Part shown: positions 1 to 64,000 of the stretch, in pieces | Layout: the number at the start of each line of letters is the position of its first letter | How positions within the stretch are numbered: the first letter of the stretch is position 1 | Assembly (NCBI RefSeq): GCF_036046055.1 | Contig: NZ_CP107939.1 | Span: forward strand, 6,386,001 to 6,450,000 | Direction: 5' to 3' | Source of the DNA: Nocardia sp. NBC_00403 | GTDB taxonomy: Bacteria; Actinomycetota; Actinomycetes; Mycobacteriales; Mycobacteriaceae | DNA: 64,000 nucleotides | The notes under the pieces: generated by a model | What the model was told of the DNA's origin: nothing | Databases searched by the model: none | Seen by the model: only the letters and a program-made list of their open reading frames with translations | Translations under genes and position numbers: made by a program

Positions 1-117
1 CCTCATAATTCTCCTCCGCTGGCGCCCATTGATTTCCGATCCTTCGTACTGCCAGTATCGGATCACGTACCAGCGGTACACCAGGATCTGCGACAGCACA
101 TCGATCGAGGCGCGAAC

Positions 118-1056
118 ATGAACGAACAGCCCGACAGCACCGACCCGACCGACCTCCGACGACCGGACCGGCAGTCGACCGTGGCCGTCGAGGGCGCCGA
201 GCTGGCGGTGTTCGAATGGGGCGATCCGGCCGCGGAACCCCTTGTCCTCGTGCACGGCGTCACCGATACCCATCGCGTCTGGACCAGGGTGGCGGCACTG
301 CTGAGCGACGGCTTCCGCGTGGTCACCTATGACGTGCGCGGCCACGGCCGGTCCGCGAAACCCGCTGCGCTGCCGGACTATCGACTCGAGCGGCTCGCCG
401 CGGACTTCTACGCCGTGATCGACACAGTCAGCCCGCGCAGCCCGGTGCATGTGTGCGGCCACGGCTGGGGCGCGGTGCAGGTGTGGGAGGCAGTGTGCGA
501 TCCGCAGGCGAACACCAGGATCGCCTCGTTTACCGCCATCTCCGGCCCCAACCTCGACCATGTGGGAATACTGTTGCGCGACATCTCATCTCCGTCACGA
601 CACCTCCGCAGACTGGCCACCGACCCGGCCTGGATGCTATGCGGCGCCGAGTCAGCGCCCGCCGCCGTGCAACGTATCGCCTACCCACCACGAGTGCGTT
701 CCTGGCTGATCGAGCGGCTCGGCGGAGTCCCACGCGTATACGCGCCGATCGCGGCCACCTGGCACACCGATCTGCTCGCCGGAACCCGCATCGTGCGGGC
801 CAATCTGCTGCGCCATCTGCTGCGCCCACGGGATCGGCACACGGCGGTGCCGGTCCAGCTGGTGGTCGACACCACCGACGTGTTCGTGCCGCCGTTCCTC
901 TATGACAGCAGTGCCCCTTGGGTGGATCGCCTGTGGCGCTGCGCGATTCCCGCCGACCACTGGCTCCCGGTGACCGAGCCGCTGCTCGTCGCCGAGGCCA
1001 TCGCCAACTTCGTCGAAGACCTGCACGCGGCCGACGCGACCATCCCGCGCCGCTAG
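118..1056 (+). CDS. Alpha/beta hydrolase (EphD-like fold) lacking the nucleophile
   Basis: A 312-aa alpha/beta-hydrolase. The oxyanion region reads LVHG near residue 44, and the sequence around VVTYDVRGHGRS and SGPNLDHVG resembles the N-terminal hydrolase domain of mycobacterial EphD-type proteins. Those carry GHDWG or similar at the nucleophile elbow; here it reads GHGWG, so residue 116 is Gly instead of Asp or Ser. The candidate catalytic His (H281, ADHW) is kept. The change is one base away from an Asp codon (GGC versus GAC). Known of the family: epoxide-hydrolase-type enzymes use Asp as nucleophile. Inference: inactive or repurposed. The ATG follows GAGG by a suitable spacing. A separate SDR gene lies just downstream, which recalls the hydrolase-SDR fusion of EphD, although that SDR is of another type. 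Confidence 0.75.
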   Translation: MNEQPDSTDPTDLRRPDRQSTVAVEGAELAVFEWGDPAAEPLVLVHGVTDTHRVWTRVAALLSDGFRVVTYDVRGHGRSAKPAALPDYRLERLAADFYAVIDTVSPRSPVHVCGHGWGAVQVWEAVCDPQANTRIASFTAISGPNLDHVGILLRDISSPSRHLRRLATDPAWMLCGAESAPAAVQRIAYPPRVRSWLIERLGGVPRVYAPIAATWHTDLLAGTRIVRANLLRHLLRPRDRHTAVPVQLVVDTTDVFVPPFLYDSSAPWVDRLWRCAIPADHWLPVTEPLLVAEAIANFVEDLHAADATIPRR

Positions 1057-1256
1057 CCGGTGCTCGCCACCGACGCAGCCCGACAACGGACGGAGACGAT
1101 GTCCGATGCCGCCCACACGCTGACACGGGCCGCGGTGCTGCGCGGGTGACGAGCACCCTCGACGGTGCAGCCGGGGTGCGACCAGCGCGCCGAGCCCTCG
1201 ATGCGACAATGAATGCGTCAACCGCCCCAGTTCACGAAGGATAAACCCGCATTCCG

Positions 1257-2714
1257 ATGGCCGAGAACACCGCGTCGACCTCGCCCGATACCCAGGCCAT
1301 CGACCCGGCCGAACTGGCCATTTGCCTGCGTGTGCTGGAACAGGCCGGGCAGCTGGACAAGGACGATCCCCATTCGATCGCCGTGCAGCGCGCCGTCGGG
1401 CACATGTTCAAGAAGCTCAAGCTCCGCCGTCGCAGCGAGGCAAGGGACGCGGTTGCGGCCGCGGATCGCTCGGTGGTCGCGGCGACGGCGACCGGGTCGC
1501 CCAATCGGATCGATGACGAGACCGCGGGCATCCCGCTGACCTCGAACGCCGCGGGCGCGAGCGCGGGCACCCTGCTCCGGCCGCGCCCCTGCTACATGTG
1601 CAAGCAGCGCTACACCCGCGTCGACGCCTTCTACCACCAGCTCTGCCCGGAGTGCGCGGCCAGCAGCCATGCCAAGCGAGACGCGAGGACCGATCTGACC
1701 GGCCGTCGCGCGCTGCTGACCGGCGGTCGCGCCAAGATCGGCATGTACATCGCACTGCGACTGCTGCGCGACGGCGCACACACCACCATCACCACACGTT
1801 TCCCCAACGATGCCATCCGCCGCTTCGCCGCCATGGACGACAGCGCGGACTGGCTGCATCGACTGCGGATCGTCGGCATCGACCTGCGTGACCCCGCTCA
1901 AGTAGTCGCTCTCGCCGACGATGTCGCCGCACAGGGCCCGCTCGATATTCTCATCAACAATGCCGCGCAGACCGTGCGCCGCTCCCCCGGCGCCTACAGC
2001 GCACTCGTCGATGCCGAATCCGGTCCGCTGCCCGCGGGCGCGCTGCCGGACATGGTGAGCTTCGGCAAAACGATGCAGGCGCATCCGACCGCGCTGACTG
2101 CCTCGCTCACGCCGAGTCTGACCGCCACGGACGTCGCCGAACTGGCGTTGGTCGCGGGATCGGCGACACCGGAACGCATTTCGCGCGGCGTTGCGATCGA
2201 CGCGGGCGGTCTGGTGCCGGATCTGGCGCATACCAACAGCTGGGTGCAGACCGTCGCCGAGGTCGATCCGACCGAACTGCTCGAGGTGCAGCTGTGCAAC
2301 TCGGTCGCGCCGTTCATTCTGGTGTCCCGGCTACGTCCCGCCATGGCCGCGTCGCCGGCGCGACGCAAGTACGTCGTCAACGTTTCCGCCATGGAAGGCC
2401 AGTTCTCCCGCGCCTACAAGGGCCCCGGCCATCCGCACACCAATATGGCCAAGGCCGCGCTGAATATGCTCACCCGCACCAGCGCCAAGGAAATGCTCGA
2501 GGAAGATTCGATCCTGATGACCGCCGTCGACACCGGCTGGATCACCGACGAGCGCCCGCACTACACGAAGGTCCGCCTGGCCGAGGAAGGCTTCCATGCC
2601 CCGCTCGACCTGGTCGACGGGGCAGCTCGGGTCTACGATCCGATCGTCCAGGGTGAAAGCGGCACAGACCTGTACGGCTGCTTCCTCAAGGACTACCAAC
2701 CGTCGCCCTGGTGA
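1257..2714 (+). CDS. SDR-family protein with N-terminal zinc ribbon
   Basis: A 485-aa protein. Residues 1-105 are a charged, low-complexity N-terminal region. A CxxC pair at C112/C115 and a second at C130/C133 form a likely zinc ribbon. A Rossmann SDR domain starts near residue 142 (LLTGGRAKIG) and contains the conserved NNAAQT segment. The SDR catalytic YxxxK is not intact: in the stretch HTNMAKAAL the Lys is present but the residue four before it is Thr. The protein is probably a cytoplasmic NAD(P)-binding protein whose dehydrogenase activity is doubtful; the zinc ribbon suggests binding to protein or nucleic acid. The start has GAAGGA upstream. Substrate unknown. Confidence 0.75.
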   Translation: MAENTASTSPDTQAIDPAELAICLRVLEQAGQLDKDDPHSIAVQRAVGHMFKKLKLRRRSEARDAVAAADRSVVAATATGSPNRIDDETAGIPLTSNAAGASAGTLLRPRPCYMCKQRYTRVDAFYHQLCPECAASSHAKRDARTDLTGRRALLTGGRAKIGMYIALRLLRDGAHTTITTRFPNDAIRRFAAMDDSADWLHRLRIVGIDLRDPAQVVALADDVAAQGPLDILINNAAQTVRRSPGAYSALVDAESGPLPAGALPDMVSFGKTMQAHPTALTASLTPSLTATDVAELALVAGSATPERISRGVAIDAGGLVPDLAHTNSWVQTVAEVDPTELLEVQLCNSVAPFILVSRLRPAMAASPARRKYVVNVSAMEGQFSRAYKGPGHPHTNMAKAALNMLTRTSAKEMLEEDSILMTAVDTGWITDERPHYTKVRLAEEGFHAPLDLVDGAARVYDPIVQGESGTDLYGCFLKDYQPSPW

Positions 2715-2784
2715 ATCGCCGCCGCGTGACCTCCGACGCGGGCAGAATCGCATCGAGACCGATCCGACAACCCCAAGGGGCACC

Positions 2785-3564
2785 ATGGCCAATCACGGCG
2801 GGCTCGGCGCGCTGGTGCGCGACCTGTTGCCACTGCTGCGCTGGTCGAACATCCGCTTCGTGCTGGGCGGGTTGAGTCTGCTGCGCACGGGGCAGGTCGG
2901 CGACGGCCGTGAGGCCGCACTGCGCGACCACGTGCTCACCAACGCCACGGCGGGTGATCCGGAGAGCGTGCTCGCCACCATCGACGATTTCGCCCGCAAT
3001 CGCAGCATGCTGATGAATATCGGAGACGAAAAAGGGCTGATTTTGGATGCGGCGGTCCGGCGGGCCACCCCGACACTGCTGCTCGAACTGGGCACCTACT
3101 GCGGCTACAGCGCGGTGCGCGTGGGGCGGCTGATACCCGCGGACGCACGGCTGGTGTCGGTGGAGGCCAGCCCCGCCAATGCCGAGATCGCCCGCGCTGT
3201 CATCGAACACGCCGGATTGACGGATCGGGTCAGCGTGGTGGTCGGCAAGATCGGCGACGGCGGCACGACGGTGCAGCGGCTGCTCGACGAGTACGGATTC
3301 GCCGTCAGCGCACTGGATTTCGTGTTCATCGATCATTGGAAGACCGCATATCTGCCGGACCTGAAAACGATCATCGCAGCGAATTGGCTGCATCCGGGGA
3401 CGATCGTGGTGGCCGATAACGTCAAAGTGCCCGGCGCACCGCGTTATCGGCGCTACCTGCGCGAGCACGAGGGCACCTCCTGGCGCACCATCGAACACAA
3501 GACTCACGTCGAATACCAGTCGCTGCTAACCGACCTGGTGCTCGAGTCCGAATATCTGGACTGA
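2785..3564 (+). CDS. COMT-like O-methyltransferase
   Basis: A 259-aa class I SAM-dependent methyltransferase of the catechol O-methyltransferase type. The SAM-binding motif reads LELGTYCGYSAVR. VEASPANAEIA carries the acidic residue for the SAM ribose. FVFIDHWK and VADNVK match the Mg2+-binding Asp and Asp-Asn of COMT. Known of the family: Mg2+-dependent methylation of catechol-like hydroxyls. The ATG at 2785 is chosen because AAGGGG lies 5 nt before it and the reading frame upstream is not convincing. It follows the zinc-ribbon SDR by 70 nt and could be co-transcribed. The substrate cannot be told from sequence. Confidence 0.85.
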   Translation: MANHGGLGALVRDLLPLLRWSNIRFVLGGLSLLRTGQVGDGREAALRDHVLTNATAGDPESVLATIDDFARNRSMLMNIGDEKGLILDAAVRRATPTLLLELGTYCGYSAVRVGRLIPADARLVSVEASPANAEIARAVIEHAGLTDRVSVVVGKIGDGGTTVQRLLDEYGFAVSALDFVFIDHWKTAYLPDLKTIIAANWLHPGTIVVADNVKVPGAPRYRRYLREHEGTSWRTIEHKTHVEYQSLLTDLVLESEYLD

Positions 3565-3656
3565 ACGCCGTCACCTGCATATGCCGTGCCGGCAGGCGAG
3601 CTGTGCGCTGCCGCTGCGCGACTGCACCACACCGCCGAAACGACTACGCTGAAAAC

Positions 3657-4040
3657 GTGCTGTACCGGCTGCTGGCCGACGTTACCGCCGCCGTGCACTT
3701 CGCCTTCGTGGCCTACGTGGTGGTCGGCGGATTTCTCGCGTGGCGCTGGCCGCGCACCATCTGGCTGCACTTGATCGCATTCGGATGGGGCTTCGGCACC
3801 GTCCTGTTCGGAGTCGATTGTCCGCTGACCTATCTGGAGAATTGGGCGCGCCACCGGGCCGGTGTGGCCGGGCTCCCGTCGAGTGGGTTCATCGACCACT
3901 ACCTGACCGGAGTGATCTACCCGGAGAGCGCGCTGGGGTTGGTGCGGGTGCTGGTTGCGGTGTGTGTCGCGGTGTCGTGGTCCGGATTCGCGTGGTTGTC
4001 GCGGCAGCGGGCGGGCAGCCGCGTACGAACTTCCGGATAG
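3657..4040 (+). CDS. DUF2784-type small membrane protein
   Basis: A 127-aa integral membrane protein with about three to four hydrophobic segments. The pattern (HFAFVAYVVVGGFLAWRWP, then WLHLIAFGWG, CPLTYLEN, GFIDHYL and a YP segment) is what I know as DUF2784, a family of unknown function. The GTG start at 3657 is chosen because the hydrophobic helix begins directly after it; further upstream the frame has non-membrane, Arg-rich sequence. It ends 50 nt before the convergent thioesterase. Confidence 0.8.
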   Translation: MLYRLLADVTAAVHFAFVAYVVVGGFLAWRWPRTIWLHLIAFGWGFGTVLFGVDCPLTYLENWARHRAGVAGLPSSGFIDHYLTGVIYPESALGLVRVLVAVCVAVSWSGFAWLSRQRAGSRVRTSG

Positions 4041-4090
4041 CCATGATCGCATCGGCCCGACACCCGGAATGGACTCGCCCCGAAGGGGTT

Positions 4091-4864
4091 TCACGCCACC
4101 GGGTGGTGGCGTGCCAAGCTCGCTGTGATCAGGTCGGCCACCTCGGCGACCTTCTCGTCCACATAGAAATGCCCACCCGCGAACACCGCACGCTCGAACC
4201 TTCCCGCGGTGTGATCGCGCCACTCGTCGGCCTGCGCCGGGACCACCGTGGGATCCTCGGTGCTCACCAGCGCGGCGATATCCCCGGCGAGTGGCCCATC
4301 CGCGCAGTAGACGTAGGTCTCCACCGCCTGATAGTCGCTGCGGACAGCAGGCAACACCAGCTCGGCGAGACCGGGGTCGTCGCGCAATATCCGCACCGAT
4401 GCCGGGTCGGTCGCCAACCGCTCCAGATCACCGATCAGCTCGTCGTCCGACGCGAGGTGCAGACGCCCCGGTTCCAGGTAGGTCGGCGCGGGACGGCCGG
4501 AGACGAACAGCGTGGTCACCGGCTGGCCTGCGCGCTCGAGCAGGCGGGCCGTTTCGAATGCCACCGTCGCTCCCATACTGTGGCCGAACAGCGCCAATCG
4601 CTCGACCGGCCCTTGGCGCAAGATCTCCTCGGCGATCCGACTCGTCAGCGTCTCCATATCCGAGATCAGGGGTTCGCCGAGCCGATCCTGCCGACCCGGA
4701 TACTGCACGGCGGCAACGGCAATACCGGGGCCGAGCTTCGCGGCCAACGTCCGGTACGCGGTAACGGACCCGCCGCCCGGCGGCATGCAGACCAGTTGGT
4801 GTCGCGCCGCGGCGTCGGCCCGCAGCACTCGCAACCAGTCCGTGGCCGCGATGGTTCGGCGCAC
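4091..4864 (-). CDS. Type II thioesterase (PKS/NRPS editing type)
   Basis: A 257-aa alpha/beta-hydrolase of the external (type II) thioesterase family. It has the N-terminal LVCMPPGGGS oxyanion segment, the nucleophile motif GHSMGA, a lid region, and the C-terminal GGHFYV catalytic His. Known of the family: releases stalled or wrong acyl groups from carrier proteins of modular synthases. The GTG start (4862-4864) has AAGGAG six bases upstream. No PKS or NRPS gene is adjacent; the nearest in the window is the Mas-like PKS at 51-57 kb, so a working link is only possible, not shown. It is divergent from the anti-sigma/sigma pair. Confidence 0.85.
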   Translation of the reverse strand: MRRTIAATDWLRVLRADAAARHQLVCMPPGGGSVTAYRTLAAKLGPGIAVAAVQYPGRQDRLGEPLISDMETLTSRIAEEILRQGPVERLALFGHSMGATVAFETARLLERAGQPVTTLFVSGRPAPTYLEPGRLHLASDDELIGDLERLATDPASVRILRDDPGLAELVLPAVRSDYQAVETYVYCADGPLAGDIAALVSTEDPTVVPAQADEWRDHTAGRFERAVFAGGHFYVDEKVAEVADLITASLARHHPVA

Positions 4865-5018
4865 GTCGATCTCCTTCTCGGTCGGAACAGCTCGTGAGCG
4901 GACATTCCTTTGTAGCAAGTTCGCGCCGCGGTGTGGGCCGATGTGGCCGCCCCTGGTCGGGTGTGGCGGGTTATTCTTGCCGCTCCGGTGAGCTGTTCGT
5001 ATCGACGAGGCGGTAGGC

Positions 5019-5447
5019 ATGACGGAGTGGACGACAGAGCAGGACAGCGGATCGACCACCATCGAGATTCGGGTGCCTGCACTGCTCGAGCAACTGGTGA
5101 TGCTGCGGGCCCTCGCCGAAACCGTCGCTCTTATCGCGGATTTCGGGCTCGACGAGGTCACCGACATTCGGCTGGCACTCGACGAGATCGCCACGGAGCT
5201 GATTCTCGACGCCGTTGCGGACACGACCATCGATTGCCGGTTCACCTATCGCGAGTCCGCGATGCTCGTGCGGGTCTCCTCCGTCGCCGCGTCGAATACT
5301 GTACCGGGCCAGGGTAGTTTCGGATGGCATATCGTGCGTACACTCACCGACACCGTGCACGCCGTACAGGCCCCGCTCGACGCCGCCACCGGCGGCTATC
5401 CGACCATCGTCGATTTCCACTGGGTGCGGGGCGGCTCCGATGGTTGA
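5019..5447 (+). CDS. Anti-sigma factor, RsbW/UsfX-like
   Basis: A 142-aa GHKL-type ATPase of the serine-kinase anti-sigma family. The N-box region reads RLALDEIATELI and the glycine-rich GQGSFGWHIVRTL lies near the C-terminus. Known of the family: it binds the partner sigma factor and is countered by an anti-anti-sigma protein. The sigma gene downstream overlaps it by 8 nt, so the two are translated together, as in the mycobacterial usfX-sigF pair. No anti-anti-sigma gene is seen in the window. Confidence 0.85.
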   Translation: MTEWTTEQDSGSTTIEIRVPALLEQLVMLRALAETVALIADFGLDEVTDIRLALDEIATELILDAVADTTIDCRFTYRESAMLVRVSSVAASNTVPGQGSFGWHIVRTLTDTVHAVQAPLDAATGGYPTIVDFHWVRGGSDG

Positions 5448-6258
5448 TGAGCAGGTCTCGTCACCGGCGCCGCGACCGCGGCGAGCTCGCCCAGGCACAG
5501 ATCCCTATGACAACATCGAACCACTGCTGACCGAACTCGCCGCTGTTCGCACAGACGATCCACACCGAGAGGTGTTGCGCCAGCGGGTAATCGAGCGTTG
5601 CCTGCCGCTCGCCGAGAACATCGCGCGCAAATTCAGCGGCCGTGGCGAGAATTTCGACGACTTGCTGCAGATCGCCAGAGTCGGCCTGGTGCAAACCGTC
5701 GACAGGTTCGACCCCGCCTTCGGTGCGTCGTTCCTGTCCTTCGCCGTGCCGACCATCATGGGCGAAGTACGACGACACTTTCGCGATCACACCTGGGCCT
5801 TACGAGTTCCACGGCGGCTCAAGGAAATTCAACAGGCGATTGGCCCGGCCACCGAAGAGCTGGCGCAGCGACTCGGCCGCATACCGAGGGCAAGGGAGAT
5901 CGCCGAGGAAATCGGCGCCGACCTGACCGAGGTCACCCAGGCGCTCATCGCACGCAACGCCTACCAAACCGCACCCCTCGACCCCTCGCCCAGCGGCGGC
6001 GATGACAGCCCTACGACCTCGGTACTGGACACCTACGGCGCCGACGAATCGAGCTATCGCACCGTCGAGGACTATTTGGCGGTCGAACCGCTCATTGCCG
6101 CGCTGCCCGAGCAGCAGCGTCAGGTGTTGATCATGCGTTTCTTCAAGTCCATGTCCCAGGCCCAGATCGCCGAACAGCTGGGCTGCTCCCAGATGAACGT
6201 CTCCCGCATCCTGTCCAAAACCCTCAACACGTTGCGCGAGCAGGCATTACGTGACTGA
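5440..6258 (+). CDS. sigF: Sigma-70 factor of the SigF/SigB stress group
   Basis: A 272-aa sigma factor without region 1.1. Region 2 carries DDLLQIARVGLVQTVDRFDP and FAVPTIMGEVRRHFRD. Region 3 carries the EIAEEIG helix-turn-helix. Region 4 carries the DNA-binding helix QIAEQLGCSQMNVSRILSK. This arrangement is typical of actinobacterial SigF-like alternative sigma factors for stress or stationary phase. The ATG overlaps the end of the anti-sigma gene by 8 nt (5440-5447). Orthology to a particular SigF copy cannot be settled because actinomycetes carry several paralogues. Confidence 0.85.
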   Translation: MVDEQVSSPAPRPRRARPGTDPYDNIEPLLTELAAVRTDDPHREVLRQRVIERCLPLAENIARKFSGRGENFDDLLQIARVGLVQTVDRFDPAFGASFLSFAVPTIMGEVRRHFRDHTWALRVPRRLKEIQQAIGPATEELAQRLGRIPRAREIAEEIGADLTEVTQALIARNAYQTAPLDPSPSGGDDSPTTSVLDTYGADESSYRTVEDYLAVEPLIAALPEQQRQVLIMRFFKSMSQAQIAEQLGCSQMNVSRILSKTLNTLREQALRD

Positions 6259-6276
6259 CCGAGCACCGCGCTGCCC

Positions 6277-7557
6277 TCAGAGCCGGGTATAGTTCTCGTT
6301 GTCCTGCTCGAACGCGGTGAGGATGTCCGGCGTCAGTGTCGGACGAGTGTCGGCGATGGCCGCAAGGTAGTCCGCAGTGCTCGCGGGTTCACCACTACCA
6401 CTGAGCATCTCACGTTCGAATGCAGTCTGGGCGCTCTTGCGTGCCGCGAACTCGATATCAGCGGGAGTGAAAAGTGCACTCGCGCTGACTAATCGGTCGA
6501 GATCGATGCGATCGCTGGCAGGCCCGAGATACCGAAGCCAAATTGCATTGCGGGCAGGCACATCCGGCGGACCGATCGGGATCACGTAGTCGAAACGACC
6601 CGGCCGCAGGAGGGCCGAGTCCAACGAACGCACGGAGTTCGTCGCGCACACCAGCAGGCGACTGTCCTTCTCCCGGAAGGCCGGAATCAACTTGAGCAGC
6701 TCATTGGTGACACCGTGCGCGGCGCTGGTTGCCGCACCCGAGCGGGCAACGGCGATCTCCTCGACTTCGTCGATGAAGAGCAAAAGTTCGTCGAGTTCCG
6801 CGATATCGTCGAACGTTTCTCGCAGTGAGGCCGCCAAGCCGCCCGACGCGGCCGCGGCCAACCTCGAGGGGAACAGCTCGACGAACGGCCAGCCCAGGCG
6901 CGAGGCCACTGCTTTCGCGAAACTCGTCTTGCCGGTGCCGGGTGGCCCGAACAAAATCACGCTCTTGGGCGTCTGCACACCATGACGTTCGGCGATGTCC
7001 CTATTCGCAAGCGGCAGCACGATCCGGCGTTCAATGACATCTTTCTCCCGGTCCATGCCTGCCATCGACTGCCACAGCCCCGGGGGCAGCAGTCGCCCAC
7101 CCAACTCGGTGAGCAGGCTGCTCTGCTCAGGGCCGAGGCGCTCGCGCATCTCGTAGTAGACCAAACCGTCGCGGCGCAGGTAGCCGGAGTTTTCGAAGGC
7201 GACAGCGCCCGTCGCCCCCGCGGGTAGCAGGGCGCAGATCCGCCGGACACCGGCGGTCCGCAGTCGCCGCTCGAGTTCGGCGAGCAAAGCGCTGCCGATA
7301 CCGCGTTCCCTCCAGCGCGACCCCAGCGCAACCAACAGCACCCAGGCGCGCTCGCCCTGTACCTCGGCAACCGCCATCCCGACCATCTCGGCACCGACCT
7401 CGGCAACCACCGCCGACAGCCCCTTCCGCGCCGCCGCCATCACCTCGGCAACGGCGAAGACGGGTTCGGCAGACCCAGGATTTCGACTCTGATCCCAGAT
7501 CTGGATCGCCTGATCCAGGTCGTCATCGCGAAAGTCGCGCAATCGCCACACCGGCAT
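6277..7557 (-). CDS. GNAT acetyltransferase-AAA ATPase fusion
   Basis: A 426-aa two-domain protein. Residues about 1-155 are a GNAT N-acetyltransferase domain with the acetyl-CoA loop SRWRERGIGSALL. Residues about 180-420 are an AAA+ ATPase with Walker A GPPGTGKTSFAKA (near 203), Walker B LLLFIDEVEE (near 257), sensor ATNSVRSLDSALLRPGRFD with arginine finger, and a C-terminal helical lid. The AAA part resembles FtsH/proteasomal-type ATPases but has no protease domain. Role inferred only: ATP-driven remodelling coupled to acetylation. The ATG has GAGG upstream; a GTG two codons earlier is possible. It ends 18 nt from the convergent sigma factor gene. Confidence 0.8.
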   Translation of the reverse strand: MPVWRLRDFRDDDLDQAIQIWDQSRNPGSAEPVFAVAEVMAAARKGLSAVVAEVGAEMVGMAVAEVQGERAWVLLVALGSRWRERGIGSALLAELERRLRTAGVRRICALLPAGATGAVAFENSGYLRRDGLVYYEMRERLGPEQSSLLTELGGRLLPPGLWQSMAGMDREKDVIERRIVLPLANRDIAERHGVQTPKSVILFGPPGTGKTSFAKAVASRLGWPFVELFPSRLAAAASGGLAASLRETFDDIAELDELLLFIDEVEEIAVARSGAATSAAHGVTNELLKLIPAFREKDSRLLVCATNSVRSLDSALLRPGRFDYVIPIGPPDVPARNAIWLRYLGPASDRIDLDRLVSASALFTPADIEFAARKSAQTAFEREMLSGSGEPASTADYLAAIADTRPTLTPDILTAFEQDNENYTRL

Positions 7558-7890
7558 GCACACCTCGACTCGGGTCCGGGTGCCCCACTTGTTTCCAGTG
7601 AACACCCATCGACGACACCCCGACAAGGACCCCCTCCGCCGCTGCGTTGCGGCCGGACGCCAGTGGCAGTTGGATGCCACCCCCAACAACAGGTGTCCTC
7701 GTTGCGGTGTAGAGGGCGGGCGTGTGGCACGCCATCGCCGATCCCGCCACAAGCTGCTGCGTTTTGCGCGCAGATTCCGGACAGTCGAGTACCGTATTCT
7801 GGATCCGCGAGGTGGTCACGGCAGCGCCCCTGAGATCATCATCCAGGCACGCGAAGTCGTTGGGGGCCAACGAGACCACTACCGTGTGCT
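7558..7890. other. Divergent intergenic region, no gene seen
   Basis: This 333-nt region separates the divergent GNAT-AAA and CoA-transferase genes and must hold both promoters. Open frames exist but have neither coding-like third positions nor recognisable protein sequence. No operator palindrome stood out. Confidence 0.5.
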
Positions 7891-9294
7891 GTGACAGTAT
7901 GGGCACTCGTGAGTCGCAAAGCCGCTGCAGCTAGAGTGTTCGATCCGGTGAACGCGCACGAACGGCTGCTGCACGACTACGAATCCGGCATCGGTGTCCC
8001 CGGCTCCAGCATTGCGCCGCCCTTTGTTCCCGGCAGGTATCTCGCCGCCACCCTGCCGGTCTGGGCGCTGGCCGCCGGATCGGTCGCGGCGCTGAACACC
8101 GCGGCGAACCGCATCAGGGTCGCGCACGGCCTGCACCCGGTGGCGTATCGGCTGGACCCGGACCGCATCACCGCTGCATTCTCCAGCGAACGCTTGTTGC
8201 GCATCGATGGACAGCCGCCGACGATGTTCGCGGAGCTGTCCGGCTTCTTCCCCACTTTCGACGGCTGGGTCCGCACCCACGCCAACTACTCGCACCACCA
8301 CGTCGGGCTGCTCGCCGCACTCGGTCTGCCCGCCGACGTCCCGATCGATCTGGCCGTCGCGCAGATGGCGATGAGCCGCGCCTCCGATATCGAGGAGCGG
8401 GCCGCCGAGGTGGGCGCGATCGCCGTGCGGGTCCGCACAGAACAGGAATGGGCCGGGAGCCCGCAAGGACAGGCCGCCGCGGCCGGACCATTGGTCGCGA
8501 TCGACTTGCGCGACGACCGTGGCGAGTCCGGATTGCCCATCGGCGCAACGCCTTTGCAGCCACTGCGCGGCGTCCGTGTGCTCGATCTGACCCGCGTGAT
8601 CGCCGGACCCGTGGCGACCCGCACACTGGCGCTGCTCGGCGCCGAGGTGCTGCGTGTCGATCCGCCGCAGCTGCCCGAGATCCCGTGGCAGTTCGCCGAC
8701 ACCTGCCAGGGCAAACACTCCACCCTGCTCGACGTGCGCGGCAAGCTCGCTGCGCTCGATGACCTGCTGGCCTCTGCCGACGTGCTGATCACCGGATACC
8801 GGCCCGGCGCACTCGAACAGGCGGGGCTCCGTGCGGCCGCGCGCCCCGGACTGGTGCACGGCCGGGTCAGTGCGTGGGGCGAATCCGGCCCTTGGGGCAA
8901 CCGGCGCGGTTTCGACAGCATTGTGCAAGCCGCAGTGGGTATTTCGATCATCGAGGGCGCTGCGGCAGTCCCCGGCGCACTGCCTGCGCAGGCCCTCGAC
9001 CACGCATCCGGCTACCTGCTCGCCGCCGGCGTCATCGACGCGCTCGTCGCACGAGCCTCCGACGGTATCGGCCGCGATGTCCGAGTAGCCCTCGCGCGCA
9101 CCGGTTCCTGGCTGCTCGACGCACCGGACCGCATGCCGAGCCATCCACCAGCCGCCGCGCCCAACCCCGCCGCGACCGTGATGCACCGAAATGTGGTCAC
9201 CGCCGCGCCCGCGCTGCCCGAGTATCCCGATTACGCCTGGCCTGCTCCCGCCTACGGTGCGGGGGCGGCCGCGTGGCCCGTGCGCACGCGCTGA
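7891..9294 (+). CDS. Family III CoA-transferase (CaiB/BaiF)
   Basis: A 467-aa CoA-transferase of family III. The core begins near residue 228 with LRGVRVLDLTRVIAGPVATRTLALLGAEVLRVD, typical of CaiB/BaiF, and continues with SADVLITGYRPGALEQAGL and WGNRRGFDSIVQAAVGI, which holds the probable catalytic Asp. The first 225 residues are an extra N-terminal part. Known of the family: moves CoA between carboxylic acids via acyl-anhydride intermediates. The start is uncertain: GTG at 7891 or the in-frame GTG at 7909. The acyl substrate is unknown. Confidence 0.8.
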   Translation: MTVWALVSRKAAAARVFDPVNAHERLLHDYESGIGVPGSSIAPPFVPGRYLAATLPVWALAAGSVAALNTAANRIRVAHGLHPVAYRLDPDRITAAFSSERLLRIDGQPPTMFAELSGFFPTFDGWVRTHANYSHHHVGLLAALGLPADVPIDLAVAQMAMSRASDIEERAAEVGAIAVRVRTEQEWAGSPQGQAAAAGPLVAIDLRDDRGESGLPIGATPLQPLRGVRVLDLTRVIAGPVATRTLALLGAEVLRVDPPQLPEIPWQFADTCQGKHSTLLDVRGKLAALDDLLASADVLITGYRPGALEQAGLRAAARPGLVHGRVSAWGESGPWGNRRGFDSIVQAAVGISIIEGAAAVPGALPAQALDHASGYLLAAGVIDALVARASDGIGRDVRVALARTGSWLLDAPDRMPSHPPAAAPNPAATVMHRNVVTAAPALPEYPDYAWPAPAYGAGAAAWPVRTR

Positions 9295-9455
9295 CCGAGC
9301 CCGGCGGCGCTTCGGTCCTGCTGGCGGCGCGCGAAGCGTTCCTGCACGGCGTACATGTCACAGCGGCCATCGCCGCTATTGCCGCACTGACGATTTCGGT
9401 GGTCGCGATGGTTCGGCTGCGTCACATTCCACCCGGTACACTCGAACAGGACTGA
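9273..9455 (+). pseudogene. Remnant of an MFS transporter C-terminus
   Basis: A short frame (about 60 aa) overlapping the end of the CoA-transferase in another frame. It contains AREAFLHGVHVTAAIAAIAAL, a pattern typical of the last transmembrane helix of DHA2-type drug exporters, followed by a basic tail. No upstream transporter sequence is present. I read it as the leftover 3' end of a deleted MFS gene. It may or may not be translated from the GTG at 9273. Confidence 0.4.
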
Positions 9456-9460
9456 CCCGG

Positions 9461-10039
9461 TCAGGTGCGCAGATCCTGGGCTAGCACCGCAATGGCTTCG
9501 GTGAGCCGAGCGCCGTCGGGCAGATTCTTGCCACGGGTGATCATCCACAGCACACCTAACCCCTGGGTGAGAACGAAATACAGCTCCGCGATCGCCCGGG
9601 CGACGTCCTGATCCAGTTCGGGATGTGCCTCCTGGAGCGCATGCGTGATGTCGGCGTAAGCACCGGTGAGGCTGTCGGTCATGAATTCCTGCGACTCTGG
9701 TGAGCGCGTGACGCGCAACAGGTTCTCCAGACTGGCCAGCATCCCCTCACGATTGTTCTCGAACACCTCCGCCATGCCGTCCCACATCTGAGCGAACGCC
9801 TCTAGCAGCGGTTTGCCGCTCGTGGCGCCGATCAGCGCCTCCATGCTGTCGCCGATGTCACTGCCGAGCGCCTCCGTCAGCGCCTCGGTGATCAGTCGCT
9901 CCTTGGAGCCGAAGTGGTAGCCGATCGCGGCCAGACTCACCCCCGCCGCCGAAGCGATATCCCGCGCGGTGGTCTTCGCAACACCGCGTTCCAAGATGGC
10001 CTTACGTGCTCCCGCCAGTAGATCTTCTCGATTTCCCAT
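9461..10039 (-). CDS. TetR-family repressor of the adjacent monooxygenase
   Basis: A 192-aa TetR regulator. The N-terminal helix-turn-helix reads TARDIASAAGVSLAAIGYHFGSKERL; the remainder is a helical ligand-binding domain. The start MGNRED is chosen because GAGAGG lies directly upstream; an in-frame ATG ten codons earlier is less likely. It is divergent from the FAD monooxygenase at 10142, and two palindromes lie in the 102-nt gap. Known for such pairs: the repressor senses a substrate or product and blocks both promoters. Confidence 0.85.
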   Translation of the reverse strand: MGNREDLLAGARKAILERGVAKTTARDIASAAGVSLAAIGYHFGSKERLITEALTEALGSDIGDSMEALIGATSGKPLLEAFAQMWDGMAEVFENNREGMLASLENLLRVTRSPESQEFMTDSLTGAYADITHALQEAHPELDQDVARAIAELYFVLTQGLGVLWMITRGKNLPDGARLTEAIAVLAQDLRT

Positions 10040-10056
10040 GCCTCTCACCATACAAC

Positions 10057-10078
10057 GTCTAAGACACACGTACTAGAC
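10057..10078. promoter_or_regulatory. Inverted repeat, possible TetR operator 1
   Basis: GTCTA (10057-10061) and TAGAC (10074-10078) form an inverted repeat separated by 12 nt, close to the start of the TetR gene. The same core (TAGAC/GTCT) recurs in the second palindrome downstream, which supports one regulator binding both. Confidence 0.45.
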
Positions 10079-10092
10079 AGTCGTGCCAAAGA

Positions 10093-10116
10093 TGTGTTAG
10101 ACATTCGTCTGACACA
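10093..10116. promoter_or_regulatory. Inverted repeat, probable TetR operator 2
   Basis: TGTGTTAGAC and GTCTGACACA form 10-bp arms with one mismatch around a 4-nt centre. It lies 25 nt before the monooxygenase ATG, where a repressor would cover the promoter. Both its length and its position between divergent TetR and target genes are typical of TetR operators. Confidence 0.6.
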
Positions 10117-10141
10117 AATGTCCTCAGAAGGGATCGGGATT

Positions 10142-11350
10142 ATGAGCACCACCCGCACACTCCACGTCCTTGTCAGCGGTGGCGGAATCGCAGGCAACGC
10201 GGTGGCACTGCAATTGCTGCGCGCGGGCATCCGCACCACCATTGTGGAGCGGGCCCCCGAGCCGCGACCCGGCGGCCAGGCCGTCGACCTTCGCGGACCC
10301 AGCCGCGAGGTGGCCGAGCGAATGGGATTGATGCCGGGCATCCGCAAATACCAGCTCGATGAGCGCGGCATGGCCTATGTCGACAGGAACGGCCAGGAAT
10401 ACGCCAGGATGCCCGCCGAAATGTTCGACGGCAAAGGCCCGGTCGCCGAAATCGAGATCACTCGCGGCGATCTGAACCAGGTGCTGCTCACCGAACTCGC
10501 CACTGCGGGAGGCGAACTCGACTACCGCTACGCGGAGTGGATCGAGGGCCTGGAGCAGAACGACACGGGCGTCGAGGTCACCTTCGGGTCGGGCGCCACC
10601 GAAGGCTTCGATCTAGTCATCGGCGCGGACGGTGTGCACTCGGCAACACGTGGGCTGGCATTCGGTCCGGAAGAACAGTTCGCGACATACCTCGGCGGCT
10701 ACATGTCCTTCTTCACCATGCCGACGCCCGCCGGTTCCGAGCCCGGCTGGTTCAAGATGCACACGATCCCCCGCGCCGCGGTCGCGATCCGTCCCGACGC
10801 CGAGCCCACCACCTCGAAGGCGATCATCACCCTGCGCACCGACGCCGATCCGGCACTGCGTCGCGATGTCGGCGCGCAGCAGCAGCTCATCCGGGGCATG
10901 CTCGCCGAGGCAGGCTGGGAGGCCCCGGCGGTGCTCGCCGCGATGGCAACAACGCCGGACTTCTATTTCGACGAGCTGGCTCGCGTCGATATGCCGACCC
11001 TGGCGGCAGGACGGGTCACGCTACTCGGTGACGCCGGCTTCTGCGGCTCCCCGATGACCGGCATGGGCACCGCGATGGCCATCGTCGGCGCCTACGTGCT
11101 CGCCGGCGAAATCGCCGCCACCCCAGACGATCTCACCGGCGCGCTGGCCCGCTACGAGAACATCGTCACGCCGTTTCTCGCCAAGGCCAAGGACCTGCCC
11201 GGCGGCGGCATCAAGATCATGCTGCCCAACTCGCGCCTTGGCACCCGGATGGTCCGCGCCAGCATGAAGCTGATGACCTCACGACTGTTCCGACCGGTGA
11301 TGATGAAGATGATGACCGACACCGACGACTTCGAGCTGCCCACATACTGA
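10142..11350 (+). CDS. FAD-dependent monooxygenase (PHBH/TetX-like)
   Basis: A 402-aa group A flavoprotein monooxygenase. It has the N-terminal FAD-binding SGGGIAGNAVALQLLRAG with acidic end IVERAPEP, the middle motif DLVIGADGVHSATR, and the C-terminal LLGDAGFCGSPMTGMGTAMAIVGAY. Known of the family: NAD(P)H-dependent aromatic hydroxylation or inactivation of antibiotics such as tetracycline. The ATG at 10142 has AGAAGGGA upstream; an in-frame ATG at 10118 overlaps the operator edge and lacks such a site. Probably repressed by the divergent TetR. Confidence 0.85.
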   Translation: MSTTRTLHVLVSGGGIAGNAVALQLLRAGIRTTIVERAPEPRPGGQAVDLRGPSREVAERMGLMPGIRKYQLDERGMAYVDRNGQEYARMPAEMFDGKGPVAEIEITRGDLNQVLLTELATAGGELDYRYAEWIEGLEQNDTGVEVTFGSGATEGFDLVIGADGVHSATRGLAFGPEEQFATYLGGYMSFFTMPTPAGSEPGWFKMHTIPRAAVAIRPDAEPTTSKAIITLRTDADPALRRDVGAQQQLIRGMLAEAGWEAPAVLAAMATTPDFYFDELARVDMPTLAAGRVTLLGDAGFCGSPMTGMGTAMAIVGAYVLAGEIAATPDDLTGALARYENIVTPFLAKAKDLPGGGIKIMLPNSRLGTRMVRASMKLMTSRLFRPVMMKMMTDTDDFELPTY

Positions 11351-11393
11351 GCCTCGACCCGGACGGTGCGACGCCGCTCGCTACGCTCGCAGT

Positions 11394-12446
11394 GTGCGGC
11401 AGCAGATCATCATGGACGTCGATACCGGGATCGATGATTCCCTCGCGCTGCTCTATTTGCTGGCTTCCCCGGACGCCGACATCGTCGGCATCGCCGCTAC
11501 CGCAGGCAATGTGCCCGCACCGCGGGTGGCGGCGAACAATCTCGCGTGGCTGGATGTGTGCCGGGCGCCCGACATCGAAGTCGCGCTCGGCGCTGCCGAG
11601 CCCCTGGCCATCCCACTGCGCACCACCGAGGACACGCACGGGCCGCATGGGGTCGGCTACGCGGAACTGCCGGAATCCGCACGTTCGCTTTCGCGCCGGT
11701 CGGCCGCCCAGATGTGGGTCGAGCTGGTACGCGAGCGCCCCGGGCAGATCGTCGGCCTGTGCACCGGACCGCTGACCAATCTCGCGCTCGCCCTTCGCGT
11801 CGAGCCCGAGTTGCCCCGGCTGCTGCAACGACTGGTCATCATGGGCGGCGCATTCAACCATCCCGGCAATACGACGCCGACCAACGAATGGAACGTGCAC
11901 GTCGACCCGGAGGCTGCCAAGGAGGTCTTCGATGCCTTCTCGGCCGCGCCGCCCGACCGCCGACCGATCGTGTGCGCGCTCGATGTCACCGAGACCATCG
12001 AGATGTATCCCGTCCACCTTGAGCTGCTGGCCGAACGCGCGGGCAGCCTGCCGGTCGAGCAAGTGTCGGACACCGATTCGCCCGAGGCTCGCTCCGGCAC
12101 GAGCAACCCCATCGTCCGCCACCTGACCGACGCGGTGCGGTTCTACTTCGACTTCCACCGCACCTATGACCAGGGGTACCTGGCACATATGCACGACCCG
12201 TTCGCGGCGGCGATCGCCCTCGACCCCGCGCTCGCCGCCACCCGTCCGGCAACGGTCGATGTCGAACTGATCGGAACGCTCACCCGGGCAACCACGGTGG
12301 CCGATTGGGCCGGGATGTGGGGCCGGGAACCCAACGCCGACATCGTGATCGGCACCGATCCCGCGGCATTCTTCGAACGAATGATCACCAGGATCGGCGA
12401 CTTCGCCCGAGCCGTTTACCCGCCAGCGACACCTGAGGATGCGTGA
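11394..12446 (+). CDS. Inosine-uridine-type nucleoside hydrolase
   Basis: A 350-aa nucleoside hydrolase. The Ca2+-binding signature MDVDTGIDDS is at the N-terminus, followed by GPLTNLAL, an N-x-E segment (TPTNEWNVHVDPEAA) and a C-terminal HDPFAAA that supplies the last Asp. Known of the family: hydrolysis of ribonucleosides (or nicotinamide riboside) to base and ribose in salvage. The GTG start places the signature at residues 7-15, as usual. The amidohydrolase gene begins in its stop codon, so the two are coupled. Confidence 0.85.
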   Translation: MRQQIIMDVDTGIDDSLALLYLLASPDADIVGIAATAGNVPAPRVAANNLAWLDVCRAPDIEVALGAAEPLAIPLRTTEDTHGPHGVGYAELPESARSLSRRSAAQMWVELVRERPGQIVGLCTGPLTNLALALRVEPELPRLLQRLVIMGGAFNHPGNTTPTNEWNVHVDPEAAKEVFDAFSAAPPDRRPIVCALDVTETIEMYPVHLELLAERAGSLPVEQVSDTDSPEARSGTSNPIVRHLTDAVRFYFDFHRTYDQGYLAHMHDPFAAAIALDPALAATRPATVDVELIGTLTRATTVADWAGMWGREPNADIVIGTDPAAFFERMITRIGDFARAVYPPATPEDA

Positions 12447-13336
12447 TGATCGGCGACAGCAACGACGACAATTCCTATCTCGCCGATTTCCGCACCCGGC
12501 TGGACCTGCCCGGAATCATCGACGTGCACACACATTTCATGCCGGAGCAGGTGATGCGCAAGGTGTGGGCATACTTCGATTCCGCGGGTCCGTTGACCGG
12601 CAAACCATGGCCGATCGCCTACCGCGACGACGAGCAGGTCCGACTCAAAACGTTGCGCGGCTTCGGTGTTCGCGCCTTTACCTCGCTGGTGTACCCACAC
12701 AAACCGGATATGGCGGCGTGGCTCAATGAATGGACCGCCGACTTCGCCGAACGGACCCCGGACTGCTTGCACACCGCGACCTTCTACCCCGAACACCACG
12801 CCGCGAGCTACGTCGAGGCGGCCATCGAGCGCGGCGTCCGGGTATTCAAGGTGCACATCCAGGTCGGCGACTTTCATCCCGCCGATCCCTTGCTCAATCC
12901 GGTTTGGGGGCTGATCGAGGACGCACAGATCCCGGTCCTGATCCATTGCGGTTCCGGGCCCGCGCCCGGGGGATACACCGGACCCGAACCCATAGCCACA
13001 CTGCTGCAACGTTTCCCGCGGCTGCAGCTGATCATCGCCCACATGGGCACAACAGAGTATTCCGAATTCCTTGATCTGGCACAGGATTACGCCGGCATCC
13101 GCCTCGACACCACCATGGTGTGGACCGATTTCAGCGAGGCCGATTCACCCTTTCCCACCACCGAACGCGGCAGGCTGCACGACTTCGGTGACCGCATCCT
13201 CTTCGGCAGTGACTTCCCGAATATCCCCTACCCTTACGGTCATTCGATCTATGCGCTGGAGCGGCTCGAACTCGGCGACACCTGGCTGCAGCAGGTCTGC
13301 TATCGAAACGCCGGCCTGCTCTTCCGGATCGAATGA
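12446..13336 (+). CDS. Amidohydrolase-2 family metal-dependent hydrolase/decarboxylase
   Basis: A 296-aa TIM-barrel amidohydrolase. It opens with the metal site IIDVHTHFMPE and continues with FKVHIQVGDF, IPVLIHCGSGP, LIIAHMGTTEY and ILFGSDFPN, which supply the remaining ligands in the usual order. Known of the family (ACMSD-like): hydrolysis or decarboxylation of cyclic or aromatic acids. The ATG overlaps the nucleoside hydrolase stop in TGATG; a GTG one codon earlier is also in frame. Coupling with a nucleoside hydrolase suggests catabolism of a released base or analogue (inference). Confidence 0.8.
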   Translation: MIGDSNDDNSYLADFRTRLDLPGIIDVHTHFMPEQVMRKVWAYFDSAGPLTGKPWPIAYRDDEQVRLKTLRGFGVRAFTSLVYPHKPDMAAWLNEWTADFAERTPDCLHTATFYPEHHAASYVEAAIERGVRVFKVHIQVGDFHPADPLLNPVWGLIEDAQIPVLIHCGSGPAPGGYTGPEPIATLLQRFPRLQLIIAHMGTTEYSEFLDLAQDYAGIRLDTTMVWTDFSEADSPFPTTERGRLHDFGDRILFGSDFPNIPYPYGHSIYALERLELGDTWLQQVCYRNAGLLFRIE

Positions 13337-13348
13337 CCGTCGAAGTCG

Positions 13349-13990
13349 TCAGACAGATGCGACGGTGAACCTGGTCCTGGAGTGCGCCGGACGCTCGGCC
13401 TCATCGAGTAGCGCGACCGCGAAATCCTCCATGGAGATCGTCGAGATCCCCTCCGCGCCTGCGAGCAGTTCGTCGGCGCCGAGCCGGTAGGCGCCGGTTC
13501 GCTGCCCCGGCACCAGTTCGGCGGGCGGGCTCACGTAGGTCCAGTCCGCGTCGGCGTCGGCGCGGCAGATCGCCAGCTGATCGGCGCACGCCAGCGCGAT
13601 CGGCTGCAGCTCGGCCGGGAAATCGGGGATCTCGTGCAGCATCGCACCATCGGCGCCCGGCACGGTCAGGGTGGATGCGCCCCCGACGACCAGCAATCGA
13701 ACGCCGGTCCGCGCCGAACCGGCCAACAGCACCGTGGTGAGCGCGGGCAGTTCGTGTTCACGACCCGACGCCGGTCGCGTCGCGGTGATAATCACATCCG
13801 CTGCGGCACCGAGCATCTCGACGTCGGCCGGATTCGAGGCATCGCCGGTGCGGAGCTCCGCTCCGGAAGGCACCGCTGCCGCGCGCGCAGGGTCACGAAC
13901 CACCGCGACAACCTCATGACCTCGCGCGAGCGCCTCGGCCACCACCCGGCTACCCACGTCACCCGCCGCGCCGAACACTGTGATGCGCAT
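13349..13990 (-). CDS. NmrA-like NAD(P)-binding protein
   Basis: A 213-aa atypical SDR. It has a Rossmann nucleotide-binding start MRITVFGAAGDVGSRVVAEAL, VVAVVRDP at the end of strand two, and VVGGAST mid-protein. Known of the family: quinone- or NADPH-sensing and flavin-reductase-like proteins. It is divergent from a MarR regulator with three palindromes in between, a common arrangement for redox- or drug-responsive MarR systems. It ends 12 nt from the convergent amidohydrolase. Confidence 0.8.
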   Translation of the reverse strand: MRITVFGAAGDVGSRVVAEALARGHEVVAVVRDPARAAAVPSGAELRTGDASNPADVEMLGAAADVIITATRPASGREHELPALTTVLLAGSARTGVRLLVVGGASTLTVPGADGAMLHEIPDFPAELQPIALACADQLAICRADADADWTYVSPPAELVPGQRTGAYRLGADELLAGAEGISTISMEDFAVALLDEAERPAHSRTRFTVASV

Positions 13991-14028
13991 GATGTCTGCC
14001 TCCTCCGGGCCATTGCCCGCCGGGATTA

Positions 14029-14077
14029 CTTAGCCCTAAGAAACATAGCTTAGCGATAAGCAAAATCTCTATGAGAT
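14029..14077. promoter_or_regulatory. Cluster of three palindromes, probable MarR operators
   Basis: Three short palindromes lie in series between the divergent NmrA-like and MarR genes: CTTAGCCCTAAG (14029-14040), GCTTAGCGATAAGC (14048-14061) and ATCTCTATGAGAT (14065-14077). The first two share a TTAG-type half site. The region is much more AT-rich than its surroundings, as expected for promoters controlled by the adjacent regulator. Confidence 0.6.
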
Positions 14078-14111
14078 AATTCACCACTGAGATATTCGCT
14101 AGGCTGCAGAG

Positions 14112-14606
14112 GTGGCCGATCATGTCGAACAGGTGCTCATGCAGTGGCAAGCACAACGCCCTGACCTGGACGTCTCCCCGATGGCAGTCTTCGGACGGCT
14201 CAGCAGGCTTTCCCAATTGGCCGGCGCCGAACTGCGCAAAACCTTTGCCACACACGGACTCGACGCCGCATCGTTCGATGTGCTCGCCACGCTGCGCCGC
14301 AACGATCCCCCACACTGCCTGACCCCCACCGAGCTCATGCGCTCCGCCATGGTGACCTCCGGCGCCATCACCCAACGCCTGGACCGCCTGGAGGAGCGCG
14401 GCCTGGTGAGCCGCGCCCGCAATGAGCACGACGGCCGCGGCATCCTGGTGACACTCACCGAGGCCGGGCGCGAACTCATCGACGCCGCGCTCCCCGACCA
14501 CCTGGCGACCGAAAAACGACTACTGACGCCGCTGTCCGACGCCCAACGCGATGCGCTCGCCGAAACGCTGCGCACACTGCTCGAAACCTTCGGCGATACC
14601 GCCTGA
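14112..14606 (+). CDS. MarR-family transcriptional regulator
   Basis: A 164-aa winged-helix regulator. It has the dimer helix VFGRLSRLSQLAGAELRKTF, the recognition region MVTSGAITQRLDRLEERGLV, and the wing SRARNEHDGRGILVTLTEAG; all are typical of MarR. The GTG at 14112 is the start taken. Probably autoregulated and controlling the divergent NmrA-like gene through the palindromes between them. Confidence 0.85.
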   Translation: MADHVEQVLMQWQAQRPDLDVSPMAVFGRLSRLSQLAGAELRKTFATHGLDAASFDVLATLRRNDPPHCLTPTELMRSAMVTSGAITQRLDRLEERGLVSRARNEHDGRGILVTLTEAGRELIDAALPDHLATEKRLLTPLSDAQRDALAETLRTLLETFGDTA

Positions 14607-14617
14607 TTCGGCACGCG

Positions 14618-14635
14618 CCACCGGGTTCACGGTGG
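14618..14635. terminator. Hairpin between convergent genes
   Basis: CCACCG, a six-base loop and CGGTGG, with flanking GC pairs extending the stem. It lies in the 41-nt gap between the convergent MarR and DDN-like genes. There is no T-run on either side, so it would be an atypical actinobacterial terminator. Confidence 0.35.
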
Positions 14636-14647
14636 TGGCCGGATTGC

Positions 14648-15049
14648 TCAGTCGGCCAAGTCGACCCGAATCGTCAGCAGATTGGTGCCGAAGGCGCGGA
14701 CCATCGTGCTGTTCATGCGCGGCAGCGTGGCGAGTCGAGCAACGGCGTCATCCTCGGGCATCAGGTGTGCGATGCCGTCGTGCCAATGGTTCTTGATGCG
14801 CACGCGCACAGCGGGTTTCGCCTTGATGTTACGGACATAGTCGGATTGGTCGCCATGATTGGAGACCATCCAGAAGGTCGCGCCCACCTTCTTCCCGCCC
14901 ACCGGCGTACGGCGTGGCGCACCAGACTTGCGTCCGGTTGTCTCCAGCAGGATCTGGTCCCGCATCCGGGTGGTGATCGGGTTGGCGAGGCGACGATGGA
15001 AGGCGTGATCGAGCCGAAGACGCCACGAATTCGAAGTCTGGGAAGTCAT
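14648..15049 (-). CDS. Deazaflavin (F420)-dependent nitroreductase-like protein
   Basis: A 133-aa split-beta-barrel protein of the DDN family. LLETTGRKSGAPRRTPV and WMVSNHGDQSDYVRNIKAKP match the conserved F420/phosphate-binding segments of this family. Known of the family: F420H2-dependent reduction of quinones or nitroimidazoles in mycobacteria. It is divergent from a TetR gene, with a near-perfect 25-bp palindrome in the 49-nt gap. Confidence 0.8.
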   Translation of the reverse strand: MTSQTSNSWRLRLDHAFHRRLANPITTRMRDQILLETTGRKSGAPRRTPVGGKKVGATFWMVSNHGDQSDYVRNIKAKPAVRVRIKNHWHDGIAHLMPEDDAVARLATLPRMNSTMVRAFGTNLLTIRVDLAD

Positions 15050-15059
15050 GATTCGAGCA

Positions 15060-15084
15060 TTGTCGAGACTGACAGTCTCGTCAA
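15060..15084. promoter_or_regulatory. 25-bp palindrome, probable TetR operator
   Basis: CGAGACTG (15064-15071), one central base and CAGTCTCG (15073-15080) form a perfect inverted repeat. It extends by TTG on one side and CAA on the other after one mismatch. It lies in the short gap between the divergent DDN-like and TetR genes, so one binding event could control both promoters. Confidence 0.7.
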
Positions 15085-15098
15085 GCTAGAATATCTGC

Positions 15099-15719
15099 AT
15101 GCCCGAAACGACGAGCACCCGCACGCACACCGGATCACGCCGCAATGAAGCGGCACGCGAGGCAATCCTCACCGCGGCCGCCGAACTGTTGTCCGAGCAC
15201 GGGAGTTCGGGCGTCACCATCAACCGCATCGCCGCGCACGCCGAGGTCGGCAGGCAGACCATCTATCGCTGGTGGCCCTCCAAGGACGCGGTGTTGCTCG
15301 ACGCGCTGGTCCATTCGGCCCAGCAGGCGGTGCCGATCCCGGATACCGGCGCCCTCGGCAGCGATCTCGATCTCTTCCTGCGCGAGACCTTCGCCGCGGC
15401 CGGGATCGAGCGCAACCGCCAGGCGTTGATCGCGGCAGTCATTGCCGCCCAGGATGATTCAGATCTCGAACAGTCGCTGCACGAGTTCCTGGCCCGCCGC
15501 CGCGCCGTCCTCGCCGAGGTGATCGAACGCAGCAAGTCCCGCGGTGACATCCCCCCGCACGCCGCTGTCGAGCCGGTCGTAGAACAAGCTTTCGGTGTGC
15601 TCTGGTACCGAATCCTGTTCCAGCCGACCGCGCTACACGCCGCGGCGGCGAGCGAACTCGCCACCGCGCTGACCACCCAGCTGCGTGCAGAGCGGGGTTT
15701 GGTTCACTCAGAGGCATGA
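15099..15719 (+). CDS. TetR-family regulator
   Basis: A 206-aa TetR regulator. The DNA-binding region reads TINRIAAHAEVGRQTIYRWWPSKDAV; the C-terminal helical domain is of the TetR_C type with VLWYRILF near its end. Its stop overlaps the start of the trpF-like gene in ATGA, so both are in one operon. The palindrome upstream suggests autoregulation and control of the divergent DDN-like gene. Confidence 0.85.
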   Translation: MPETTSTRTHTGSRRNEAAREAILTAAAELLSEHGSSGVTINRIAAHAEVGRQTIYRWWPSKDAVLLDALVHSAQQAVPIPDTGALGSDLDLFLRETFAAAGIERNRQALIAAVIAAQDDSDLEQSLHEFLARRRAVLAEVIERSKSRGDIPPHAAVEPVVEQAFGVLWYRILFQPTALHAAAASELATALTTQLRAERGLVHSEA

Positions 15720-16318
15720 GCGATCTTTTCGTCAAGATCTGCGGCCTGCGCACCGAACAGGATGTGGACACCGCGGTGGCGGCCGGGGCCGACGCGATCG
15801 GCTTCGTTTTCGCGGCGAGTCCACGACAGGTCGACGCAGCGACCGCCCGCCGACTCGCGCAGCGCGTGCCCGCGCAGGTGCTGACCGTCGGGGTCTTCCG
15901 CGGCCAGTCCGTCGACGAGGTCGTGCAGGCGACCCGAGACAGCGGAATCCGCGCCGTCCAATTTCACGGCGACGAGGGCCCGGAGTACTACGTGGCGCTG
16001 CGCGCGCCCGGCCGCACCCTCATCCGCGCCACCGCCGCCACCCAGGTGCCCGTCCGATGCGGCGAGCTCGGCGAAGACCTCCTGCTCCTCGACGCGCCGG
16101 ATCCGGGCTCGGGTCGGCCGTGGAACTGGGCCTCACCGGAGTTCACAGTGCCGACCGGCCGGTGGCTCCTGGCAGGCGGCCTGCACCCCGGCAACGTCCG
16201 TCATGCCGCCGAAGCGACCGGAGCGTGGGGCGTCGACGTGTCGAGCGGGGTGGAAAGTGAGCGGGGCGTGAAGTCCCCGGACCTGATCCGCGCCTTCCTC
16301 ACAGCGGCGCGCGGATAG
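15716..16318 (+). CDS. trpF: Phosphoribosylanthranilate isomerase (TrpF)
   Basis: A 200-aa (beta/alpha)8 enzyme. VKICGL at the N-terminus holds the catalytic Cys. VQFHGDE, LLLLDAP (general acid Asp), LLAGGLHPGNV and GVDVSSGVESERGVKS complete the TrpF signature. Reaction: N-(5-phosphoribosyl)anthranilate to the enol carboxyphenylamino-ribulose phosphate in tryptophan synthesis. Odd: many actinomycetes have no separate trpF because PriA does both the HisA and TrpF reactions. This copy is coupled (ATGA) to a TetR regulator instead of other trp genes. Confidence 0.85.
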   Translation: MSDLFVKICGLRTEQDVDTAVAAGADAIGFVFAASPRQVDAATARRLAQRVPAQVLTVGVFRGQSVDEVVQATRDSGIRAVQFHGDEGPEYYVALRAPGRTLIRATAATQVPVRCGELGEDLLLLDAPDPGSGRPWNWASPEFTVPTGRWLLAGGLHPGNVRHAAEATGAWGVDVSSGVESERGVKSPDLIRAFLTAARG

Positions 16319-16622
16319 CCGGGCTCAGGCCTGCCCAGCAGTGGGCTGCACTGCCGGCGAGGGTGCACGTCTACTTCACCGATCTGCGTGGTCATGTCTT
16401 ATCGGGCCATCGGCAGAGTCACCGCTCTGCACGGCGCGGACGCTTACGACTTCGATATCACGCACCCAACAGCCAACCGCCACATGGTATTCGGCTACGG
16501 TTAGGTGCGCGACTCGCCGATGCGGCTGCCGAAAGGGTCTCTGGCCTCTTGTTCGCCGTCCACCGGTCTGCGAAAGTGATTGCCCGTCAGCACGAAAGCG
16601 GAAGTGGGCGAACTCGACGGTG
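16319..16622. other. Intergenic region with no clear gene
   Basis: About 300 nt between trpF and the NarI-like gene. A 36-codon frame on the plus strand (16394-16504, beginning MSYRAIGRV) reads somewhat like coding sequence, but it has no recognisable family and no good ribosome binding site. Nothing else was seen. Confidence 0.4.
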
Positions 16623-17300
16623 ATGTCGCTGCTGTGGATCATGTTGCCTTACAGTGCCTTTCTCTCTTTCGCCGTAGGCCACCTATGGCGATACCGACGC
16701 GACCGATTCCGCTCCTACCTCGCGCACCAGGACATGGACCGCGCACAACGCCTCGGATCGATCGTGTTTCCCCTCGGTTTCGGCATCGTGGTTGCGGCAC
16801 GCACTACCGACATGATCTCCGCCGGAGCACACAGCCGCCCCGAAGGCACCATCTATGTCGCCATCCTCGTCGTCGAAATGATTGCGGGCGTGCTGGCGGC
16901 GACGGGCGCGGTGTTGCTGTTCGTTCCCGATCTGATCGCCAGCCCGGCTCGGCCCGCGATCACCTGGGTGGACCGCATGACAGTGCCGGTCTTGGTCGCG
17001 GGCCTATTGTCCGGCGTGATGATCAGATTCGACCCGAACTCCTCCGACAACGGATACCGGACCGCCGAATCGCTGTTCGCCTGGTTCCGCTCGCTGTTCA
17101 CGCTCCATCCGAACCCCGAGGCGATGCAGCACGCCCCGCTGATCTATCAGGCTCGCGGCCTTATCCTGTTGCTGCTCATCGCGATATGGCCTTACACCCG
17201 CCTCGCCGGGATCTTCGCGGGCCCGGTCATTCGGTTGTCCCTGCGCAGCAGGCACCAGTTCCAGCAACCTTTCGGGACACGAACAGCACCGGACCATTGA
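16623..17300 (+). CDS. NarI-like membrane protein without haem ligands
   Basis: A 225-aa protein with five hydrophobic segments that follows the nitrate reductase gamma-subunit plan: FAVGHLWRYRRDRF at the start, a long TM2, and a final helix LILLLLIAIWPYTRLAGIF resembling NarI's LFLLFPFSRLVHIW. The four His that bind the two b haems in E. coli NarI (FHIG, GHFF, RLHLV and LVHIW) align here with Pro, Arg, Arg and Gly, by my reading. No narG, narH or narJ is nearby. Inference: a NarI paralogue that no longer carries haem, or carries it differently. The ATG at 16623 is taken; a GTG one codon earlier is possible. Confidence 0.65.
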   Translation: MSLLWIMLPYSAFLSFAVGHLWRYRRDRFRSYLAHQDMDRAQRLGSIVFPLGFGIVVAARTTDMISAGAHSRPEGTIYVAILVVEMIAGVLAATGAVLLFVPDLIASPARPAITWVDRMTVPVLVAGLLSGVMIRFDPNSSDNGYRTAESLFAWFRSLFTLHPNPEAMQHAPLIYQARGLILLLLIAIWPYTRLAGIFAGPVIRLSLRSRHQFQQPFGTRTAPDH

Positions 17301-17350
17301 GCACCCGCATCGGCCGGCGCGGATGCCATTGCACCGCAGCAGAACCATGC

Positions 17351-18378
17351 TCAGCCGTGACGTCTGTCGCCCATCACCAGTTCACCGAGTTGTGCTTCGG
17401 ATTCGGGCGAGAACGGGTCCTGCCGGGCCCGATATGCGGCAACGGCTTGCCTGGTGTCCTCGGCGACCAGGTCGGCGTTGATCTGGGCCGCGGTGGCCGC
17501 GCCTGCCGCCGCCGCGGCACCCACCTGGGCGGTCAAGGCGGTGACGTTGCCTGCTACCCACACTCCGGGCGTTTCGGTGCGGCCGGTGGGGTCGGCGGGC
17601 AGAAATTCACCCATTCCCGACGGATGCTGCGACGGATGCAGTCCGAGCGAGGCGAGCATGGCCACCCGCGCAACCATCCGAGATTGGACTGCCAGCGCGG
17701 TTCGACGGACCACGGTACCGTCGCTCAGTCGCACTCCCGCGAGACGGTCCTCGACCACTTCCAGGGCGGCGACCTCGCCCTGCACCACCCTGAGCCGCGG
17801 GCCGCAAGTTGCTCGGCCTCCGAGCCGGTCGGCGGCAGCATGGTGTGCGAGAAGAATGTGACGTCGGCGCTCCATTGACGAAACAGCAAGGCCTGATGCA
17901 CCGCCATCGGACCGCAGGCAAGCACACCGATGGCCTGGTCGCGGACCTCCCAGCCGTGACAGTACGGGCAGTGCACCACATCCCGGCCCCACCGCTCACG
18001 CAGGCCGGGTAGGTCGGGAAGCTCGTCGACCAGCCCGGTGGTCACCAGCAGCCGCCGCGCCCGCACAGACCTGCCGTCGGTCAGCGCCACCAGGAACCCC
18101 TCGGCCGCACGGCCGACCGCGCCGGCTTCTCCGGCGACGACATGTCCGCCATAACCGCGGACCTCGGCCCGACCGCGCTCCAACAATTCGCCCGGCGCAA
18201 TCCCCTCCCGCGCCAACAGCCCGTGCACGCCCGCGGCCGGTGCGTTGCGCGGGGTGCCCGCATCGACCACCACCACCGTCCGCCGTGCTCGGGCGAGCAT
18301 GAGTGCTGCGCTCAACCCCGCAGCGCCACCGCCGACAATCACCACGTCATAGCCATCACTCAGCCGATCGGTCACCAT
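17351..18378 (-). pseudogene. Thioredoxin-reductase-like FAD oxidoreductase, frameshifted
   Basis: The N-terminal part (start ATG 18378, with GAGGAGG upstream) reads YDVVIVGGGAAGLSAALMLARA, then CPYCHGWE (the redox CxxC of this family) and GSEAEQLAARG. The frame then fails. The neighbouring frame continues the same protein from LRVVQGEVAALEVVEDRLAG through GVWVAGNVTALTAQVGAAA to the stop at 17351. The switch is at about 17795, consistent with loss of one base in a GC-rich stretch. Either the gene is broken or the assembly has a one-base error. The whole product would be about 340 aa. Confidence 0.75.
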
Positions 18379-18779
18379 GACCACCTCCTCGGTTCCACCA
18401 TGGGAGGCAACACACGATTTCGGCAAGATTGTTTGCCAATATGGCAAAACGGGAGGAAATGGACGACCTCGATCACGCACTCGGCGTGGTCGGCTCGTGG
18501 TAACGCGCAATACGCCGGCAGCAGCATGGCATGGGATGCCGTTGATTGTGCTGCGGCGATGCGTCGCGCCGCACTGTTCAGCGGCCTGGCCGAAGTCATG
18601 CTCGGTCCGTGGATTCCGCGCGGTCCGGGCGGTGGAATCCACGGCCGCACGTTGACGGTCACCGTGCTGGTCGAAACCTGCGGATGCGATGGCACGATGC
18701 CGCCGGTGGATTCGATCGTTCCCCGCCTGCCCGGCGACCCCCAGGCACAAGACCTCGCACGTCGACGGGCCTACGTCGC
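18379..18779. other. Intergenic region with one weak open frame
   Basis: A 400-nt region between the FAD-oxidoreductase start and the galE stop. A plus-strand frame from ATG 18526 to 18792 (88 codons, overlapping galE by 13 nt) has GC-rich third positions but no family I recognise and no ribosome binding site. AT-rich sequence at 18420-18450 probably holds the promoter of the minus-strand FAD gene. Confidence 0.35.
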
Positions 18780-19751
18780 CTATGGGATCTGATGGAACCG
18801 CCACGCATCGCGAACGATGTCGACGATGTCCAGTTTCTCCGGCGTCCAGCCGAGTTCCTGTTTCGCGAGCTCGGATGAGGCGTAGAGCGTTGCCGGGTCG
18901 CCCGGCCGCCGCGGTGCTGTCTCGAGATCAAACGGCACGCCGGTAACCTCTCGAATCGCTTCGATCACTTGCAGATTCGAGAACCCGATCCCGTTGCCCA
19001 GGTTGTAGATCTTGTGCTCGCCGGGGTGGATGGCATCGAGGGCGAGCAGGTGCGCGCGGGCGAGGTCGGTGATATGGATATAGTCACGCACGCATGTCCC
19101 GTCGGCGGTTGGATAGTCGTCACCGAACAGGCTGAATTTGTCGGCCCTGCCGATCGCGGCGTCGAGTGCCAGCGGGATCAGGTGGGTTTCGGGGTTGTGG
19201 CGTTCGCCGATCATAGTGCCGTCGCCGCAATCATGTGCCCCCGCAACGTTGAAGTAACGCAACGAGATTGCACCCAGCGGGAACGCACGGGTGAAGCTGG
19301 CGATCGCACGGTCGATCGCCAGCTTGGTGTCACCGTAGGTGTTCACCGGGGTGGTCGGTGAGGTCTCGACCAGTGGCAGCTCGGTCGGTTCGCCGTAGAC
19401 GGCTGCAGTGGAGGAGAACACCAGCTTGCCGACTTCGGCTGCGCGCATCGCGTCCAGCAATGCGAGTGAAGCGCGGGTGTTGTTGTCCCAATGCCATTCG
19501 GGATGGTGCATGGACTCGCCTGCCGCGATGAGGCCGGCGAAGTGTAAGACAGCGTCGAACTGGCTACCGGGGGTGAGAACTTCCGCCACGTCATGAACGC
19601 GCAGTTGCATGAACTTCGCGCCGTCGGGAATCTGCCGGTCGTCGTTGCGGGAGAGGTCGTCGACCACGACAACCTGATGCCCGGCGTCGAGCAGCATCCT
19701 CGTCACTGTGGCGCCGACGAACCCCGCACCCCCGGTTACCAGCAGCTTCAC
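18780..19751 (-). CDS. galE: UDP-glucose 4-epimerase (GalE-like)
   Basis: A 323-aa extended SDR. VTGGAGFVGATVTRML is the NAD-binding motif. FSSTAAVYGE gives the catalytic Ser/Thr, and NTYGDTK the YxxxK. GTCVRDYIHITDLARAH is the GalE signature before the sugar-binding part. Known reaction: UDP-glucose/UDP-galactose interconversion. The GTG start directly follows the TAA of the nucleotidyltransferase with no gap, so it is the last gene of the minus-strand operon with the ThiC paralogue. In that setting it may supply an epimerised sugar nucleotide instead of serving the Leloir pathway (inference). Confidence 0.85.
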   Translation of the reverse strand: MKLLVTGGAGFVGATVTRMLLDAGHQVVVVDDLSRNDDRQIPDGAKFMQLRVHDVAEVLTPGSQFDAVLHFAGLIAAGESMHHPEWHWDNNTRASLALLDAMRAAEVGKLVFSSTAAVYGEPTELPLVETSPTTPVNTYGDTKLAIDRAIASFTRAFPLGAISLRYFNVAGAHDCGDGTMIGERHNPETHLIPLALDAAIGRADKFSLFGDDYPTADGTCVRDYIHITDLARAHLLALDAIHPGEHKIYNLGNGIGFSNLQVIEAIREVTGVPFDLETAPRRPGDPATLYASSELAKQELGWTPEKLDIVDIVRDAWRFHQIP

Positions 19752-20783
19752 TTATCTGACCTGCACTTTCATGGCGAGTAGGTGGTCGTGAATTTCTTGC
19801 TTATGTGCCCGGAAGTAGTCCTCGGGGCTCGGTTGTGGTGCAGTGCCGGTCCAGCCCGTTGTCCGTTGCCAGGCGCGACGCTTCACGGTAGCCAACGCCG
19901 CTGGGTCTGGCGTACCGATCCATGTATCCGCCATCGCACACGCCACCGCGTGCACGGCTTGGTGGTGGCGAGCCACAATTCGACCGCTGCTCGTTGTCGC
20001 GTAACAGCTGTAGTTGACCGCGTCCGGACGTGGTAGCCCGAATTCGGTGTCGAACCGTTGGAATGCGTCGTGCAGGTAGGTCCAGAACCGGCCTGGGTCC
20101 ATCGGCGGTTGTGTCGGGTCGCGTCGCCAATTGAGTTCGGCGCGCATCTGTTCGGCGAGATGTGGTGCCATCCAGTCGAAATCGTGGTGTGCGTATGCGC
20201 CGTCGAGCATCGCGGTCGCGCGCAGGACCTTCATGCACAACCGGTTCACCATGAGGTGGAAGAGCGCCGAGTCTATTCCGGCGCACCACTGGTCATGGAT
20301 GCCGAGCCAAAAGTACGCCTGCGTGTAGTACAGCAAGATCTCGTAGGCGTCCCGGGCGTCGAGCTTCACCGGTTCGTGCTCAGGTAGGCCGTGCTCGGTG
20401 ACGCCCAGACCGAGATCTTTGAAGTCGAACCCGAGGGAGGTCTGGATGGCGCGGTAGTCACCGAGCGGCAGCGTCATCAGATCGATTGTGGGAAACGCTT
20501 TTCCGGCGAGCGCCCGCAGCTCGCGCACGGGCATCGACGGTTCGTCGCCGTAGTGGACATACAGGAAGTCGACGTCACTGATCAGCAGGCGCTCGCCCAC
20601 CGAACGGCTGATGAAGGTTGGCTCGCCGCGGGCCAGTGATCCGCCGACGATGAGCCAGTCGTCGTCCGGGACACAGCGGCCGAGCAACAGCAGGTCATCG
20701 GCGATGCTTACGGCCGTCTGCTCGAGCTCGGCCGCGTTGGACAGTCGTGAAGTGATGCGCTCAGCTAACGCGATGGCGTCCAT
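19752..20783 (-). CDS. Nucleotidyltransferase-fold protein
   Basis: A 343-aa protein with the pol-beta-type nucleotidyltransferase signature: GGSLARGE at residues 47-54 and SDVDF at 69-73 (D70 and D72 as metal ligands). The rest is mostly helical and Trp/His-rich, and I do not recognise it. Known of the fold: transfer of NMP to small molecules (aminoglycosides), proteins or RNA. It lies between the ThiC paralogue (1-nt gap) and galE (0-nt gap), so all three are surely translated from one mRNA. A role in activating a product or intermediate as a nucleotide conjugate is inferred. Confidence 0.7.
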   Translation of the reverse strand: MDAIALAERITSRLSNAAELEQTAVSIADDLLLLGRCVPDDDWLIVGGSLARGEPTFISRSVGERLLISDVDFLYVHYGDEPSMPVRELRALAGKAFPTIDLMTLPLGDYRAIQTSLGFDFKDLGLGVTEHGLPEHEPVKLDARDAYEILLYYTQAYFWLGIHDQWCAGIDSALFHLMVNRLCMKVLRATAMLDGAYAHHDFDWMAPHLAEQMRAELNWRRDPTQPPMDPGRFWTYLHDAFQRFDTEFGLPRPDAVNYSCYATTSSGRIVARHHQAVHAVACAMADTWIGTPDPAALATVKRRAWQRTTGWTGTAPQPSPEDYFRAHKQEIHDHLLAMKVQVR

Positions 20784-20784
20784 G

Positions 20785-22125
20785 TCACGCCTCAGTCTCA
20801 GCCGTCACGGCGAGCACTGGTGCTGGCATGGGAAGCAGCACCGGCCCCGAGTGCACCGCTGCTACAGGCATCTCCTCATGCTCCTTCTTCGCCGTGATGT
20901 GAGGACACAGTGCCCCGCAGATCGTGCACGGCGCACCCTTACGAAGCCCGTGCTCGATGAACACATTGCCCGCCAGACCCGGGTACAGAGCGTGGCCTTG
21001 CTGGATGTCCCAGTCGTTCGCGCGGCGTGCCACGCTGATCGCGCGCTGCTTGGCGACCTCGGGTTCCCAGCCGCGCACCAGCTCCAACGCGGAGATTGCG
21101 ACGCGGACCATGCGGACCGAGGTAGCGGTGTCGGGTGCGGTTGGCATGGCGTAGTGCTCGTTGTGGGTGATCGAGGCGAACATGTCGCCGCCGCATTGAC
21201 CAGCGGTCGCGACGCCGAGGACATTGACTGTGTCGTCGAGTGTCACACCGTTGTCGATCACCATGGGTCCGGCCAGCCACAACGGCGCACCGCCGAGTGC
21301 TTCCTTGTAGGCGGGAATGAGTTCCGGGATCCGGTGCAGCGGTATATGTCCGCCGCTTTCGCACAGGACCTGAACACCTCCGCAGAGCGCATCCTTGCGC
21401 AGCTCGGCGAGCAGCTGGATTTCGCGCCACTTCAGTTCGTCGCCTGCGTCTGCGGTGGCGCCGGGGCGGAAGATATCGCCGAGGTCCAGCACCACCTCCA
21501 GCCGGTTGCAGATGTCGATGATGCCGTCGAAGTACTCGATCAGCGGGTTGTCGCAGTCGTGCGTGCGCATGTAGCGCGCGATCAGGCCGCCGCCGCGTGA
21601 GGTGGTGGGCATGATCCGCGCGGACTTCTCGCTCATCTCGGCGAGCGCGGGGTTGATGCCTGCGTGGATGAGGACGAAGTCGACGCCGGGTGCCAGGCCG
21701 AGCTCGAACCTCTCCAGGAATTCATTGCGGCCCAGCTTCTTTCGGGGGTTAGCGAACAGGTCGTAGGTCAAGCACGCACCCAGAGGTACACCGACGACTT
21801 CCTTCAGGTCCGCTCGCAGTGCGACCCCTTCGGGGTTGGTGGTGAGGTCCATGACTGCGTCCGGGGTCGCCGCGAGGATCACGGCCATCCTGTCGACGAT
21901 GGCCTGCCGGTCGGTGTCACGCGGGCCCAGTCCGATGAGAGCGGTGATCTTGCGGCGGGTGTCTTCGCCGACGAGCAGTGGCCGGAACTCCGTCATGTGT
22001 CGGCTTGCCTGCGACCGCAGGAACACCAAGGTTCCGCTCTGAACACGACGGGCAGCTACGGCGGAATCCAACCCTTCGGTCTGACATGTGGCAATGAATT
22101 GGGAATCCGTTGCGAGGTCGAACAT
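20785..22125 (-). CDS. Divergent ThiC paralogue (radical SAM)
   Basis: A 446-aa protein clearly related to phosphomethylpyrimidine synthase ThiC (short form). The segment corresponding to ThiC EGPGHVPMH reads ESGGHIPLH, and the one corresponding to EHLGLP reads EHYAMP, so both His of the mononuclear metal site seem kept. The GYDHI segment is replaced by GVTLDDTV. The C-terminal cluster motif is C400-x2-C403-x3-C407 (CTICGALC) instead of the usual Cx2Cx4C. ThiC makes HMP-P from aminoimidazole ribotide; BzaF-type relatives make 5-hydroxybenzimidazole. These changes suggest a different product. The ATG has GAGAGGA before it. It lies mid-operon between the DUF4254-like gene (22-nt gap) and the nucleotidyltransferase. 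Confidence 0.8.
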   Translation of the reverse strand: MFDLATDSQFIATCQTEGLDSAVAARRVQSGTLVFLRSQASRHMTEFRPLLVGEDTRRKITALIGLGPRDTDRQAIVDRMAVILAATPDAVMDLTTNPEGVALRADLKEVVGVPLGACLTYDLFANPRKKLGRNEFLERFELGLAPGVDFVLIHAGINPALAEMSEKSARIMPTTSRGGGLIARYMRTHDCDNPLIEYFDGIIDICNRLEVVLDLGDIFRPGATADAGDELKWREIQLLAELRKDALCGGVQVLCESGGHIPLHRIPELIPAYKEALGGAPLWLAGPMVIDNGVTLDDTVNVLGVATAGQCGGDMFASITHNEHYAMPTAPDTATSVRMVRVAISALELVRGWEPEVAKQRAISVARRANDWDIQQGHALYPGLAGNVFIEHGLRKGAPCTICGALCPHITAKKEHEEMPVAAVHSGPVLLPMPAPVLAVTAETEA

Positions 22126-22147
22126 TTCGGTGTTCCTCTCAGTTGGG

Positions 22148-22629
22148 TTAATTCGGCGGAATGTGTTCGATTGGCCACGGGATCGGTGGCTGGCCGTCGA
22201 CGACGTCGGCAACCAAGTCCGCCCAGGCGACGGCGAGGGTGCTGGCCTCGCTCCAGGCGTCGTGCACGGCCGGCTCGGCAGCGTTCTTAGCGGTCTGCAG
22301 CACCAGCTCGGCGGCGACGTAGGCCGCAGCGAGATCATCGACTGCTCGACCGACGTGTTCGGTGCTGTTGGTGCTCGGCTGGATGTGGGTGCTGACCCAG
22401 TTGTTGATCAGTTCGACGAGTTCGCCTCGGCGGCGGTCGATTCGATCGGAAAGATCAGGATGCACGTGCCGCATGCGGTGAAGATGGGCAAGAGATCCTG
22501 CCCATCGAAGGATCAGGTTGTCGCCGGGTAAGACACCGCGCTCACCGCGAAAGCAGCGAGAAGCGCATGCCAGTCCGGCAACGTCACACAGGCGGTACTG
22601 CTTTCGATGAGCAGGAACCCGGGTCTCAT
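22148..22629 (-). pseudogene. DUF4254-like gene interrupted by a 1-nt frameshift
   Basis: An ATG at 22629 overlaps the stop of the preceding membrane peptide (ATGA) and reads MRPGFLLIESSTACVTLPD then WHALLAAF, but this frame stops at 22513. The adjacent frame takes over exactly at 22549 with RGERGVLPGDNLILRWAGSL and runs to the TAA at 22148. It contains LHRMRHVHPD and IDRRRGELVELINNWV, a pattern I associate with actinobacterial DUF4254 proteins. That frame has no ATG or GTG of its own before codon 84 of the open frame. Joined, the product is about 155 aa. Possible causes: mutation, assembly error, or a real -1 frameshift. Family name from memory only. Confidence 0.55.
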
Positions 22630-22775
22630 TGCGACGCTCGTTGTTCGGCGGCGAGCCTGCGCTGGATTTCGGCGACACTCGTGCCACCGCGTTTCTCCGG
22701 CCAGAGAACAAGCACGACGGCAAAGCTCAGGCCCATCGCGGCGGCGAATACCAAGACCCACAGAAACGCGGCCAT
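22626..22775 (-). CDS. 49-aa single-span membrane peptide
   Basis: The ORF begins MAAFLWVLVFAAAMGL, has one transmembrane helix (residues about 4-24), then WPEKRGG and a charged helical tail ending AEQRASQ. It starts 3 nt after the stop of the 60-aa peptide and its stop overlaps the next ATG, so it is firmly within the operon. No family recognised. It could anchor or export a product of the locus. It is short enough to be missed by ordinary gene calling. Confidence 0.6.
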   Translation of the reverse strand: MAAFLWVLVFAAAMGLSFAVVLVLWPEKRGGTSVAEIQRRLAAEQRASQ

Positions 22776-22778
22776 GAT

Positions 22779-22961
22779 TCAGCCGATGACTGTGGACAGT
22801 CGGGCCTGTGCCGTGAGAAACGGCGCACAGCTTGGCCCGTGGCCGGCGTGGATGCTCAGAATGAATTGAGCCTGTTCGAAGTTGATGTCGCTGGTGGGCT
22901 GCGCGCTGCAGTTGCTGTACGTCGTAGCCCACAGGTCCCTGGTGTCCAATTGCGTCGGCAT
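22779..22961 (-). CDS. 60-aa peptide heading the ThiC-paralogue operon
   Basis: First gene of the minus-strand operon. The ATG has an excellent AGGGGAG six to ten bases upstream. The N-terminus is MPTQLDTRDLWATTYSNCSA; the second half holds SIHAGHGPSCAPFL followed by TAQARLSTVIG. It has two Cys, two His and no signal peptide or membrane helix. I do not recognise the family. The length, its place before modifying-type enzymes and a sharply defined HGPSC segment make a ribosomal precursor peptide, a carrier peptide or a small regulator all possible. Confidence 0.65.
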   Translation of the reverse strand: MPTQLDTRDLWATTYSNCSAQPTSDINFEQAQFILSIHAGHGPSCAPFLTAQARLSTVIG

Positions 22962-23216
22962 GATTTTCTCCCCTGATGGCGGTCAAAGCACCCGGCGCCG
23001 GCCACCATTTGTGGCCTTTCAATTCCGCTGACCGGTGTGCGCGTATCCCAGATGAGGGAACCGAACGCCCGCCGCCGGGTACAGTTCTCAGCCTGCGCGG
23101 GTACGGCGGAAGCCAGAAGGCATCGCCCAGGCAATCTCCCGGCATTTCCAGGTCATCACACGATGTGTCCGGCGTAACCTGACACCACGATCGGCCTACA
23201 CGGTGCGGAGCAGCTG
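22962..23216. promoter_or_regulatory. Divergent promoter region of the ThiC-paralogue locus
   Basis: This 255-nt gap separates the minus-strand biosynthetic operon from the plus-strand HTH-TPR regulator, so both promoters must lie here. I see no strong palindrome and no confident -35/-10 pair. The regulator next to it is the obvious candidate to bind here. Confidence 0.5.
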
Positions 23217-24482
23217 ATGATCGGTCTCGATTGGACAGGGGTAGAGGTCGCATGCCTGCGCGTGGCAACGCTGCACGGCGTCGACGAGTTCGCGCACAAG
23301 ATCGGGTGCGCCCCACGATCAGTTCGGCTGTGGGAATCGAAAGGTCTACGGGCACAACTCAACCCCGCTAGCAAGCGCCTACTCGAGGACGAATACCGCA
23401 AGCTCGACAGTGCCCAATGCCAACGCTTCGAGGCAGCGCTGTCGAGGGTCGGTCGCCTGCCAACCGCGGCATCGTCGCCCGAGGCGATCCAGGTCATCCC
23501 CATGCAGAATCACCGGGTAGACATGTTCTCCGCGCTCGACAGCGTTCGCGCTGTCGTCGACCAAACGCTGTCGAAATGCACTATCACCTCATCCCGCGTC
23601 GAATTACTCGATGAACGAGTCGCCGACCGAGTACTGAGCTATACGGCGATGCCGCCGGCCATGGCGTTGACATCGATCGCGCCAGATCTGCTCGAGGTGC
23701 AGGCCGTCGCGGCCGAACGCCAGCCTGCAGCCATCCAAGCGCGCCTGTCCGAGGCAACCGCGGTGCTCGGATTGCTGACCGCCGATGCTCTGATGAAGCT
23801 CGGGGAGATCGAACGCGCGAATTACTGGTTCGGCACTGCCCGAATGGCCGCCGACGACACCCCGAATCGTCGGCTGCGCGCCAGGGTCCGGGCTCAACAC
23901 GCCATGCTGCCTTACTACTACGGCGACACCGAGAAGACCGTGGCCCTTGCCCAAGCGGCGCAAGCGATTCTGCCCGACACCGCATGCGACGAGACCGCCC
24001 TTGCCGCAGCAGCAGAAGCTAGAGCATTGGCCCGGCTAGGCGATGAATACGGCGCCGAACAGGCGTTGAACAAGGCGCAGCGACTCACCGACGCGCTCGA
24101 GAACAACACCAGCGACGAGGCATTCCGGTTCAACACCAAGCGTCTGCTGCTGTACACGTCTGGAACACTGACCTATATGGGGCGCACTGCTCGAGCTCGC
24201 CGTGTCCAGGATGAGGCACTGCAGCTTTATCGGCCGACATCGGTGATTATCGACCCGGCGTTGATCCATCTCGACGCCGCAGTCGGCCACGCAATGGATG
24301 GGTCGGCAGATGACGGCTGCCAACTCGCGGCCGGAGTCCTGGACGATCTACCGACCGAGCACCGCACCCGGATCGTGATTACGCGCGCATCCGACGTTCT
24401 CGACGCCCTCCCCGCTGGCTGTCGCCAGCTGCCGTCGGCTGGCACTTTGCGCGAGCTCGTATGCGCTGAGACGGCGACCTGA
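23217..24482 (+). CDS. HTH-TPR transcriptional regulator
   Basis: A 421-aa protein. Residues about 15-75 form a helix-turn-helix-like region (VDEFAHKIGCAPRSVRLWESKG). The remainder is a run of paired helices of TPR type (for example GEIERANYWFGTARMAADD and DEYGAEQALNKAQRL). Such regulators are common in actinomycetes next to specialised-metabolism genes. It faces the ThiC-paralogue operon across a shared promoter region and overlaps the kinase-like gene downstream (TGATG), so it is probably the regulator of this locus. Confidence 0.8.
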   Translation: MIGLDWTGVEVACLRVATLHGVDEFAHKIGCAPRSVRLWESKGLRAQLNPASKRLLEDEYRKLDSAQCQRFEAALSRVGRLPTAASSPEAIQVIPMQNHRVDMFSALDSVRAVVDQTLSKCTITSSRVELLDERVADRVLSYTAMPPAMALTSIAPDLLEVQAVAAERQPAAIQARLSEATAVLGLLTADALMKLGEIERANYWFGTARMAADDTPNRRLRARVRAQHAMLPYYYGDTEKTVALAQAAQAILPDTACDETALAAAAEARALARLGDEYGAEQALNKAQRLTDALENNTSDEAFRFNTKRLLLYTSGTLTYMGRTARARRVQDEALQLYRPTSVIIDPALIHLDAAVGHAMDGSADDGCQLAAGVLDDLPTEHRTRIVITRASDVLDALPAGCRQLPSAGTLRELVCAETAT

Positions 24483-25405
24483 TGACGCGCCATACGGAAC
24501 CCGCCGGCCTCGCCGAATCAACCTTCAGTCCCGAACGAACACGAGCTGTGCTTGAAGCCGCCTGCCGTATCGCGGGTATCGACGCTAGCAACGCGAACTT
24601 GCTGCGTCATCACACCAACGCCGTCTATGCACTCACGCGCGAGCCGATTGTGGTGAAAATTGGCCGGCCAGACCGTAATGGCCACATCGACGTCGTCGGA
24701 CTCGTGCAGTGGCTCGAGCTGGAGTCGGTGCCGACTGTCCCTCTCGTCGAAGTCGACCAGCCACTCCAGATCGCGGGATGCCCTGTGACTTTCTGGCGGT
24801 ATATGGACCAGCAGAACGGTGTGGTCAGCGCAGTCGAGCTCGCCGACCCCCTCGCGTCGCTGCATTCGCGATCGACCGCACCGCCGATCCCTCTTCCGGA
24901 TCAGCAAATTCGCAACACAATCACTGCGATCGCCGACGCCATCGATACCAGCGTGATCCTGTCCCCCGGGGATCGAACTCTGCTGCATGCTCGACGAAAA
25001 GACCTCGCGCAGCAGGCAACCGAGGTTCGGTACGGGCTGCAACGAGGTTTGATCCACGGCGATGCGCACCACCGAAACGCACTGTGGGACCGGCACAACG
25101 GGCGCGCGGTCCTGTGTGATTGGGAGAACGCGGCGATCGGCCCGCCCGAGTGGGACCTTGTCACCCTCGAGGTCCACTGCCGACGCTTCGGCCACCCGGC
25201 CGAAGAATACGACCAGTTTTGCCGCGCATACGGGCTCGATATCCGAGATTGGACCGGCTATCTGTGGCTGCGGAACCTGCGGGAACTGCGCATGATCACC
25301 ACCAATGCCCGTAAATCTGCGCCGGAGTCGGACGCCGCCGTCGAGGTCCTGCGACGGATTGAGGCGCTATACGCCGATGCGCCGATCACCTGGAACATCC
25401 TGTAG
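24482..25405 (+). CDS. APH/choline-kinase-type phosphotransferase
   Basis: A 307-aa protein-kinase-like fold enzyme. VVKIGRP holds the probable ATP-binding Lys, GLIHGDAHHRNAL (H192 onward) is the HGDxHxxN catalytic loop, and VLCDWENA supplies the Mg2+-binding Asp. Known of the family: phosphorylation of small-molecule hydroxyls (aminoglycosides, choline, homoserine, methylthioribose). It is coupled to the HTH-TPR gene (ATG overlaps TGA). In this locus it could phosphorylate an intermediate, for instance a ThiC-like pyrimidine alcohol, or give self-protection (inference). Confidence 0.8.
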   Translation: MTRHTEPAGLAESTFSPERTRAVLEAACRIAGIDASNANLLRHHTNAVYALTREPIVVKIGRPDRNGHIDVVGLVQWLELESVPTVPLVEVDQPLQIAGCPVTFWRYMDQQNGVVSAVELADPLASLHSRSTAPPIPLPDQQIRNTITAIADAIDTSVILSPGDRTLLHARRKDLAQQATEVRYGLQRGLIHGDAHHRNALWDRHNGRAVLCDWENAAIGPPEWDLVTLEVHCRRFGHPAEEYDQFCRAYGLDIRDWTGYLWLRNLRELRMITTNARKSAPESDAAVEVLRRIEALYADAPITWNIL

Positions 25406-25431
25406 CGCTCTCGAGCGGTAGGCTCGGCCAG

Positions 25432-26376
25432 ATGCATGTCGTCGTCATCGGTTCGGGGATCTCGGGTCTCTCGACAGCGGCCGAGCTGCTCCGCGCCGAG
25501 CACGAGGTCACCGTCGTGAGCGCGGAACCGATCAGCGCCACGACGTCGTTTCTTGCTGCGGCCGTATGGTTTCCGACTGCGGCGAGTCCGGCCGATCGTG
25601 TCGGGGCGTGGAGCATGCAGACATTCGCTCATCTGGAAGCCCGCGCCGCCGCCGGTACGCCCGGGGTACGCATGTGCGAATCGCTGGCACTGTATCGGAG
25701 CGAACCCCCGACGCCCATCTGGTCGGGCACCGTGCGCGCCTTCCGCGCCGCCGACAACGACGAGCTCCCGCCCGGCTATGGGTTCGGGTTCGGATTCGCC
25801 GTTCCGCTCGTCGAGATGCCCGTGTTTCTGCCGCATCTTCACGACGAGGTCGGCGCGGCAGGGGCGCGGTGGATCCGGCGCTTGGTGCGCCGACTCGATG
25901 ATGTCACCGACCTGGCACCCGACGTCGTGATCAACTGTGCCGGATTGCGTGCAGGAGAACTGGTCGACGATCCGACCATCTATCCGATTCGCGGGCAAAT
26001 CGTTCGCGTGACCAACCCCGGGCTGACCGTATCGGTCCGCGACGAAGCGCATCCACTCGGTCGTGCGTACGTCCACCCGCGCGAAAACGACTGCATCCTC
26101 GGCGGCTCCCTCGATGCGGACGAGTGGGACCTGACTCCGAATCCCGCACTGACACAGTCGATCCTGGACAGGTGCCGCGATCTCGCCCCGCAACTGGCCG
26201 ACAGTCGGGTGATCGAAACGCTTGTCGGCTTGCGGCCGGGCCGCGACGAGGTTCGACTCGAGCTGGACCGCTCTACCCCAACACCCGTGATCCACAATTA
26301 CGGTCACGGCGGATCCGGCATCACCATCGGTTACGGCTGCGCACGCGAGGTCGCGGCGATCGTCGACGGCCTCTGA
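25432..26376 (+). CDS. D-amino-acid-oxidase-like flavoprotein
   Basis: A 314-aa FAD protein. VVVIGSGISGLSTAAELLRAEH is the dinucleotide-binding start. DVVINCAGLRAGEL, YPIRGQIVRV, LRPGRDEVRLE (with the substrate-binding Arg) and the final NYGHGGSGITIGYGCA are the D-amino-acid oxidase signature. Known reaction: oxidative deamination of D-amino acids (or glycine in ThiO) to imino acid and H2O2. It follows the kinase-like gene by 26 nt. A ThiC paralogue together with a ThiO/DAO-type enzyme recalls thiamine genes, but no other thi gene is here. Confidence 0.85.
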   Translation: MHVVVIGSGISGLSTAAELLRAEHEVTVVSAEPISATTSFLAAAVWFPTAASPADRVGAWSMQTFAHLEARAAAGTPGVRMCESLALYRSEPPTPIWSGTVRAFRAADNDELPPGYGFGFGFAVPLVEMPVFLPHLHDEVGAAGARWIRRLVRRLDDVTDLAPDVVINCAGLRAGELVDDPTIYPIRGQIVRVTNPGLTVSVRDEAHPLGRAYVHPRENDCILGGSLDADEWDLTPNPALTQSILDRCRDLAPQLADSRVIETLVGLRPGRDEVRLELDRSTPTPVIHNYGHGGSGITIGYGCAREVAAIVDGL

Positions 26377-26525
26377 CCACACATCCTCGGCGAGGAATAC
26401 CGTGGGCACCCACGGCGACCCCACCCGGCCACGAGCGCCATCGAGAACCGCACCTCGTCGTACGGCTGTCCGATCGTCTGGCAGTATCCTAGGACGCGAC
26501 CGAGCACGTGCCGCCCCGTCGCCCC

Positions 26526-27527
26526 TCAGCTGTCGAAGGCGTCGAGTATCTCTTCGGCGGCCAGCGCTGCGGTAAGAGTGCCGTCGCGGACCTGTTTCTC
26601 CACTTGGGCCCGAATGGCTTTCACGTTCGGGTTGGCCGCGAGGCGGCGCGACAACTGGTCATGAACCATGGTCCAGGTCCAGTCGATCTGCTGGCGGCGG
26701 CGCTTCTCGTCGAATTCCCCCGCGTCGGTGAGAACTCGGCGGTGTTCGAGGACAGCGTCCCAGAACTTGTCCAGGCCATGGCCTTCCAGACCGCTCATAG
26801 TGAGAACCGGTGGGCGCCACAGCGCGTCGTGCGGGTGGATGAGGCGCAGCGCGCCCACCAGTTCGCGGGCGGCGGCCTTGGCTTCGAGTTCGTGTTTGCC
26901 GTCGGCTTTGTTCACGGCGACCAGGTCAGCGAGTTCGAGGACACCTTTCTTGATGCCCTGCAACTGATCTCCGGTCCTGGCCAGGGTCAGGAAGCAGAAG
27001 ACGTCGACCATATTGGCGACCGTCACCTCGGACTGGCCGACGCCAACGGTCTCGACCAGGATCACGTCGTATCCTGCGGCTTCGAGCAGGACGATGGTTT
27101 CGCGCGTTGCCTTGGCGACGCCGCCGAGGGTGCCCGCCGTCGGTGACGGGCGGATATAGGCATTGCGCTCCAACGACAGTCGTGCCATGCGGGTCTTGTC
27201 GCCGAGGATGGAGCCGCCGGTCCGGGTGGAGGACGGGTCGACCGCCAGTACCGCGACGCGGTGCCCCCTGCCGATCAGATCCATGCCGAGCGCGTCGATG
27301 AAGGTCGACTTGCCGACACCCGGAACACCGGTGATACCGACACGATTCGACACCGCGACGTTCTCGGAGCCGGCCTCGGGAGTCAGCCGCAGCAGCAGTT
27401 GCTGCGCCAGTGCCCGGTGATCGGCCCGTGTCGATTCGACCAACGTGATCGCCCGCGCCACGGCGGCCCGCTCGTTGTTGCGGACCGCCTCGGCGAGTGC
27501 GTCGACGTCGATGACGCGTCTGCTCAT
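26526..27527 (-). CDS. meaB: MeaB/ArgK GTPase, methylmalonyl-CoA mutase chaperone
   Basis: A 333-aa G3E P-loop GTPase. It has Walker [30 protein letters not shown] (MeaB signature), ETVGVGQSE and the NKAD base-specificity motif. Known role: guards loading and reactivation of the adenosylcobalamin cofactor of methylmalonyl-CoA mutase. Its ATG overlaps the mutB stop (ATGA), completing the mutA-mutB-meaB operon. Confidence 0.93.
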
Positions 27528-29803
27528 TCGGCGCTGGTGGAGTCCACGGCGCCGCTACCGATCTCGTGTCCGAGCTCGGTAGCGAGCTTCTTCAACAGAC
27601 CGATCGCCGCGTCGGCGATGACGGTGCCCGGCGGGAAGATGGCCGCCGCGCCTGCCTCGTACAGCTCGTCGAAGTCGCCGGGCGGGATGACGCCGCCGAC
27701 GATAACCATGATGTCGGGCCGCCCGACATCGGCCAGTGCCTGCCGCAGGGCGGGCACCAGCGTGAGGTGGCCTGCCGCGAGCGAGGACACACCGACCACA
27801 TGCACGTCGTTGTCGGCCGCCTGCTGCGCCACCTCTTCCGGAGTCTGGAACAGCGGACCCACATCGACGTCGAAGCCGAGGTCGGCGAAGGCCGTCGCGA
27901 TCACTTTCTGACCTCGGTCGTGCCCGTCCTGGCCCATTTTCGCGACCAGGATGCGGGGGCGACGGCCTTCCGCCTCGGCGAACTCCTCGACCATATCGAT
28001 CGCCTTGCTGATGTTGGTCACCTTCCCGGCCTCGTCGCGGTACACACCGGAGAGCGTACGGATTTCGGCCTGGTGGCGGCCGTACACCTGCTCCAGTGCG
28101 TCGGAGATTTCGCCGACGGTGGCCTTGGCGCGCGCCGCATCGATGGCCAGCCCGAGCAGGTTGTTCTCCATGCCGCCCTCTGAGGAGGCCGCCGCACGGG
28201 TCAATTCGGCCAGCGCCCGCTGGACTTCCGCCGAATCGCGTTCGGCGCGCAGCCGTTGCAGCTTCTCGATCTGCTCGGCGCGCACCCGCGAGTTCTCGAC
28301 CTTGAGCACCTCGACCTGCTGGTCCTCTTCGACCTGGTACTTGTTGACGCCGATCACCGGCTGCTGGCCGGTGTCGATACGCGCCTGGGTGCGGGCGGCG
28401 GCTTCCTCGATGCGCAGCTTCGGGATGCCCTCGCCGATGGCCTGCGCCATGCCGCCGTGTGCTTCCACCTCGGCGATATGGGCGCGGGCCCGGTTGGCCA
28501 GCTGATGGGTGAGCCACTCGACGTAGTACGAGCCGCCCCACGGGTCGATCGGCCGGGTCGTGTTGGACTCCTGCTGAATCAGCAGCTGGGTGTTGCGTGC
28601 GATGCGGGCGGAGAAGTCCGTCGGCAGCGCGAGCGCCTCGTCGAGGGCATTGGTGTGCAGCGACTGGGTGTGCCCCTGGGTCGCGGCCATCGCCTCGATG
28701 CAGGTACGCGCCACATTGTTGTAGGCGTCCTGCGCGGTGAGCGACCAGCCCGAGGTCTGCGAATGGGTGCGCAACGACAGCGATTTCGCGCTCTTCGGCT
28801 CGAACTTCGCGACCAGTTCGCTCCACAGCAGACGTCCGGCCCGCAGCTTGGCGACCTCCATGAAGAAGTTCATGCCGATGGCCCAGAAGAACGACAGCCG
28901 CGGCGCGAACTTGTCGACCTCCATGCCCGCCGCGATTCCGGCGCGGATGTACTCGACACCGTCGGCGAGGGTGTAGGCCAACTCCAGGTCGGCGGTCGCG
29001 CCCGCTTCCTGAATGTGGTAGCCGGAGATGGAGATCGAGTTGAACTTCGGCATCCTCGCGCTCGTATAGGCGAAGATGTCGGAGATGATCCGCATCGAGG
29101 GCTTGGGTGGATAGATGTAGGTATTGCGGACCATGAACTCCTTCAGAATGTCGTTCTGAATGGTTCCGGCCAGCTGTTCCGGTGTCACGCCCTGTTCTTC
29201 CGCCGCCACGACATACAGCGCGAGGATCGGCAGCACCGCACCGTTCATGGTCATCGAGACGCTGACCTGGTCGAGCGGAATGTGATCGAACAGCTGGCGC
29301 ATGTCGAGGATGGAATCGATGGCGACGCCCGCCATTCCGACGTCACCCTGGACGCGCGGATGGTCGGAGTCGTAGCCACGGTGGGTCGCCAGGTCGAAGG
29401 CGACCGACAACCCCTTCTGCCCGGCCTGCAGGTTGCGGCGGTAGAAGGCATTCGAGTCGGCGGCGGTGGAGAAGCCAGCATACTGCCGAATGGTCCACGG
29501 CTGGTTGACGTACATCGTCGGGTACGGGCCGCGCAGGAACGGTGCGATACCGGGCACGCTGTCGAGCGGATACCCTTCCGCCGCAACGGCATCCCGATCG
29601 GCTTTGGTGAACACCGGTGGCACCTCGATGCCTTCCGGCGTCGACCACACCAGCTGCTCGGGGGCGTAGTTGTTCGCCTCGGCCGCCCCCTGAACGAAGG
29701 CATCGACCTGTGCGGCGTCCACCGCGGCGGCTTCCGCGGGATGCTCGGCCAGCGGCACATCGGCGAAACTGCCGATCGCGTGCTTGATTTCGCGAGTGGT
29801 CAT
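27524..29803 (-). CDS. mutB: Methylmalonyl-CoA mutase large subunit
   Basis: A 759-aa catalytic subunit. The N-terminal TIM barrel contains [21 protein letters not shown] and the substrate-binding region. The C-terminal cobalamin-binding domain has [14 protein letters not shown], the DxHxxG motif whose His binds cobalt. Reaction: (R)-methylmalonyl-CoA to succinyl-CoA; in reverse it supplies methylmalonyl-CoA for methyl-branched lipids and polyketides. The ATG overlaps the mutA stop (ATGA). Confidence 0.95.
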
Positions 29804-31659
29804 CAGGCTCCTACTTTCTCCAGCAGGCCGGATAGGGCAGCGACCGCGTCGATACGGGCCGCGAGGTAACCGTCCGGGCGCTGCGCGCCGCTCAGTTCCG
29901 CGACTGCCTGCTGCGAGCCTGCCAGCAACACCGTCTCGATTCCGGCCACGCGCAATGCCTCGACCGCCGCGCCCGCATCGGTGCCGTAGCGCTTGTCCGA
30001 ACCACACAGCACCGCAATCGTGGCACCGGATTCCGTTGCCGCCGAGCCGATTCCGTCTGCCGCAAGCGGACCGGGATTGATCGACTCGATGCCGCCGGAG
30101 GCCAGCAGGTTGGCGATGAAGGTGACCCGCACATTGTGCTCGGCCACCGAGCCGAGCGGCACGAGCAGCGCACGCGGTCGGGAGCCCTCGGCCGCCAGGT
30201 AAGCGTCCGAGCGATTGCGCAGCGCCTCGAACCTGGCTCCGTAGCGGGCGATCCGCGATTCCTGACGCGCGGCCTCCGACAGCGGCTGTTCGGCCAGGTT
30301 CGGGAACTCGTTCACCCCGGTGACAGCGGTCTTGCGGTGCGCGATATCGGAATACCGTGCCGCCCTTGTCGCGGCGATCCGCTCGGCGAGCAGACCGGAG
30401 TCCAGCGCGGCCCGGTAGCCGCCCGCGGCCTCGAGTTCCTGCATGAACTCCCACGCCTTCGCGGCGAGCGCGGCGGTGAGATCTTCGACGTACCAGGAAC
30501 CGGCGCCCGGATCCTGCACATGACCGATGCGTGATTCCTCGAGCAACAGCAGCTGTGTGTTGCGAGCCATGCGATCGGCGAACGGCTTGGAGACGCCGAG
30601 CTCGCCCGCGGGCAGGGCCGAATCGAACGGCAGCACCGTCACGGTGTCCGCACCACCGACACCCGCGCCGAACGCGGCGAGCGTGGTGCGCAGCATATTC
30701 ACCCACGGGTCGCGCTGGGTCATCATCGCCGCGGAGGTCACGGCATGCTGGGGCGCACCACCGAAGGCGGGCTCGCCGCAGACGTGCGCGACACGGGCCC
30801 AGAGCTGGCGGGCCGCGCGGAGTTTCGCAATGGTGGCGAACTGGTCGTCGGTCGCGGCGAAGCGGAACTCGAGCTGACCCAGCGCATCCGCGATGTCCTG
30901 CGTCTCGGTGAGGGCACGCAGATACTCCACACCGGCTGCCACCGCGGCGCCGAGTTCCTGAGCGTCCGAGGCGCCCGCATCGTGGAAGACGGTGCCGTCC
31001 ACAGTGATTGCGCGGACGGTCTCGGCCCGAGCGATTGCCTGCCCGGCCAGGCCGAGCGCCTCGGCCAGGTCGACATCGGCGGTCGACGCGAAGCGGCTGG
31101 TGAGCGGGGCCGCCCCGAGTCCGATCTGGATGTCCGCGCGCGCGGACAGCTCGTAGCCATCGAGAACAGTGAAGATCTGCGTGGCAGCGGCGGTAGCCGC
31201 ACCACCGGCGTCCAACGTCAGCGGAGCCAGCTCGAACAGCATCCCCGACAGGGCCGCGGGCAGTTCGGCCACCGGCACGCCACGCTCAGCGACGCCGAGC
31301 CACACCGCGCTGACGCCATTCGCCAGACCGAACATGATCTCGCGGTTCGCCGCCGCGGCATCGTGTGCGCCTACGTAGGCGCTCACGTACCAGCCACGGT
31401 TCACGTCACGGGTCGCATCCCGGCCACGCACGAACGGGAAGGCGCCGGGCAGCGGCTGTTCGGGCCGCTCGTCACGGCGGGTGTAGAGCGGGTTGATTGT
31501 CAGCCCGTCGTAGGTGGTTTCCGCGAGCAGCCGCTCGGGGTCGTCGGGAAGATCGGCGGGGTCGATCTTGCGGGCCTTCGCCAGCACCCCGGCCACGCCC
31601 TTGCGCCATGCGGCGTATTCGGGCACCGGATCCGCCGTCGGATCTGAAGCAATCGCCAT
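29803..31659 (-). CDS. mutA: Methylmalonyl-CoA mutase small subunit
   Basis: A 618-aa homologue of the large subunit without a working cobalamin His motif. [20 protein letters not shown] near the N-terminus and the barrel segments match the mutase family. It forms the heterodimer with MutB and is structural. First gene of the mutA-mutB-meaB operon; the promoter lies in the 182-nt gap to the divergent VTT protein. Confidence 0.93.
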
Positions 31660-31841
31660 AGCTGCTTTTCCTCTTCCACTCGATTACGGGCGCACTCATT
31701 GTGTGCGCCCGATACCGTCGTATTCGCCCAGCTCAGCGAGCACTTAGGTTAACGAGCATTCGTCCCGTTTCCTTTGATGCTAGCGGGAGGTATCCGGTCG
31801 GTTGAGCGTGGCTGCCACTACCAACCGGTAACCTCGCACGG

Positions 31842-32534
31842 GTGACCAGATTGATCCGTGACCCGCGTATCGTCGTGCTGCTCGCCGGCGGCGGCGTGCT
31901 ATTCGTCGCGGCGATGCTGGTCCCGCTACCGAGCCCGCAGCAGATGCAGCAATGGGCGAGCACGGTCGGTCCGCTCTTTCCACTGCTGTTCTTCGTGGTG
32001 CACGCACTGGTCACCGTAGCGCCGGTGCCGCGCACGGTGTTGACGGTGAGCGCCGGGGTGCTCTTCGGTCCCGCGCTCGGCATCGTGCTCGCGGTCTCGG
32101 CCACCACCATCAGCGCCGCCCTGGCGATCCTGCTCGTGCGCGCGCTCGATCGGGACCGAGTGGCTGCGCACCTCACCCACCCGGCCGTGCGCGCCATCGA
32201 CGATCGTCTGGAACGCCGCGGCTGGCTGGCCGTCGGTTCGCTGCGGCTGATCGCGTTCGCGCCGTTCTCGGTGATCAACTATTGCTGCGGGCTGTCCTCG
32301 ATCCGGTTCTGGCCCTATATGGTCGCCACCGTCGCTGGCATCCTGCCCGGCACCGTGGGCACCGTCATCCTCGGCGACGCGCTCACCGGCGGCACCCATC
32401 CCGCCATGTTCATGGTGTCGGCCGTCTGTATTGCCGTCGGGATCGTCGGCCTCGTCATCGATGCGCGATGGCCGCAGACCCACGAATCCGCCCCCGCAGC
32501 GGCTGCCCCCGCGCAGGTCTCGGTGTCCGAGTAG
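31842..32534 (+). CDS. VTT/DedA-like (TVP38/TMEM64) membrane protein
   Basis: A 230-aa integral membrane protein with about five to six hydrophobic segments. The central VSAGVLFGPALGIVLAVSATT, then RLIAFAPFSVINYCCGLS and VAGILPGTVGTVILGDAL, match the TVP38/TMEM64 (VTT/SNARE-associated) family, which is linked to lipid movement across the membrane. The C-terminal tail is Ala/Pro-rich. GTG start. Convergent with the protease gene 23 nt downstream. Confidence 0.8.
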   Translation: MTRLIRDPRIVVLLAGGGVLFVAAMLVPLPSPQQMQQWASTVGPLFPLLFFVVHALVTVAPVPRTVLTVSAGVLFGPALGIVLAVSATTISAALAILLVRALDRDRVAAHLTHPAVRAIDDRLERRGWLAVGSLRLIAFAPFSVINYCCGLSSIRFWPYMVATVAGILPGTVGTVILGDALTGGTHPAMFMVSAVCIAVGIVGLVIDARWPQTHESAPAAAAPAQVSVSE

Positions 32535-32557
32535 GGCACCGACGACGGCACAGCGCG

Positions 32558-33523
32558 TCAGTCCACGGTCAGCTCGATCGGCACCGCGAACACGTCCACC
32601 ATCGCTCCGTTGCGCAGCACCGTCACCGGTAACGAGACCCCGATCGCGTCGGCGAACAGTTGACGTTGAATGCCTTGCGCATCACGCACTTCCGAGCGCG
32701 CCACGCTGAGCACCAGATCACCGCGGCGCAATCCGGCATGGTCGGCGGGACCGCCGCGTACCACCTCCACGACGCGCACGCCCGCAGGCTGCCCGGTACG
32801 CGCGGCGACATTCGCCGGCAGCGGCGCGGGCACCCCGACCAGACCGAGGTAGGCCCGGCGCACCCGCCCCTCGCTGAGCAAGGTGCTGATGATGCGCCGG
32901 GTCGTCGTGTTGATCGGAATCGCAAGGCCGAGGCCGACGCCCGCCACCGCGGTATTCACCCCGACCACTCGACCCGACGAATCTGCCAGCGCACCACCGG
33001 AATTGCCAGGATTCAGTGCGGCGTCGGTCTGGATCACGTCCTCGATCACCCGCCCCGCCCGCCGCGACGCGACCGGCACGGCACGGCCGAGCGCACTGAT
33101 CACGCCCGCGGTGACCGAGCCCGCCAACCCCAGGGGACTTCCTACCGCAACCACCAGCTGGCCGACGACCAGCTTGTCGGCGTCGCCGAGAACGACCGCG
33201 CCGGGCGCTCCGCCACGGGCCCGCAGCACCGCGAGATCCGACAGCGGATCGATGCCGACAACGTCGATCCGCGATTCCACTCCGTCGGTGAAGACCACCT
33301 CGCCATTACTGGCCGAGCCGACGACGTGCGCGTTGGTCAAGAGGAAGCCGTCGTCGGTGAACACCACCGCCGACCCGGACCCCCGCCGCGTCCGCACGCT
33401 CGCCACGTGCGGTGTCACCGATGCCGCGACCGCGATCACTGTGCGCGAATAGGCGTCCATCGCAGCATTTTCCGCCCGCTCTGCCGAGGACCGAATCGAC
33501 TCGTCGTCCACGACGGCCCCCAT
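32558..33523 (-). CDS. HtrA-like trypsin-type serine protease with PDZ domain
   Basis: A 321-aa S1C protease. The catalytic triad is readable: His in LLTNAHVVG (near 66), Asp in PLSDLAVLRA (near 94) and Ser in NPGNSGGAL (near 175). A C-terminal PDZ domain follows (GGPADHAGLRRGDLVLSV). There is no signal peptide or membrane helix with the ATG at 33523, unlike most actinobacterial HtrA, so it may be cytoplasmic. Known role: protein quality control. AGCAGG precedes the chosen start. Confidence 0.85.
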   Translation of the reverse strand: MGAVVDDESIRSSAERAENAAMDAYSRTVIAVAASVTPHVASVRTRRGSGSAVVFTDDGFLLTNAHVVGSASNGEVVFTDGVESRIDVVGIDPLSDLAVLRARGGAPGAVVLGDADKLVVGQLVVAVGSPLGLAGSVTAGVISALGRAVPVASRRAGRVIEDVIQTDAALNPGNSGGALADSSGRVVGVNTAVAGVGLGLAIPINTTTRRIISTLLSEGRVRRAYLGLVGVPAPLPANVAARTGQPAGVRVVEVVRGGPADHAGLRRGDLVLSVARSEVRDAQGIQRQLFADAIGVSLPVTVLRNGAMVDVFAVPIELTVD

Positions 33524-33795
33524 CCTGCTGCCCGACTCATAACCTGCTCTCACCAGGATGCGCCTTTCGCAGCCAGTTGCGCACCCTGTTCGCCTCCGGC
33601 GCAATCAGCGAATGCCCGGCCGCCGGCGAGGTCAACGCGTGCAACACGCGGCGAAACCCTGCTCGGCACGCTCGAGCAGGGGTGCGGTCAGCGGCGGGCC
33701 CTGTGCGTTGCGCCCGCGCTTGCACCATATGGCGCAGCTCATCGTCGATGCCAGCGTGACTCCGCCGCGCCCTCGTGCCGCGGATCGGGATCCGA

Positions 33796-34164
33796 TTACG
33801 CCGACGGCACACGGTCCAGGAAGCCGTATACACCGACAATGCGCCCGTCCGGTGCCAGCGTGATCACATCCGAGCCGGCGACCGGCGCGCTCCCGTCGGC
33901 CACCGAGACCAACTCCCACGAGAACCGAGCGGTGTCATGATGCCCGTCCACAGCGCCGACCACACGGAACTCGAAACCGGGGAACTGCTGCTGCACGCCC
34001 CCGATCGCCGCGGCCAGATCCCCATGCCCGCTGACGTCGGCAAGCGGATCGGTGTAAGACCCGTCCTCGGTCCATGCGGCGGCGACCGCCGCGGCGCGCG
34101 CCTCGGCGTCGGTGGCATTCCACGCCGTGAAATACCGGCCCACCGCATCCTCATACTGCGACAT
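33796..34164 (-). CDS. SnoaL/NTF2-like protein
   Basis: A 122-aa NTF2-fold protein (SnoaL-like). It has an N-terminal helix (YEDAVGRYFTAWNATDAEAR), WTEDGSYTDPLADVSGHGDL, and the beta-sheet stretch ending GRIVGVYGFLDRVP, typical of this family of small cyclases, isomerases or ligand binders. The ATG at 34164 has a clear AGAGGAG upstream. The 190 nt before the protease gene contain nothing recognisable. Confidence 0.75.
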   Translation of the reverse strand: MSQYEDAVGRYFTAWNATDAEARAAAVAAAWTEDGSYTDPLADVSGHGDLAAAIGGVQQQFPGFEFRVVGAVDGHHDTARFSWELVSVADGSAPVAGSDVITLAPDGRIVGVYGFLDRVPSA

Positions 34165-34371
34165 GCTGAATTCTCCTCTGTCGTAATGGTTTTGGTCCTC
34201 CAGTGCGATTGCTCGAACCGGATGCCTCAACCATGCCCGGTTCCGGTCGGCGAGTCGATTACGCCGGAGGTAATGATTCAGCGCGCGCTCGAGTAGGTGC
34301 GGCAGACACTGGCAGACACCGCCATCGAGCACGACATTGTCGTATCCGATGGCGGTGTCGCGCAGGTGATC

Positions 34372-36619
<2,248 letters not shown>

Positions 36620-36639
36620 GCCAGATAATTTAGCATGAT

Positions 36640-36667
36640 CTGCAATATTTCATAAACTGCAATATTG
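36640..36667. promoter_or_regulatory. Inverted/direct repeat upstream of TetR-MFS
   Basis: CAATATT (36643-36649) and AATATTG (36661-36667) form an inverted repeat. CTGCAATATT also occurs twice in direct orientation (36640-36649 and 36657-36666). It is the most AT-rich point in the region and lies just before the TetR start, as expected for its operator and promoter. Confidence 0.55.
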
Positions 36668-36763
36668 GTCCGGCAGGCAATCGACGATGCTGCGAGCGGC
36701 CATCGACAGGTCGGAGCAGATACCGTGGCAGGAAAGGCAGTCCCGCGAGAATGTGGTGCGGTA

Positions 36764-37723
36764 GTGAAACTGTTGCTCACCGGAGCGTTCGGCAATATCG
36801 GCTCACATGTGCTCGCCGAGCTGCTGCGGCGCAAACATGAGGTCCGCTGCTTGGCCGCGCGCACGCCCGCGGACGAGCGACGTGCGGCGCGATTCGTGTC
36901 CGTCACCGATGTCCGCTGGGTAGACGTCCGTGACGCGGACTCGGTCGCCGACGCGGTGGCCGGTGTCGAGGTGGTGCTGCATTTCGCGGCGGTGATTCCA
37001 CCGGCCAGCGACGACGATCCCGAATACGCCAGGCAGGTCAATGTCGAGGGCACCGCCAACGTGATCGCCGCCTGCCGCGCACAGTCGAAATCGCCCCGGC
37101 TGATCTTCGCGTCTACCTTCGACGTGCATGGTTGCACGCTGGACAAGCCGCCGCCGCGCCACGTCGAGGATCCACTACGGGCCACCGATGCCTACAGCCG
37201 ACACAAGATCGAGGGCGAGGCGCTGGTGCGGCGCAGCGGACTGACCTGGTTCATCCCGCGTTTCGCCGACGTGCCGATCATCGGCGTGCGCAAGGCAGAG
37301 CCGATCATGTTCGAGATCGGCCTCGACAACCGGATCGAGGTGCTCCACCCCGCGGACGCCGCGTTGGCCATGGCCAACGCATTGGAGACCGAACTGGTCT
37401 GGGGCACAACGATGTTTATCGGCGGCGGCACCTCATGCCAGGTCACCTACCGACAGTTCGTCGCCGGTGTCCTCCGTGCGATGGGGCTGCGGATGCTGCC
37501 GGAGTCGGCGTTCAGCGACAAGACCTACGCCACCGACTGGCTCGACACCGAGGCGAGCCAGCGGATGCTCTGGTATCAGCGCTGCGGCTTCGACACCATC
37601 ACCGCCGATATCGCCGCGACACTCGGCTGGAAGCGCCACTTGATGCCGCTGAGTCGCGCGTTCGCCGAGCGCGCGATGCTCCGACTATCGCCGTACTACG
37701 CCGAGGCCGCAGGCGGCTCGTGA
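36764..37723 (+). CDS. NAD-dependent epimerase/dehydratase-family protein
   Basis: A 319-aa extended SDR. LLLTGAFGNIGSHVLAELLRR is the NAD-binding start, VLHFAAVIPP and VNVEGTANVIAA follow, and IFASTFDVHG precedes DAYSRHKIEGE with a YxxxK. The start is ambiguous; GTG 36764 puts the Rossmann motif at the N-terminus, while GTG 36725 is also in frame. Substrate unknown. It is divergent from the TetR-MFS operon. Confidence 0.75.
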   Translation: MKLLLTGAFGNIGSHVLAELLRRKHEVRCLAARTPADERRAARFVSVTDVRWVDVRDADSVADAVAGVEVVLHFAAVIPPASDDDPEYARQVNVEGTANVIAACRAQSKSPRLIFASTFDVHGCTLDKPPPRHVEDPLRATDAYSRHKIEGEALVRRSGLTWFIPRFADVPIIGVRKAEPIMFEIGLDNRIEVLHPADAALAMANALETELVWGTTMFIGGGTSCQVTYRQFVAGVLRAMGLRMLPESAFSDKTYATDWLDTEASQRMLWYQRCGFDTITADIAATLGWKRHLMPLSRAFAERAMLRLSPYYAEAAGGS

Positions 37724-37732
37724 GCGAGTCCG

Positions 37733-39049
37733 TCAACGACCGGACTGTGCGGCCACGGCAGGTTTGCGCTGCAACCCCTTTCGATCGTAGAAGCGCGTGA
37801 CCACAGCGCCCCCCAACAGCCCGATGGCCAAGCCGAGCACCGCCATCCCGGTGCCTCGGTACAACCCGGCCGCACCGTTGGCGTTGAAGTACAGAATCGA
37901 CCGGACGCCGAGGAAGACCTGGTGCATCGGCTCGAAAGTAGCCAGCCAGGCGAAGTATTCCGGTGTGGCTTCGATGGGGACGGTGCCACCGGAAGACGGC
38001 AGGCCCAGGACGATGAACAAGATGAGGTTGACCAGCAGGCCCGCGGTGCCGAAAGCGGCGAGCACCGACAGCGCGGTGACGCCGACGGCCATGATCGCGA
38101 GCACGCAGTAGAGGAACAGGGCCAACGGGTGGTCCAGCGGCACATCCAACAGCGTGGCGACGCCGAGGAAAAGTGCCGAGACGATGGGTGCGGTGACGGC
38201 CAGGATCGCCCACTTCAGCAGCAAGGTTCGGAACCGGGATATCGGGGCCGACGGATAGTGCACGTACCACGGCCCGTATTCGGTCGGCGCGAATCCCAAT
38301 GCGGAATCGGTCATCGAGTGGATCGTCATTGCGCCGGTGAAGCCCGCGAGCAAGACCAGCAGCGTGTAGAAGAACGCGGACAGACCCTGTCCGGTGCCGT
38401 CGGGCAGCGGACGATACGGCGCGACCACCACCTGGATCGGATGGGCGAGCATCAGTTGGCTGGCGCCCGCAAGCTCGGTCCCGGGCGTGCCTGGACTCGG
38501 CTGCAACTTGGCATGCACGGTATCGATGAGCTGCTTGCCGACTGTTTCGTCGACCCGGCTCAATGCTTCGTCGGCAATGCGCTGCATGACCGCAGTGGCG
38601 AAGCTGCCGGCGCGCGGGTTCGTGTGCACGGTGATCACGGGCTGCTCGACGGCTCCCGGCACGACACCGGCGGCGCCGAGAATTGCCAGCCGTTTGGTGA
38701 AATCACTGGGTATGACGATGGCCCCGTAAGCATGCCCCTGCCGTAGCTGCCGCTGGGCTTCGGCGAATCCGACGACATGCAGGTCGATCTTGTCGGATGG
38801 CAGGTTCGCGACCAGCGCCTCGGTGATCTGGTTGCCCACGTTGGCCGGCTTGTCACCAAGGACGTCGCCGTCGTCCTGATTGACGAGCGCGACCGGGAAA
38901 TCGTGCAGGTTCTTCGTGGGATTGACCACGTACGCGAGATACATCGTCGCCAACAGCGCCATGAGCAGCGTGACCACGGCGATCGGGGCGATCCAGCCCC
39001 GCAGCCGCAGGTGGCGGACAGGTCGATCGGCAGGCTCGTCAGTCGTCAT
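37733..39049 (-). CDS. YhgE/Pip-like (DUF3533) membrane protein
   Basis: A 438-aa protein with one N-terminal transmembrane helix (APIAVVTLLMALLATMYLAYV). A large extracytoplasmic domain starts with FPVALVNQDDG, and a cluster of five or six C-terminal helices follows. This layout is the YhgE/Pip N-terminal type, related to ABC-2-like or ESX/phage-infection proteins. Role not established. The start MTTDEP lacks a strong ribosome binding site. Confidence 0.75.
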   Translation of the reverse strand: MTTDEPADRPVRHLRLRGWIAPIAVVTLLMALLATMYLAYVVNPTKNLHDFPVALVNQDDGDVLGDKPANVGNQITEALVANLPSDKIDLHVVGFAEAQRQLRQGHAYGAIVIPSDFTKRLAILGAAGVVPGAVEQPVITVHTNPRAGSFATAVMQRIADEALSRVDETVGKQLIDTVHAKLQPSPGTPGTELAGASQLMLAHPIQVVVAPYRPLPDGTGQGLSAFFYTLLVLLAGFTGAMTIHSMTDSALGFAPTEYGPWYVHYPSAPISRFRTLLLKWAILAVTAPIVSALFLGVATLLDVPLDHPLALFLYCVLAIMAVGVTALSVLAAFGTAGLLVNLILFIVLGLPSSGGTVPIEATPEYFAWLATFEPMHQVFLGVRSILYFNANGAAGLYRGTGMAVLGLAIGLLGGAVVTRFYDRKGLQRKPAVAAQSGR

Positions 39050-39435
39050 GGGCGAACCGTAATCCGTGCCGGCCACCGGTGCCTGCCTACCCGGGTGAGT
39101 CCGCCTTTCCGATGGCTGTAGGACCGACAGTCTGTTGTCCTGGCGGTTACACAATCGTGAACGGAATATCAAAATTGTCTCGTCGGCGGCCGGTATCCGC
39201 GTACGCTGCGAGGATGCTGGCCGCTTCACGAGAGCGGTGGCGCAGACGCTGTCACAGCCTGGCAAACACAATCGGCTCTCTTGGGCGTACACACTGATCG
39301 GCCCTGCTGGAGTCTCGGTCGGTGCCGAGCAGGTGCCGGCAACACTGATACCGCTGCCGAGTGCGATGTACTCCCATCTCGGTGTCCTGCTACCCGGTCT
39401 GGTTTTTATCACCCGCAAGACAGGCGGTCGATTCG
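39050..39435. other. Intergenic region, no gene seen
   Basis: Nearly 390 nt between the divergent YhgE-like gene and the small protein at 39436. Several open frames cross it, but none has convincing coding character. AT-rich stretches at 39150-39180 may be promoter sequence. Confidence 0.4.
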
Positions 39436-39783
39436 ATGACCCCACTGCACATTTCCCTGGTCACTGTCGTGATTACGTTCGCAACCGTAGTCGCGTGGCC
39501 CACGTCCCAGCTCCATCGACCGCTCGTTTTATCGCCGTCTTCGCCGTCGCCTCGCCGAGACGAAAGTCCACGACGCGATAACAAATCGTCGATTCCCGCG
39601 GCGCGGGCGAATGCCCACACCGCCCCCGAAACCTCCCTCACAATCGACCAGGCGCACACGGTGATGCAGCAGCACATGAATTGTCGGATTCGTCGCTGTG
39701 CCCGCAAAGCGGCCGCATTCGCCCTCCTCGTCGACGCCGGCCACATCACGCCCGACCGCTCATACTTCCGATCCCGATCGTGA
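39436..39783 (+). CDS. Small protein with N-terminal signal/anchor
   Basis: A 115-aa protein. The first helix MTPLHISLVTVVITFATVVA looks like a signal or anchor sequence. A Ser/Pro/Arg-rich linker follows, then a compact C-terminal part with MQQHMNCRIRRCARKAAAF and VDAGHITPD. The last part resembles short actinobacterial proteins of unknown function that keep a paired Cys. No operon partner. Confidence 0.45.
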   Translation: MTPLHISLVTVVITFATVVAWPTSQLHRPLVLSPSSPSPRRDESPRRDNKSSIPAARANAHTAPETSLTIDQAHTVMQQHMNCRIRRCARKAAAFALLVDAGHITPDRSYFRSRS

Positions 39784-39983
39784 CGTCGAGCCGACGCCCG
39801 TCACCAGGCGTGAGCGGATAACAATTCCTCGAATCTGCGACGACACCGTGCGCGAAATACGCGCCGCCGCGTGCGCGGAAAGTAGCGTGTTGTCAGCGGT
39901 CCAAGCGTCCGCATACATATCTGCCGTGGGAGTCCCTGGGAATGTCCACACCGAACGCTTCAACTTCTTCTGAAGGGGTCGCC

Positions 39984-40073
39984 GTGCGTCACGCCTACAC
40001 CACTCACGCTGCCATCGGGATCGCGCTGATCCTCATCGCCGCCTCCGCATGGTTCGGCGTCATCACGAGCTGA
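39984..40073 (+). CDS. 29-aa hydrophobic peptide
   Basis: A GTG-initiated frame with GAAGGGG seven bases upstream. The peptide begins MRHAYTTHAAIGIALILIAA and ends SAWFGVITS, forming one membrane-spanning helix. It ends 4 nt before the stop of the convergent CorA gene. Supported by the ribosome binding site and hydrophobic pattern only. Confidence 0.35.
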   Translation: MRHAYTTHAAIGIALILIAASAWFGVITS

Positions 40074-40077
40074 ACGT

Positions 40078-41016
40078 TCAGCGCAACCATCCCTTCCGTT
40101 TGATATAGACCAACGGAATCACCGCCGCCACCAGAGTCATCACTGTGGTGGCCAGGAGGCCGTGCTGCCATTCCAGTTCCGGCATCCAGGTGAAATTCAT
40201 GCCGTAGAACGTCGCGATCAGCGTCGGCGGCAGAAAGACGGCGGTAATGATCGTGAACACCTTGACGATCTGATTCTGCTTCACATCCAGCCAGGTCATC
40301 ACCAACTGTTGCAGATAGCGCACCTTGTCGTGCTCGAAACCCGCGTGTTGCTTTACGCCGTCCATATCGGCGATCAGGATGGCGATCAAGCCTTCGAGGT
40401 CGCTGACGCGCGTGTCGGCCATCAGGTGGCGGGCAGCGCGGGCGAGTTGCAGTTGGGTCTCCTGGACGCGCGAGACGATCTGCTCGGCCGCGTTCATCCG
40501 GGACATAGTGCCGCGCATGTCCGCAACGCCGATCTCGCGGCCGCGGCGGTCGTAGCCGTTGGTGGCCATTTCGATGTCGTCGTTCATCACTTCGAGTGCG
40601 TCGCTTGCGTAGTGGATCACCCGCTCCGATTCCTCGTTCAGCGCCCATAGCAGCGCGTACATCATGCCGTGCGGGGAGCCGGTAAGCGCCGGATTGCGGC
40701 GCATCTTGGCGACGGCCTTATCGAACAGGGTGAAGGGACCGTCCGGTTGCAACGTCACCAGGAAGTCGCTGCCGAGGGCGAACATGATCGTGTCGCGTTC
40801 AATGGTTTCGCCACGTTTGTGGTTGATGACGACCGGCAAGTAGATGAAATCGTCCGTCTCCCATACTCGGTTCCTCGCCGTCGCGAAATCGACACCCAGC
40901 CGCTCCCGCAGCACCGCCGCGGTGTCGGAGTCGGTGGCGGAGAGTGGAATCCAGTGCTGCTGTAGAACTTCGGTGTCGAATCGGTCGGTGAGCACGGCCG
41001 CGGCGGTCGTTGTCAT
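40078..41016 (-). CDS. corA: CorA-family magnesium/cobalt transporter
   Basis: A 312-aa CorA-type channel. The long N-terminal cytoplasmic domain ends in a coiled-coil helix. The C-terminal pair of transmembrane helices contains the YGMN selectivity motif (FYGMNFTW) and the acidic-to-basic end YIKRKGWLR. Known role: Mg2+ uptake as a pentamer. It is preceded by a 62-aa membrane protein with a 3-nt gap, so the two are co-transcribed. I see no convincing Mg2+ riboswitch upstream. Confidence 0.88.
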   Translation of the reverse strand: MTTTAAAVLTDRFDTEVLQQHWIPLSATDSDTAAVLRERLGVDFATARNRVWETDDFIYLPVVINHKRGETIERDTIMFALGSDFLVTLQPDGPFTLFDKAVAKMRRNPALTGSPHGMMYALLWALNEESERVIHYASDALEVMNDDIEMATNGYDRRGREIGVADMRGTMSRMNAAEQIVSRVQETQLQLARAARHLMADTRVSDLEGLIAILIADMDGVKQHAGFEHDKVRYLQQLVMTWLDVKQNQIVKVFTIITAVFLPPTLIATFYGMNFTWMPELEWQHGLLATTVMTLVAAVIPLVYIKRKGWLR

Positions 41017-41019
41017 CGG

Positions 41020-41208
41020 CTACTGACCATAGGAGGAGCGTGCGGGTGAGACCGACGACGAGCCGACCGGCTGTTGCACATGCACATAGTGCATCGTCAG
41101 CAGGGCCGCACTGATCAGCAGATAGAGGCCGATCGTGAACCAGATCGCCTGGCGCTCCAGATTCGGTGCGCGATGTGGTGATTCGACCTTGTCGAACAGG
41201 GTGGCCAT
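41020..41208 (-). CDS. 62-aa membrane protein upstream of corA
   Basis: The protein starts MATLFDKVESPHRAPNLERQ and has one strong transmembrane helix (WFTIGLYLLISAALLTMHYV) with a Ser-rich C-terminus. It lies 3 nt before corA in the same direction. GGAG lies about 11 nt upstream. Probably a small accessory subunit or unrelated passenger; family not recognised. Confidence 0.55.
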   Translation of the reverse strand: MATLFDKVESPHRAPNLERQAIWFTIGLYLLISAALLTMHYVHVQQPVGSSSVSPARSSYGQ

Positions 41209-41692
41209 GGTAGGGCTCCAATACTTGCCGTCGTCTTGATGTGGCTGCGCGCAGCATCGAGCCGCGCCCGGGTATCGGCCGACCACAGCGAGATTTGCCA
41301 GGCCGTACCGAACGCAACAGACCGGGCGCTCGGAAGGTCCGAGGCACCGGCCTGTCGGGTCGAGAGGTTTGCTGGATGTGTGTCGCTGCCGACGACTCGT
41401 CGGCCACGGACGACGCGCACAGGTCAACAACGAGCGGGCACAACCCGTTTCGCGAGAGCAGCCCGGCTGTAGACGTCGATACTGTCATCCGGCATCTGCC
41501 GCTCACCCCGCTTCGTGTGGTTGATCCCGGCGCACGAATTGCGCCACCATTCATTAGAAACCCGAACATGCGTGTCCGTCAATCAGTTGCGCAAGTGTTC
41601 ACCAACGCGACAGAATCCCCGGCCGCACAATGCGAGTGTCGTACCTCTGGGTCTGCTTTCGGCGTTCTCGGAGTATCAGTGGATCCTGTCTG
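41209..41692. other. Intergenic region, no gene seen
   Basis: About 480 nt between the CorA operon start and the stop of the flavin reductase gene. I see neither a convincing gene nor a clear M-box riboswitch. It should hold the promoter of the corA operon on the minus strand. Confidence 0.45.
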
Positions 41693-42214
41693 TCAGCCGG
41701 CTATCTCGCTGACTTCGTTGTGCGGATGCAGCGTGCGGAACTTGCTGCCGTGGAAGACAAGTGGGTCGACCTCGCCGGGGGCGGCGAGGCGGTTGATGCG
41801 GAGCAGAACTACGGCGTGGTCGCCCGCGGGCACCTGGACCTCGACGACGCCTTCGATCCAGGCGGAGGCGCCGTCGACGAAAATCGCGTCGGTAGCGCCA
41901 CGGTAGAGGTCGACATTGTGGAAGCGATTGCCATTGCGGGTGCTCAGTGCTCGGGCCGCGTCTTCCTGATGGGTGCCGAGCAGGCTCAGGCCGAGGTGGG
42001 TCGCGCGGCTCAGCTTCGGCCAGGTCGCCGAACTGTTCTGCACGCAGAACGAAACCAGGGGCGGTTCGAGCGAGACGGGGACGAAGGTGCTCACTGCCAG
42101 GCCGTGCCGGACGCCATCTATCTCGGCGCATACCGCGACCACGCCGCTGGGGAAGCTGGCGAAGGCGCGGCGCAGGCCCGGGCCATCGGCGGGAAACTCG
42201 AAGAGGTCATGCAT
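41693..42214 (-). CDS. Flavin reductase (HpaC-like)
   Basis: A 173-aa FMN-binding split-barrel protein of the flavin-reductase-like family. It has LRRAFASFPSGVVAVCAEIDG, LAVSTFVPVSLEPPLVSFCV, WPKLSRATHLGLSLLG and the HF/GG-type end. Known role: supplies reduced flavin to two-component monooxygenases. It overlaps the upstream FMN-reductase gene by 8 nt and closes the decayed organosulfur monooxygenase operon. Confidence 0.85.
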   Translation of the reverse strand: MHDLFEFPADGPGLRRAFASFPSGVVAVCAEIDGVRHGLAVSTFVPVSLEPPLVSFCVQNSSATWPKLSRATHLGLSLLGTHQEDAARALSTRNGNRFHNVDLYRGATDAIFVDGASAWIEGVVEVQVPAGDHAVVLLRINRLAAPGEVDPLVFHGSKFRTLHPHNEVSEIAG

Positions 42215-42716
42215 GATTCGCGGCCCTTGTGCCTAGTGCCTGCGCGACGGCACGCCACCGATCGGCGTAGCGCTCGATCACACCGTCTTCCTGGAATGTG
42301 CGGTCCGAGAGGTAGAGGCCCGGCAGGGCCGCTGTCGCGCCGAGTTCGACGAGTACCGGCTTCAGCAGCAGATCCGGCGCCAGCGCATGGACGGGACCTG
42401 CGCCGAGCATGACCGGGACAGCGACGACATCGGCTAGTCCGGTGCCGCCGTCGAATTGTTCGAGGAACAGCTTCAGCAGGCCGGTGTAGGTAGCCTTGAA
42501 GGTAGGGCTGGCGAACACGACCAGCTTCGAGGCCGCGACGGCGTGTACCGCCGCGGCGACCGCGGGGTCGCCCCACGACAGCAGGCCCGCACCGAAGGAG
42601 ACGAGGTCGATCACCACGGGCTCGGTGTCCGGGCGCAGCGTCTTCGCGACGAGGGTGGCCGCGGTCAGGGTTCGAGAGGCGGGTTTGGGGTTTCCGACGA
42701 CGACCGTCACTGTCAC
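42207..42716 (-). CDS. NAD(P)H-dependent FMN reductase (SsuE/MsuE-like)
   Basis: A 169-aa flavodoxin-fold reductase. The start reads VTVTVVVGNPKPASRT, and VFASPTFKATYTGLLKLFLEQF is the conserved middle segment. Known role: reduces FMN for alkanesulfonate or dimethylsulfone monooxygenases. The GTG at 42716 is chosen because GAAGGA lies just before it; an in-frame GTG at 42743 lies before that site. Neighbours are fragments of two such monooxygenases. Confidence 0.82.
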   Translation of the reverse strand: MTVTVVVGNPKPASRTLTAATLVAKTLRPDTEPVVIDLVSFGAGLLSWGDPAVAAAVHAVAASKLVVFASPTFKATYTGLLKLFLEQFDGGTGLADVVAVPVMLGAGPVHALAPDLLLKPVLVELGATAALPGLYLSDRTFQEDGVIERYADRWRAVAQALGTRAANHA

Positions 42717-42761
42717 TTTCGTATCCTTCTCTCGCTCTGGCACTTTCGGCTGATGGTTGGG

Positions 42762-43202
42762 TCAGATCACCCCGTGCAGCGGTGGTGGCGTGTCGTGCAG
42801 CAATGCTCGGCCGATGTGCTGGTACTTCCACCGAATCGGGTCGTGCAGCGCGTGGGTGCGCGCATTGCGCCAGAAGTGGTGCAGATTCAGATCCGTTGCG
42901 ACGCTGCGTGTTCCACCCACCTCGAACACCGCAGCCGAGGCGGCACGGTCGGACAGCACATCGGCCGGGGCGACCGCGAGCGACGCGTGCGCCACCACTT
43001 CGGGTGCATGGCCGCCCGACACGCCGTCGGTCGCGGCATCGACAGCGGTACCCGCCGCGACCGCTACCGACAACTCGCCGAATCGCTGGATCAGCAGTGG
43101 TCGTCCACCGCTCTGATGACACCCGCTTCGTGCCGCGAGTTGGGTGGCGACCGACCGTGCTTGCACCGCGGACTGGATGCGGTCGGCGCTGACCGCGGTC
43201 AT
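42762..43202 (-). pseudogene. Truncated SfnB/DszC-like acyl-CoA-dehydrogenase-type monooxygenase
   Basis: The frame codes for 146 aa where the family needs about 400. The C-terminal half is recognisable (AVFEVGGTRS, HHFWRNARTHALHDP, IRWKYQHIGRALLHD). The first 25 residues (MTAVSADRIQSAVQARSVAT) look like the N-terminus of the same family. The middle, including the flavin-binding part, is missing. This suggests an internal deletion, with the start still coupled (ATGA) to the upstream gene. Confidence 0.65.
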
Positions 43203-43393
43203 CAGCTACCCACCGCGGCGAGCTTGCGCACCACGAGCTCGCGCACCAGCGGCAGCACCTTCGCGCCGAAGTACTCGATCTCATCCTGGAAGTGCAGGAA
43301 ACCGCCGATGATCAGGTCGACGCCGAGTTCCTTGTAGGCGAGGATGCGTTCGGCCACTGTGCGGATCTGGTCGGCGATGTTCTCCGTGGTCAT
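43202..43393 (-). pseudogene. Truncated SfnG/SsuD-like LLM monooxygenase
   Basis: A 63-aa frame matching only the C-terminus of luciferase-like dimethylsulfone or alkanesulfonate monooxygenases: VAERILAYKELGVDLIIGGF, then LHFQDEIEYFGAKVLPLVRE. Whole members have about 360 residues. The 5' part is gone; the ATG at 43393 may be chance. Its stop overlaps the start of the SfnB-like fragment, showing the old operon order. Confidence 0.65.
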
Positions 43394-43647
43394 AGCTGCT
43401 GCTCCAATGTTGTCGGGGGAACCCGTCGATCGGAGGCCGGGCACGGCCGAGCACCCGGCGCTCCGTCTACTCCAGCACCGTTATCCGGTCGGCACGAGGG
43501 TTTGAATCTGCGCGATCGGATCGGTGTCCCGGCGGATCGGTCCGGCGGCGGCGAGGGTGTTCGAGAAGGTCGGCCTGCACAGACTTCGCAATATTGCGAT
43601 CACCAAGAAGCAATGGGTGAACCGGAATTCCGAGTTCGATGCGATGG

Positions 43648-45114
43648 TTACGGTTCATCGGGGTCGACGGAGATGGCCTTTGCCATTTGCACCAACGCTC
43701 CATGCAGCGCTGTCGCCACCCCTCCTGCCCTTTCTCCGCGCAACACGACCTCGGTGAACCCTTCGACCAATGCCGTGCCAGGGTCGAGCAAGCCGTGACC
43801 GAAACTTCCTCCACCACGCAAACTCTCGGTGATCAGTGTTCGCTGCGCTTCTTGGTGCGCACGGAAATTGCCGGCGGTATCGAGTGCTCGACCGAATTCG
43901 CGAACGATCGTCACGTACACCGGCCGCTCGTCGTAGTCGTGCCGATCGGCGCGTGTCCAGGTTGCCGAGGCCACCGCCCCGGCCGCACGGATCGGGTTCG
44001 CGACCGCGGCCCTGTCGAGAACCATCCAGTTCGCTGGGGGCCCCGGTTGCTCCCCCTCAGAAACCTGCTCCCGCACCAGGCGTGACGGCGTGCCGTCATG
44101 CGTTTCGGTGATCTCGATGCCACGCAGTGGAATCGGATATTTCGCGAGCATGTCGTCGACAGCAACCGCGATTTCGCGAATGGTGGGTTCAGAGATGCCG
44201 GCCGTGTCGAACCCGATGATCTCCAGATCGTGTTTAACCGCCATCTCGCGGGCGATTCGCATTGCGTCATCGGTCCCGGCACTGGTCGGTCGTCGCGATA
44301 TCACGGAATCGTGGTGACGAGATCTGGCCCGCCAACGACGCCGTGGCGCAGGCACGACAGTCGCGCCGGTGCTCGGCTTAGGGGGCGCAGACACGTCAGT
44401 GGCACCAGTATTCGGTAGGTCGAGCGCATGCCGGACTCCGACATCAGGGCTCGGCAGGCGCGGCGCAGACACGTCGGACCCACCACCAGTCGACACACCA
44501 AACGCAGACACAGCTCCAGCATCGACACTTGGTACGACAGGCCCAGCACCAGCACTCACCACACCCGACACAGGCACATCGGACCCACCACCAGTCGACA
44601 CACCAAACGCAGACACAGCTCCAGCATCGACACTCGGTACGACAGGCCCAGCACCAGCACTCACCACACCCGACACAGGCACATCGGACCCACCACCAGT
44701 CGACACACCAAACGCAGACACAGCGACGCCCCTGGCGCTCGGCGTGCGTGGCGCGGACGGTCGAGAGGATGCAACGGACGCGGGTCGGCAGGATGAGCTC
44801 GCAGGTGCAACCGGTGGCCTGCGTGACCAGGGCGTGGGGCCCGGCTTGCGGACGACGGGGTTGCCCGCCGACGGCCCATTGACTTTCGAGACCACCGCAC
44901 TCGTGTCGGTGACGGGCGGCAGTGCCACGTCATGGGCACCCGAGATCGGCGAGTCCGGGAAGTGATCGCGCCGGCCACTGTCCATGAGCGCTTCGGCGCT
45001 CGCAATGGCAGCCTTCAGTTCACCGACGGTTCGAGACGCCGCCGAGATGAGGTGCTCCAGCGTCGACACCATCGCGCGAAGTTCGCCCGAGTCGATCGGC
45101 AATGGCTGACTCAC
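43648..45114 (-). CDS. Repeat-containing protein with degenerate zincin-like C-terminus
   Basis: A 488-aa protein. N-terminal helix (GELRAMVSTLEHLISAASRT) of about 50 residues; a Pro/Ser/Val-rich linker; 2.4 copies of a 35-aa repeat (SAFGVSTGGGSDVPVSGV core); a basic stretch; then a globular C-terminal domain from about residue 290. In that domain VTIVREFGRALDTAG (R405-E-F-G-R409) sits where related actinobacterial proteins have a HEFGH zinc motif, so both metal His are Arg. The end (LVEGFTEVVLRGERA) also fits such proteins. The GTG start has AGGAG upstream. Function unknown. Confidence 0.65.
   Translation of the reverse strand: MSQPLPIDSGELRAMVSTLEHLISAASRTVGELKAAIASAEALMDSGRRDHFPDSPISGAHDVALPPVTDTSAVVSKVNGPSAGNPVVRKPGPTPWSRRPPVAPASSSCRPASVASSRPSAPRTPSARGVAVSAFGVSTGGGSDVPVSGVVSAGAGPVVPSVDAGAVSAFGVSTGGGSDVPVSGVVSAGAGPVVPSVDAGAVSAFGVSTGGGSDVSAPRLPSPDVGVRHALDLPNTGATDVSAPPKPSTGATVVPAPRRRWRARSRHHDSVISRRPTSAGTDDAMRIAREMAVKHDLEIIGFDTAGISEPTIREIAVAVDDMLAKYPIPLRGIEITETHDGTPSRLVREQVSEGEQPGPPANWMVLDRAAVANPIRAAGAVASATWTRADRHDYDERPVYVTIVREFGRALDTAGNFRAHQEAQRTLITESLRGGGSFGHGLLDPGTALVEGFTEVVLRGERAGGVATALHGALVQMAKAISVDPDEP
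44474..44724. repeat. 105-bp tandem repeat, 2.4 copies
   Basis: Units start at 44474, 44579 and 44684 (the last is 41 bp long). The copies are almost identical at the DNA level; the only difference I noticed is one T/C change. They code for 35-aa repeats in frame in the minus-strand gene. Such identity points to recent expansion by slippage or unequal crossing-over. Confidence 0.9.
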
Positions 45115-45338
45115 CGATATCTCCTGCTGGTCGTTCCGGCGGTCAGGTCGTGCCGAGTAGTCGGGGTGCACCAGCCTTCCGATCTCACGTTGGCGCGTCA
45201 GCCGATTGTCGCGCAACCGAAGCCCGGTGAACTCCGTCCGGTACCTCCGATGTTGGGAAGGCTCGACAATGTGAGGTCAGTGGCGAAACGGGTACAATCG
45301 AAGCACACCGCCTCGTGGGAACGCCCTAGGATTCACCC

Positions 45339-45821
45339 ATGTCATTCACCGTTCCCGACCTCTCCGGCGACCGGTCCGAGCAGTACCGCCAGCTCGTCGA
45401 GCAGGCCGAAGCGCTGGTCACCGGTGAGCCCGACCGCATCGCCAACGCGGCCAACCTGTCGTCGCTGGTATTCCACGCGCTACCCGATCTGAATTGGGTC
45501 GGCTTCTATTTCTATGACGGGCGAGAACTCGTCGTCGGGCCGTTCCAAGGCAAACCGGCGTGCGTCCGAATTGCACTCGCCAAAGGCGTGTGCGGAACCG
45601 CCGCCGATACGCGAGAAACCCAACTCGTGCCCGACGTGCATGCCTTTCCCGGGCATATCGCGTGCGACGGTGACACCCGATCGGAAATCGTCGTGCCGCT
45701 CGTTCGGGATGACGAACTCATCGGAGTCTTCGATCTCGACAGCCCGGTTCCGGCCCGTTTCGATGCGATCGATCAATACGGACTGGAAGCCGTCGCGCAC
45801 GTCTTTCTGGCCGCCATCTAG
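45339..45821 (+). CDS. msrC: Free methionine-(R)-sulfoxide reductase
   Basis: A 160-aa GAF-domain enzyme of the fRMsr type. LNWVGFYFYDG, then C in KPACVRIALAKGVCGTAA (two Cys) and HAFPGHIACDGDTRSEIVVPL (third Cys) give the three conserved Cys of the family. Reaction: thioredoxin-dependent reduction of free L-methionine-(R)-sulfoxide. It is divergent from the repeat-containing gene. Confidence 0.9.
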   Translation: MSFTVPDLSGDRSEQYRQLVEQAEALVTGEPDRIANAANLSSLVFHALPDLNWVGFYFYDGRELVVGPFQGKPACVRIALAKGVCGTAADTRETQLVPDVHAFPGHIACDGDTRSEIVVPLVRDDELIGVFDLDSPVPARFDAIDQYGLEAVAHVFLAAI

Positions 45822-45927
45822 ACCGAACGCACCGGCCTTGTACCGGGGCCATACGCGTCGGGAACGCGGTCGATCAGTTGTGCAAGTATTCGCATCGTGC
45901 GACGCTACCGACACGGTGGAGGCGGAA

Positions 45928-46269
45928 GTGACCGAGCACGGCGAATCGCCGGGTCCCATCCCGGCAGATCGATTACACGACGCGGCAGCAGTTTTCGGCA
46001 TGCTCGCCGCTACCGCCCGCCTTCAGATCCTGTGGCTGCTCAGTCAGGACGAGCGCGACGTCGGAACCCTGGCCGCCGAAATCGGGCAAACCGTCCCAGC
46101 GGTGAGTCAACACCTGGCGAAGCTCAAGCTGGCAGGTCTGGTTCACGCTCGAAAGTCCGGCCGCCACAATGTGTACGCCATCGCCCACCCGGACATCGCC
46201 GACATCGTCCGTCTCGCCTTCCGCCATCACCTCCGCGGCACTGCGATGCCGGGGACGATCGATCCCTGA
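45928..46269 (+). CDS. ArsR-family transcriptional regulator
   Basis: A 113-aa winged-helix regulator. It has AAAVFGMLAATARLQILWLL, the recognition region TVPAVSQHLAKLKLAGLV and the wing RKSGRHNVYAI. The C-terminal RLAFRHHLRG and the layout recall KmtR/NmtR-type metal sensors, but the metal ligands cannot be assigned. The GTG at 45928 follows GGAGG. Convergent with the glycosyltransferase gene. Confidence 0.82.
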   Translation: MTEHGESPGPIPADRLHDAAAVFGMLAATARLQILWLLSQDERDVGTLAAEIGQTVPAVSQHLAKLKLAGLVHARKSGRHNVYAIAHPDIADIVRLAFRHHLRGTAMPGTIDP

Positions 46270-46293
46270 GCTGCGGCGGCGGTGGCAACCGGG

Positions 46294-48408
46294 CTACTTG
46301 GGCTGCAACAGGTTGTAGACGGTGGCGTTGCCTACCGAGGTCGGCGTGAAAGTAGCCCCGACCCATTCCGCGATGTCAGCGTGCCCGCTGCTCTGTGATC
46401 CGCCCCGGCCCGATCCCGGCTGCCGGCCCGAGGTCTGCCCCTCGCCCAACACTGCCTCTTGGTTCGATGCGGGGCCCTGGTCCGTCGTTTGCCCTGCACC
46501 GAGTGCAGACCCTTGGCCCTGCGCCGGATCTCGGCCGGCTGCCGGCCGCTGATCCGGTGCCGGTTGCTGCCCTGGCTCGGTTCGGAAGTTCCGAGGCGGC
46601 ATCACGATGTAGTAGGTGACCTCGCCCTTCTTCACATAGTCCTGGAACTCGCCGAGCGTCGGTGTGGGGTCGTTCTTGAAGCCACCGATGGCCATTACCG
46701 CAGTGTCGCTGGATAATTCGAGCGCGGCCGCGGGCGAGGAGTGATCGATGGCCGCGGACCATCGCGTCGTGGTGGCTCGCAGCATCGCGTCCAATTGTGG
46801 GCTCGCCGCGTCTGCACCCGGGTAGCCGCCGGAACCCCTTCGTCCCGGCTCGGCAGGGCCGACGACGGGGCTGCCACCGGTGTGCGCCTGCCCCAACGTT
46901 GCCGCCGCGTATGCCGACGTGCCGCCGAGCCCTGCGAGGACACCAAAGGCGATCAGCACGGTCGAGAAGCGGCGCAGCCCAGACCACGAGGTGGCGACAA
47001 CGCCGACGGCGGCAACAATCGTAGCGGCGAGAACCGCCCATCGCAGTAACGGCAACCAATCCGAATTGCGCTGTAGCAGTATGAAACCCCAGCCACCACT
47101 CGCGAGAATCAGTGCCGCGGAGCCGTACCGACCGAGGGTGCGATCGCGCAGCCGCCACATTTCGAGCACACCGAGCCCGAACAGTCCGGCGATCGCGGGC
47201 GCTATCGCGAGGGTGTAGTAGGCGTGCATGCCACCGTTCATGTAGCTGAAGACGACGCCGTCCACGACCAACCAAACGCCGAAGACGACCGCACCCGCTC
47301 GGACGAGATCGGTGCGCGGACGACGACCACGGGCCATCAACACCAATACGCAGGCGAGCAGCGCCGCGGGAATGAGCCAGCTGATCTCGAATCCGATTTC
47401 ACCGGTGAACAGTCGGGCGCCGCCCGCGTGCGAGCCGACACCACCGAATCCGGAGCCCCCGCGCCCGGGATAGGCTTCCTGCGGCTCGACACCAGCAGGC
47501 ATACCAGCTCGCCCGGCTCCGCCGTCGCGGCCCTGGATACGTTGCAACCCGTTGTAGCCGAACACCAGGTCCATGAAGGTGTCATCCGTGGAACCAGCCA
47601 TGTAGGGGCGAGAATCCTTGGGCCACAACATCGTCAACGCGACATACCACCCGGACGACGCAACGAGCGTGGCGGCAGCACCGAGCAGGTGCAGTATTCG
47701 CTTGCCGAGAGTGGTCGGCGCGGCGAGCAGATAGGCAATCCCCAATGCGGGCAACACCATCAGGCCCTCGAGCATCTTCGCGAGAAAGGCGAAGCCGAGC
47801 GCAACCCCGGCAAGGGCAAGCCACCCGGCGCCTGCCCGCGACAGGGCCCGAATCGTGCAGTAGGCGCCCGCAGTCATCAGCAGCACCATGACGGCGTCCG
47901 GATTGTTGAACCGAAACATCATGGCGGCCACCGGCATCAACGCGAGCGACGCTCCCGCAAGCAGTCCGGCTCCGCGCCCGCTCACCCGAGCGACCGCGCC
48001 GTACAGCAGCGCCACCGCGGCCACCGCCATCAATGCCTGCGGCACCAACATGCTCGCGCTGGAGAATCCGAACAGCTGCCCGGACAACCCCATCACCCAC
48101 TGCGACACCGGTGGTTTGTCAACGGTGATGAAGTTGCCACGGTCCAACGACCCGAACAGCAGCGCCTTCCAATTCTCGGCCCCGGCCTGCGCCGACGCCG
48201 CATAGAACCCATTCCCCATGCCGTTGACGGTGATGTTCCATAGGTACACGACGCCGGTCCCCACCAGCAGCGTCGCCAACCCGAGGCATTCCCATGCCCG
48301 ATCGGACAACCCGGAGTACCTGCGGTCCCCCGGCGACGATCTCTGCTCCGCTGTCTCCACCAAACTCGCACCATCGGCATTGATCGACGTCTCAGCGGCA
48401 TTGGTCAC
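46294..48408 (-). CDS. PMT/ArnT-type membrane glycosyltransferase (GT39/GT83-like)
   Basis: A 704-aa multi-pass protein. NGMGNGFYAASAQAGAENW, then GSLDRGNFITVDKPPVSQWV carries the acidic catalytic loop of the GT-C fold, and about ten to twelve helices follow. A Gly-rich periplasmic loop and a Gln/Pro/Gly-rich tail lead to a C-terminal domain. Known of the family: transfer of sugars from polyprenyl-phosphate donors to lipids or proteins on the outer face. GTG start. 168 nt separate it from the methyltransferase upstream, so it may or may not belong to the PKS locus. Confidence 0.82.
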   Translation of the reverse strand: MTNAAETSINADGASLVETAEQRSSPGDRRYSGLSDRAWECLGLATLLVGTGVVYLWNITVNGMGNGFYAASAQAGAENWKALLFGSLDRGNFITVDKPPVSQWVMGLSGQLFGFSSASMLVPQALMAVAAVALLYGAVARVSGRGAGLLAGASLALMPVAAMMFRFNNPDAVMVLLMTAGAYCTIRALSRAGAGWLALAGVALGFAFLAKMLEGLMVLPALGIAYLLAAPTTLGKRILHLLGAAATLVASSGWYVALTMLWPKDSRPYMAGSTDDTFMDLVFGYNGLQRIQGRDGGAGRAGMPAGVEPQEAYPGRGGSGFGGVGSHAGGARLFTGEIGFEISWLIPAALLACVLVLMARGRRPRTDLVRAGAVVFGVWLVVDGVVFSYMNGGMHAYYTLAIAPAIAGLFGLGVLEMWRLRDRTLGRYGSAALILASGGWGFILLQRNSDWLPLLRWAVLAATIVAAVGVVATSWSGLRRFSTVLIAFGVLAGLGGTSAYAAATLGQAHTGGSPVVGPAEPGRRGSGGYPGADAASPQLDAMLRATTTRWSAAIDHSSPAAALELSSDTAVMAIGGFKNDPTPTLGEFQDYVKKGEVTYYIVMPPRNFRTEPGQQPAPDQRPAAGRDPAQGQGSALGAGQTTDQGPASNQEAVLGEGQTSGRQPGSGRGGSQSSGHADIAEWVGATFTPTSVGNATVYNLLQPK

Positions 48409-48576
48409 AGCGGAATTCTCGGTACCCCAGGATCACGTCCGCTGTGTACCGGCTGTCAGTTTCCTGTGAGTGTCACCGCCGCCACCTCGGTGACGCCTGC
48501 CGAATCAGCAACAGGCAACGCCCGGAGTTCCGTTCGGAACTCCGGGTCGTCTCCTGCGCTGTCTGTCGCTACGCGG

Positions 48577-49266
48577 CTAGACCGGCTGCACTACCTCGAC
48601 TTTTCGTGCGGTGATCTGGATCCCCGGCTCGCCCGCGATGCGTTCGACCGTCGCACCTGCGACCGGCAGATCCTCGACGAGCTGCCGTCCGTCCTCCAGA
48701 TCGAGACCGTAACCAGCGATGTAGGTACGGAAGAACGGCAGGCAGGCACGCGCCATCGGACGCGGCAGCCGCCACCGATCGACGAACCCTTGGGCATCCT
48801 CGAAGGTGCAGCCACGGTCGGCCTCGATGATCAGCAGCAGACCGCCCGGACGCAGCACCCGGATCATTTCCGACAGGCCCTTGCGCTGATCCGGCCAATG
48901 CTTGATCGACCCGGAACTGAGGACGGCGTCGAAGCTGTTGTCCGCGAAGGGCAGATCCATCGCCGAACCCTGCCGGAACTGGATGCGACCGCCGAGCGGC
49001 GCCCCGCGCTTCTGGGCGCGCCGGACCTGCTGCGGCGACAAATCGATGCCGCTGAGCTGCAAGTGCTTGCCGGCAGTAGCCAGGCCGACCGCGAGTTGTC
49101 CACCGCCGCAACCGACATCGAGGACCTGTGCCTTGTCCTTCAATTCGGCGGCGACGTCGTCGAACAGTGTCGGGGTCATATCACGGACCGCGTCGGAGAT
49201 GAAGTTGTCGTAGAACCAGGAGTCGATCGGGTTGTAGCGCTTGGTCTTATCCAACAGAACGGTCAT
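48577..49266 (-). CDS. SAM-dependent methyltransferase of the PKS/AvrD locus
   Basis: A 229-aa class I methyltransferase. VLDVGCGGGQLAVGLAT is motif I, SGIDLSPQQV follows, and GSAMDLPFADNSFDAVLSSG with VLRPGGLLLIIEAD complete the ubiE-like pattern. AGGAG lies before the ATG. It is the last gene of the minus-strand PKS operon (9-nt gap to the kinase-like gene). A likely role is O-methylation of a hydroxyl made by the ketoreductase, as in phthiocerol lipids (inference). Confidence 0.82.
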   Translation of the reverse strand: MTVLLDKTKRYNPIDSWFYDNFISDAVRDMTPTLFDDVAAELKDKAQVLDVGCGGGQLAVGLATAGKHLQLSGIDLSPQQVRRAQKRGAPLGGRIQFRQGSAMDLPFADNSFDAVLSSGSIKHWPDQRKGLSEMIRVLRPGGLLLIIEADRGCTFEDAQGFVDRWRLPRPMARACLPFFRTYIAGYGLDLEDGRQLVEDLPVAGATVERIAGEPGIQITARKVEVVQPV

Positions 49267-49275
49267 GGTTTTCTC

Positions 49276-50052
49276 CTAAACGCGGGTAGCGAACTTGATC
49301 TTCTTGGCAAGGGTGGGGAGTTCCTGCTGCGCGATGATCGCTTCCTGGACCCGCTCCCGGCTGGAGCGCACGATTTCCATCGCCTCCTTCACCGCGACAT
49401 CGATATCCATCACAGTGGGAATGTCCAGTACCTTCATGATCGATTCCAGCCGCTGCTCCGGGGTGCCGCGCACGGTCACCACGGGCTGGCCGAGTTCACT
49501 GATCGCATGCAGCAGCTTCTGATCGGAAAGGGCGCGGTAGCGCTCGTCGACCGGGCGATGGCCGTCCGGATCCATCGGCACCTCCACCGGGAGGTGGAAG
49601 AAGATGTCGTAGTTCTGCCTGGCGCGCTGTCTTGCCATGTCCCCGTAGGCATTCAGATAGCGGCGATAAAACGGCCGACCGGGCAGGGTGATGGTGTTCT
49701 TCAGCACCTTGTGCCATCGCGCCGAACCGGGATTGGGGCCGGTGATCAGCCGGGTGGTGCCATAGATCCACTCGTTGAGCACGGAGCCGTCGGCGATGAA
49801 TCCGCCCTCGGCATCCAGGATGGCCTCGGCCTGGATCCGCAGTTCCAGGCGCCGGAAGCCGAGCGCCATGAGTTCGGTGGTGCTCAGATCCTGGAACCGC
49901 ATACCCGGATACAGTTCGGTGACCACCTCGCGTGCCGACGAGGCGTCGACCCGGGGAATGCCGGTCAGCAAGGATAGCGCGGTCGAAGTGGTGGTCTTCC
50001 CGGTGGAATAGGTTCCGGAGATCACGATGCGTCGATAATTGATTCCCGACAT
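49276..50052 (-). CDS. P-loop kinase-like protein (AAA_28/NadR type)
   Basis: A 258-aa P-loop protein. Walker A is SGTYSTGKTT near residue 15; YDIFFHLPVEVPMDPDGHRP and RGTPEQRLE follow, resembling the NadR-type kinase/AAA_28 group. The probable activity is phosphorylation of a small molecule, but the substrate is unknown. It lies between the AvrD-family gene (33-nt gap) and the methyltransferase (9-nt gap). If AvrD forms a sugar-derived lactone, this could act on the sugar part (inference). Confidence 0.7.
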   Translation of the reverse strand: MSGINYRRIVISGTYSTGKTTTSTALSLLTGIPRVDASSAREVVTELYPGMRFQDLSTTELMALGFRRLELRIQAEAILDAEGGFIADGSVLNEWIYGTTRLITGPNPGSARWHKVLKNTITLPGRPFYRRYLNAYGDMARQRARQNYDIFFHLPVEVPMDPDGHRPVDERYRALSDQKLLHAISELGQPVVTVRGTPEQRLESIMKVLDIPTVMDIDVAVKEAMEIVRSSRERVQEAIIAQQELPTLAKKIKFATRV

Positions 50053-50085
50053 GGGATGCCTTTCTCGGAGAACAGGTTCCGCGAA

Positions 50086-51048
50086 CTACGCGGGAAGTCG
50101 GTGGGCCAGGTCGTATCGGATCTCGCAACCCGCGAAATCCGCTTCCCAGGTGGATATTCGCCAATCGCCGCCGCCGAAGGTGAGAATCATCGACCGCACC
50201 ATCTGTGTCGATGCCGAGCCGGGCTCGTAGGGCGGCGGCGCAGCCGCGGCCCGGGCAGTCATCCGTCGCATCCACAGCGTTTCGCTGTCCTTGCGGGCGA
50301 TATTGTCCAGTTCGTAGAGCAGGACTTGGGACAGCTGCGCCAGGATCACCGTCGCGTCGACCAGCGTGACCGACGGCTGATAGGCATCGGCGACGCCGCG
50401 CCCGCCTCCTGGCGAATCCTGCTCCACCAGTTCGAATTCGGCGCCGGCCCGGCTTTCCGCATTGGCTATCACGACATTGCGCAGGTATTGACCGCGCTGA
50501 TAGACCGCGCCGTGAAAATATCCGTGCCCTTCTTCGAGCACGGTGCGTGGCTCCATGGTTCGTAATCGCGGTGTGACCGGTAGCGTGACAGTCGCTTCCA
50601 ACGCCATGGCGGCACCTAACTCGCTGGTGACGGTGATCGAGGAATCCCCGACCGCGGTGACGGTTGCGACGATCCGGAACTGGTCGAGCGATTCGGTCGC
50701 CGCAGTGCCGCTGCTGAATTGGATGTAGGACAGCCACGACGACCGGATTTCGCCCACGGTCAGTCCGCAGAACTCCCGCAGAATGACCTCGAGCAGGCGG
50801 TAGCCGAAGATCGAGCAATCGATGCTGCTCAGATGCGGGTCCAGCACCCGGGAGCTCTTCTGCGACCAGTCGAGCGGATAGGTCACGCCGGCCGAGGCCG
50901 TGAGTCGTGGCCGGCCTGCCGGGTCGTGATCCAACGCGATATCGAAGATGTGGTGGGCAATTCGCTTGTAGCCCTCGCCGAAGAAGCGGCCCTCCCGGTG
51001 GCCCAATACGGCGTCGATGGTGTCGAATGCGATCAGTTCGGTGGACAT
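50086..51048 (-). CDS. AvrD-family protein
   Basis: A 320-aa protein. FDTIDAVLGHREGRFFGEGY, then YPLDWSQKS and DPHLSSIDCSIFG match what I know of the AvrD family of Pseudomonas syringae and actinomycetes. AvrD makes syringolides, acyl glycoside-like lactones, from a beta-ketoacyl thioester and xylulose. The 11-nt gap to the PKS gene upstream strongly suggests that the PKS supplies its acyl substrate. No catalytic residues can be named with confidence. Confidence 0.7.
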   Translation of the reverse strand: MSTELIAFDTIDAVLGHREGRFFGEGYKRIAHHIFDIALDHDPAGRPRLTASAGVTYPLDWSQKSSRVLDPHLSSIDCSIFGYRLLEVILREFCGLTVGEIRSSWLSYIQFSSGTAATESLDQFRIVATVTAVGDSSITVTSELGAAMALEATVTLPVTPRLRTMEPRTVLEEGHGYFHGAVYQRGQYLRNVVIANAESRAGAEFELVEQDSPGGGRGVADAYQPSVTLVDATVILAQLSQVLLYELDNIARKDSETLWMRRMTARAAAAPPPYEPGSASTQMVRSMILTFGGGDWRISTWEADFAGCEIRYDLAHRLPA

Positions 51049-51059
51049 GCCGCGTCCTT

Positions 51060-54000
51060 TCAGGCCGCGACCGGCTCGTCGCCGGGCGTCTCGAATTGGC
51101 TGACAATTTTGGTCCCGAGACCGCGCAGCGACAGGCCCCTGCTGATCTCGAGCGCGGAAATCTTGAGGTCGAGCGCCTTTTCGGTGCGGGCGCCGAATTC
51201 CATCGCCATCAACGAGTCCATACCGAGGTCGGTGACCGGCTCGTCGATATTGATGGTGTCGGTCTCCACGCCGAGCACCACCGCGAGTTGGTCAGCGAGC
51301 CGCTGCGCGATGAAATCGACCCGCTGCTCGGTCGGCAAGGTGAGGATCTCGGTACGCAGCGTGCCGCCCGATGCGCCACCGACGCCGATCTCGGCGAGCA
51401 GTTGGCGGAACCGGTGGGTGTCGGTGGAAGGCCGAGCGCCGCGTGACCACACCTCCCAATCGATATCGGCCACCGCGGCCTGCGCGGTGTCGAGTGACAG
51501 ACATTCACGCAGCAGCGTGGTTGCCCTGTCCATGTCGATGGGGAGGAAGCCGAGCATCTTGACGTACTCGACCAGGGCCTCGGTGGTGTCGGCCATCCCG
51601 CCGCCACTCATGAAGCCCCAGTTCACCGACAGCGCGGCCGCGCCTCGGCCGCGCCGGTTGGCCGCAAGCGCGTCGAGCGCGGCATTGGCTGCGGCGTAAC
51701 CGATCTGCGGAGTGATGCAGCCGAGTGCGCTGATCGAGGAGTACAGCACGAATATGTCGAGCTCGACTCCGACCGCATCGGTGGCCCGGTCGAGATTCTC
51801 GGCGCCGCGCACCTTGGCGAACAGGTCATCGACGGACTCGCGCGTGATCTGCGGAATGGGCAGATTGTTGACCACCCCGGCGGCGTGGAAGATGCCGCGC
51901 AACGGCCCGGCCGCGCCGTCGATCCTGGCAATGAGACCGACTGTGGCGTCATAGTCGGAAATGTCGAGGCGCTCCTCGATCACTTCGACCCCTGCTTCGG
52001 TGAATTCGGCGATCTGGGCGCGGGCCTGTGGGCTGGCCGCACCACCGCGCCCCGCGAGCACCAGCCTGCGTGCCCCCTCCCGAACCAGCCAGCGGGCCGT
52101 GGCAAGACCGAAGCCGCCGAATCCTCCCGTCACGAGATAGCTTGCGGCAGGGTCGATCCGCGGATATTCCAGCTTCGGCCGCACCGCCGGTTGATCCTCG
52201 CGGAAGTCCACTACCACCCTGCCGACCTGATCCGCCCTCGCTACCGACTCGAACGCGGCGACGAGTTCCGCCAGCGGATAGGCGGTGTAGGGCAGGTATT
52301 GGTAAGTGCCGTCGCGCAGGGCCTGCTGGGTGATCCGCATCGGCCTGCGCAGAATCTCCGGATCGTGCGCGAGCGCCCGATCCATGTCGACAGCGGTAAA
52401 GGTGAGGTTGCGGTCGAACGGCCCGAGATCGATGACGCCGCCGGTGTATATATCAGCTTTGCCGATGTCGATGATCCGGCCGAATTCCGCTGCGACACGG
52501 AAGTTCTGCTGCAGGATCTCCCCCGGCGCCGAGCTGTAGACCACGTCCACGCCACGCCCGCCGGTCAGTTGCGCGATGTCGTCGACGAAATCGGCCGACC
52601 GCGAGTTCAGCACCTCGTGCGCACCCACCGACCGCACGTGCTCGCGTCGTTCCGGCGTGCCCGCCGTCGCGATCACCCGCGCGCCGATATTCAATGCGAC
52701 CTGTACCGCGGCCATGCCCATGCCGCCCGCAGCGCCATGAATCAGCACGGTCTCACCCGGTTGCAGCTTGGCCAGCGTGCGCAGACCGAATTCGGCTGTC
52801 AGGAAAGGCAATCCAGAACCGCAGGTCAACGGGTCGTAGTATTCGCCGGGCGCAAGCGGATGCGGCAGCGTCGCGCCCGCGTCGGCGGGCATCGTGACGT
52901 ACTTGCGCAGGATGTCGCCCGCACACACCATCATCCGGTCGCCGACGGCGATATCGGCGACGTCCGGCCCGATCCGTTCGACCAGACCGGAGCCCTCCAT
53001 ACCCACTGTCATTCCGAAATAGGTTTCGCCGAGCTCCTTTTCGGTGAGAACGCCGATGATCTTCATGGCGTCCTTGTAGTTCAGTCCGACGGCATCCATC
53101 CGGATCTCGATCTCGCCGGGTCCGGGCGCGACCCGGTCGGTTTCACGCAGCGCCAGATCCGACATCAGCCGGGACCTGGGGATCTCCACCTCGAAGGATT
53201 GCTCGGGCTTCGACAGCGGTCCGGTCTGCTCGCGCTGCTCGAGGTAGGACGCGAGGTTCTGCTCGAGCCGCACGGCCCAGTGCGCGTCACCGCGCACCGC
53301 GATCTCATCGACGATGTCCTCCGCCAGAATCAGATCCGCGGCAGGCTGCCCTGCGGTTCCGTCCAGATCGATCAGCCGCCACCGCGCTACTGGCTGCTCG
53401 TTGAGCAGTGCCCGGCGCGCGCCGATCAACGCGCCGTGGCGGATTCGGGCCGAGGAATCTGCGGGCGTGCACAGTGCCTGTTCGGTGACCAGGACACCGC
53501 GAATTTGTACCGCCTCGTCGTCGACGCGCAGATCCTCGACGGCGTTCGCGATTCGGGCCAGCCAGTAAACGTTCTGAGCGGCGGCAAATTCGGTGTCGAA
53601 GACAACGACCACCCGGATCCGTGGTCCGGCGATTGCCCCGTCGGTGCGCAGCGCAAGTCGCAGCTGTTCGTCGGTGCCGTCGCCGGCGGGGTCGGTGATC
53701 ACAACGGTCCGATCGGACCGATCCCCCAGCAGCGCGACCGCGCGATCGGCGGCGTCGGGGCCGACACAGACGGTGACGACGACCTCATCGGATTCGGGCT
53801 GTTCGACGGGTAGCTCCGGCTCGATTATCTCCCAGATCGGTTGGTAGAAAACCTGTTCCAATTGATGTGAAATATCGACCGCCGCGCTGACCGGACGGAA
53901 CTCGACTCCGGTCAGCCGCATCGCGACCTCGCCGTGCTCGCCGACGATCACGATATCGGCGCGCAGCGGATCGCTGCCATGCCTGGTCGCCACCACCCTG

Positions 54001-57000
54001 GCGCGCTCGGGCAGCTCGCCGAGCCACCGCACGCCCGCGATCGAGGCAGGCACGATGGCGACATCGGAATCCGCCGCCGGACCGGCGGCCAGTGCGGCAA
54101 CGCACTGCAATGCCGCATCGACGATGGCCGGGTGGGCAAGATGCCGGTGGGCGACCTCGATGGGCGCCAGTGACGCGACGACAGCGTCTCTACCGACGAC
54201 GGCTGACACGATGCGCTGGAAGGCGGGCCCGTAGTCGAGCCCGCGAGAAGCCAGAGCGCGGTAGAGATCCGGACCCGCGATGACCGTAGCGTCCGCCGGT
54301 GCGCCGATGTTCTCGAGCGCCGGCTCGAAATCGGCCTCGATCAGTCGGCCGTGGGCGTTCAATGTCCAGTTCACGGTATCAGCCGAACGCGAGCGGATCA
54401 TGAAGCGGCGCGTCGATTCCTCGACGGTCACCCGCAGCACCGGCACATCGTGCTCGTCGATCACCAGCGGCGCGACGAATTCCACCGACTCCAGTCCTGC
54501 ACTCGTGCGGCCGGTGCGCTCGATCGCGGCGCTGAGCGCGGCATCCAGATAGGCGGCACCCGGCAGCACCACGTAACCATCCACGACATGGTCGGCCAGC
54601 CAGGGCAGACGCGAAACCGAAAGCTGCACTTCCCATTCCGACGACACTGCCGAGGTTGGGTCACCGAGTAACGCACGACTGTCCGGTGTGCCGAGCCGAT
54701 CGAGCAACGTGACCGGCTCGTCGTGCCAGATGCGCTTGCGCTGCCACGGGTAGGCGGGCAGATCGACGTGCCCGACCACCGAGGCGGGCCGGCCCGGGAT
54801 CGACGAACCGTCCAGCGAGCCCGCGACATACAGATCGGCCACCGCGCGCAGCACATGCTGGCGGTCGCGCCGGTCACGCGCCAGCGTGGTCACCGCCGCG
54901 CCGACCACGCCGCGCTGGATCAGCATCTCCCGGATGTTGCCGCTGAGCACCGGGTGCGGCCCGACCTCGAGAAACACCCGATGCCCAGCGTCGACCAACG
55001 CACCGATGGCGTCGGCGAACCGGACGGGCTCACGAACATTGCGGCACCAGTAATCGCCTGTCCAGGTGTCGCCCGTGATCTCGTCCGCCGTCACGGTGGA
55101 ATAGGTGGTAACCTTCGCATCCCGCGGTGCGAGCGAGGCCAATTCGGCACGCAGCTCGTCGAGGATCGGGTCCATGAGGTGGCTGTGATAGGGCACCTCG
55201 ACCCGCAGGGTCCGCGCGAAGACGCCGGTGGAGGCCAGCATGTCGCGCAGCATCTCCAGGTCCTGGCTGTCGCCTGCGAGGGTGATCGAGCCGGGACTGT
55301 TGACCGCGGCGATCGAGATGCCCTCGGTGCGCGCGAGCAGCTCGCGCGCGTCGGCCTCGGACATGCCGACGGCGAGCATGCCGCCGGTGCCCGCCGTCAC
55401 GGCCTGCAAACGGGATCGGTGATAGCTGACGGTCACCGCGTCGCGCAGCGACAGCGCACCGGAGACGTACGCGGCGGCGACCTCACCGACGCTGTGACCG
55501 ACTACCACCGACGGATAGATGCCGTAGTCGGCGAGTTCGGCGGCCAGCGCCGCCTGCAACAGAAAGTTGGCGGGCTGGGCGTACGCGGTCTGCATAATGC
55601 GCGAATCGGCCTCGGCGGCGAGTATCTCGTCGAGGATCGACCAGCCCGCCACCGCGACGAACTCACGATCGATCTCGCGCGCCACCCTCGCGAAAGTGCA
55701 TTCGGTGGTGAGCAATTCACGGCCCATCCCCCACCACTGCGGACCCATGCCGCTGAACACGAAGACCGGCTCGACCTCCCCGTCGCCGATGATCCGGCTC
55801 GGTGCGCGACCCTCGCCCGCGGCAAAAGCGGCCAGCTGGGCGCGCAGATCCTCGGCATTCTCGTAGGCGAATCCGACGCGCAGCGGGTGATGGGCGCGGC
55901 GGGTCCATGCCGCCGCCGTGACCGTCTCGATGGGCTGCTCCGCCAGCGCCGACGCCACCTCGCCCGCGAGCGTCCGCACGGCGGCCTCGCCACGTCCGGA
56001 GACCGGCAGCACGCGCAGTACCGGACGCTCGTCCTCGGGTGCGGCTACCGGCTGCGGCGCCTCACCGAGCACGACGTGTGCATTGGTGCCGCCATACCCG
56101 AATCCGTTGACCGCGACGATGCCCTTCCCGGGTGCCGCGGGCAACGGCTCGGCAGCCAGCGGCACGCGCAGCTGTAGCTCGCCGAAGGGGATATCCGGGT
56201 TCGGCGTATCGAGCGAGCATTGCGGCGCCACGGTGCGGTGGTGCAGCGTCAGCGCCGCCTTGATGAGGCTCGCAACGCCGGCTGCCGCCTCGGTGTGCCC
56301 GAAGTTGTTCTTCACCGAGCCGACCGGCACCGGTTCGCTGCGGCCGTCCACCGCGCCGTATACCGCCCCCAGCGCCGTCAATTCGATCGGGTCGCCCACT
56401 GCGGTGCCGGTGCCGTGCGCTTCCAGATAGCTCACCTCGTGCCCCGCGATGCCGGCGTCCTCGCGGACCTGCCGCGCAAGTTGTTCCTGGGCAATGGGAT
56501 TCGGCACCGGGATGGCGATCGTGCGACCGTCCTGGTTGACCCCTGTCGCGCGGATGACCGCGTAGATGCGGTCGTTATCGCGTTGAGCCGCATCCAACGA
56601 CTTCAGCAGCACCGCGCCCGCGCCCTCCGCACGGCCGTATCCGTCGGCGGCCGCGTCGAAGGTCTTGCAACGGCCGTCGACGGCGAGGAAGCGACCTTTG
56701 CACATGGAGATGAACGTCTCCGGTTGCAGCATGGTGTTGGCGCCGCCGGCCAGTGCCATCTCGCATTCACCGTTCGTGATCGCCTGGACCGCCAAGTGCG
56801 TGGCGACCAGTGACGATGAGCACGCCGTGTCTACCGTCAGGCTGGGTCCGTGCAGGTCGAGCAGATATGAGATGCGGTTCGACAGCAGGGTGTGTGAGGC
56901 GCTCATCGCGGTGTGATTCGTGATGGCCTCCCGCACCAGCGGACCACTGCGGCCGAGCACGTTGTCGAGAATGAATCCGCCGATGTAGACGCCGACGGAA

Positions 57001-57344
57001 TGGCCGGACACCCGCCCGGCCATCCCCGCGTCGTCGAGCGCCTCCCAGGTCACCTCCAGCAGCAGCCGCTGCTGCGGGTCCAGGATGGCGGCCTCCCGAT
57101 GGGCGATGCCGAAGAAATCGGCATCGAAATCCCATAGTGGTTGGGTGAGGAAACCGCCGCGCCTGGTGTACATCCGGCCTGGCGCGTCCGGGTCCGGGTC
57201 ATAGTACTTCTCGATACTCCAGCGATCCACCGGAATATCGACGATGCCGTCACCCTTTGCAAGGAGAAAATTCCAGTAGCTCTCCGGGTCGAATACGCCG
57301 CCGGGAAATCGGCAGCCGATACCCACAATTGCAATGTCGACCAT
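51060..57344 (-). CDS. Highly reducing type I PKS, Mas-like
   Basis: A 2094-aa single-module synthase in the order KS-AT-DH-ER-KR-ACP, the layout and length of mycocerosic acid synthase. KS: C175 in DTACSSS, with EAHGTGT and KNNFGHTEAAAG. AT: S618 in GHSVGE, with PYHSH near the specificity region; malonyl or methylmalonyl choice is not certain. DH: H919 in HVVDGYVVLP and D1076 in VDAALQ. ER: HGAAGGMGMAAVQVA near 1536. KR: TGGFGGFG near 1738 and Tyr in GYAAANAAL near 1882. ACP: Ser near 2043 in GMDSLMAME. No thioesterase or loading domain. All active sites look intact. The ATG at 57344 follows AGGAG. Confidence 0.93.
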   Translation of the reverse strand: MVDIAIVGIGCRFPGGVFDPESYWNFLLAKGDGIVDIPVDRWSIEKYYDPDPDAPGRMYTRRGGFLTQPLWDFDADFFGIAHREAAILDPQQRLLLEVTWEALDDAGMAGRVSGHSVGVYIGGFILDNVLGRSGPLVREAITNHTAMSASHTLLSNRISYLLDLHGPSLTVDTACSSSLVATHLAVQAITNGECEMALAGGANTMLQPETFISMCKGRFLAVDGRCKTFDAAADGYGRAEGAGAVLLKSLDAAQRDNDRIYAVIRATGVNQDGRTIAIPVPNPIAQEQLARQVREDAGIAGHEVSYLEAHGTGTAVGDPIELTALGAVYGAVDGRSEPVPVGSVKNNFGHTEAAAGVASLIKAALTLHHRTVAPQCSLDTPNPDIPFGELQLRVPLAAEPLPAAPGKGIVAVNGFGYGGTNAHVVLGEAPQPVAAPEDERPVLRVLPVSGRGEAAVRTLAGEVASALAEQPIETVTAAAWTRRAHHPLRVGFAYENAEDLRAQLAAFAAGEGRAPSRIIGDGEVEPVFVFSGMGPQWWGMGRELLTTECTFARVAREIDREFVAVAGWSILDEILAAEADSRIMQTAYAQPANFLLQAALAAELADYGIYPSVVVGHSVGEVAAAYVSGALSLRDAVTVSYHRSRLQAVTAGTGGMLAVGMSEADARELLARTEGISIAAVNSPGSITLAGDSQDLEMLRDMLASTGVFARTLRVEVPYHSHLMDPILDELRAELASLAPRDAKVTTYSTVTADEITGDTWTGDYWCRNVREPVRFADAIGALVDAGHRVFLEVGPHPVLSGNIREMLIQRGVVGAAVTTLARDRRDRQHVLRAVADLYVAGSLDGSSIPGRPASVVGHVDLPAYPWQRKRIWHDEPVTLLDRLGTPDSRALLGDPTSAVSSEWEVQLSVSRLPWLADHVVDGYVVLPGAAYLDAALSAAIERTGRTSAGLESVEFVAPLVIDEHDVPVLRVTVEESTRRFMIRSRSADTVNWTLNAHGRLIEADFEPALENIGAPADATVIAGPDLYRALASRGLDYGPAFQRIVSAVVGRDAVVASLAPIEVAHRHLAHPAIVDAALQCVAALAAGPAADSDVAIVPASIAGVRWLGELPERARVVATRHGSDPLRADIVIVGEHGEVAMRLTGVEFRPVSAAVDISHQLEQVFYQPIWEIIEPELPVEQPESDEVVVTVCVGPDAADRAVALLGDRSDRTVVITDPAGDGTDEQLRLALRTDGAIAGPRIRVVVVFDTEFAAAQNVYWLARIANAVEDLRVDDEAVQIRGVLVTEQALCTPADSSARIRHGALIGARRALLNEQPVARWRLIDLDGTAGQPAADLILAEDIVDEIAVRGDAHWAVRLEQNLASYLEQREQTGPLSKPEQSFEVEIPRSRLMSDLALRETDRVAPGPGEIEIRMDAVGLNYKDAMKIIGVLTEKELGETYFGMTVGMEGSGLVERIGPDVADIAVGDRMMVCAGDILRKYVTMPADAGATLPHPLAPGEYYDPLTCGSGLPFLTAEFGLRTLAKLQPGETVLIHGAAGGMGMAAVQVALNIGARVIATAGTPERREHVRSVGAHEVLNSRSADFVDDIAQLTGGRGVDVVYSSAPGEILQQNFRVAAEFGRIIDIGKADIYTGGVIDLGPFDRNLTFTAVDMDRALAHDPEILRRPMRITQQALRDGTYQYLPYTAYPLAELVAAFESVARADQVGRVVVDFREDQPAVRPKLEYPRIDPAASYLVTGGFGGFGLATARWLVREGARRLVLAGRGGAASPQARAQIAEFTEAGVEVIEERLDISDYDATVGLIARIDGAAGPLRGIFHAAGVVNNLPIPQITRESVDDLFAKVRGAENLDRATDAVGVELDIFVLYSSISALGCITPQIGYAAANAALDALAANRRGRGAAALSVNWGFMSGGGMADTTEALVEYVKMLGFLPIDMDRATTLLRECLSLDTAQAAVADIDWEVWSRGARPSTDTHRFRQLLAEIGVGGASGGTLRTEILTLPTEQRVDFIAQRLADQLAVVLGVETDTINIDEPVTDLGMDSLMAMEFGARTEKALDLKISALEISRGLSLRGLGTKIVSQFETPGDEPVAA

Positions 57345-57468
57345 TATCACTCCTGGTCTACGGAAATTAGATATGCCGAACCCACCCGCAGCATAAATAT
57401 CGATCGAGCCTCTTCGCTCGCGATACCCATCGTATTCACGGGGTGGATCAGCCGTCAATCTTGTCGCA

Positions 57469-58614
57469 TTAGAAGCGTTTCAGCCTGCGCAAGATCGATA
57501 CGAGCGGCGCATTCGACAACATCCCGCTTCGCATTTTCGGATGAATTGCACTCAGGTTCATGAGCACGGCATAACGCAGGCCGTTGTCGCGCCATTCGGC
57601 AAGCTGATCGATCACTTCGTCCGGTGTCCCGGTCAGGCAGAATTCATGCACCAGCGACCGCGGGACTTTTTCTATGTATTCGAGCACGGCCGGTTCGTCC
57701 AAGGTCTGCGGAATGAGGTCCTGCAGCCCGGCGAAATCCGCGCCCATCGGATGGGTGGCGCCGTGCCTTGTCCACATCTCGCCAGGGGCACACAAGGTGA
57801 GCGCCCGCGCCCCGACACTGTCGGTCAGCTCGTCGACATCGGACTGTCGCGCACCGGTGAGCACGCTGAACACCGCGGCGGCGTCGACCGCCATCGGATC
57901 GCGGCCTGCATCGGATGCCGCGCTGCGAACCTGCTCGAGCCGCTGCCGGTAATCCTGTGGCTGTTGCGCGAAGCCAGGGAACCACACGTCGGCGTATCGT
58001 CCTGCGGCGCGCAACATTCGGGGGCCGCCCGCCGCGACCCAGATCTCGGGCCGGGTGCCGCGATACGGTGGAATATCGAAGACGGCGTCCCGCAACGGGA
58101 AGTGCGCCGACTCCCGAGTGACCAAGCTGCCGTGCGAATCCCACAGCGCCCGGATGGTCGCCAGCGCTTCCTCGAAGCGCGCCACCGGCGCTTTCCAGTC
58201 CACACCGTAGGGCTCGTTGTTGTCGCGGATGCCGGTGCCGATGCCGAGAATCGCCCGGCCCCTACTCAATTGGTGCAGCGTCGCCGCGGCTTGTGCGGTC
58301 ACCGCCGGATTGCGTCTGCCCGCATCGGTGACGCCGACCCCGAGTCGCATCCGCGCCAGCCGGTTCTGCGCGGCGAGATAGCCGAGCGCGGTCCATGGTT
58401 CATAGATCCCGTCGGCGTGCGGTGCAAGCCTGGTGATGCCGACGTGCCTCGGGTTCCAGATCGATGCGGGCAGGATGGAGGGCAGATGGTCGGTCACCCA
58501 CAGCGAGTCCGCGCCGCCTGCCATCGCCAAGGAGCGGCTGCCGCGGAATTGCAGGTCGGGCGAAAACCGGGTGTAGACACCCGAATCCATGACGCCGGTG
58601 CGAAATTTCGCCAT
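57469..58614 (-). CDS. F420-dependent LLM oxidoreductase, phthiodiolone-ketoreductase-like
   Basis: A 381-aa luciferase-like protein, the same length as M. tuberculosis Rv2951c. Shared stretches that I recall include VTDAGRRNPAVTAQAAATLH, then GIGTGIRDNNEPYGVDW, RFEEALATIRALW and GTPDEVIDQLAEWRD. Rv2951c reduces the keto group of phthiodiolone and phenolphthiodiolone lipids with F420H2. Here it follows an MmpL gene (16-nt gap) and precedes the PKS (124-nt gap). By analogy it would reduce a keto group on the finished polyketide. Confidence 0.88.
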   Translation of the reverse strand: MAKFRTGVMDSGVYTRFSPDLQFRGSRSLAMAGGADSLWVTDHLPSILPASIWNPRHVGITRLAPHADGIYEPWTALGYLAAQNRLARMRLGVGVTDAGRRNPAVTAQAAATLHQLSRGRAILGIGTGIRDNNEPYGVDWKAPVARFEEALATIRALWDSHGSLVTRESAHFPLRDAVFDIPPYRGTRPEIWVAAGGPRMLRAAGRYADVWFPGFAQQPQDYRQRLEQVRSAASDAGRDPMAVDAAAVFSVLTGARQSDVDELTDSVGARALTLCAPGEMWTRHGATHPMGADFAGLQDLIPQTLDEPAVLEYIEKVPRSLVHEFCLTGTPDEVIDQLAEWRDNGLRYAVLMNLSAIHPKMRSGMLSNAPLVSILRRLKRF

Positions 58615-58630
58615 GTCGTGTCCTGTTCGA

Positions 58631-60847
58631 TCATTTGGCTACTGGCTCGAGATCGACGCTGGTCTCGGAGATTTCGATGCGTTCGTGCAGAGTCGCGAGG
58701 TGTCGCGGCGCCCACCAGTTGGCGGCGCCCATCAGCCGCATCAGCGCGGGCGCGAGCACGCCACGGATCAAGGTGGCGTCCGACAGCACCGCCAGCGTCA
58801 ATCCGAGGCCGAACAATTGGATGAACGACACGTGCGAGGTCACCATCCCGGCGAAGGCGATGGCCATCAGGCAGGCGGCGGCCGTGAAGATGCGCGCGGT
58901 CCGCGCCACGCCCATGGCCACGGCATGCGTGTTGTCGCCGAACGACAGCCAGTCCTCACGGATGCGCGAGAGCAGGAACACCTCGTAGTCCATCGACACA
59001 CCGAAAGCGATGCAGAACATCAGAATCGGCATGGTCGGCACGAGATAGCCGGTCGGAGCGAAACCGAAGAGTCCGGCCAGATGCCCTTCCTGAAAGATCC
59101 ATACCATCGCGCCGAAAGTCGCCGACAACGACAGTGTGTTGAGCACCAGCGCTTTGACCGGCAGCACGACGCTGCCGGTGAAGAGGAACAGCACCACGAA
59201 CGTGGACAGTGCGATCAGCGCAATCGCCAGGGGAACCTTCGCACCGAGAGCATGCAGCGAATCGACGTTCTCCGCCGCGGCGCCGCCGAAGCGGGCCGGC
59301 CCCGGGGCGCCCACCACTCGAATCCGGTCCAACTGGTCGATGCCCGCAGGCGAATAGGGATCGAGCCGAGTGCCGATCCGGAGATAGGTGCCCGCGCCAT
59401 CGGCCATATCGGGCAACGCGGAGGCCAGGCGCGCGCCGCCGATGTAGGTACCAGCGGCCGAGACCACCGAGGTGACACCGTCGACACGCGACAGCTGTGC
59501 GGCGTAGACACCGATCGATTCGGTGGGCCCGTGGTAGCCGGGCAGCGCAACGAGCACGCCTGCCATGGCATTTTCACGGAAGTCGGTGCGCAGCGCATCC
59601 CCGACCTCGTGGCTGGATGCCCCGGCAATCACCCGGTCGTCGGCAGATCCGAATCGGATCGACACGAACGGCGCGCCGAGCACCAGCAGCACGGCGATCA
59701 CGGCCGCTGCGGCAACCACGGGATAACGCATCACCACGGTCACCGCGCGGTACCAACGACTCGCGGCCGGATCGACGGCGACCGGCGGCGGGCGACGCAA
59801 CAGGCGACGCAACGGGATTCGCAGATCGAACAGGTTCACCCGCGGTCCGAGTACCGCCAGCGCTGCGGGCACGAGCAGCAACGTGGTGAACACAGCCGCC
59901 GCGAGCACAGCCAACCCGGCGTAGGCCAGCGAACGCAGGAAATACAGCGGGAACACCAGCAACGTGGACAGCGACAGCGCCACGACGAGGCCGGAAAACA
60001 ATACGGTGCGGCCCGCCGTCTGTACGGTACGCAGCACGGCTGCCGTCGTGTCGCGGCCACCGGCGAGTTCCTCACGGAATCTGCTGACCATGAACAGGCT
60101 CGAATCGATCGCGACCGCGAAACCCAGTGCGCTCATCATGTTCAACGCGAAGATCGACACATCACCGATCTCGGAGAGCAGCCGCAGAATCGGCAGCGTC
60201 GCGAAGATGTTGAAGACACCGACAGCGAGCGGAATCATCGACGCGATCACGCTGCCGAATACCAGCATCAGCGCCAACCCGGTCAGCGGCACGGCAATTG
60301 CCTCGGTGACCAGGAGATCCTTGATGATCTGGTGGCTCATTTGGTCGAGTGCGACCGCCTGGCCGCCTGCTCGGACCGTGACGCCGTCGGTTTCGCCGGC
60401 GAGCTGTTCGGCGATCCTGCCCGCCCGCTTCGGCGCGTCGGTGTCGTTGCCGTTGACGTGGGCAAGTATCAGGCCGCTGCGGTCATCGGTGCTGCGCAAC
60501 GCCTGCCTCAGGTCGACGGGTAGTTCCCAGTACGACTGCACGGCGTCGATGTCGCCGCGCCCGTGCAGGTCCTTCGATAGTCGTTCGCCGACCGACCGTG
60601 CCGCGGGGCCATCGATGCCCTCCGGTGCGCTGACCAAGAGCACGATATTCGGCGCTGCGCCCGGAAAACTGCGATTCAGTAGTGCCGCGACTTGCGTCGA
60701 CTCGGTGTTCGGCGGCACGAAGCCACCCGATTTCAAGTGCGCAGGCGCATTCCAGCCGAGTGCAACACAGACAATTCCGATCAACAAGGCCCCATAGAGA
60801 ATTGAACGCGGCCGACGTGACGCAAAGTGTGCGACACCAACAAGCAT
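58631..60847 (-). CDS. MmpL-family (RND) lipid exporter
   Basis: A 738-aa RND transporter with two sets of six helices and two periplasmic domains. GFAVAIDSSLFMVSRFREEL in the first half and FGVSMDYEVFLLSRIREDW in the second are the conserved Asp-containing helices of MmpL proteins. Known role: export of complex lipids or polyketides by proton drive. GAGG precedes the ATG at 60847. It lies between the StrR-like regulator and the ketoreductase and is the probable exporter of the pathway product. Confidence 0.9.
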   Translation of the reverse strand: MLVGVAHFASRRPRSILYGALLIGIVCVALGWNAPAHLKSGGFVPPNTESTQVAALLNRSFPGAAPNIVLLVSAPEGIDGPAARSVGERLSKDLHGRGDIDAVQSYWELPVDLRQALRSTDDRSGLILAHVNGNDTDAPKRAGRIAEQLAGETDGVTVRAGGQAVALDQMSHQIIKDLLVTEAIAVPLTGLALMLVFGSVIASMIPLAVGVFNIFATLPILRLLSEIGDVSIFALNMMSALGFAVAIDSSLFMVSRFREELAGGRDTTAAVLRTVQTAGRTVLFSGLVVALSLSTLLVFPLYFLRSLAYAGLAVLAAAVFTTLLLVPAALAVLGPRVNLFDLRIPLRRLLRRPPPVAVDPAASRWYRAVTVVMRYPVVAAAAVIAVLLVLGAPFVSIRFGSADDRVIAGASSHEVGDALRTDFRENAMAGVLVALPGYHGPTESIGVYAAQLSRVDGVTSVVSAAGTYIGGARLASALPDMADGAGTYLRIGTRLDPYSPAGIDQLDRIRVVGAPGPARFGGAAAENVDSLHALGAKVPLAIALIALSTFVVLFLFTGSVVLPVKALVLNTLSLSATFGAMVWIFQEGHLAGLFGFAPTGYLVPTMPILMFCIAFGVSMDYEVFLLSRIREDWLSFGDNTHAVAMGVARTARIFTAAACLMAIAFAGMVTSHVSFIQLFGLGLTLAVLSDATLIRGVLAPALMRLMGAANWWAPRHLATLHERIEISETSVDLEPVAK

Positions 60848-60899
60848 GACGATTACCTCGTTAGATCTCGGGGCGTTCCGGCGAATTGCGCTCGGGTGT

Positions 60900-61832
60900 T
60901 TATTCGGCGGTAGCAGATGCGGAATCGATGTAGCTGGCCAGTGCACGCCATTCTTTGGCGTTCTTGCTGGCCAGCTCGGTGATGACCGGCACGGTGTGTG
61001 GTGGCACGGCGGCGATCAGGGTGGTCCAGACGTCGCGCTGGATCGAGTGGGTGTGCAGCCAGCGCAGCAGATCCCGGCCCTGTTGGTTCAGCCGCATGGC
61101 GGGATCGCGGGTGAGCTGTTGCAACAGCAGTGAGGCGTCATCAGGTTGTTCGGAACTGCCGACGCCGACCGGACAATCCATCTCACGCAATCGCTTTCGG
61201 ATGGCGTGGGCGGTGCTGATCGACACCTCCGCGGCCGCGGCCAAGGCGCGCAACGGCATATCGGGCGAGCCGGCGAGCAACTCGGCCACCCGCCGCCTGC
61301 GTTGCGTCCGATCAAGTGGTCTGCGGCGTCCGTCTGCGCCGACACGAACGTTCGACTGCGGAATTTCCGCACTCGAACGCTTTCGAATGGCGGCGACCGT
61401 CTTCCCCGACAAACCAGTGCTGGCCGCGATCGCCCGGTCCGACAGCTCCGGCATCGAATCAATGATGCGCTCGGCCGCCGCCTTTCGATCCGAGAGCGTC
61501 AGCGGCAGCCCATGCGTCGTGTTCAGCTCGACGCCGCGAAGAAAGGCCTCGGCCTGACTGCCGTCGAAGAATTCGACCTCGATCCTGTCCTGCTGGCGCA
61601 ATCGCGCAGCCCGCAACCGGTGCATCCCGTCGATGACACGCATTGTGTTGCGGTGCACCAGGATTGGCGGCAGTTCGGCCTCGCTCTCAGCGAGCCTGGC
61701 GATATGCTTACGGTCCTCGCCATTGGAACGGGGCGAGTCCGCGGGCAACAACTGATCGATCGAAACCAGATAGCGCGCGCTGGTCGAGATTGGAACTACA
61801 TCACCGGCGGTAAAACTTCGCTCAGCGGACAT
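60900..61832 (-). CDS. StrR-like pathway-specific regulator (ParB-like domain plus HTH)
   Basis: A 310-aa protein. Its N-terminal ParB/sulfiredoxin-like domain contains LPPILVHRNTMRVIDGMHRL and FFDGSQAEAFLRGVELN. A helix-turn-helix region follows (SDRAIAASTGLSGKTVAAIRK), then a second HTH-like region (MPLRALAAAAEVSISTAHAIR). This matches StrR/NovG-type activators of antibiotic clusters. It heads the PKS operon. A near-perfect StrR-type binding site lies inside its own coding sequence. The gap upstream to the divergent TetR gene also holds palindromes. Confidence 0.85.
   Translation of the reverse strand: MSAERSFTAGDVVPISTSARYLVSIDQLLPADSPRSNGEDRKHIARLAESEAELPPILVHRNTMRVIDGMHRLRAARLRQQDRIEVEFFDGSQAEAFLRGVELNTTHGLPLTLSDRKAAAERIIDSMPELSDRAIAASTGLSGKTVAAIRKRSSAEIPQSNVRVGADGRRRPLDRTQRRRRVAELLAGSPDMPLRALAAAAEVSISTAHAIRKRLREMDCPVGVGSSEQPDDASLLLQQLTRDPAMRLNQQGRDLLRWLHTHSIQRDVWTTLIAAVPPHTVPVITELASKNAKEWRALASYIDSASATAE
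61350..61378. promoter_or_regulatory. StrR-type binding palindrome inside the regulator gene
   Basis: GTTCGACTG (61350-61358), 11 nt, and CACTCGAAC (61370-61378). The StrR consensus I know is GTTCGACTG-N11-CAGTCGAAC, so the match is all but one base with exact spacing. The spacer continues the symmetry (CGGAA/TTCCG), giving 14-bp arms with a single mismatch around one central base. Binding itself is inference. Confidence 0.6.
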
Positions 61833-61881
61833 TCGAAACCCCCAGGGGTGTCACCCAGAAACGGCACGGTCATCGATGACC

Positions 61882-61920
61882 AGACGGTCTCGAAACCGTC
61901 TAGGCTCCGACCGATCGGTC
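61882..61920. promoter_or_regulatory. Palindromes between StrR-like and TetR genes
   Basis: AGACGGT and ACCGTCT (61882-61888 and 61895-61901) form an inverted repeat with a 6-nt centre. GACCGATCGGTC (61909-61920) is a perfect 12-bp palindrome. Both lie in the 153-nt gap between the divergent genes and may bind the TetR protein, linking it to control of the PKS operon. Confidence 0.5.
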
Positions 61921-61985
61921 ACAGCGTATGTGCGCGGGGTGTTCGATACTAGGCTTTCCAAGAAGAGTGGGGAGAGTGCGAAACT

Positions 61986-62543
61986 ATGACAGTCATTGCC
62001 GACCCCGGTCGTACGGCACTGCTGATCGCAGGCACTGTGGTGGCGGAACGCGAGGGGCTACAACGCCTTTCGATCAATGCGGTGGTCGCGGAGGCCGGGA
62101 TGGCGAAAGGCACTTTCTACCGCCACTTCGTCAATCGCCGCAGTTATGTCATCGCACTACACCGCCGATTCTTCGACTCCCTCTCGCAGAAGGTGATGGC
62201 CGCCCTGGTCGGCATCCCGCCGGGGCTGGAGCGGGTCGGTCTGAGTCTCGACGCCTTTCTCGATGCCTGCCTCGATGCGCGTGGCACCGAGGCGTTCATG
62301 GTGCAGGCGCGCACCGATCCGGATCTGCGCGAGGAGATCCGCAGACGCCACGAAATCTTCGTCGCGGTGGGGCAACCGGATATGGTCGCGGTGGGCTGGC
62401 CGGACCCGAACGCCGCGTCTCAGCTCAAAGTGGCCATGGTCGCCGAGATCTGCATCGCCGAACTCGATGTCCGCCGTCCCCGCCGCGACCTGCGCCGCGC
62501 CGCGGTCCAGATGCTCACCGCGAACATGCAGTCCGTCGGATAG
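61986..62543 (+). CDS. TetR-family regulator next to the PKS locus
   Basis: A 185-aa TetR regulator. The HTH reads SINAVVAEAGMAKGTFYRHFVNRRSY; the C-terminal helical part is of the usual length. It is divergent from the StrR-like activator, so it could repress the PKS operon through that gene. Convergent with the cupin gene downstream (33-nt gap). Confidence 0.82.
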   Translation: MTVIADPGRTALLIAGTVVAEREGLQRLSINAVVAEAGMAKGTFYRHFVNRRSYVIALHRRFFDSLSQKVMAALVGIPPGLERVGLSLDAFLDACLDARGTEAFMVQARTDPDLREEIRRRHEIFVAVGQPDMVAVGWPDPNAASQLKVAMVAEICIAELDVRRPRRDLRRAAVQMLTANMQSVG

Positions 62544-62576
62544 TTCTGTCCCGCAGGCGCGGCGGGGGGAATGCCC

Positions 62577-63038
62577 TCAGCGTTCTTCGTACCGAATGTC
62601 GTAGGCGGCGGCAATCGGATTGATCTTCGCCGGGTCGAGTTGGCCATCGGTCAGCACCGCGGGCCCGGCCTCGAAAAGGTCCTCGAGGTAGTGTTCCCAG
62701 CCGCCCGGCGAGGAGATCTGCAGAACGCGCGGCGGCGGCGTCGAGACGCAGCGCAGTGCATGCGGAATGCCGCGCGGCAACAGCGTGAAGGTGCCTTTGC
62801 CCGCGATGTAGGTGCGGTCGTCGTAGTCGATACCGAGTTCGCCTTCGAGGACGTAGATGCCCTCGTCGGCCGCGTGATGGATGTGGCGCGGAATGTCCCT
62901 GGCGACAATCACTTCGAGCAGGGAGAAACGGCCCTCGGTGTCGGCGGTCATCGCCTTCACGGCGAACGCCGGCGGCATCGGCACGCGCCCCGGTCGCACC
63001 TGGGTGGGTTCGAGAAAGATGAAACGGTCTTCTGACAT
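62577..63038 (-). CDS. Cupin-domain protein
   Basis: A 153-aa single-cupin protein. HIHHAADEGIYVLEGELGID gives the first metal motif (HxH...E) and LLPRGIPHALRC the second (H). The probable function is a small metal-dependent oxygenase, isomerase or binding protein, possibly quercetinase-like. GGAGGA lies before the ATG at 63038. It is divergent from a TetR gene with a clear palindrome between them. Confidence 0.78.
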   Translation of the reverse strand: MSEDRFIFLEPTQVRPGRVPMPPAFAVKAMTADTEGRFSLLEVIVARDIPRHIHHAADEGIYVLEGELGIDYDDRTYIAGKGTFTLLPRGIPHALRCVSTPPPRVLQISSPGGWEHYLEDLFEAGPAVLTDGQLDPAKINPIAAAYDIRYEER

Positions 63039-63071
63039 GGAAAGCTGTCCTCCACTGTGAGATACTGGAAC

Positions 63072-63086
63072 CGGAATCCGATTCCG
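63072..63086. promoter_or_regulatory. Palindromic TetR operator
   Basis: CGGAATC, one base, and GATTCCG form a perfect 15-bp palindrome, and the symmetry continues imperfectly to GAA/TTC outside. It lies between the divergent cupin and TetR genes, 28 nt before the TTG start. Confidence 0.6.
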
Positions 63087-63114
63087 TTTCAATTAACACT
63101 GAGGAGTGCAGACG

Positions 63115-63681
63115 TTGTCAACCCCATCGACGTCCGGCCGAAAAGATGCGCAGCGCAACCGGTTACGCCTACTCGAGACCGCCAGGGCGTTGTTCGCCGA
63201 GCGCGGCGACGACGTGCAGATGCCAGAGTTGGCGCGGGCAGCGGGGGTCGGGGTCGGCACCGTTTACCGGCACTTCCCCACTCGGCAGGCCCTCGTCGAA
63301 GCCGCCGCCGAGCACCGGTTCGGCGAGCTGGCCGAATACGCGCGCACCGAATGCCGCAGGCAGCCCGAGCTCGGCCGCGGGCTCGAGCTGTATCTGACCA
63401 GGGTCGGGGAGGTGCTTGCAGGCGACCGCGGACTCTCGGCCGCCATCGAAGCCGCCCGCGGAACATCGGGGACCGAACCGCGCGGCACCGCCCTGACCGA
63501 ACTCGAGGCGGCCATACAGGTATTGATCGCCGACGGTCGGGCCGCGGGCACGCTGCGCGCCGACGCCACGGTCGCCGATGTCTACATGCTCGTCGGCGCG
63601 TTGTCCGCGACCATCCGCACCGGCAGTGGCGATTGGCCCCGATTCATCGAGCTCGCCATGAACGGCTTGCGTGCGTCGTGA
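63115..63681 (+). CDS. TetR-family regulator (TTG start)
   Basis: A 188-aa TetR regulator with HTH MPELARAAGVGVGTVYRHFPTRQALVEA. The start is decided by the ribosome binding site: GAGGAG at 63101-63106 would overlap the GTG at 63106, whereas the TTG at 63115 lies at the right distance. Probably represses the divergent cupin gene and itself through the palindrome between them. Confidence 0.8.
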   Translation: MSTPSTSGRKDAQRNRLRLLETARALFAERGDDVQMPELARAAGVGVGTVYRHFPTRQALVEAAAEHRFGELAEYARTECRRQPELGRGLELYLTRVGEVLAGDRGLSAAIEAARGTSGTEPRGTALTELEAAIQVLIADGRAAGTLRADATVADVYMLVGALSATIRTGSGDWPRFIELAMNGLRAS

Positions 63682-63699
63682 ATCATCCACGGTGACAAC

Positions 63700-63740
63700 A
63701 AAAACCGCCCCGGAGTCCGGACGGACGCCAGGGCGGTCGA
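63700..63740 (-). terminator. Rho-independent terminator of the edge gene
   Basis: Read on the minus strand, ACCGCCC (63731-63737) pairs with GGGCGGT (63704-63710), with further pairing inside the loop, followed by a run of five T. It lies just after the stop codon of the partial minus-strand gene. Confidence 0.7.
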
Positions 63741-63749
63741 CAGGCGGAG

Positions 63750-64000
63750 CTACTGCTGCGGGTTGTTATCCGGCTGCTGCCACGGACGACTATGGGGATC
63801 GTCGGGCCGGTATTGCTGCGAGGGTTGCGGTGGCTGTGGCTGATCCGGCGGGAACGCTTCGTGCACGGGAATCACCGGTTGATGCGGAGACGGTTCGTAG
63901 GAGCGCCGCGGTGCGGGCGTAGCGCCTTCGACCGGCGTGCGGGCATCTGCCTCCGCAGCGCGGACCGCGCGTTCGATAGCCGGATCGCGGGCCGTGTCGA
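63750..64000 (-). CDS. 3' end of a gene running off the window (Pro/Gln-rich tail)
   Basis: Only the last about 83 codons are present, ending in TAG at 63750-63752. The visible part has a short charged segment (DPAIERAVRAAEADART) and then a Pro/Gln/His-rich, disordered tail (for example FPPDQPQPPQPSQQYRP). Such tails are common in actinobacterial membrane or secretion proteins, but the family cannot be named. It is followed by a good terminator. Confidence 0.6.
   Translation of the reverse strand, partial: DTARDPAIERAVRAAEADARTPVEGATPAPRRSYEPSPHQPVIPVHEAFPPDQPQPPQPSQQYRPDDPHSRPWQQPDNNPQQ

Follow-up and report, generated by a model that had tools for sequence, protein, structure and literature searches.

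The question raised by this locus is what a ThiC homologue does in an operon with genes for a nucleotidyltransferase (NTase) and a GalE-type epimerase. Those who study the ThiC reaction regard it as the most complex radical cascade of primary metabolism. To our knowledge, only two outcomes from aminoimidazole ribotide (AIR) have been described, HMP-P and hydroxybenzimidazole. The locus lies in a window of 64,000 nucleotides of Nocardia sp. NBC_00403, the window being the whole stretch of DNA that was analysed. Among the papers listed in searches of the open-licence literature, none deals with a ThiC–NTase–GalE operon.

Organization of the locus and its conserved core

The genes for the ThiC-like protein, NTase and GalE lie on the minus strand with 0–1 base between them, and the genes for the regulator, the APH kinase and the oxidase run divergently from this arm (Table 1). 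The minus-strand arm had been described as six tightly packed genes. The three core genes are indeed tight and have intact frames in the window, with 22 nt ahead of the ThiC-like gene, but the DUF4254-like gene stays below the 27-bit cut-off of its family model, and its parts are found in two frames.

Table 1. Genes of the locus, their positions in the window and the evidence for each assignment.
Feature	Position	Strand	Evidence
ThiC-like gene, first gene of the core	20785-22125	-	PF01964, 279.5 bits; residue mapping; AlphaFold2 fold
Nucleotidyltransferase (NTase), core gene 2	19752-20783	-	GGSxARGE...SDxD motif and predicted fold
GalE-type UDP-hexose 4-epimerase, core gene 3	18780-19751	-	TIGR01179, 356.4 bits (cut-off 262.3)
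DUF4254-like companion	22148-22630	-	PF14063, 17.5 bits, below cut-off; apparently split over two frames
49-aa membrane peptide	about 22626-22775	-	Sequence; coordinates assigned by eye
60-aa Cys/His-containing small protein, optional companion	22779-22961	-	Matches in 6 of 17 related loci
Divergent NsdA-family TPR regulator	23217-24482	+	NF053720, 86.4 bits (cut-off 75)
APH-fold kinase, optional companion of the regulator	24482-25405	+	PF01636, 58.0 bits; HGDAHHRN motif
DAO/ThiO-fold FAD oxidase, judged outside the system	25432-26376	+	PF01266, 142.2 bits

The ThiC–NTase–GalE trio is present in 17 of 17 related loci, with frame breaks in two; the 17 include near-identical sets (L011, L012 and L017; L015, L016 and L018). 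Full-length ThiC-like and NTase genes occur in the same 20 of 148 Nocardia genomes. The comparison of neighbourhoods that the original prediction had proposed therefore bears out the conservation of the core neighbours. The core gene order is kept down to 53–58% identity in NTase, and rough dN/dS ratios of the core genes range from 0.087 to 0.252 in nine comparisons with dS near saturation, indicating purifying selection. This selection on intact frames, together with the order retained at such NTase identities, shows that the linkage of the three genes exceeds chance. A minimal arrangement is seen in L060, where the core is accompanied only by a divergent regulator. The conserved unit is the three-gene core only.

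Seven single-frame relatives of the DUF4254-like gene are found (L003, L004, L005, L007, L008, L010 and L069), and the genome of the window has seven other DUF4254 copies over the cut-off. For the 49-aa membrane peptide, a search of the 17 core loci and nine others gave a single relative, of 51% identity, in L008. The 60-aa peptide and the DUF4254-like gene are occasional companions of the core. The 60-aa peptide is encoded by the first gene of the minus-strand run and has matches in six related loci, as might be expected of the precursor in a peptide-modifying (RiPP-like) cluster. However, no peptide match is found at the other 11 of 17 core loci, so that the linkage of precursor and enzymes is not constant, and relatives of the peptide occur elsewhere in the same genome, one of them adjoining a TPR regulator without the core. 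Processing of this peptide, which had been offered as one role of the enzymes, is thus extremely unlikely.

HTH/TPR regulators lie close to many other core copies, and relatives of the APH kinase (31–35% identity) occur in 5 of the 17 related loci and also in L061 and L063; the regulator and the kinase are recurrent but optional companions. The divergent arm contains the regulator, kinase and oxidase that had been assigned to it, but the kinase is optional and the DAO oxidase was found in none of the 17 related loci, covered to at most about 8 kb on each side, nor meaningfully in L069. Because of its absence from these loci, the DAO oxidase, once counted as part of the system, is judged to lie outside it. 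The best NCBIfam match of the oxidase is ThiO, at 89.7 bits far under the cut-off of 250.8. With this sub-threshold resemblance as a qualification, no thiamine gene apart from the ThiC-like one was found among the nine profiled proteins of the locus.

The core looks like a mobile accessory operon of Nocardia because one copy lies inside a prophage contig, the core adjoins TrwC relaxases, and here it is carried on about 10.8 kb missing from 4 of 6 relatives. Of 301 genomes of the bacterial family, three have NTase matches, and these are all Nocardia (1 of 31 genera). At E 1e-60, 394 genomes of the class, the window's own not counted, gave no member of the ThiC-like family. The 396 phylum genomes gave 37 other matches to the ThiC-like protein, at about 30–34% identity, which look like ordinary short ThiC, and five of these group with ThiC in the tree. 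In plasmid records, all ThiC matches are under 60% identity and no NTase was found. Family members P0030-P0048 come from metagenomes. One further candidate, P0074, in which a carrier-protein piece is fused to a ThiC piece on a contig of 1717 bases, is probably an assembly chimera.

Active site of the ThiC-like protein

The ThiC-like protein passes the gathering score of PF01964 (25 bits; Table 1) and misses the cut-offs of the NCBIfam ThiC equivalogs TIGR00190 (237.2 against 460 bits), PRK13352 (279.7 against 410) and PRK09284 (169.8 against 650). Its AlphaFold2 model, with a pLDDT of 90.1, matches 4s27 with a TM score of 0.82 and an rmsd of 2.1. The protein shares the fold with ThiC but only 28–34% identity, and its family forms a clade separate from ThiC in the tree with a support of 100/100. 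The CX2CX3C cluster motif, as compared with CX2CX4C in long ThiC, was dropped as a special trait of the family, since short ThiC proteins have the same motif in the alignment.

Residues were mapped in 48 family members, with Asn228 and Tyr449 in AtThiC numbering and Cys474 in CcThiC numbering. The radical-SAM cluster cysteines, metal histidines, phosphate anchor, D383 and E422 are common to ThiC and the ThiC-like protein. Y286, H322, S342, R343, G344, D383, R386 and E422 are unchanged in 48/48 members, the metal histidines H426 and H490 are retained in 48/48 and 46/46, respectively, and the cluster cysteines are present in every row with letters at those positions. The cluster cysteines, His426/His490 and the SAM residue Glu489 occur in the ThiC-like protein of the window and in almost every row of the family. 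The ThiC-like protein has therefore retained the machinery that generates the 5'-deoxyadenosyl radical and that holds a ribotide by its 5'-phosphate.

The ThiC-like protein differs from ThiC by the N228L, Y449W, C474A, L493M and M572I substitutions. Alignment mapping places Leu at position 228 in all 48 members and Trp at position 449 in all 47 with that position, and position 474 is Ala in 42, Cys in two and Asp in one of 45 rows. Asn, Tyr and Cys at these three positions are retained by 24 of 24 other ThiC proteins and by the canonical ThiC of the same genome. In ThiC, Asn228 contacts the 3'-OH and Cys474 is the hydrogen donor before CO loss; in AtThiC, N228 and Y449 contact the ribose and base, and D383 the imidazole N3. 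The published N228D and C474S mutants of ThiC make no HMP-P, and the C474S mutant halts at an aldehyde (PMC11117688). The alignment indicates that residues needed by ThiC to complete HMP-P are replaced in the ThiC-like protein, which is probably no ordinary HMP-P synthase. Since these residues are altered, the product of the operon is probably something other than vitamin B1, and the altered positions 228, 449 and 474 strongly support a changed chemistry.

The clear homology and fold, and the retention of D383, E422, the phosphate anchor and the metal ligands, are also features that a second HMP-P synthase serving thiamine biosynthesis under other conditions would have. Such an isozyme is improbable, however, because two of the replaced residues are those whose mutants make no HMP-P (PMC11117688), and because the TIGR00190 and PRK13352 scores fall far short of their cut-offs. 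Furthermore, the same genome has a canonical thiC at another site, and canonical ThiC is present in 28 of 28 other Nocardia genomes tested, which are carriers or remnants chosen for their NTase match. The canonical thiC has a TPP riboswitch match of 51 bits, located in L001, whereas no TPP riboswitch was found near the ThiC-like locus at E 1; an E-value threshold was used here, as the gathering threshold of 54.3 bits misses even the canonical riboswitch. These results agree with the original prediction that the ThiC paralogue is not a thiamine enzyme, for which the lack of a normal thiC elsewhere in the genome had been named as part of the contrary evidence.

A ThiC paralogue of the benzimidazole type (BzaF, BzaA or BzaB), which would turn AIR into the lower ligand of a cobamide or into a related ring, has also been considered. 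The formation of other rings from AIR by ThiC paralogues has a precedent in the Bza enzymes, and BzaF of T. lovleyi, a 5-hydroxybenzimidazole synthase, likewise has an altered active site with N228 replaced, by Ser. In this one BzaF sequence compared, however, Y449 and C474 are kept and the D383N and R343K changes are found, whereas the ThiC-like protein has Trp, Ala, Asp and Arg at the corresponding positions. The ThiC-like protein reaches 214.2 bits with the BzaB model against a cut-off of 700, no BzaF model is among its listed matches, and BzaF is placed on the ThiC side of the tree. The bzaF gene of T. lovleyi adjoins cobT, whereas no cobamide genes are seen among the annotated neighbours of the ThiC-like gene. 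A benzimidazole-type function is accordingly very improbable.

Nucleotidyltransferase and GalE

No Pfam or NCBIfam model matches NTase at E 0.1, and a PDB sequence search found no relative. A signature of the pol-beta type, consisting of G47, G48, S49, D70, D72 and D/E101, is present in 36 of 36 NTase sequences. The AadA / ANT(3'')(9) adenylyltransferases show 10–14% identity to NTase; NTase has an extra C-terminal helical part and, unlike them, lacks a Pfam or NCBIfam match. The first Foldseek matches of NTase are to HalB of Hailong, a nucleotidyltransferase of phage defence (E 4.4e-3). This similarity and the occurrence of the core in a prophage contig and beside relaxases raise the idea that the unit serves mobile elements in defence or signalling, with NTase making a nucleotide signal. 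However, VIA-align places AadA (9.4) above HalB (7.9), the core has no effector-like gene, and the PADLOC models of the 2023 library match none of the ThiC-like protein, NTase and GalE, so that a defence role has little probability. The regulator and the APH kinase are also without a PADLOC match, and the DAO oxidase alone gives a weak partial one. We know of no ThiC-like enzyme in defence.

The core GalE, which exceeds the TIGR01179 cut-off as does UDP-glucose 4-epimerase, differs from an ordinary GalE in being an extra copy linked to a ThiC-like gene. It is the second galE-grade gene of the genome; the other, at G000:6938275, is also over the cut-off and 53.6% identical. GalE is found in all 17 related loci, is the best conserved core gene by dN/dS in two of three comparisons, and persists alone in L065 and L066. 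These observations, and the changes of both AIR ribose and base contacts (N228 and Y449), would suit a sugar-nucleotide or cell-surface pathway built around NTase and GalE. The substrate of the ThiC-like protein would then be a nucleotide-sugar or some other phosphorylated compound rather than AIR. Since the entire phosphate anchor and D383 are unchanged and the core, in a survey of related loci whose ORF picking retains some false ORFs, has no glycosyltransferase, such a pathway is unlikely, though it deserves some weight.

A plausible model for the operon

The reading that we favour, with a probability of roughly 0.6, is that this mobile Nocardia operon encodes a neofunctionalised ThiC whose AIR-derived product differs from that of ThiC and is elaborated by NTase and GalE. 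The ThiC-like enzyme would bind AIR or a close ribotide and start the same radical cascade. Without Asn228 and Cys474, the cascade may end at another product, perhaps a pyrimidine retaining the carbon that ThiC releases as CO. NTase would then transfer an NMP to this product or to a sugar partner, at a hydroxyl or a phosphate, and GalE would supply or alter a UDP-hexose. The operon may be controlled by the local HTH/TPR regulator, and the kinase, the small proteins and, in other species, a methyltransferase may be variable decorations or regulators around a minimum unit of three genes such as that of L060. The earlier suggestion that the conserved set plausibly assembles a small molecule is supported.

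A bolder and rather doubtful proposal is that nature has produced its own equivalent of the ThiC C474 mutant, an enzyme derived from ThiC whose loss of the hydrogen-donor cysteine was under selection. The AIR cascade would stop before CO loss to give an aldehyde-bearing pyrimidine phosphate, which would be nucleotidylated and joined to a hexose, yielding an undescribed class of nucleotide-like metabolites that prophages and conjugative elements would have passed from one Nocardia to another.

The selected and conserved Leu/Trp/Ala family offers a natural experiment on how the ThiC radical cascade is steered, and NTase and GalE are candidates for the steps after the ThiC-like enzyme. Proteins of this family carry the plain database name phosphomethylpyrimidine synthase ThiC, given by annotation pipelines, and such a name would mislead predictions of thiamine pathways.

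Organization of the core locus

Genes for a ThiC-like radical SAM protein, a nucleotidyltransferase (NTase) and a GalE-type UDP-hexose 4-epimerase are nearly contiguous on the minus strand of the window, which spans positions 6386001–6450000 of an 8.73-Mb single-contig genome. Upstream of this core lie genes for a 60-aa Cys/His protein, a 49-aa membrane peptide and a DUF4254-like protein, the last of which, by sequence comparison, is apparently split between frames in the window and single-frame in relatives. Family profile matches place an NsdA-family TPR regulator, then an APH-fold kinase and then a DAO-fold oxidase on the plus strand. A thioredoxin-reductase-like FAD oxidoreductase gene (17351–18400, minus) appears divided over two overlapping frames (ORFs 17725–18804 and 17351–17992), apparently a pseudogene or a sequencing error.

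Core genes in the window
Gene	Position	Strand	State
ThiC-like	22125–20785	minus	intact
NTase	20783–19752	minus	intact
GalE	19751–18780	minus	intact

Since the radical machinery is kept, the finishing residues are replaced, the NTase linkage is strict and the core shows purifying selection and mobility, the simplest account is a neofunctionalised ThiC heading a small accessory pathway, whose product and order of steps are inferred. Close relatives of the window's genes bear Nocardia names. Database names of the ThiC-like proteins are simply ThiC, and a search of the open-licence literature found no publication on this operon.

Active site of the ThiC-like enzyme

A PF01964 match and an AlphaFold2 model leave us sure that the ThiC-like protein is a homologue of ThiC with the same predicted fold; the model fits AtThiC with aminoimidazole ribotide (AIR) and SAM products with a TM score of 0.82 and an rmsd of 2.1. 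ThiC contacts described in PMC4389238 and PMC11117688 were mapped onto the family alignment, with an At/Cc numbering offset of 9 taken from residue pairs in the same papers. Counts refer to the 48 family proteins (P0001–P0048), in rows with letters at the position. The phosphate and SAM carboxylate residues Tyr-286, His-322, Ser-342, Arg-343, Gly-344 and Arg-386 are kept in every row, as are Asp-383 (imidazole N3), Glu-422 (2'-OH), the metal residues His-426 and His-490, and the cluster cysteines. Asn-228 is replaced by Leu (48/48), Tyr-449 by Trp (47/47), Leu-493 by Met (45/46), Met-572 mostly by Ile (44/47) and Cys-474 by Ala (42/45; P0041 and P0046 have Cys and P0024 has Asp). Asn-228, Tyr-449 and Cys-474 are all present in 24 of 24 other ThiC proteins (P0050–P0073), in the canonical ThiC of the same genome and likewise in P0117–P0120. 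According to PMC11117688, AtThiC N228D consumes AIR with HMP-P, the ThiC product, absent, and CcThiC C474S yields neither HMP-P nor CO, its aldehyde building up and being trapped as an oxime. By analogy with these Asp and Ser mutants, the family, with Leu and Ala, may make no HMP-P. The 5-hydroxybenzimidazole synthase BzaF of T. lovleyi, on a plasmid record, differs in carrying Ser-228, Asn-383 and Lys-343 while keeping Tyr-449 and Cys-474.

A 41-row tree groups the family as a clade (support 100/100) on a long stem and puts BzaF on the ThiC side; its deep branching order is unsure given the long branches, and its root is only a midpoint. Immediately 5' of canonical thiC lies a TPP riboswitch match, which at 51 bits (E 8.8e-8) falls slightly below the gathering score; window positions 18000–26800 give no Rfam match at E 1.

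Distribution of the core

Scanning genome contigs with the ThiC-like protein gave 17 loci, all titled Nocardia and some near-identical to one another, and the three core genes are consecutive in all 17, with frame breaks in the NTase of L008 and the ThiC of L019, a MAG. Among 148 Nocardia genomes, the NTase matches in 29 and the ThiC-like protein in 22; both are full-length and adjoining in 20 (with an NTase frame break in G093), both are damaged in G122 and G063, and seven carry NTase remnants with canonical ThiC alone by PF01964 search. Since both genes are full-length in the same 20 genomes and elsewhere are both damaged or the ThiC-like gene is gone, the two are gained and lost as a pair. 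In the 28 other Nocardia genomes searched with the same profile, which were chosen for having an NTase match, it finds canonical ThiC (623–636 bits) in all 28 and a second ThiC (276–295 bits) in all 19 full carriers among them. GalE linkage is looser, loci L065 and L066 keeping GalE with a cut NTase and without the ThiC-like gene. In P0049 and P0075, part of the ThiC-like sequence runs directly into NTase sequence; these are apparently deletion products of the core.

Companion genes

The 60-aa protein occurs in 6 of the 17 core loci, the APH kinase in 5 (with further copies in L061 and L063) and the DAO oxidase in none. In G104 (L060), the core and a divergent HTH-TPR regulator were the only members of the set observed. 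Both the DUF4254-like gene and the 60-aa protein recur in their own genome and may be shared regulatory companions. Outside the window, that genome holds seven DUF4254-like copies over the cut-off and further 60-aa Cys/His proteins, one of which (L085:7626–9398) matches the window arrangement in lying divergent to a TPR regulator.

A methyltransferase gene directly follows GalE in 5 of the 17 loci (Pfam assignment for two of these). This class I SAM enzyme (e.g., L013:11333–12139 and L009:11283–12143) could possibly catalyse a late tailoring step. A GalE-like SDR gene after canonical thiC (L058, positions 479725–480618 of the window's own genome; TIGR01179 198.6 bits, under the cut-off) is probably unrelated to core GalE (37% identity). 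Inosine-uridine-type nucleoside hydrolase genes lie near two core copies (L013:15058–15921 and window 11394–12446, the latter named by eye and from 74–84% relatives). Since these relatives adjoin MeaB in core-free genomes, the proximity is probably coincidence.

Mobility of the core

Six relatives (G001–G006) were compared at the MeaB gene flanking the locus, and the core is in none of the six fetched MeaB stretches. In G005, about 200 bases separate MeaB from the TetR gene (ending at window position 15719), so that approximately 10.8 kb between these genes in the window is missing from G005. In G002, G003 and G004, a different gene from the window's left flank lies no more than about 160 bases from MeaB, and in G001 and G006 the site holds other sequence, 4 to 8 kb long. 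TrwC relaxase genes are beside core copies in L003, L007 and L008. One core copy, on the IMG/VR contig IMGVR_UViG_2585428000_000009 (L069:747–8932), a predicted provirus, has a tyrosine integrase gene on one side and phage tail genes on the other; the core loci compared are otherwise all in differing surroundings. In the tree, the ThiC-like gene of this contig barely differs from the N. otitidiscaviarum gene (P0024).
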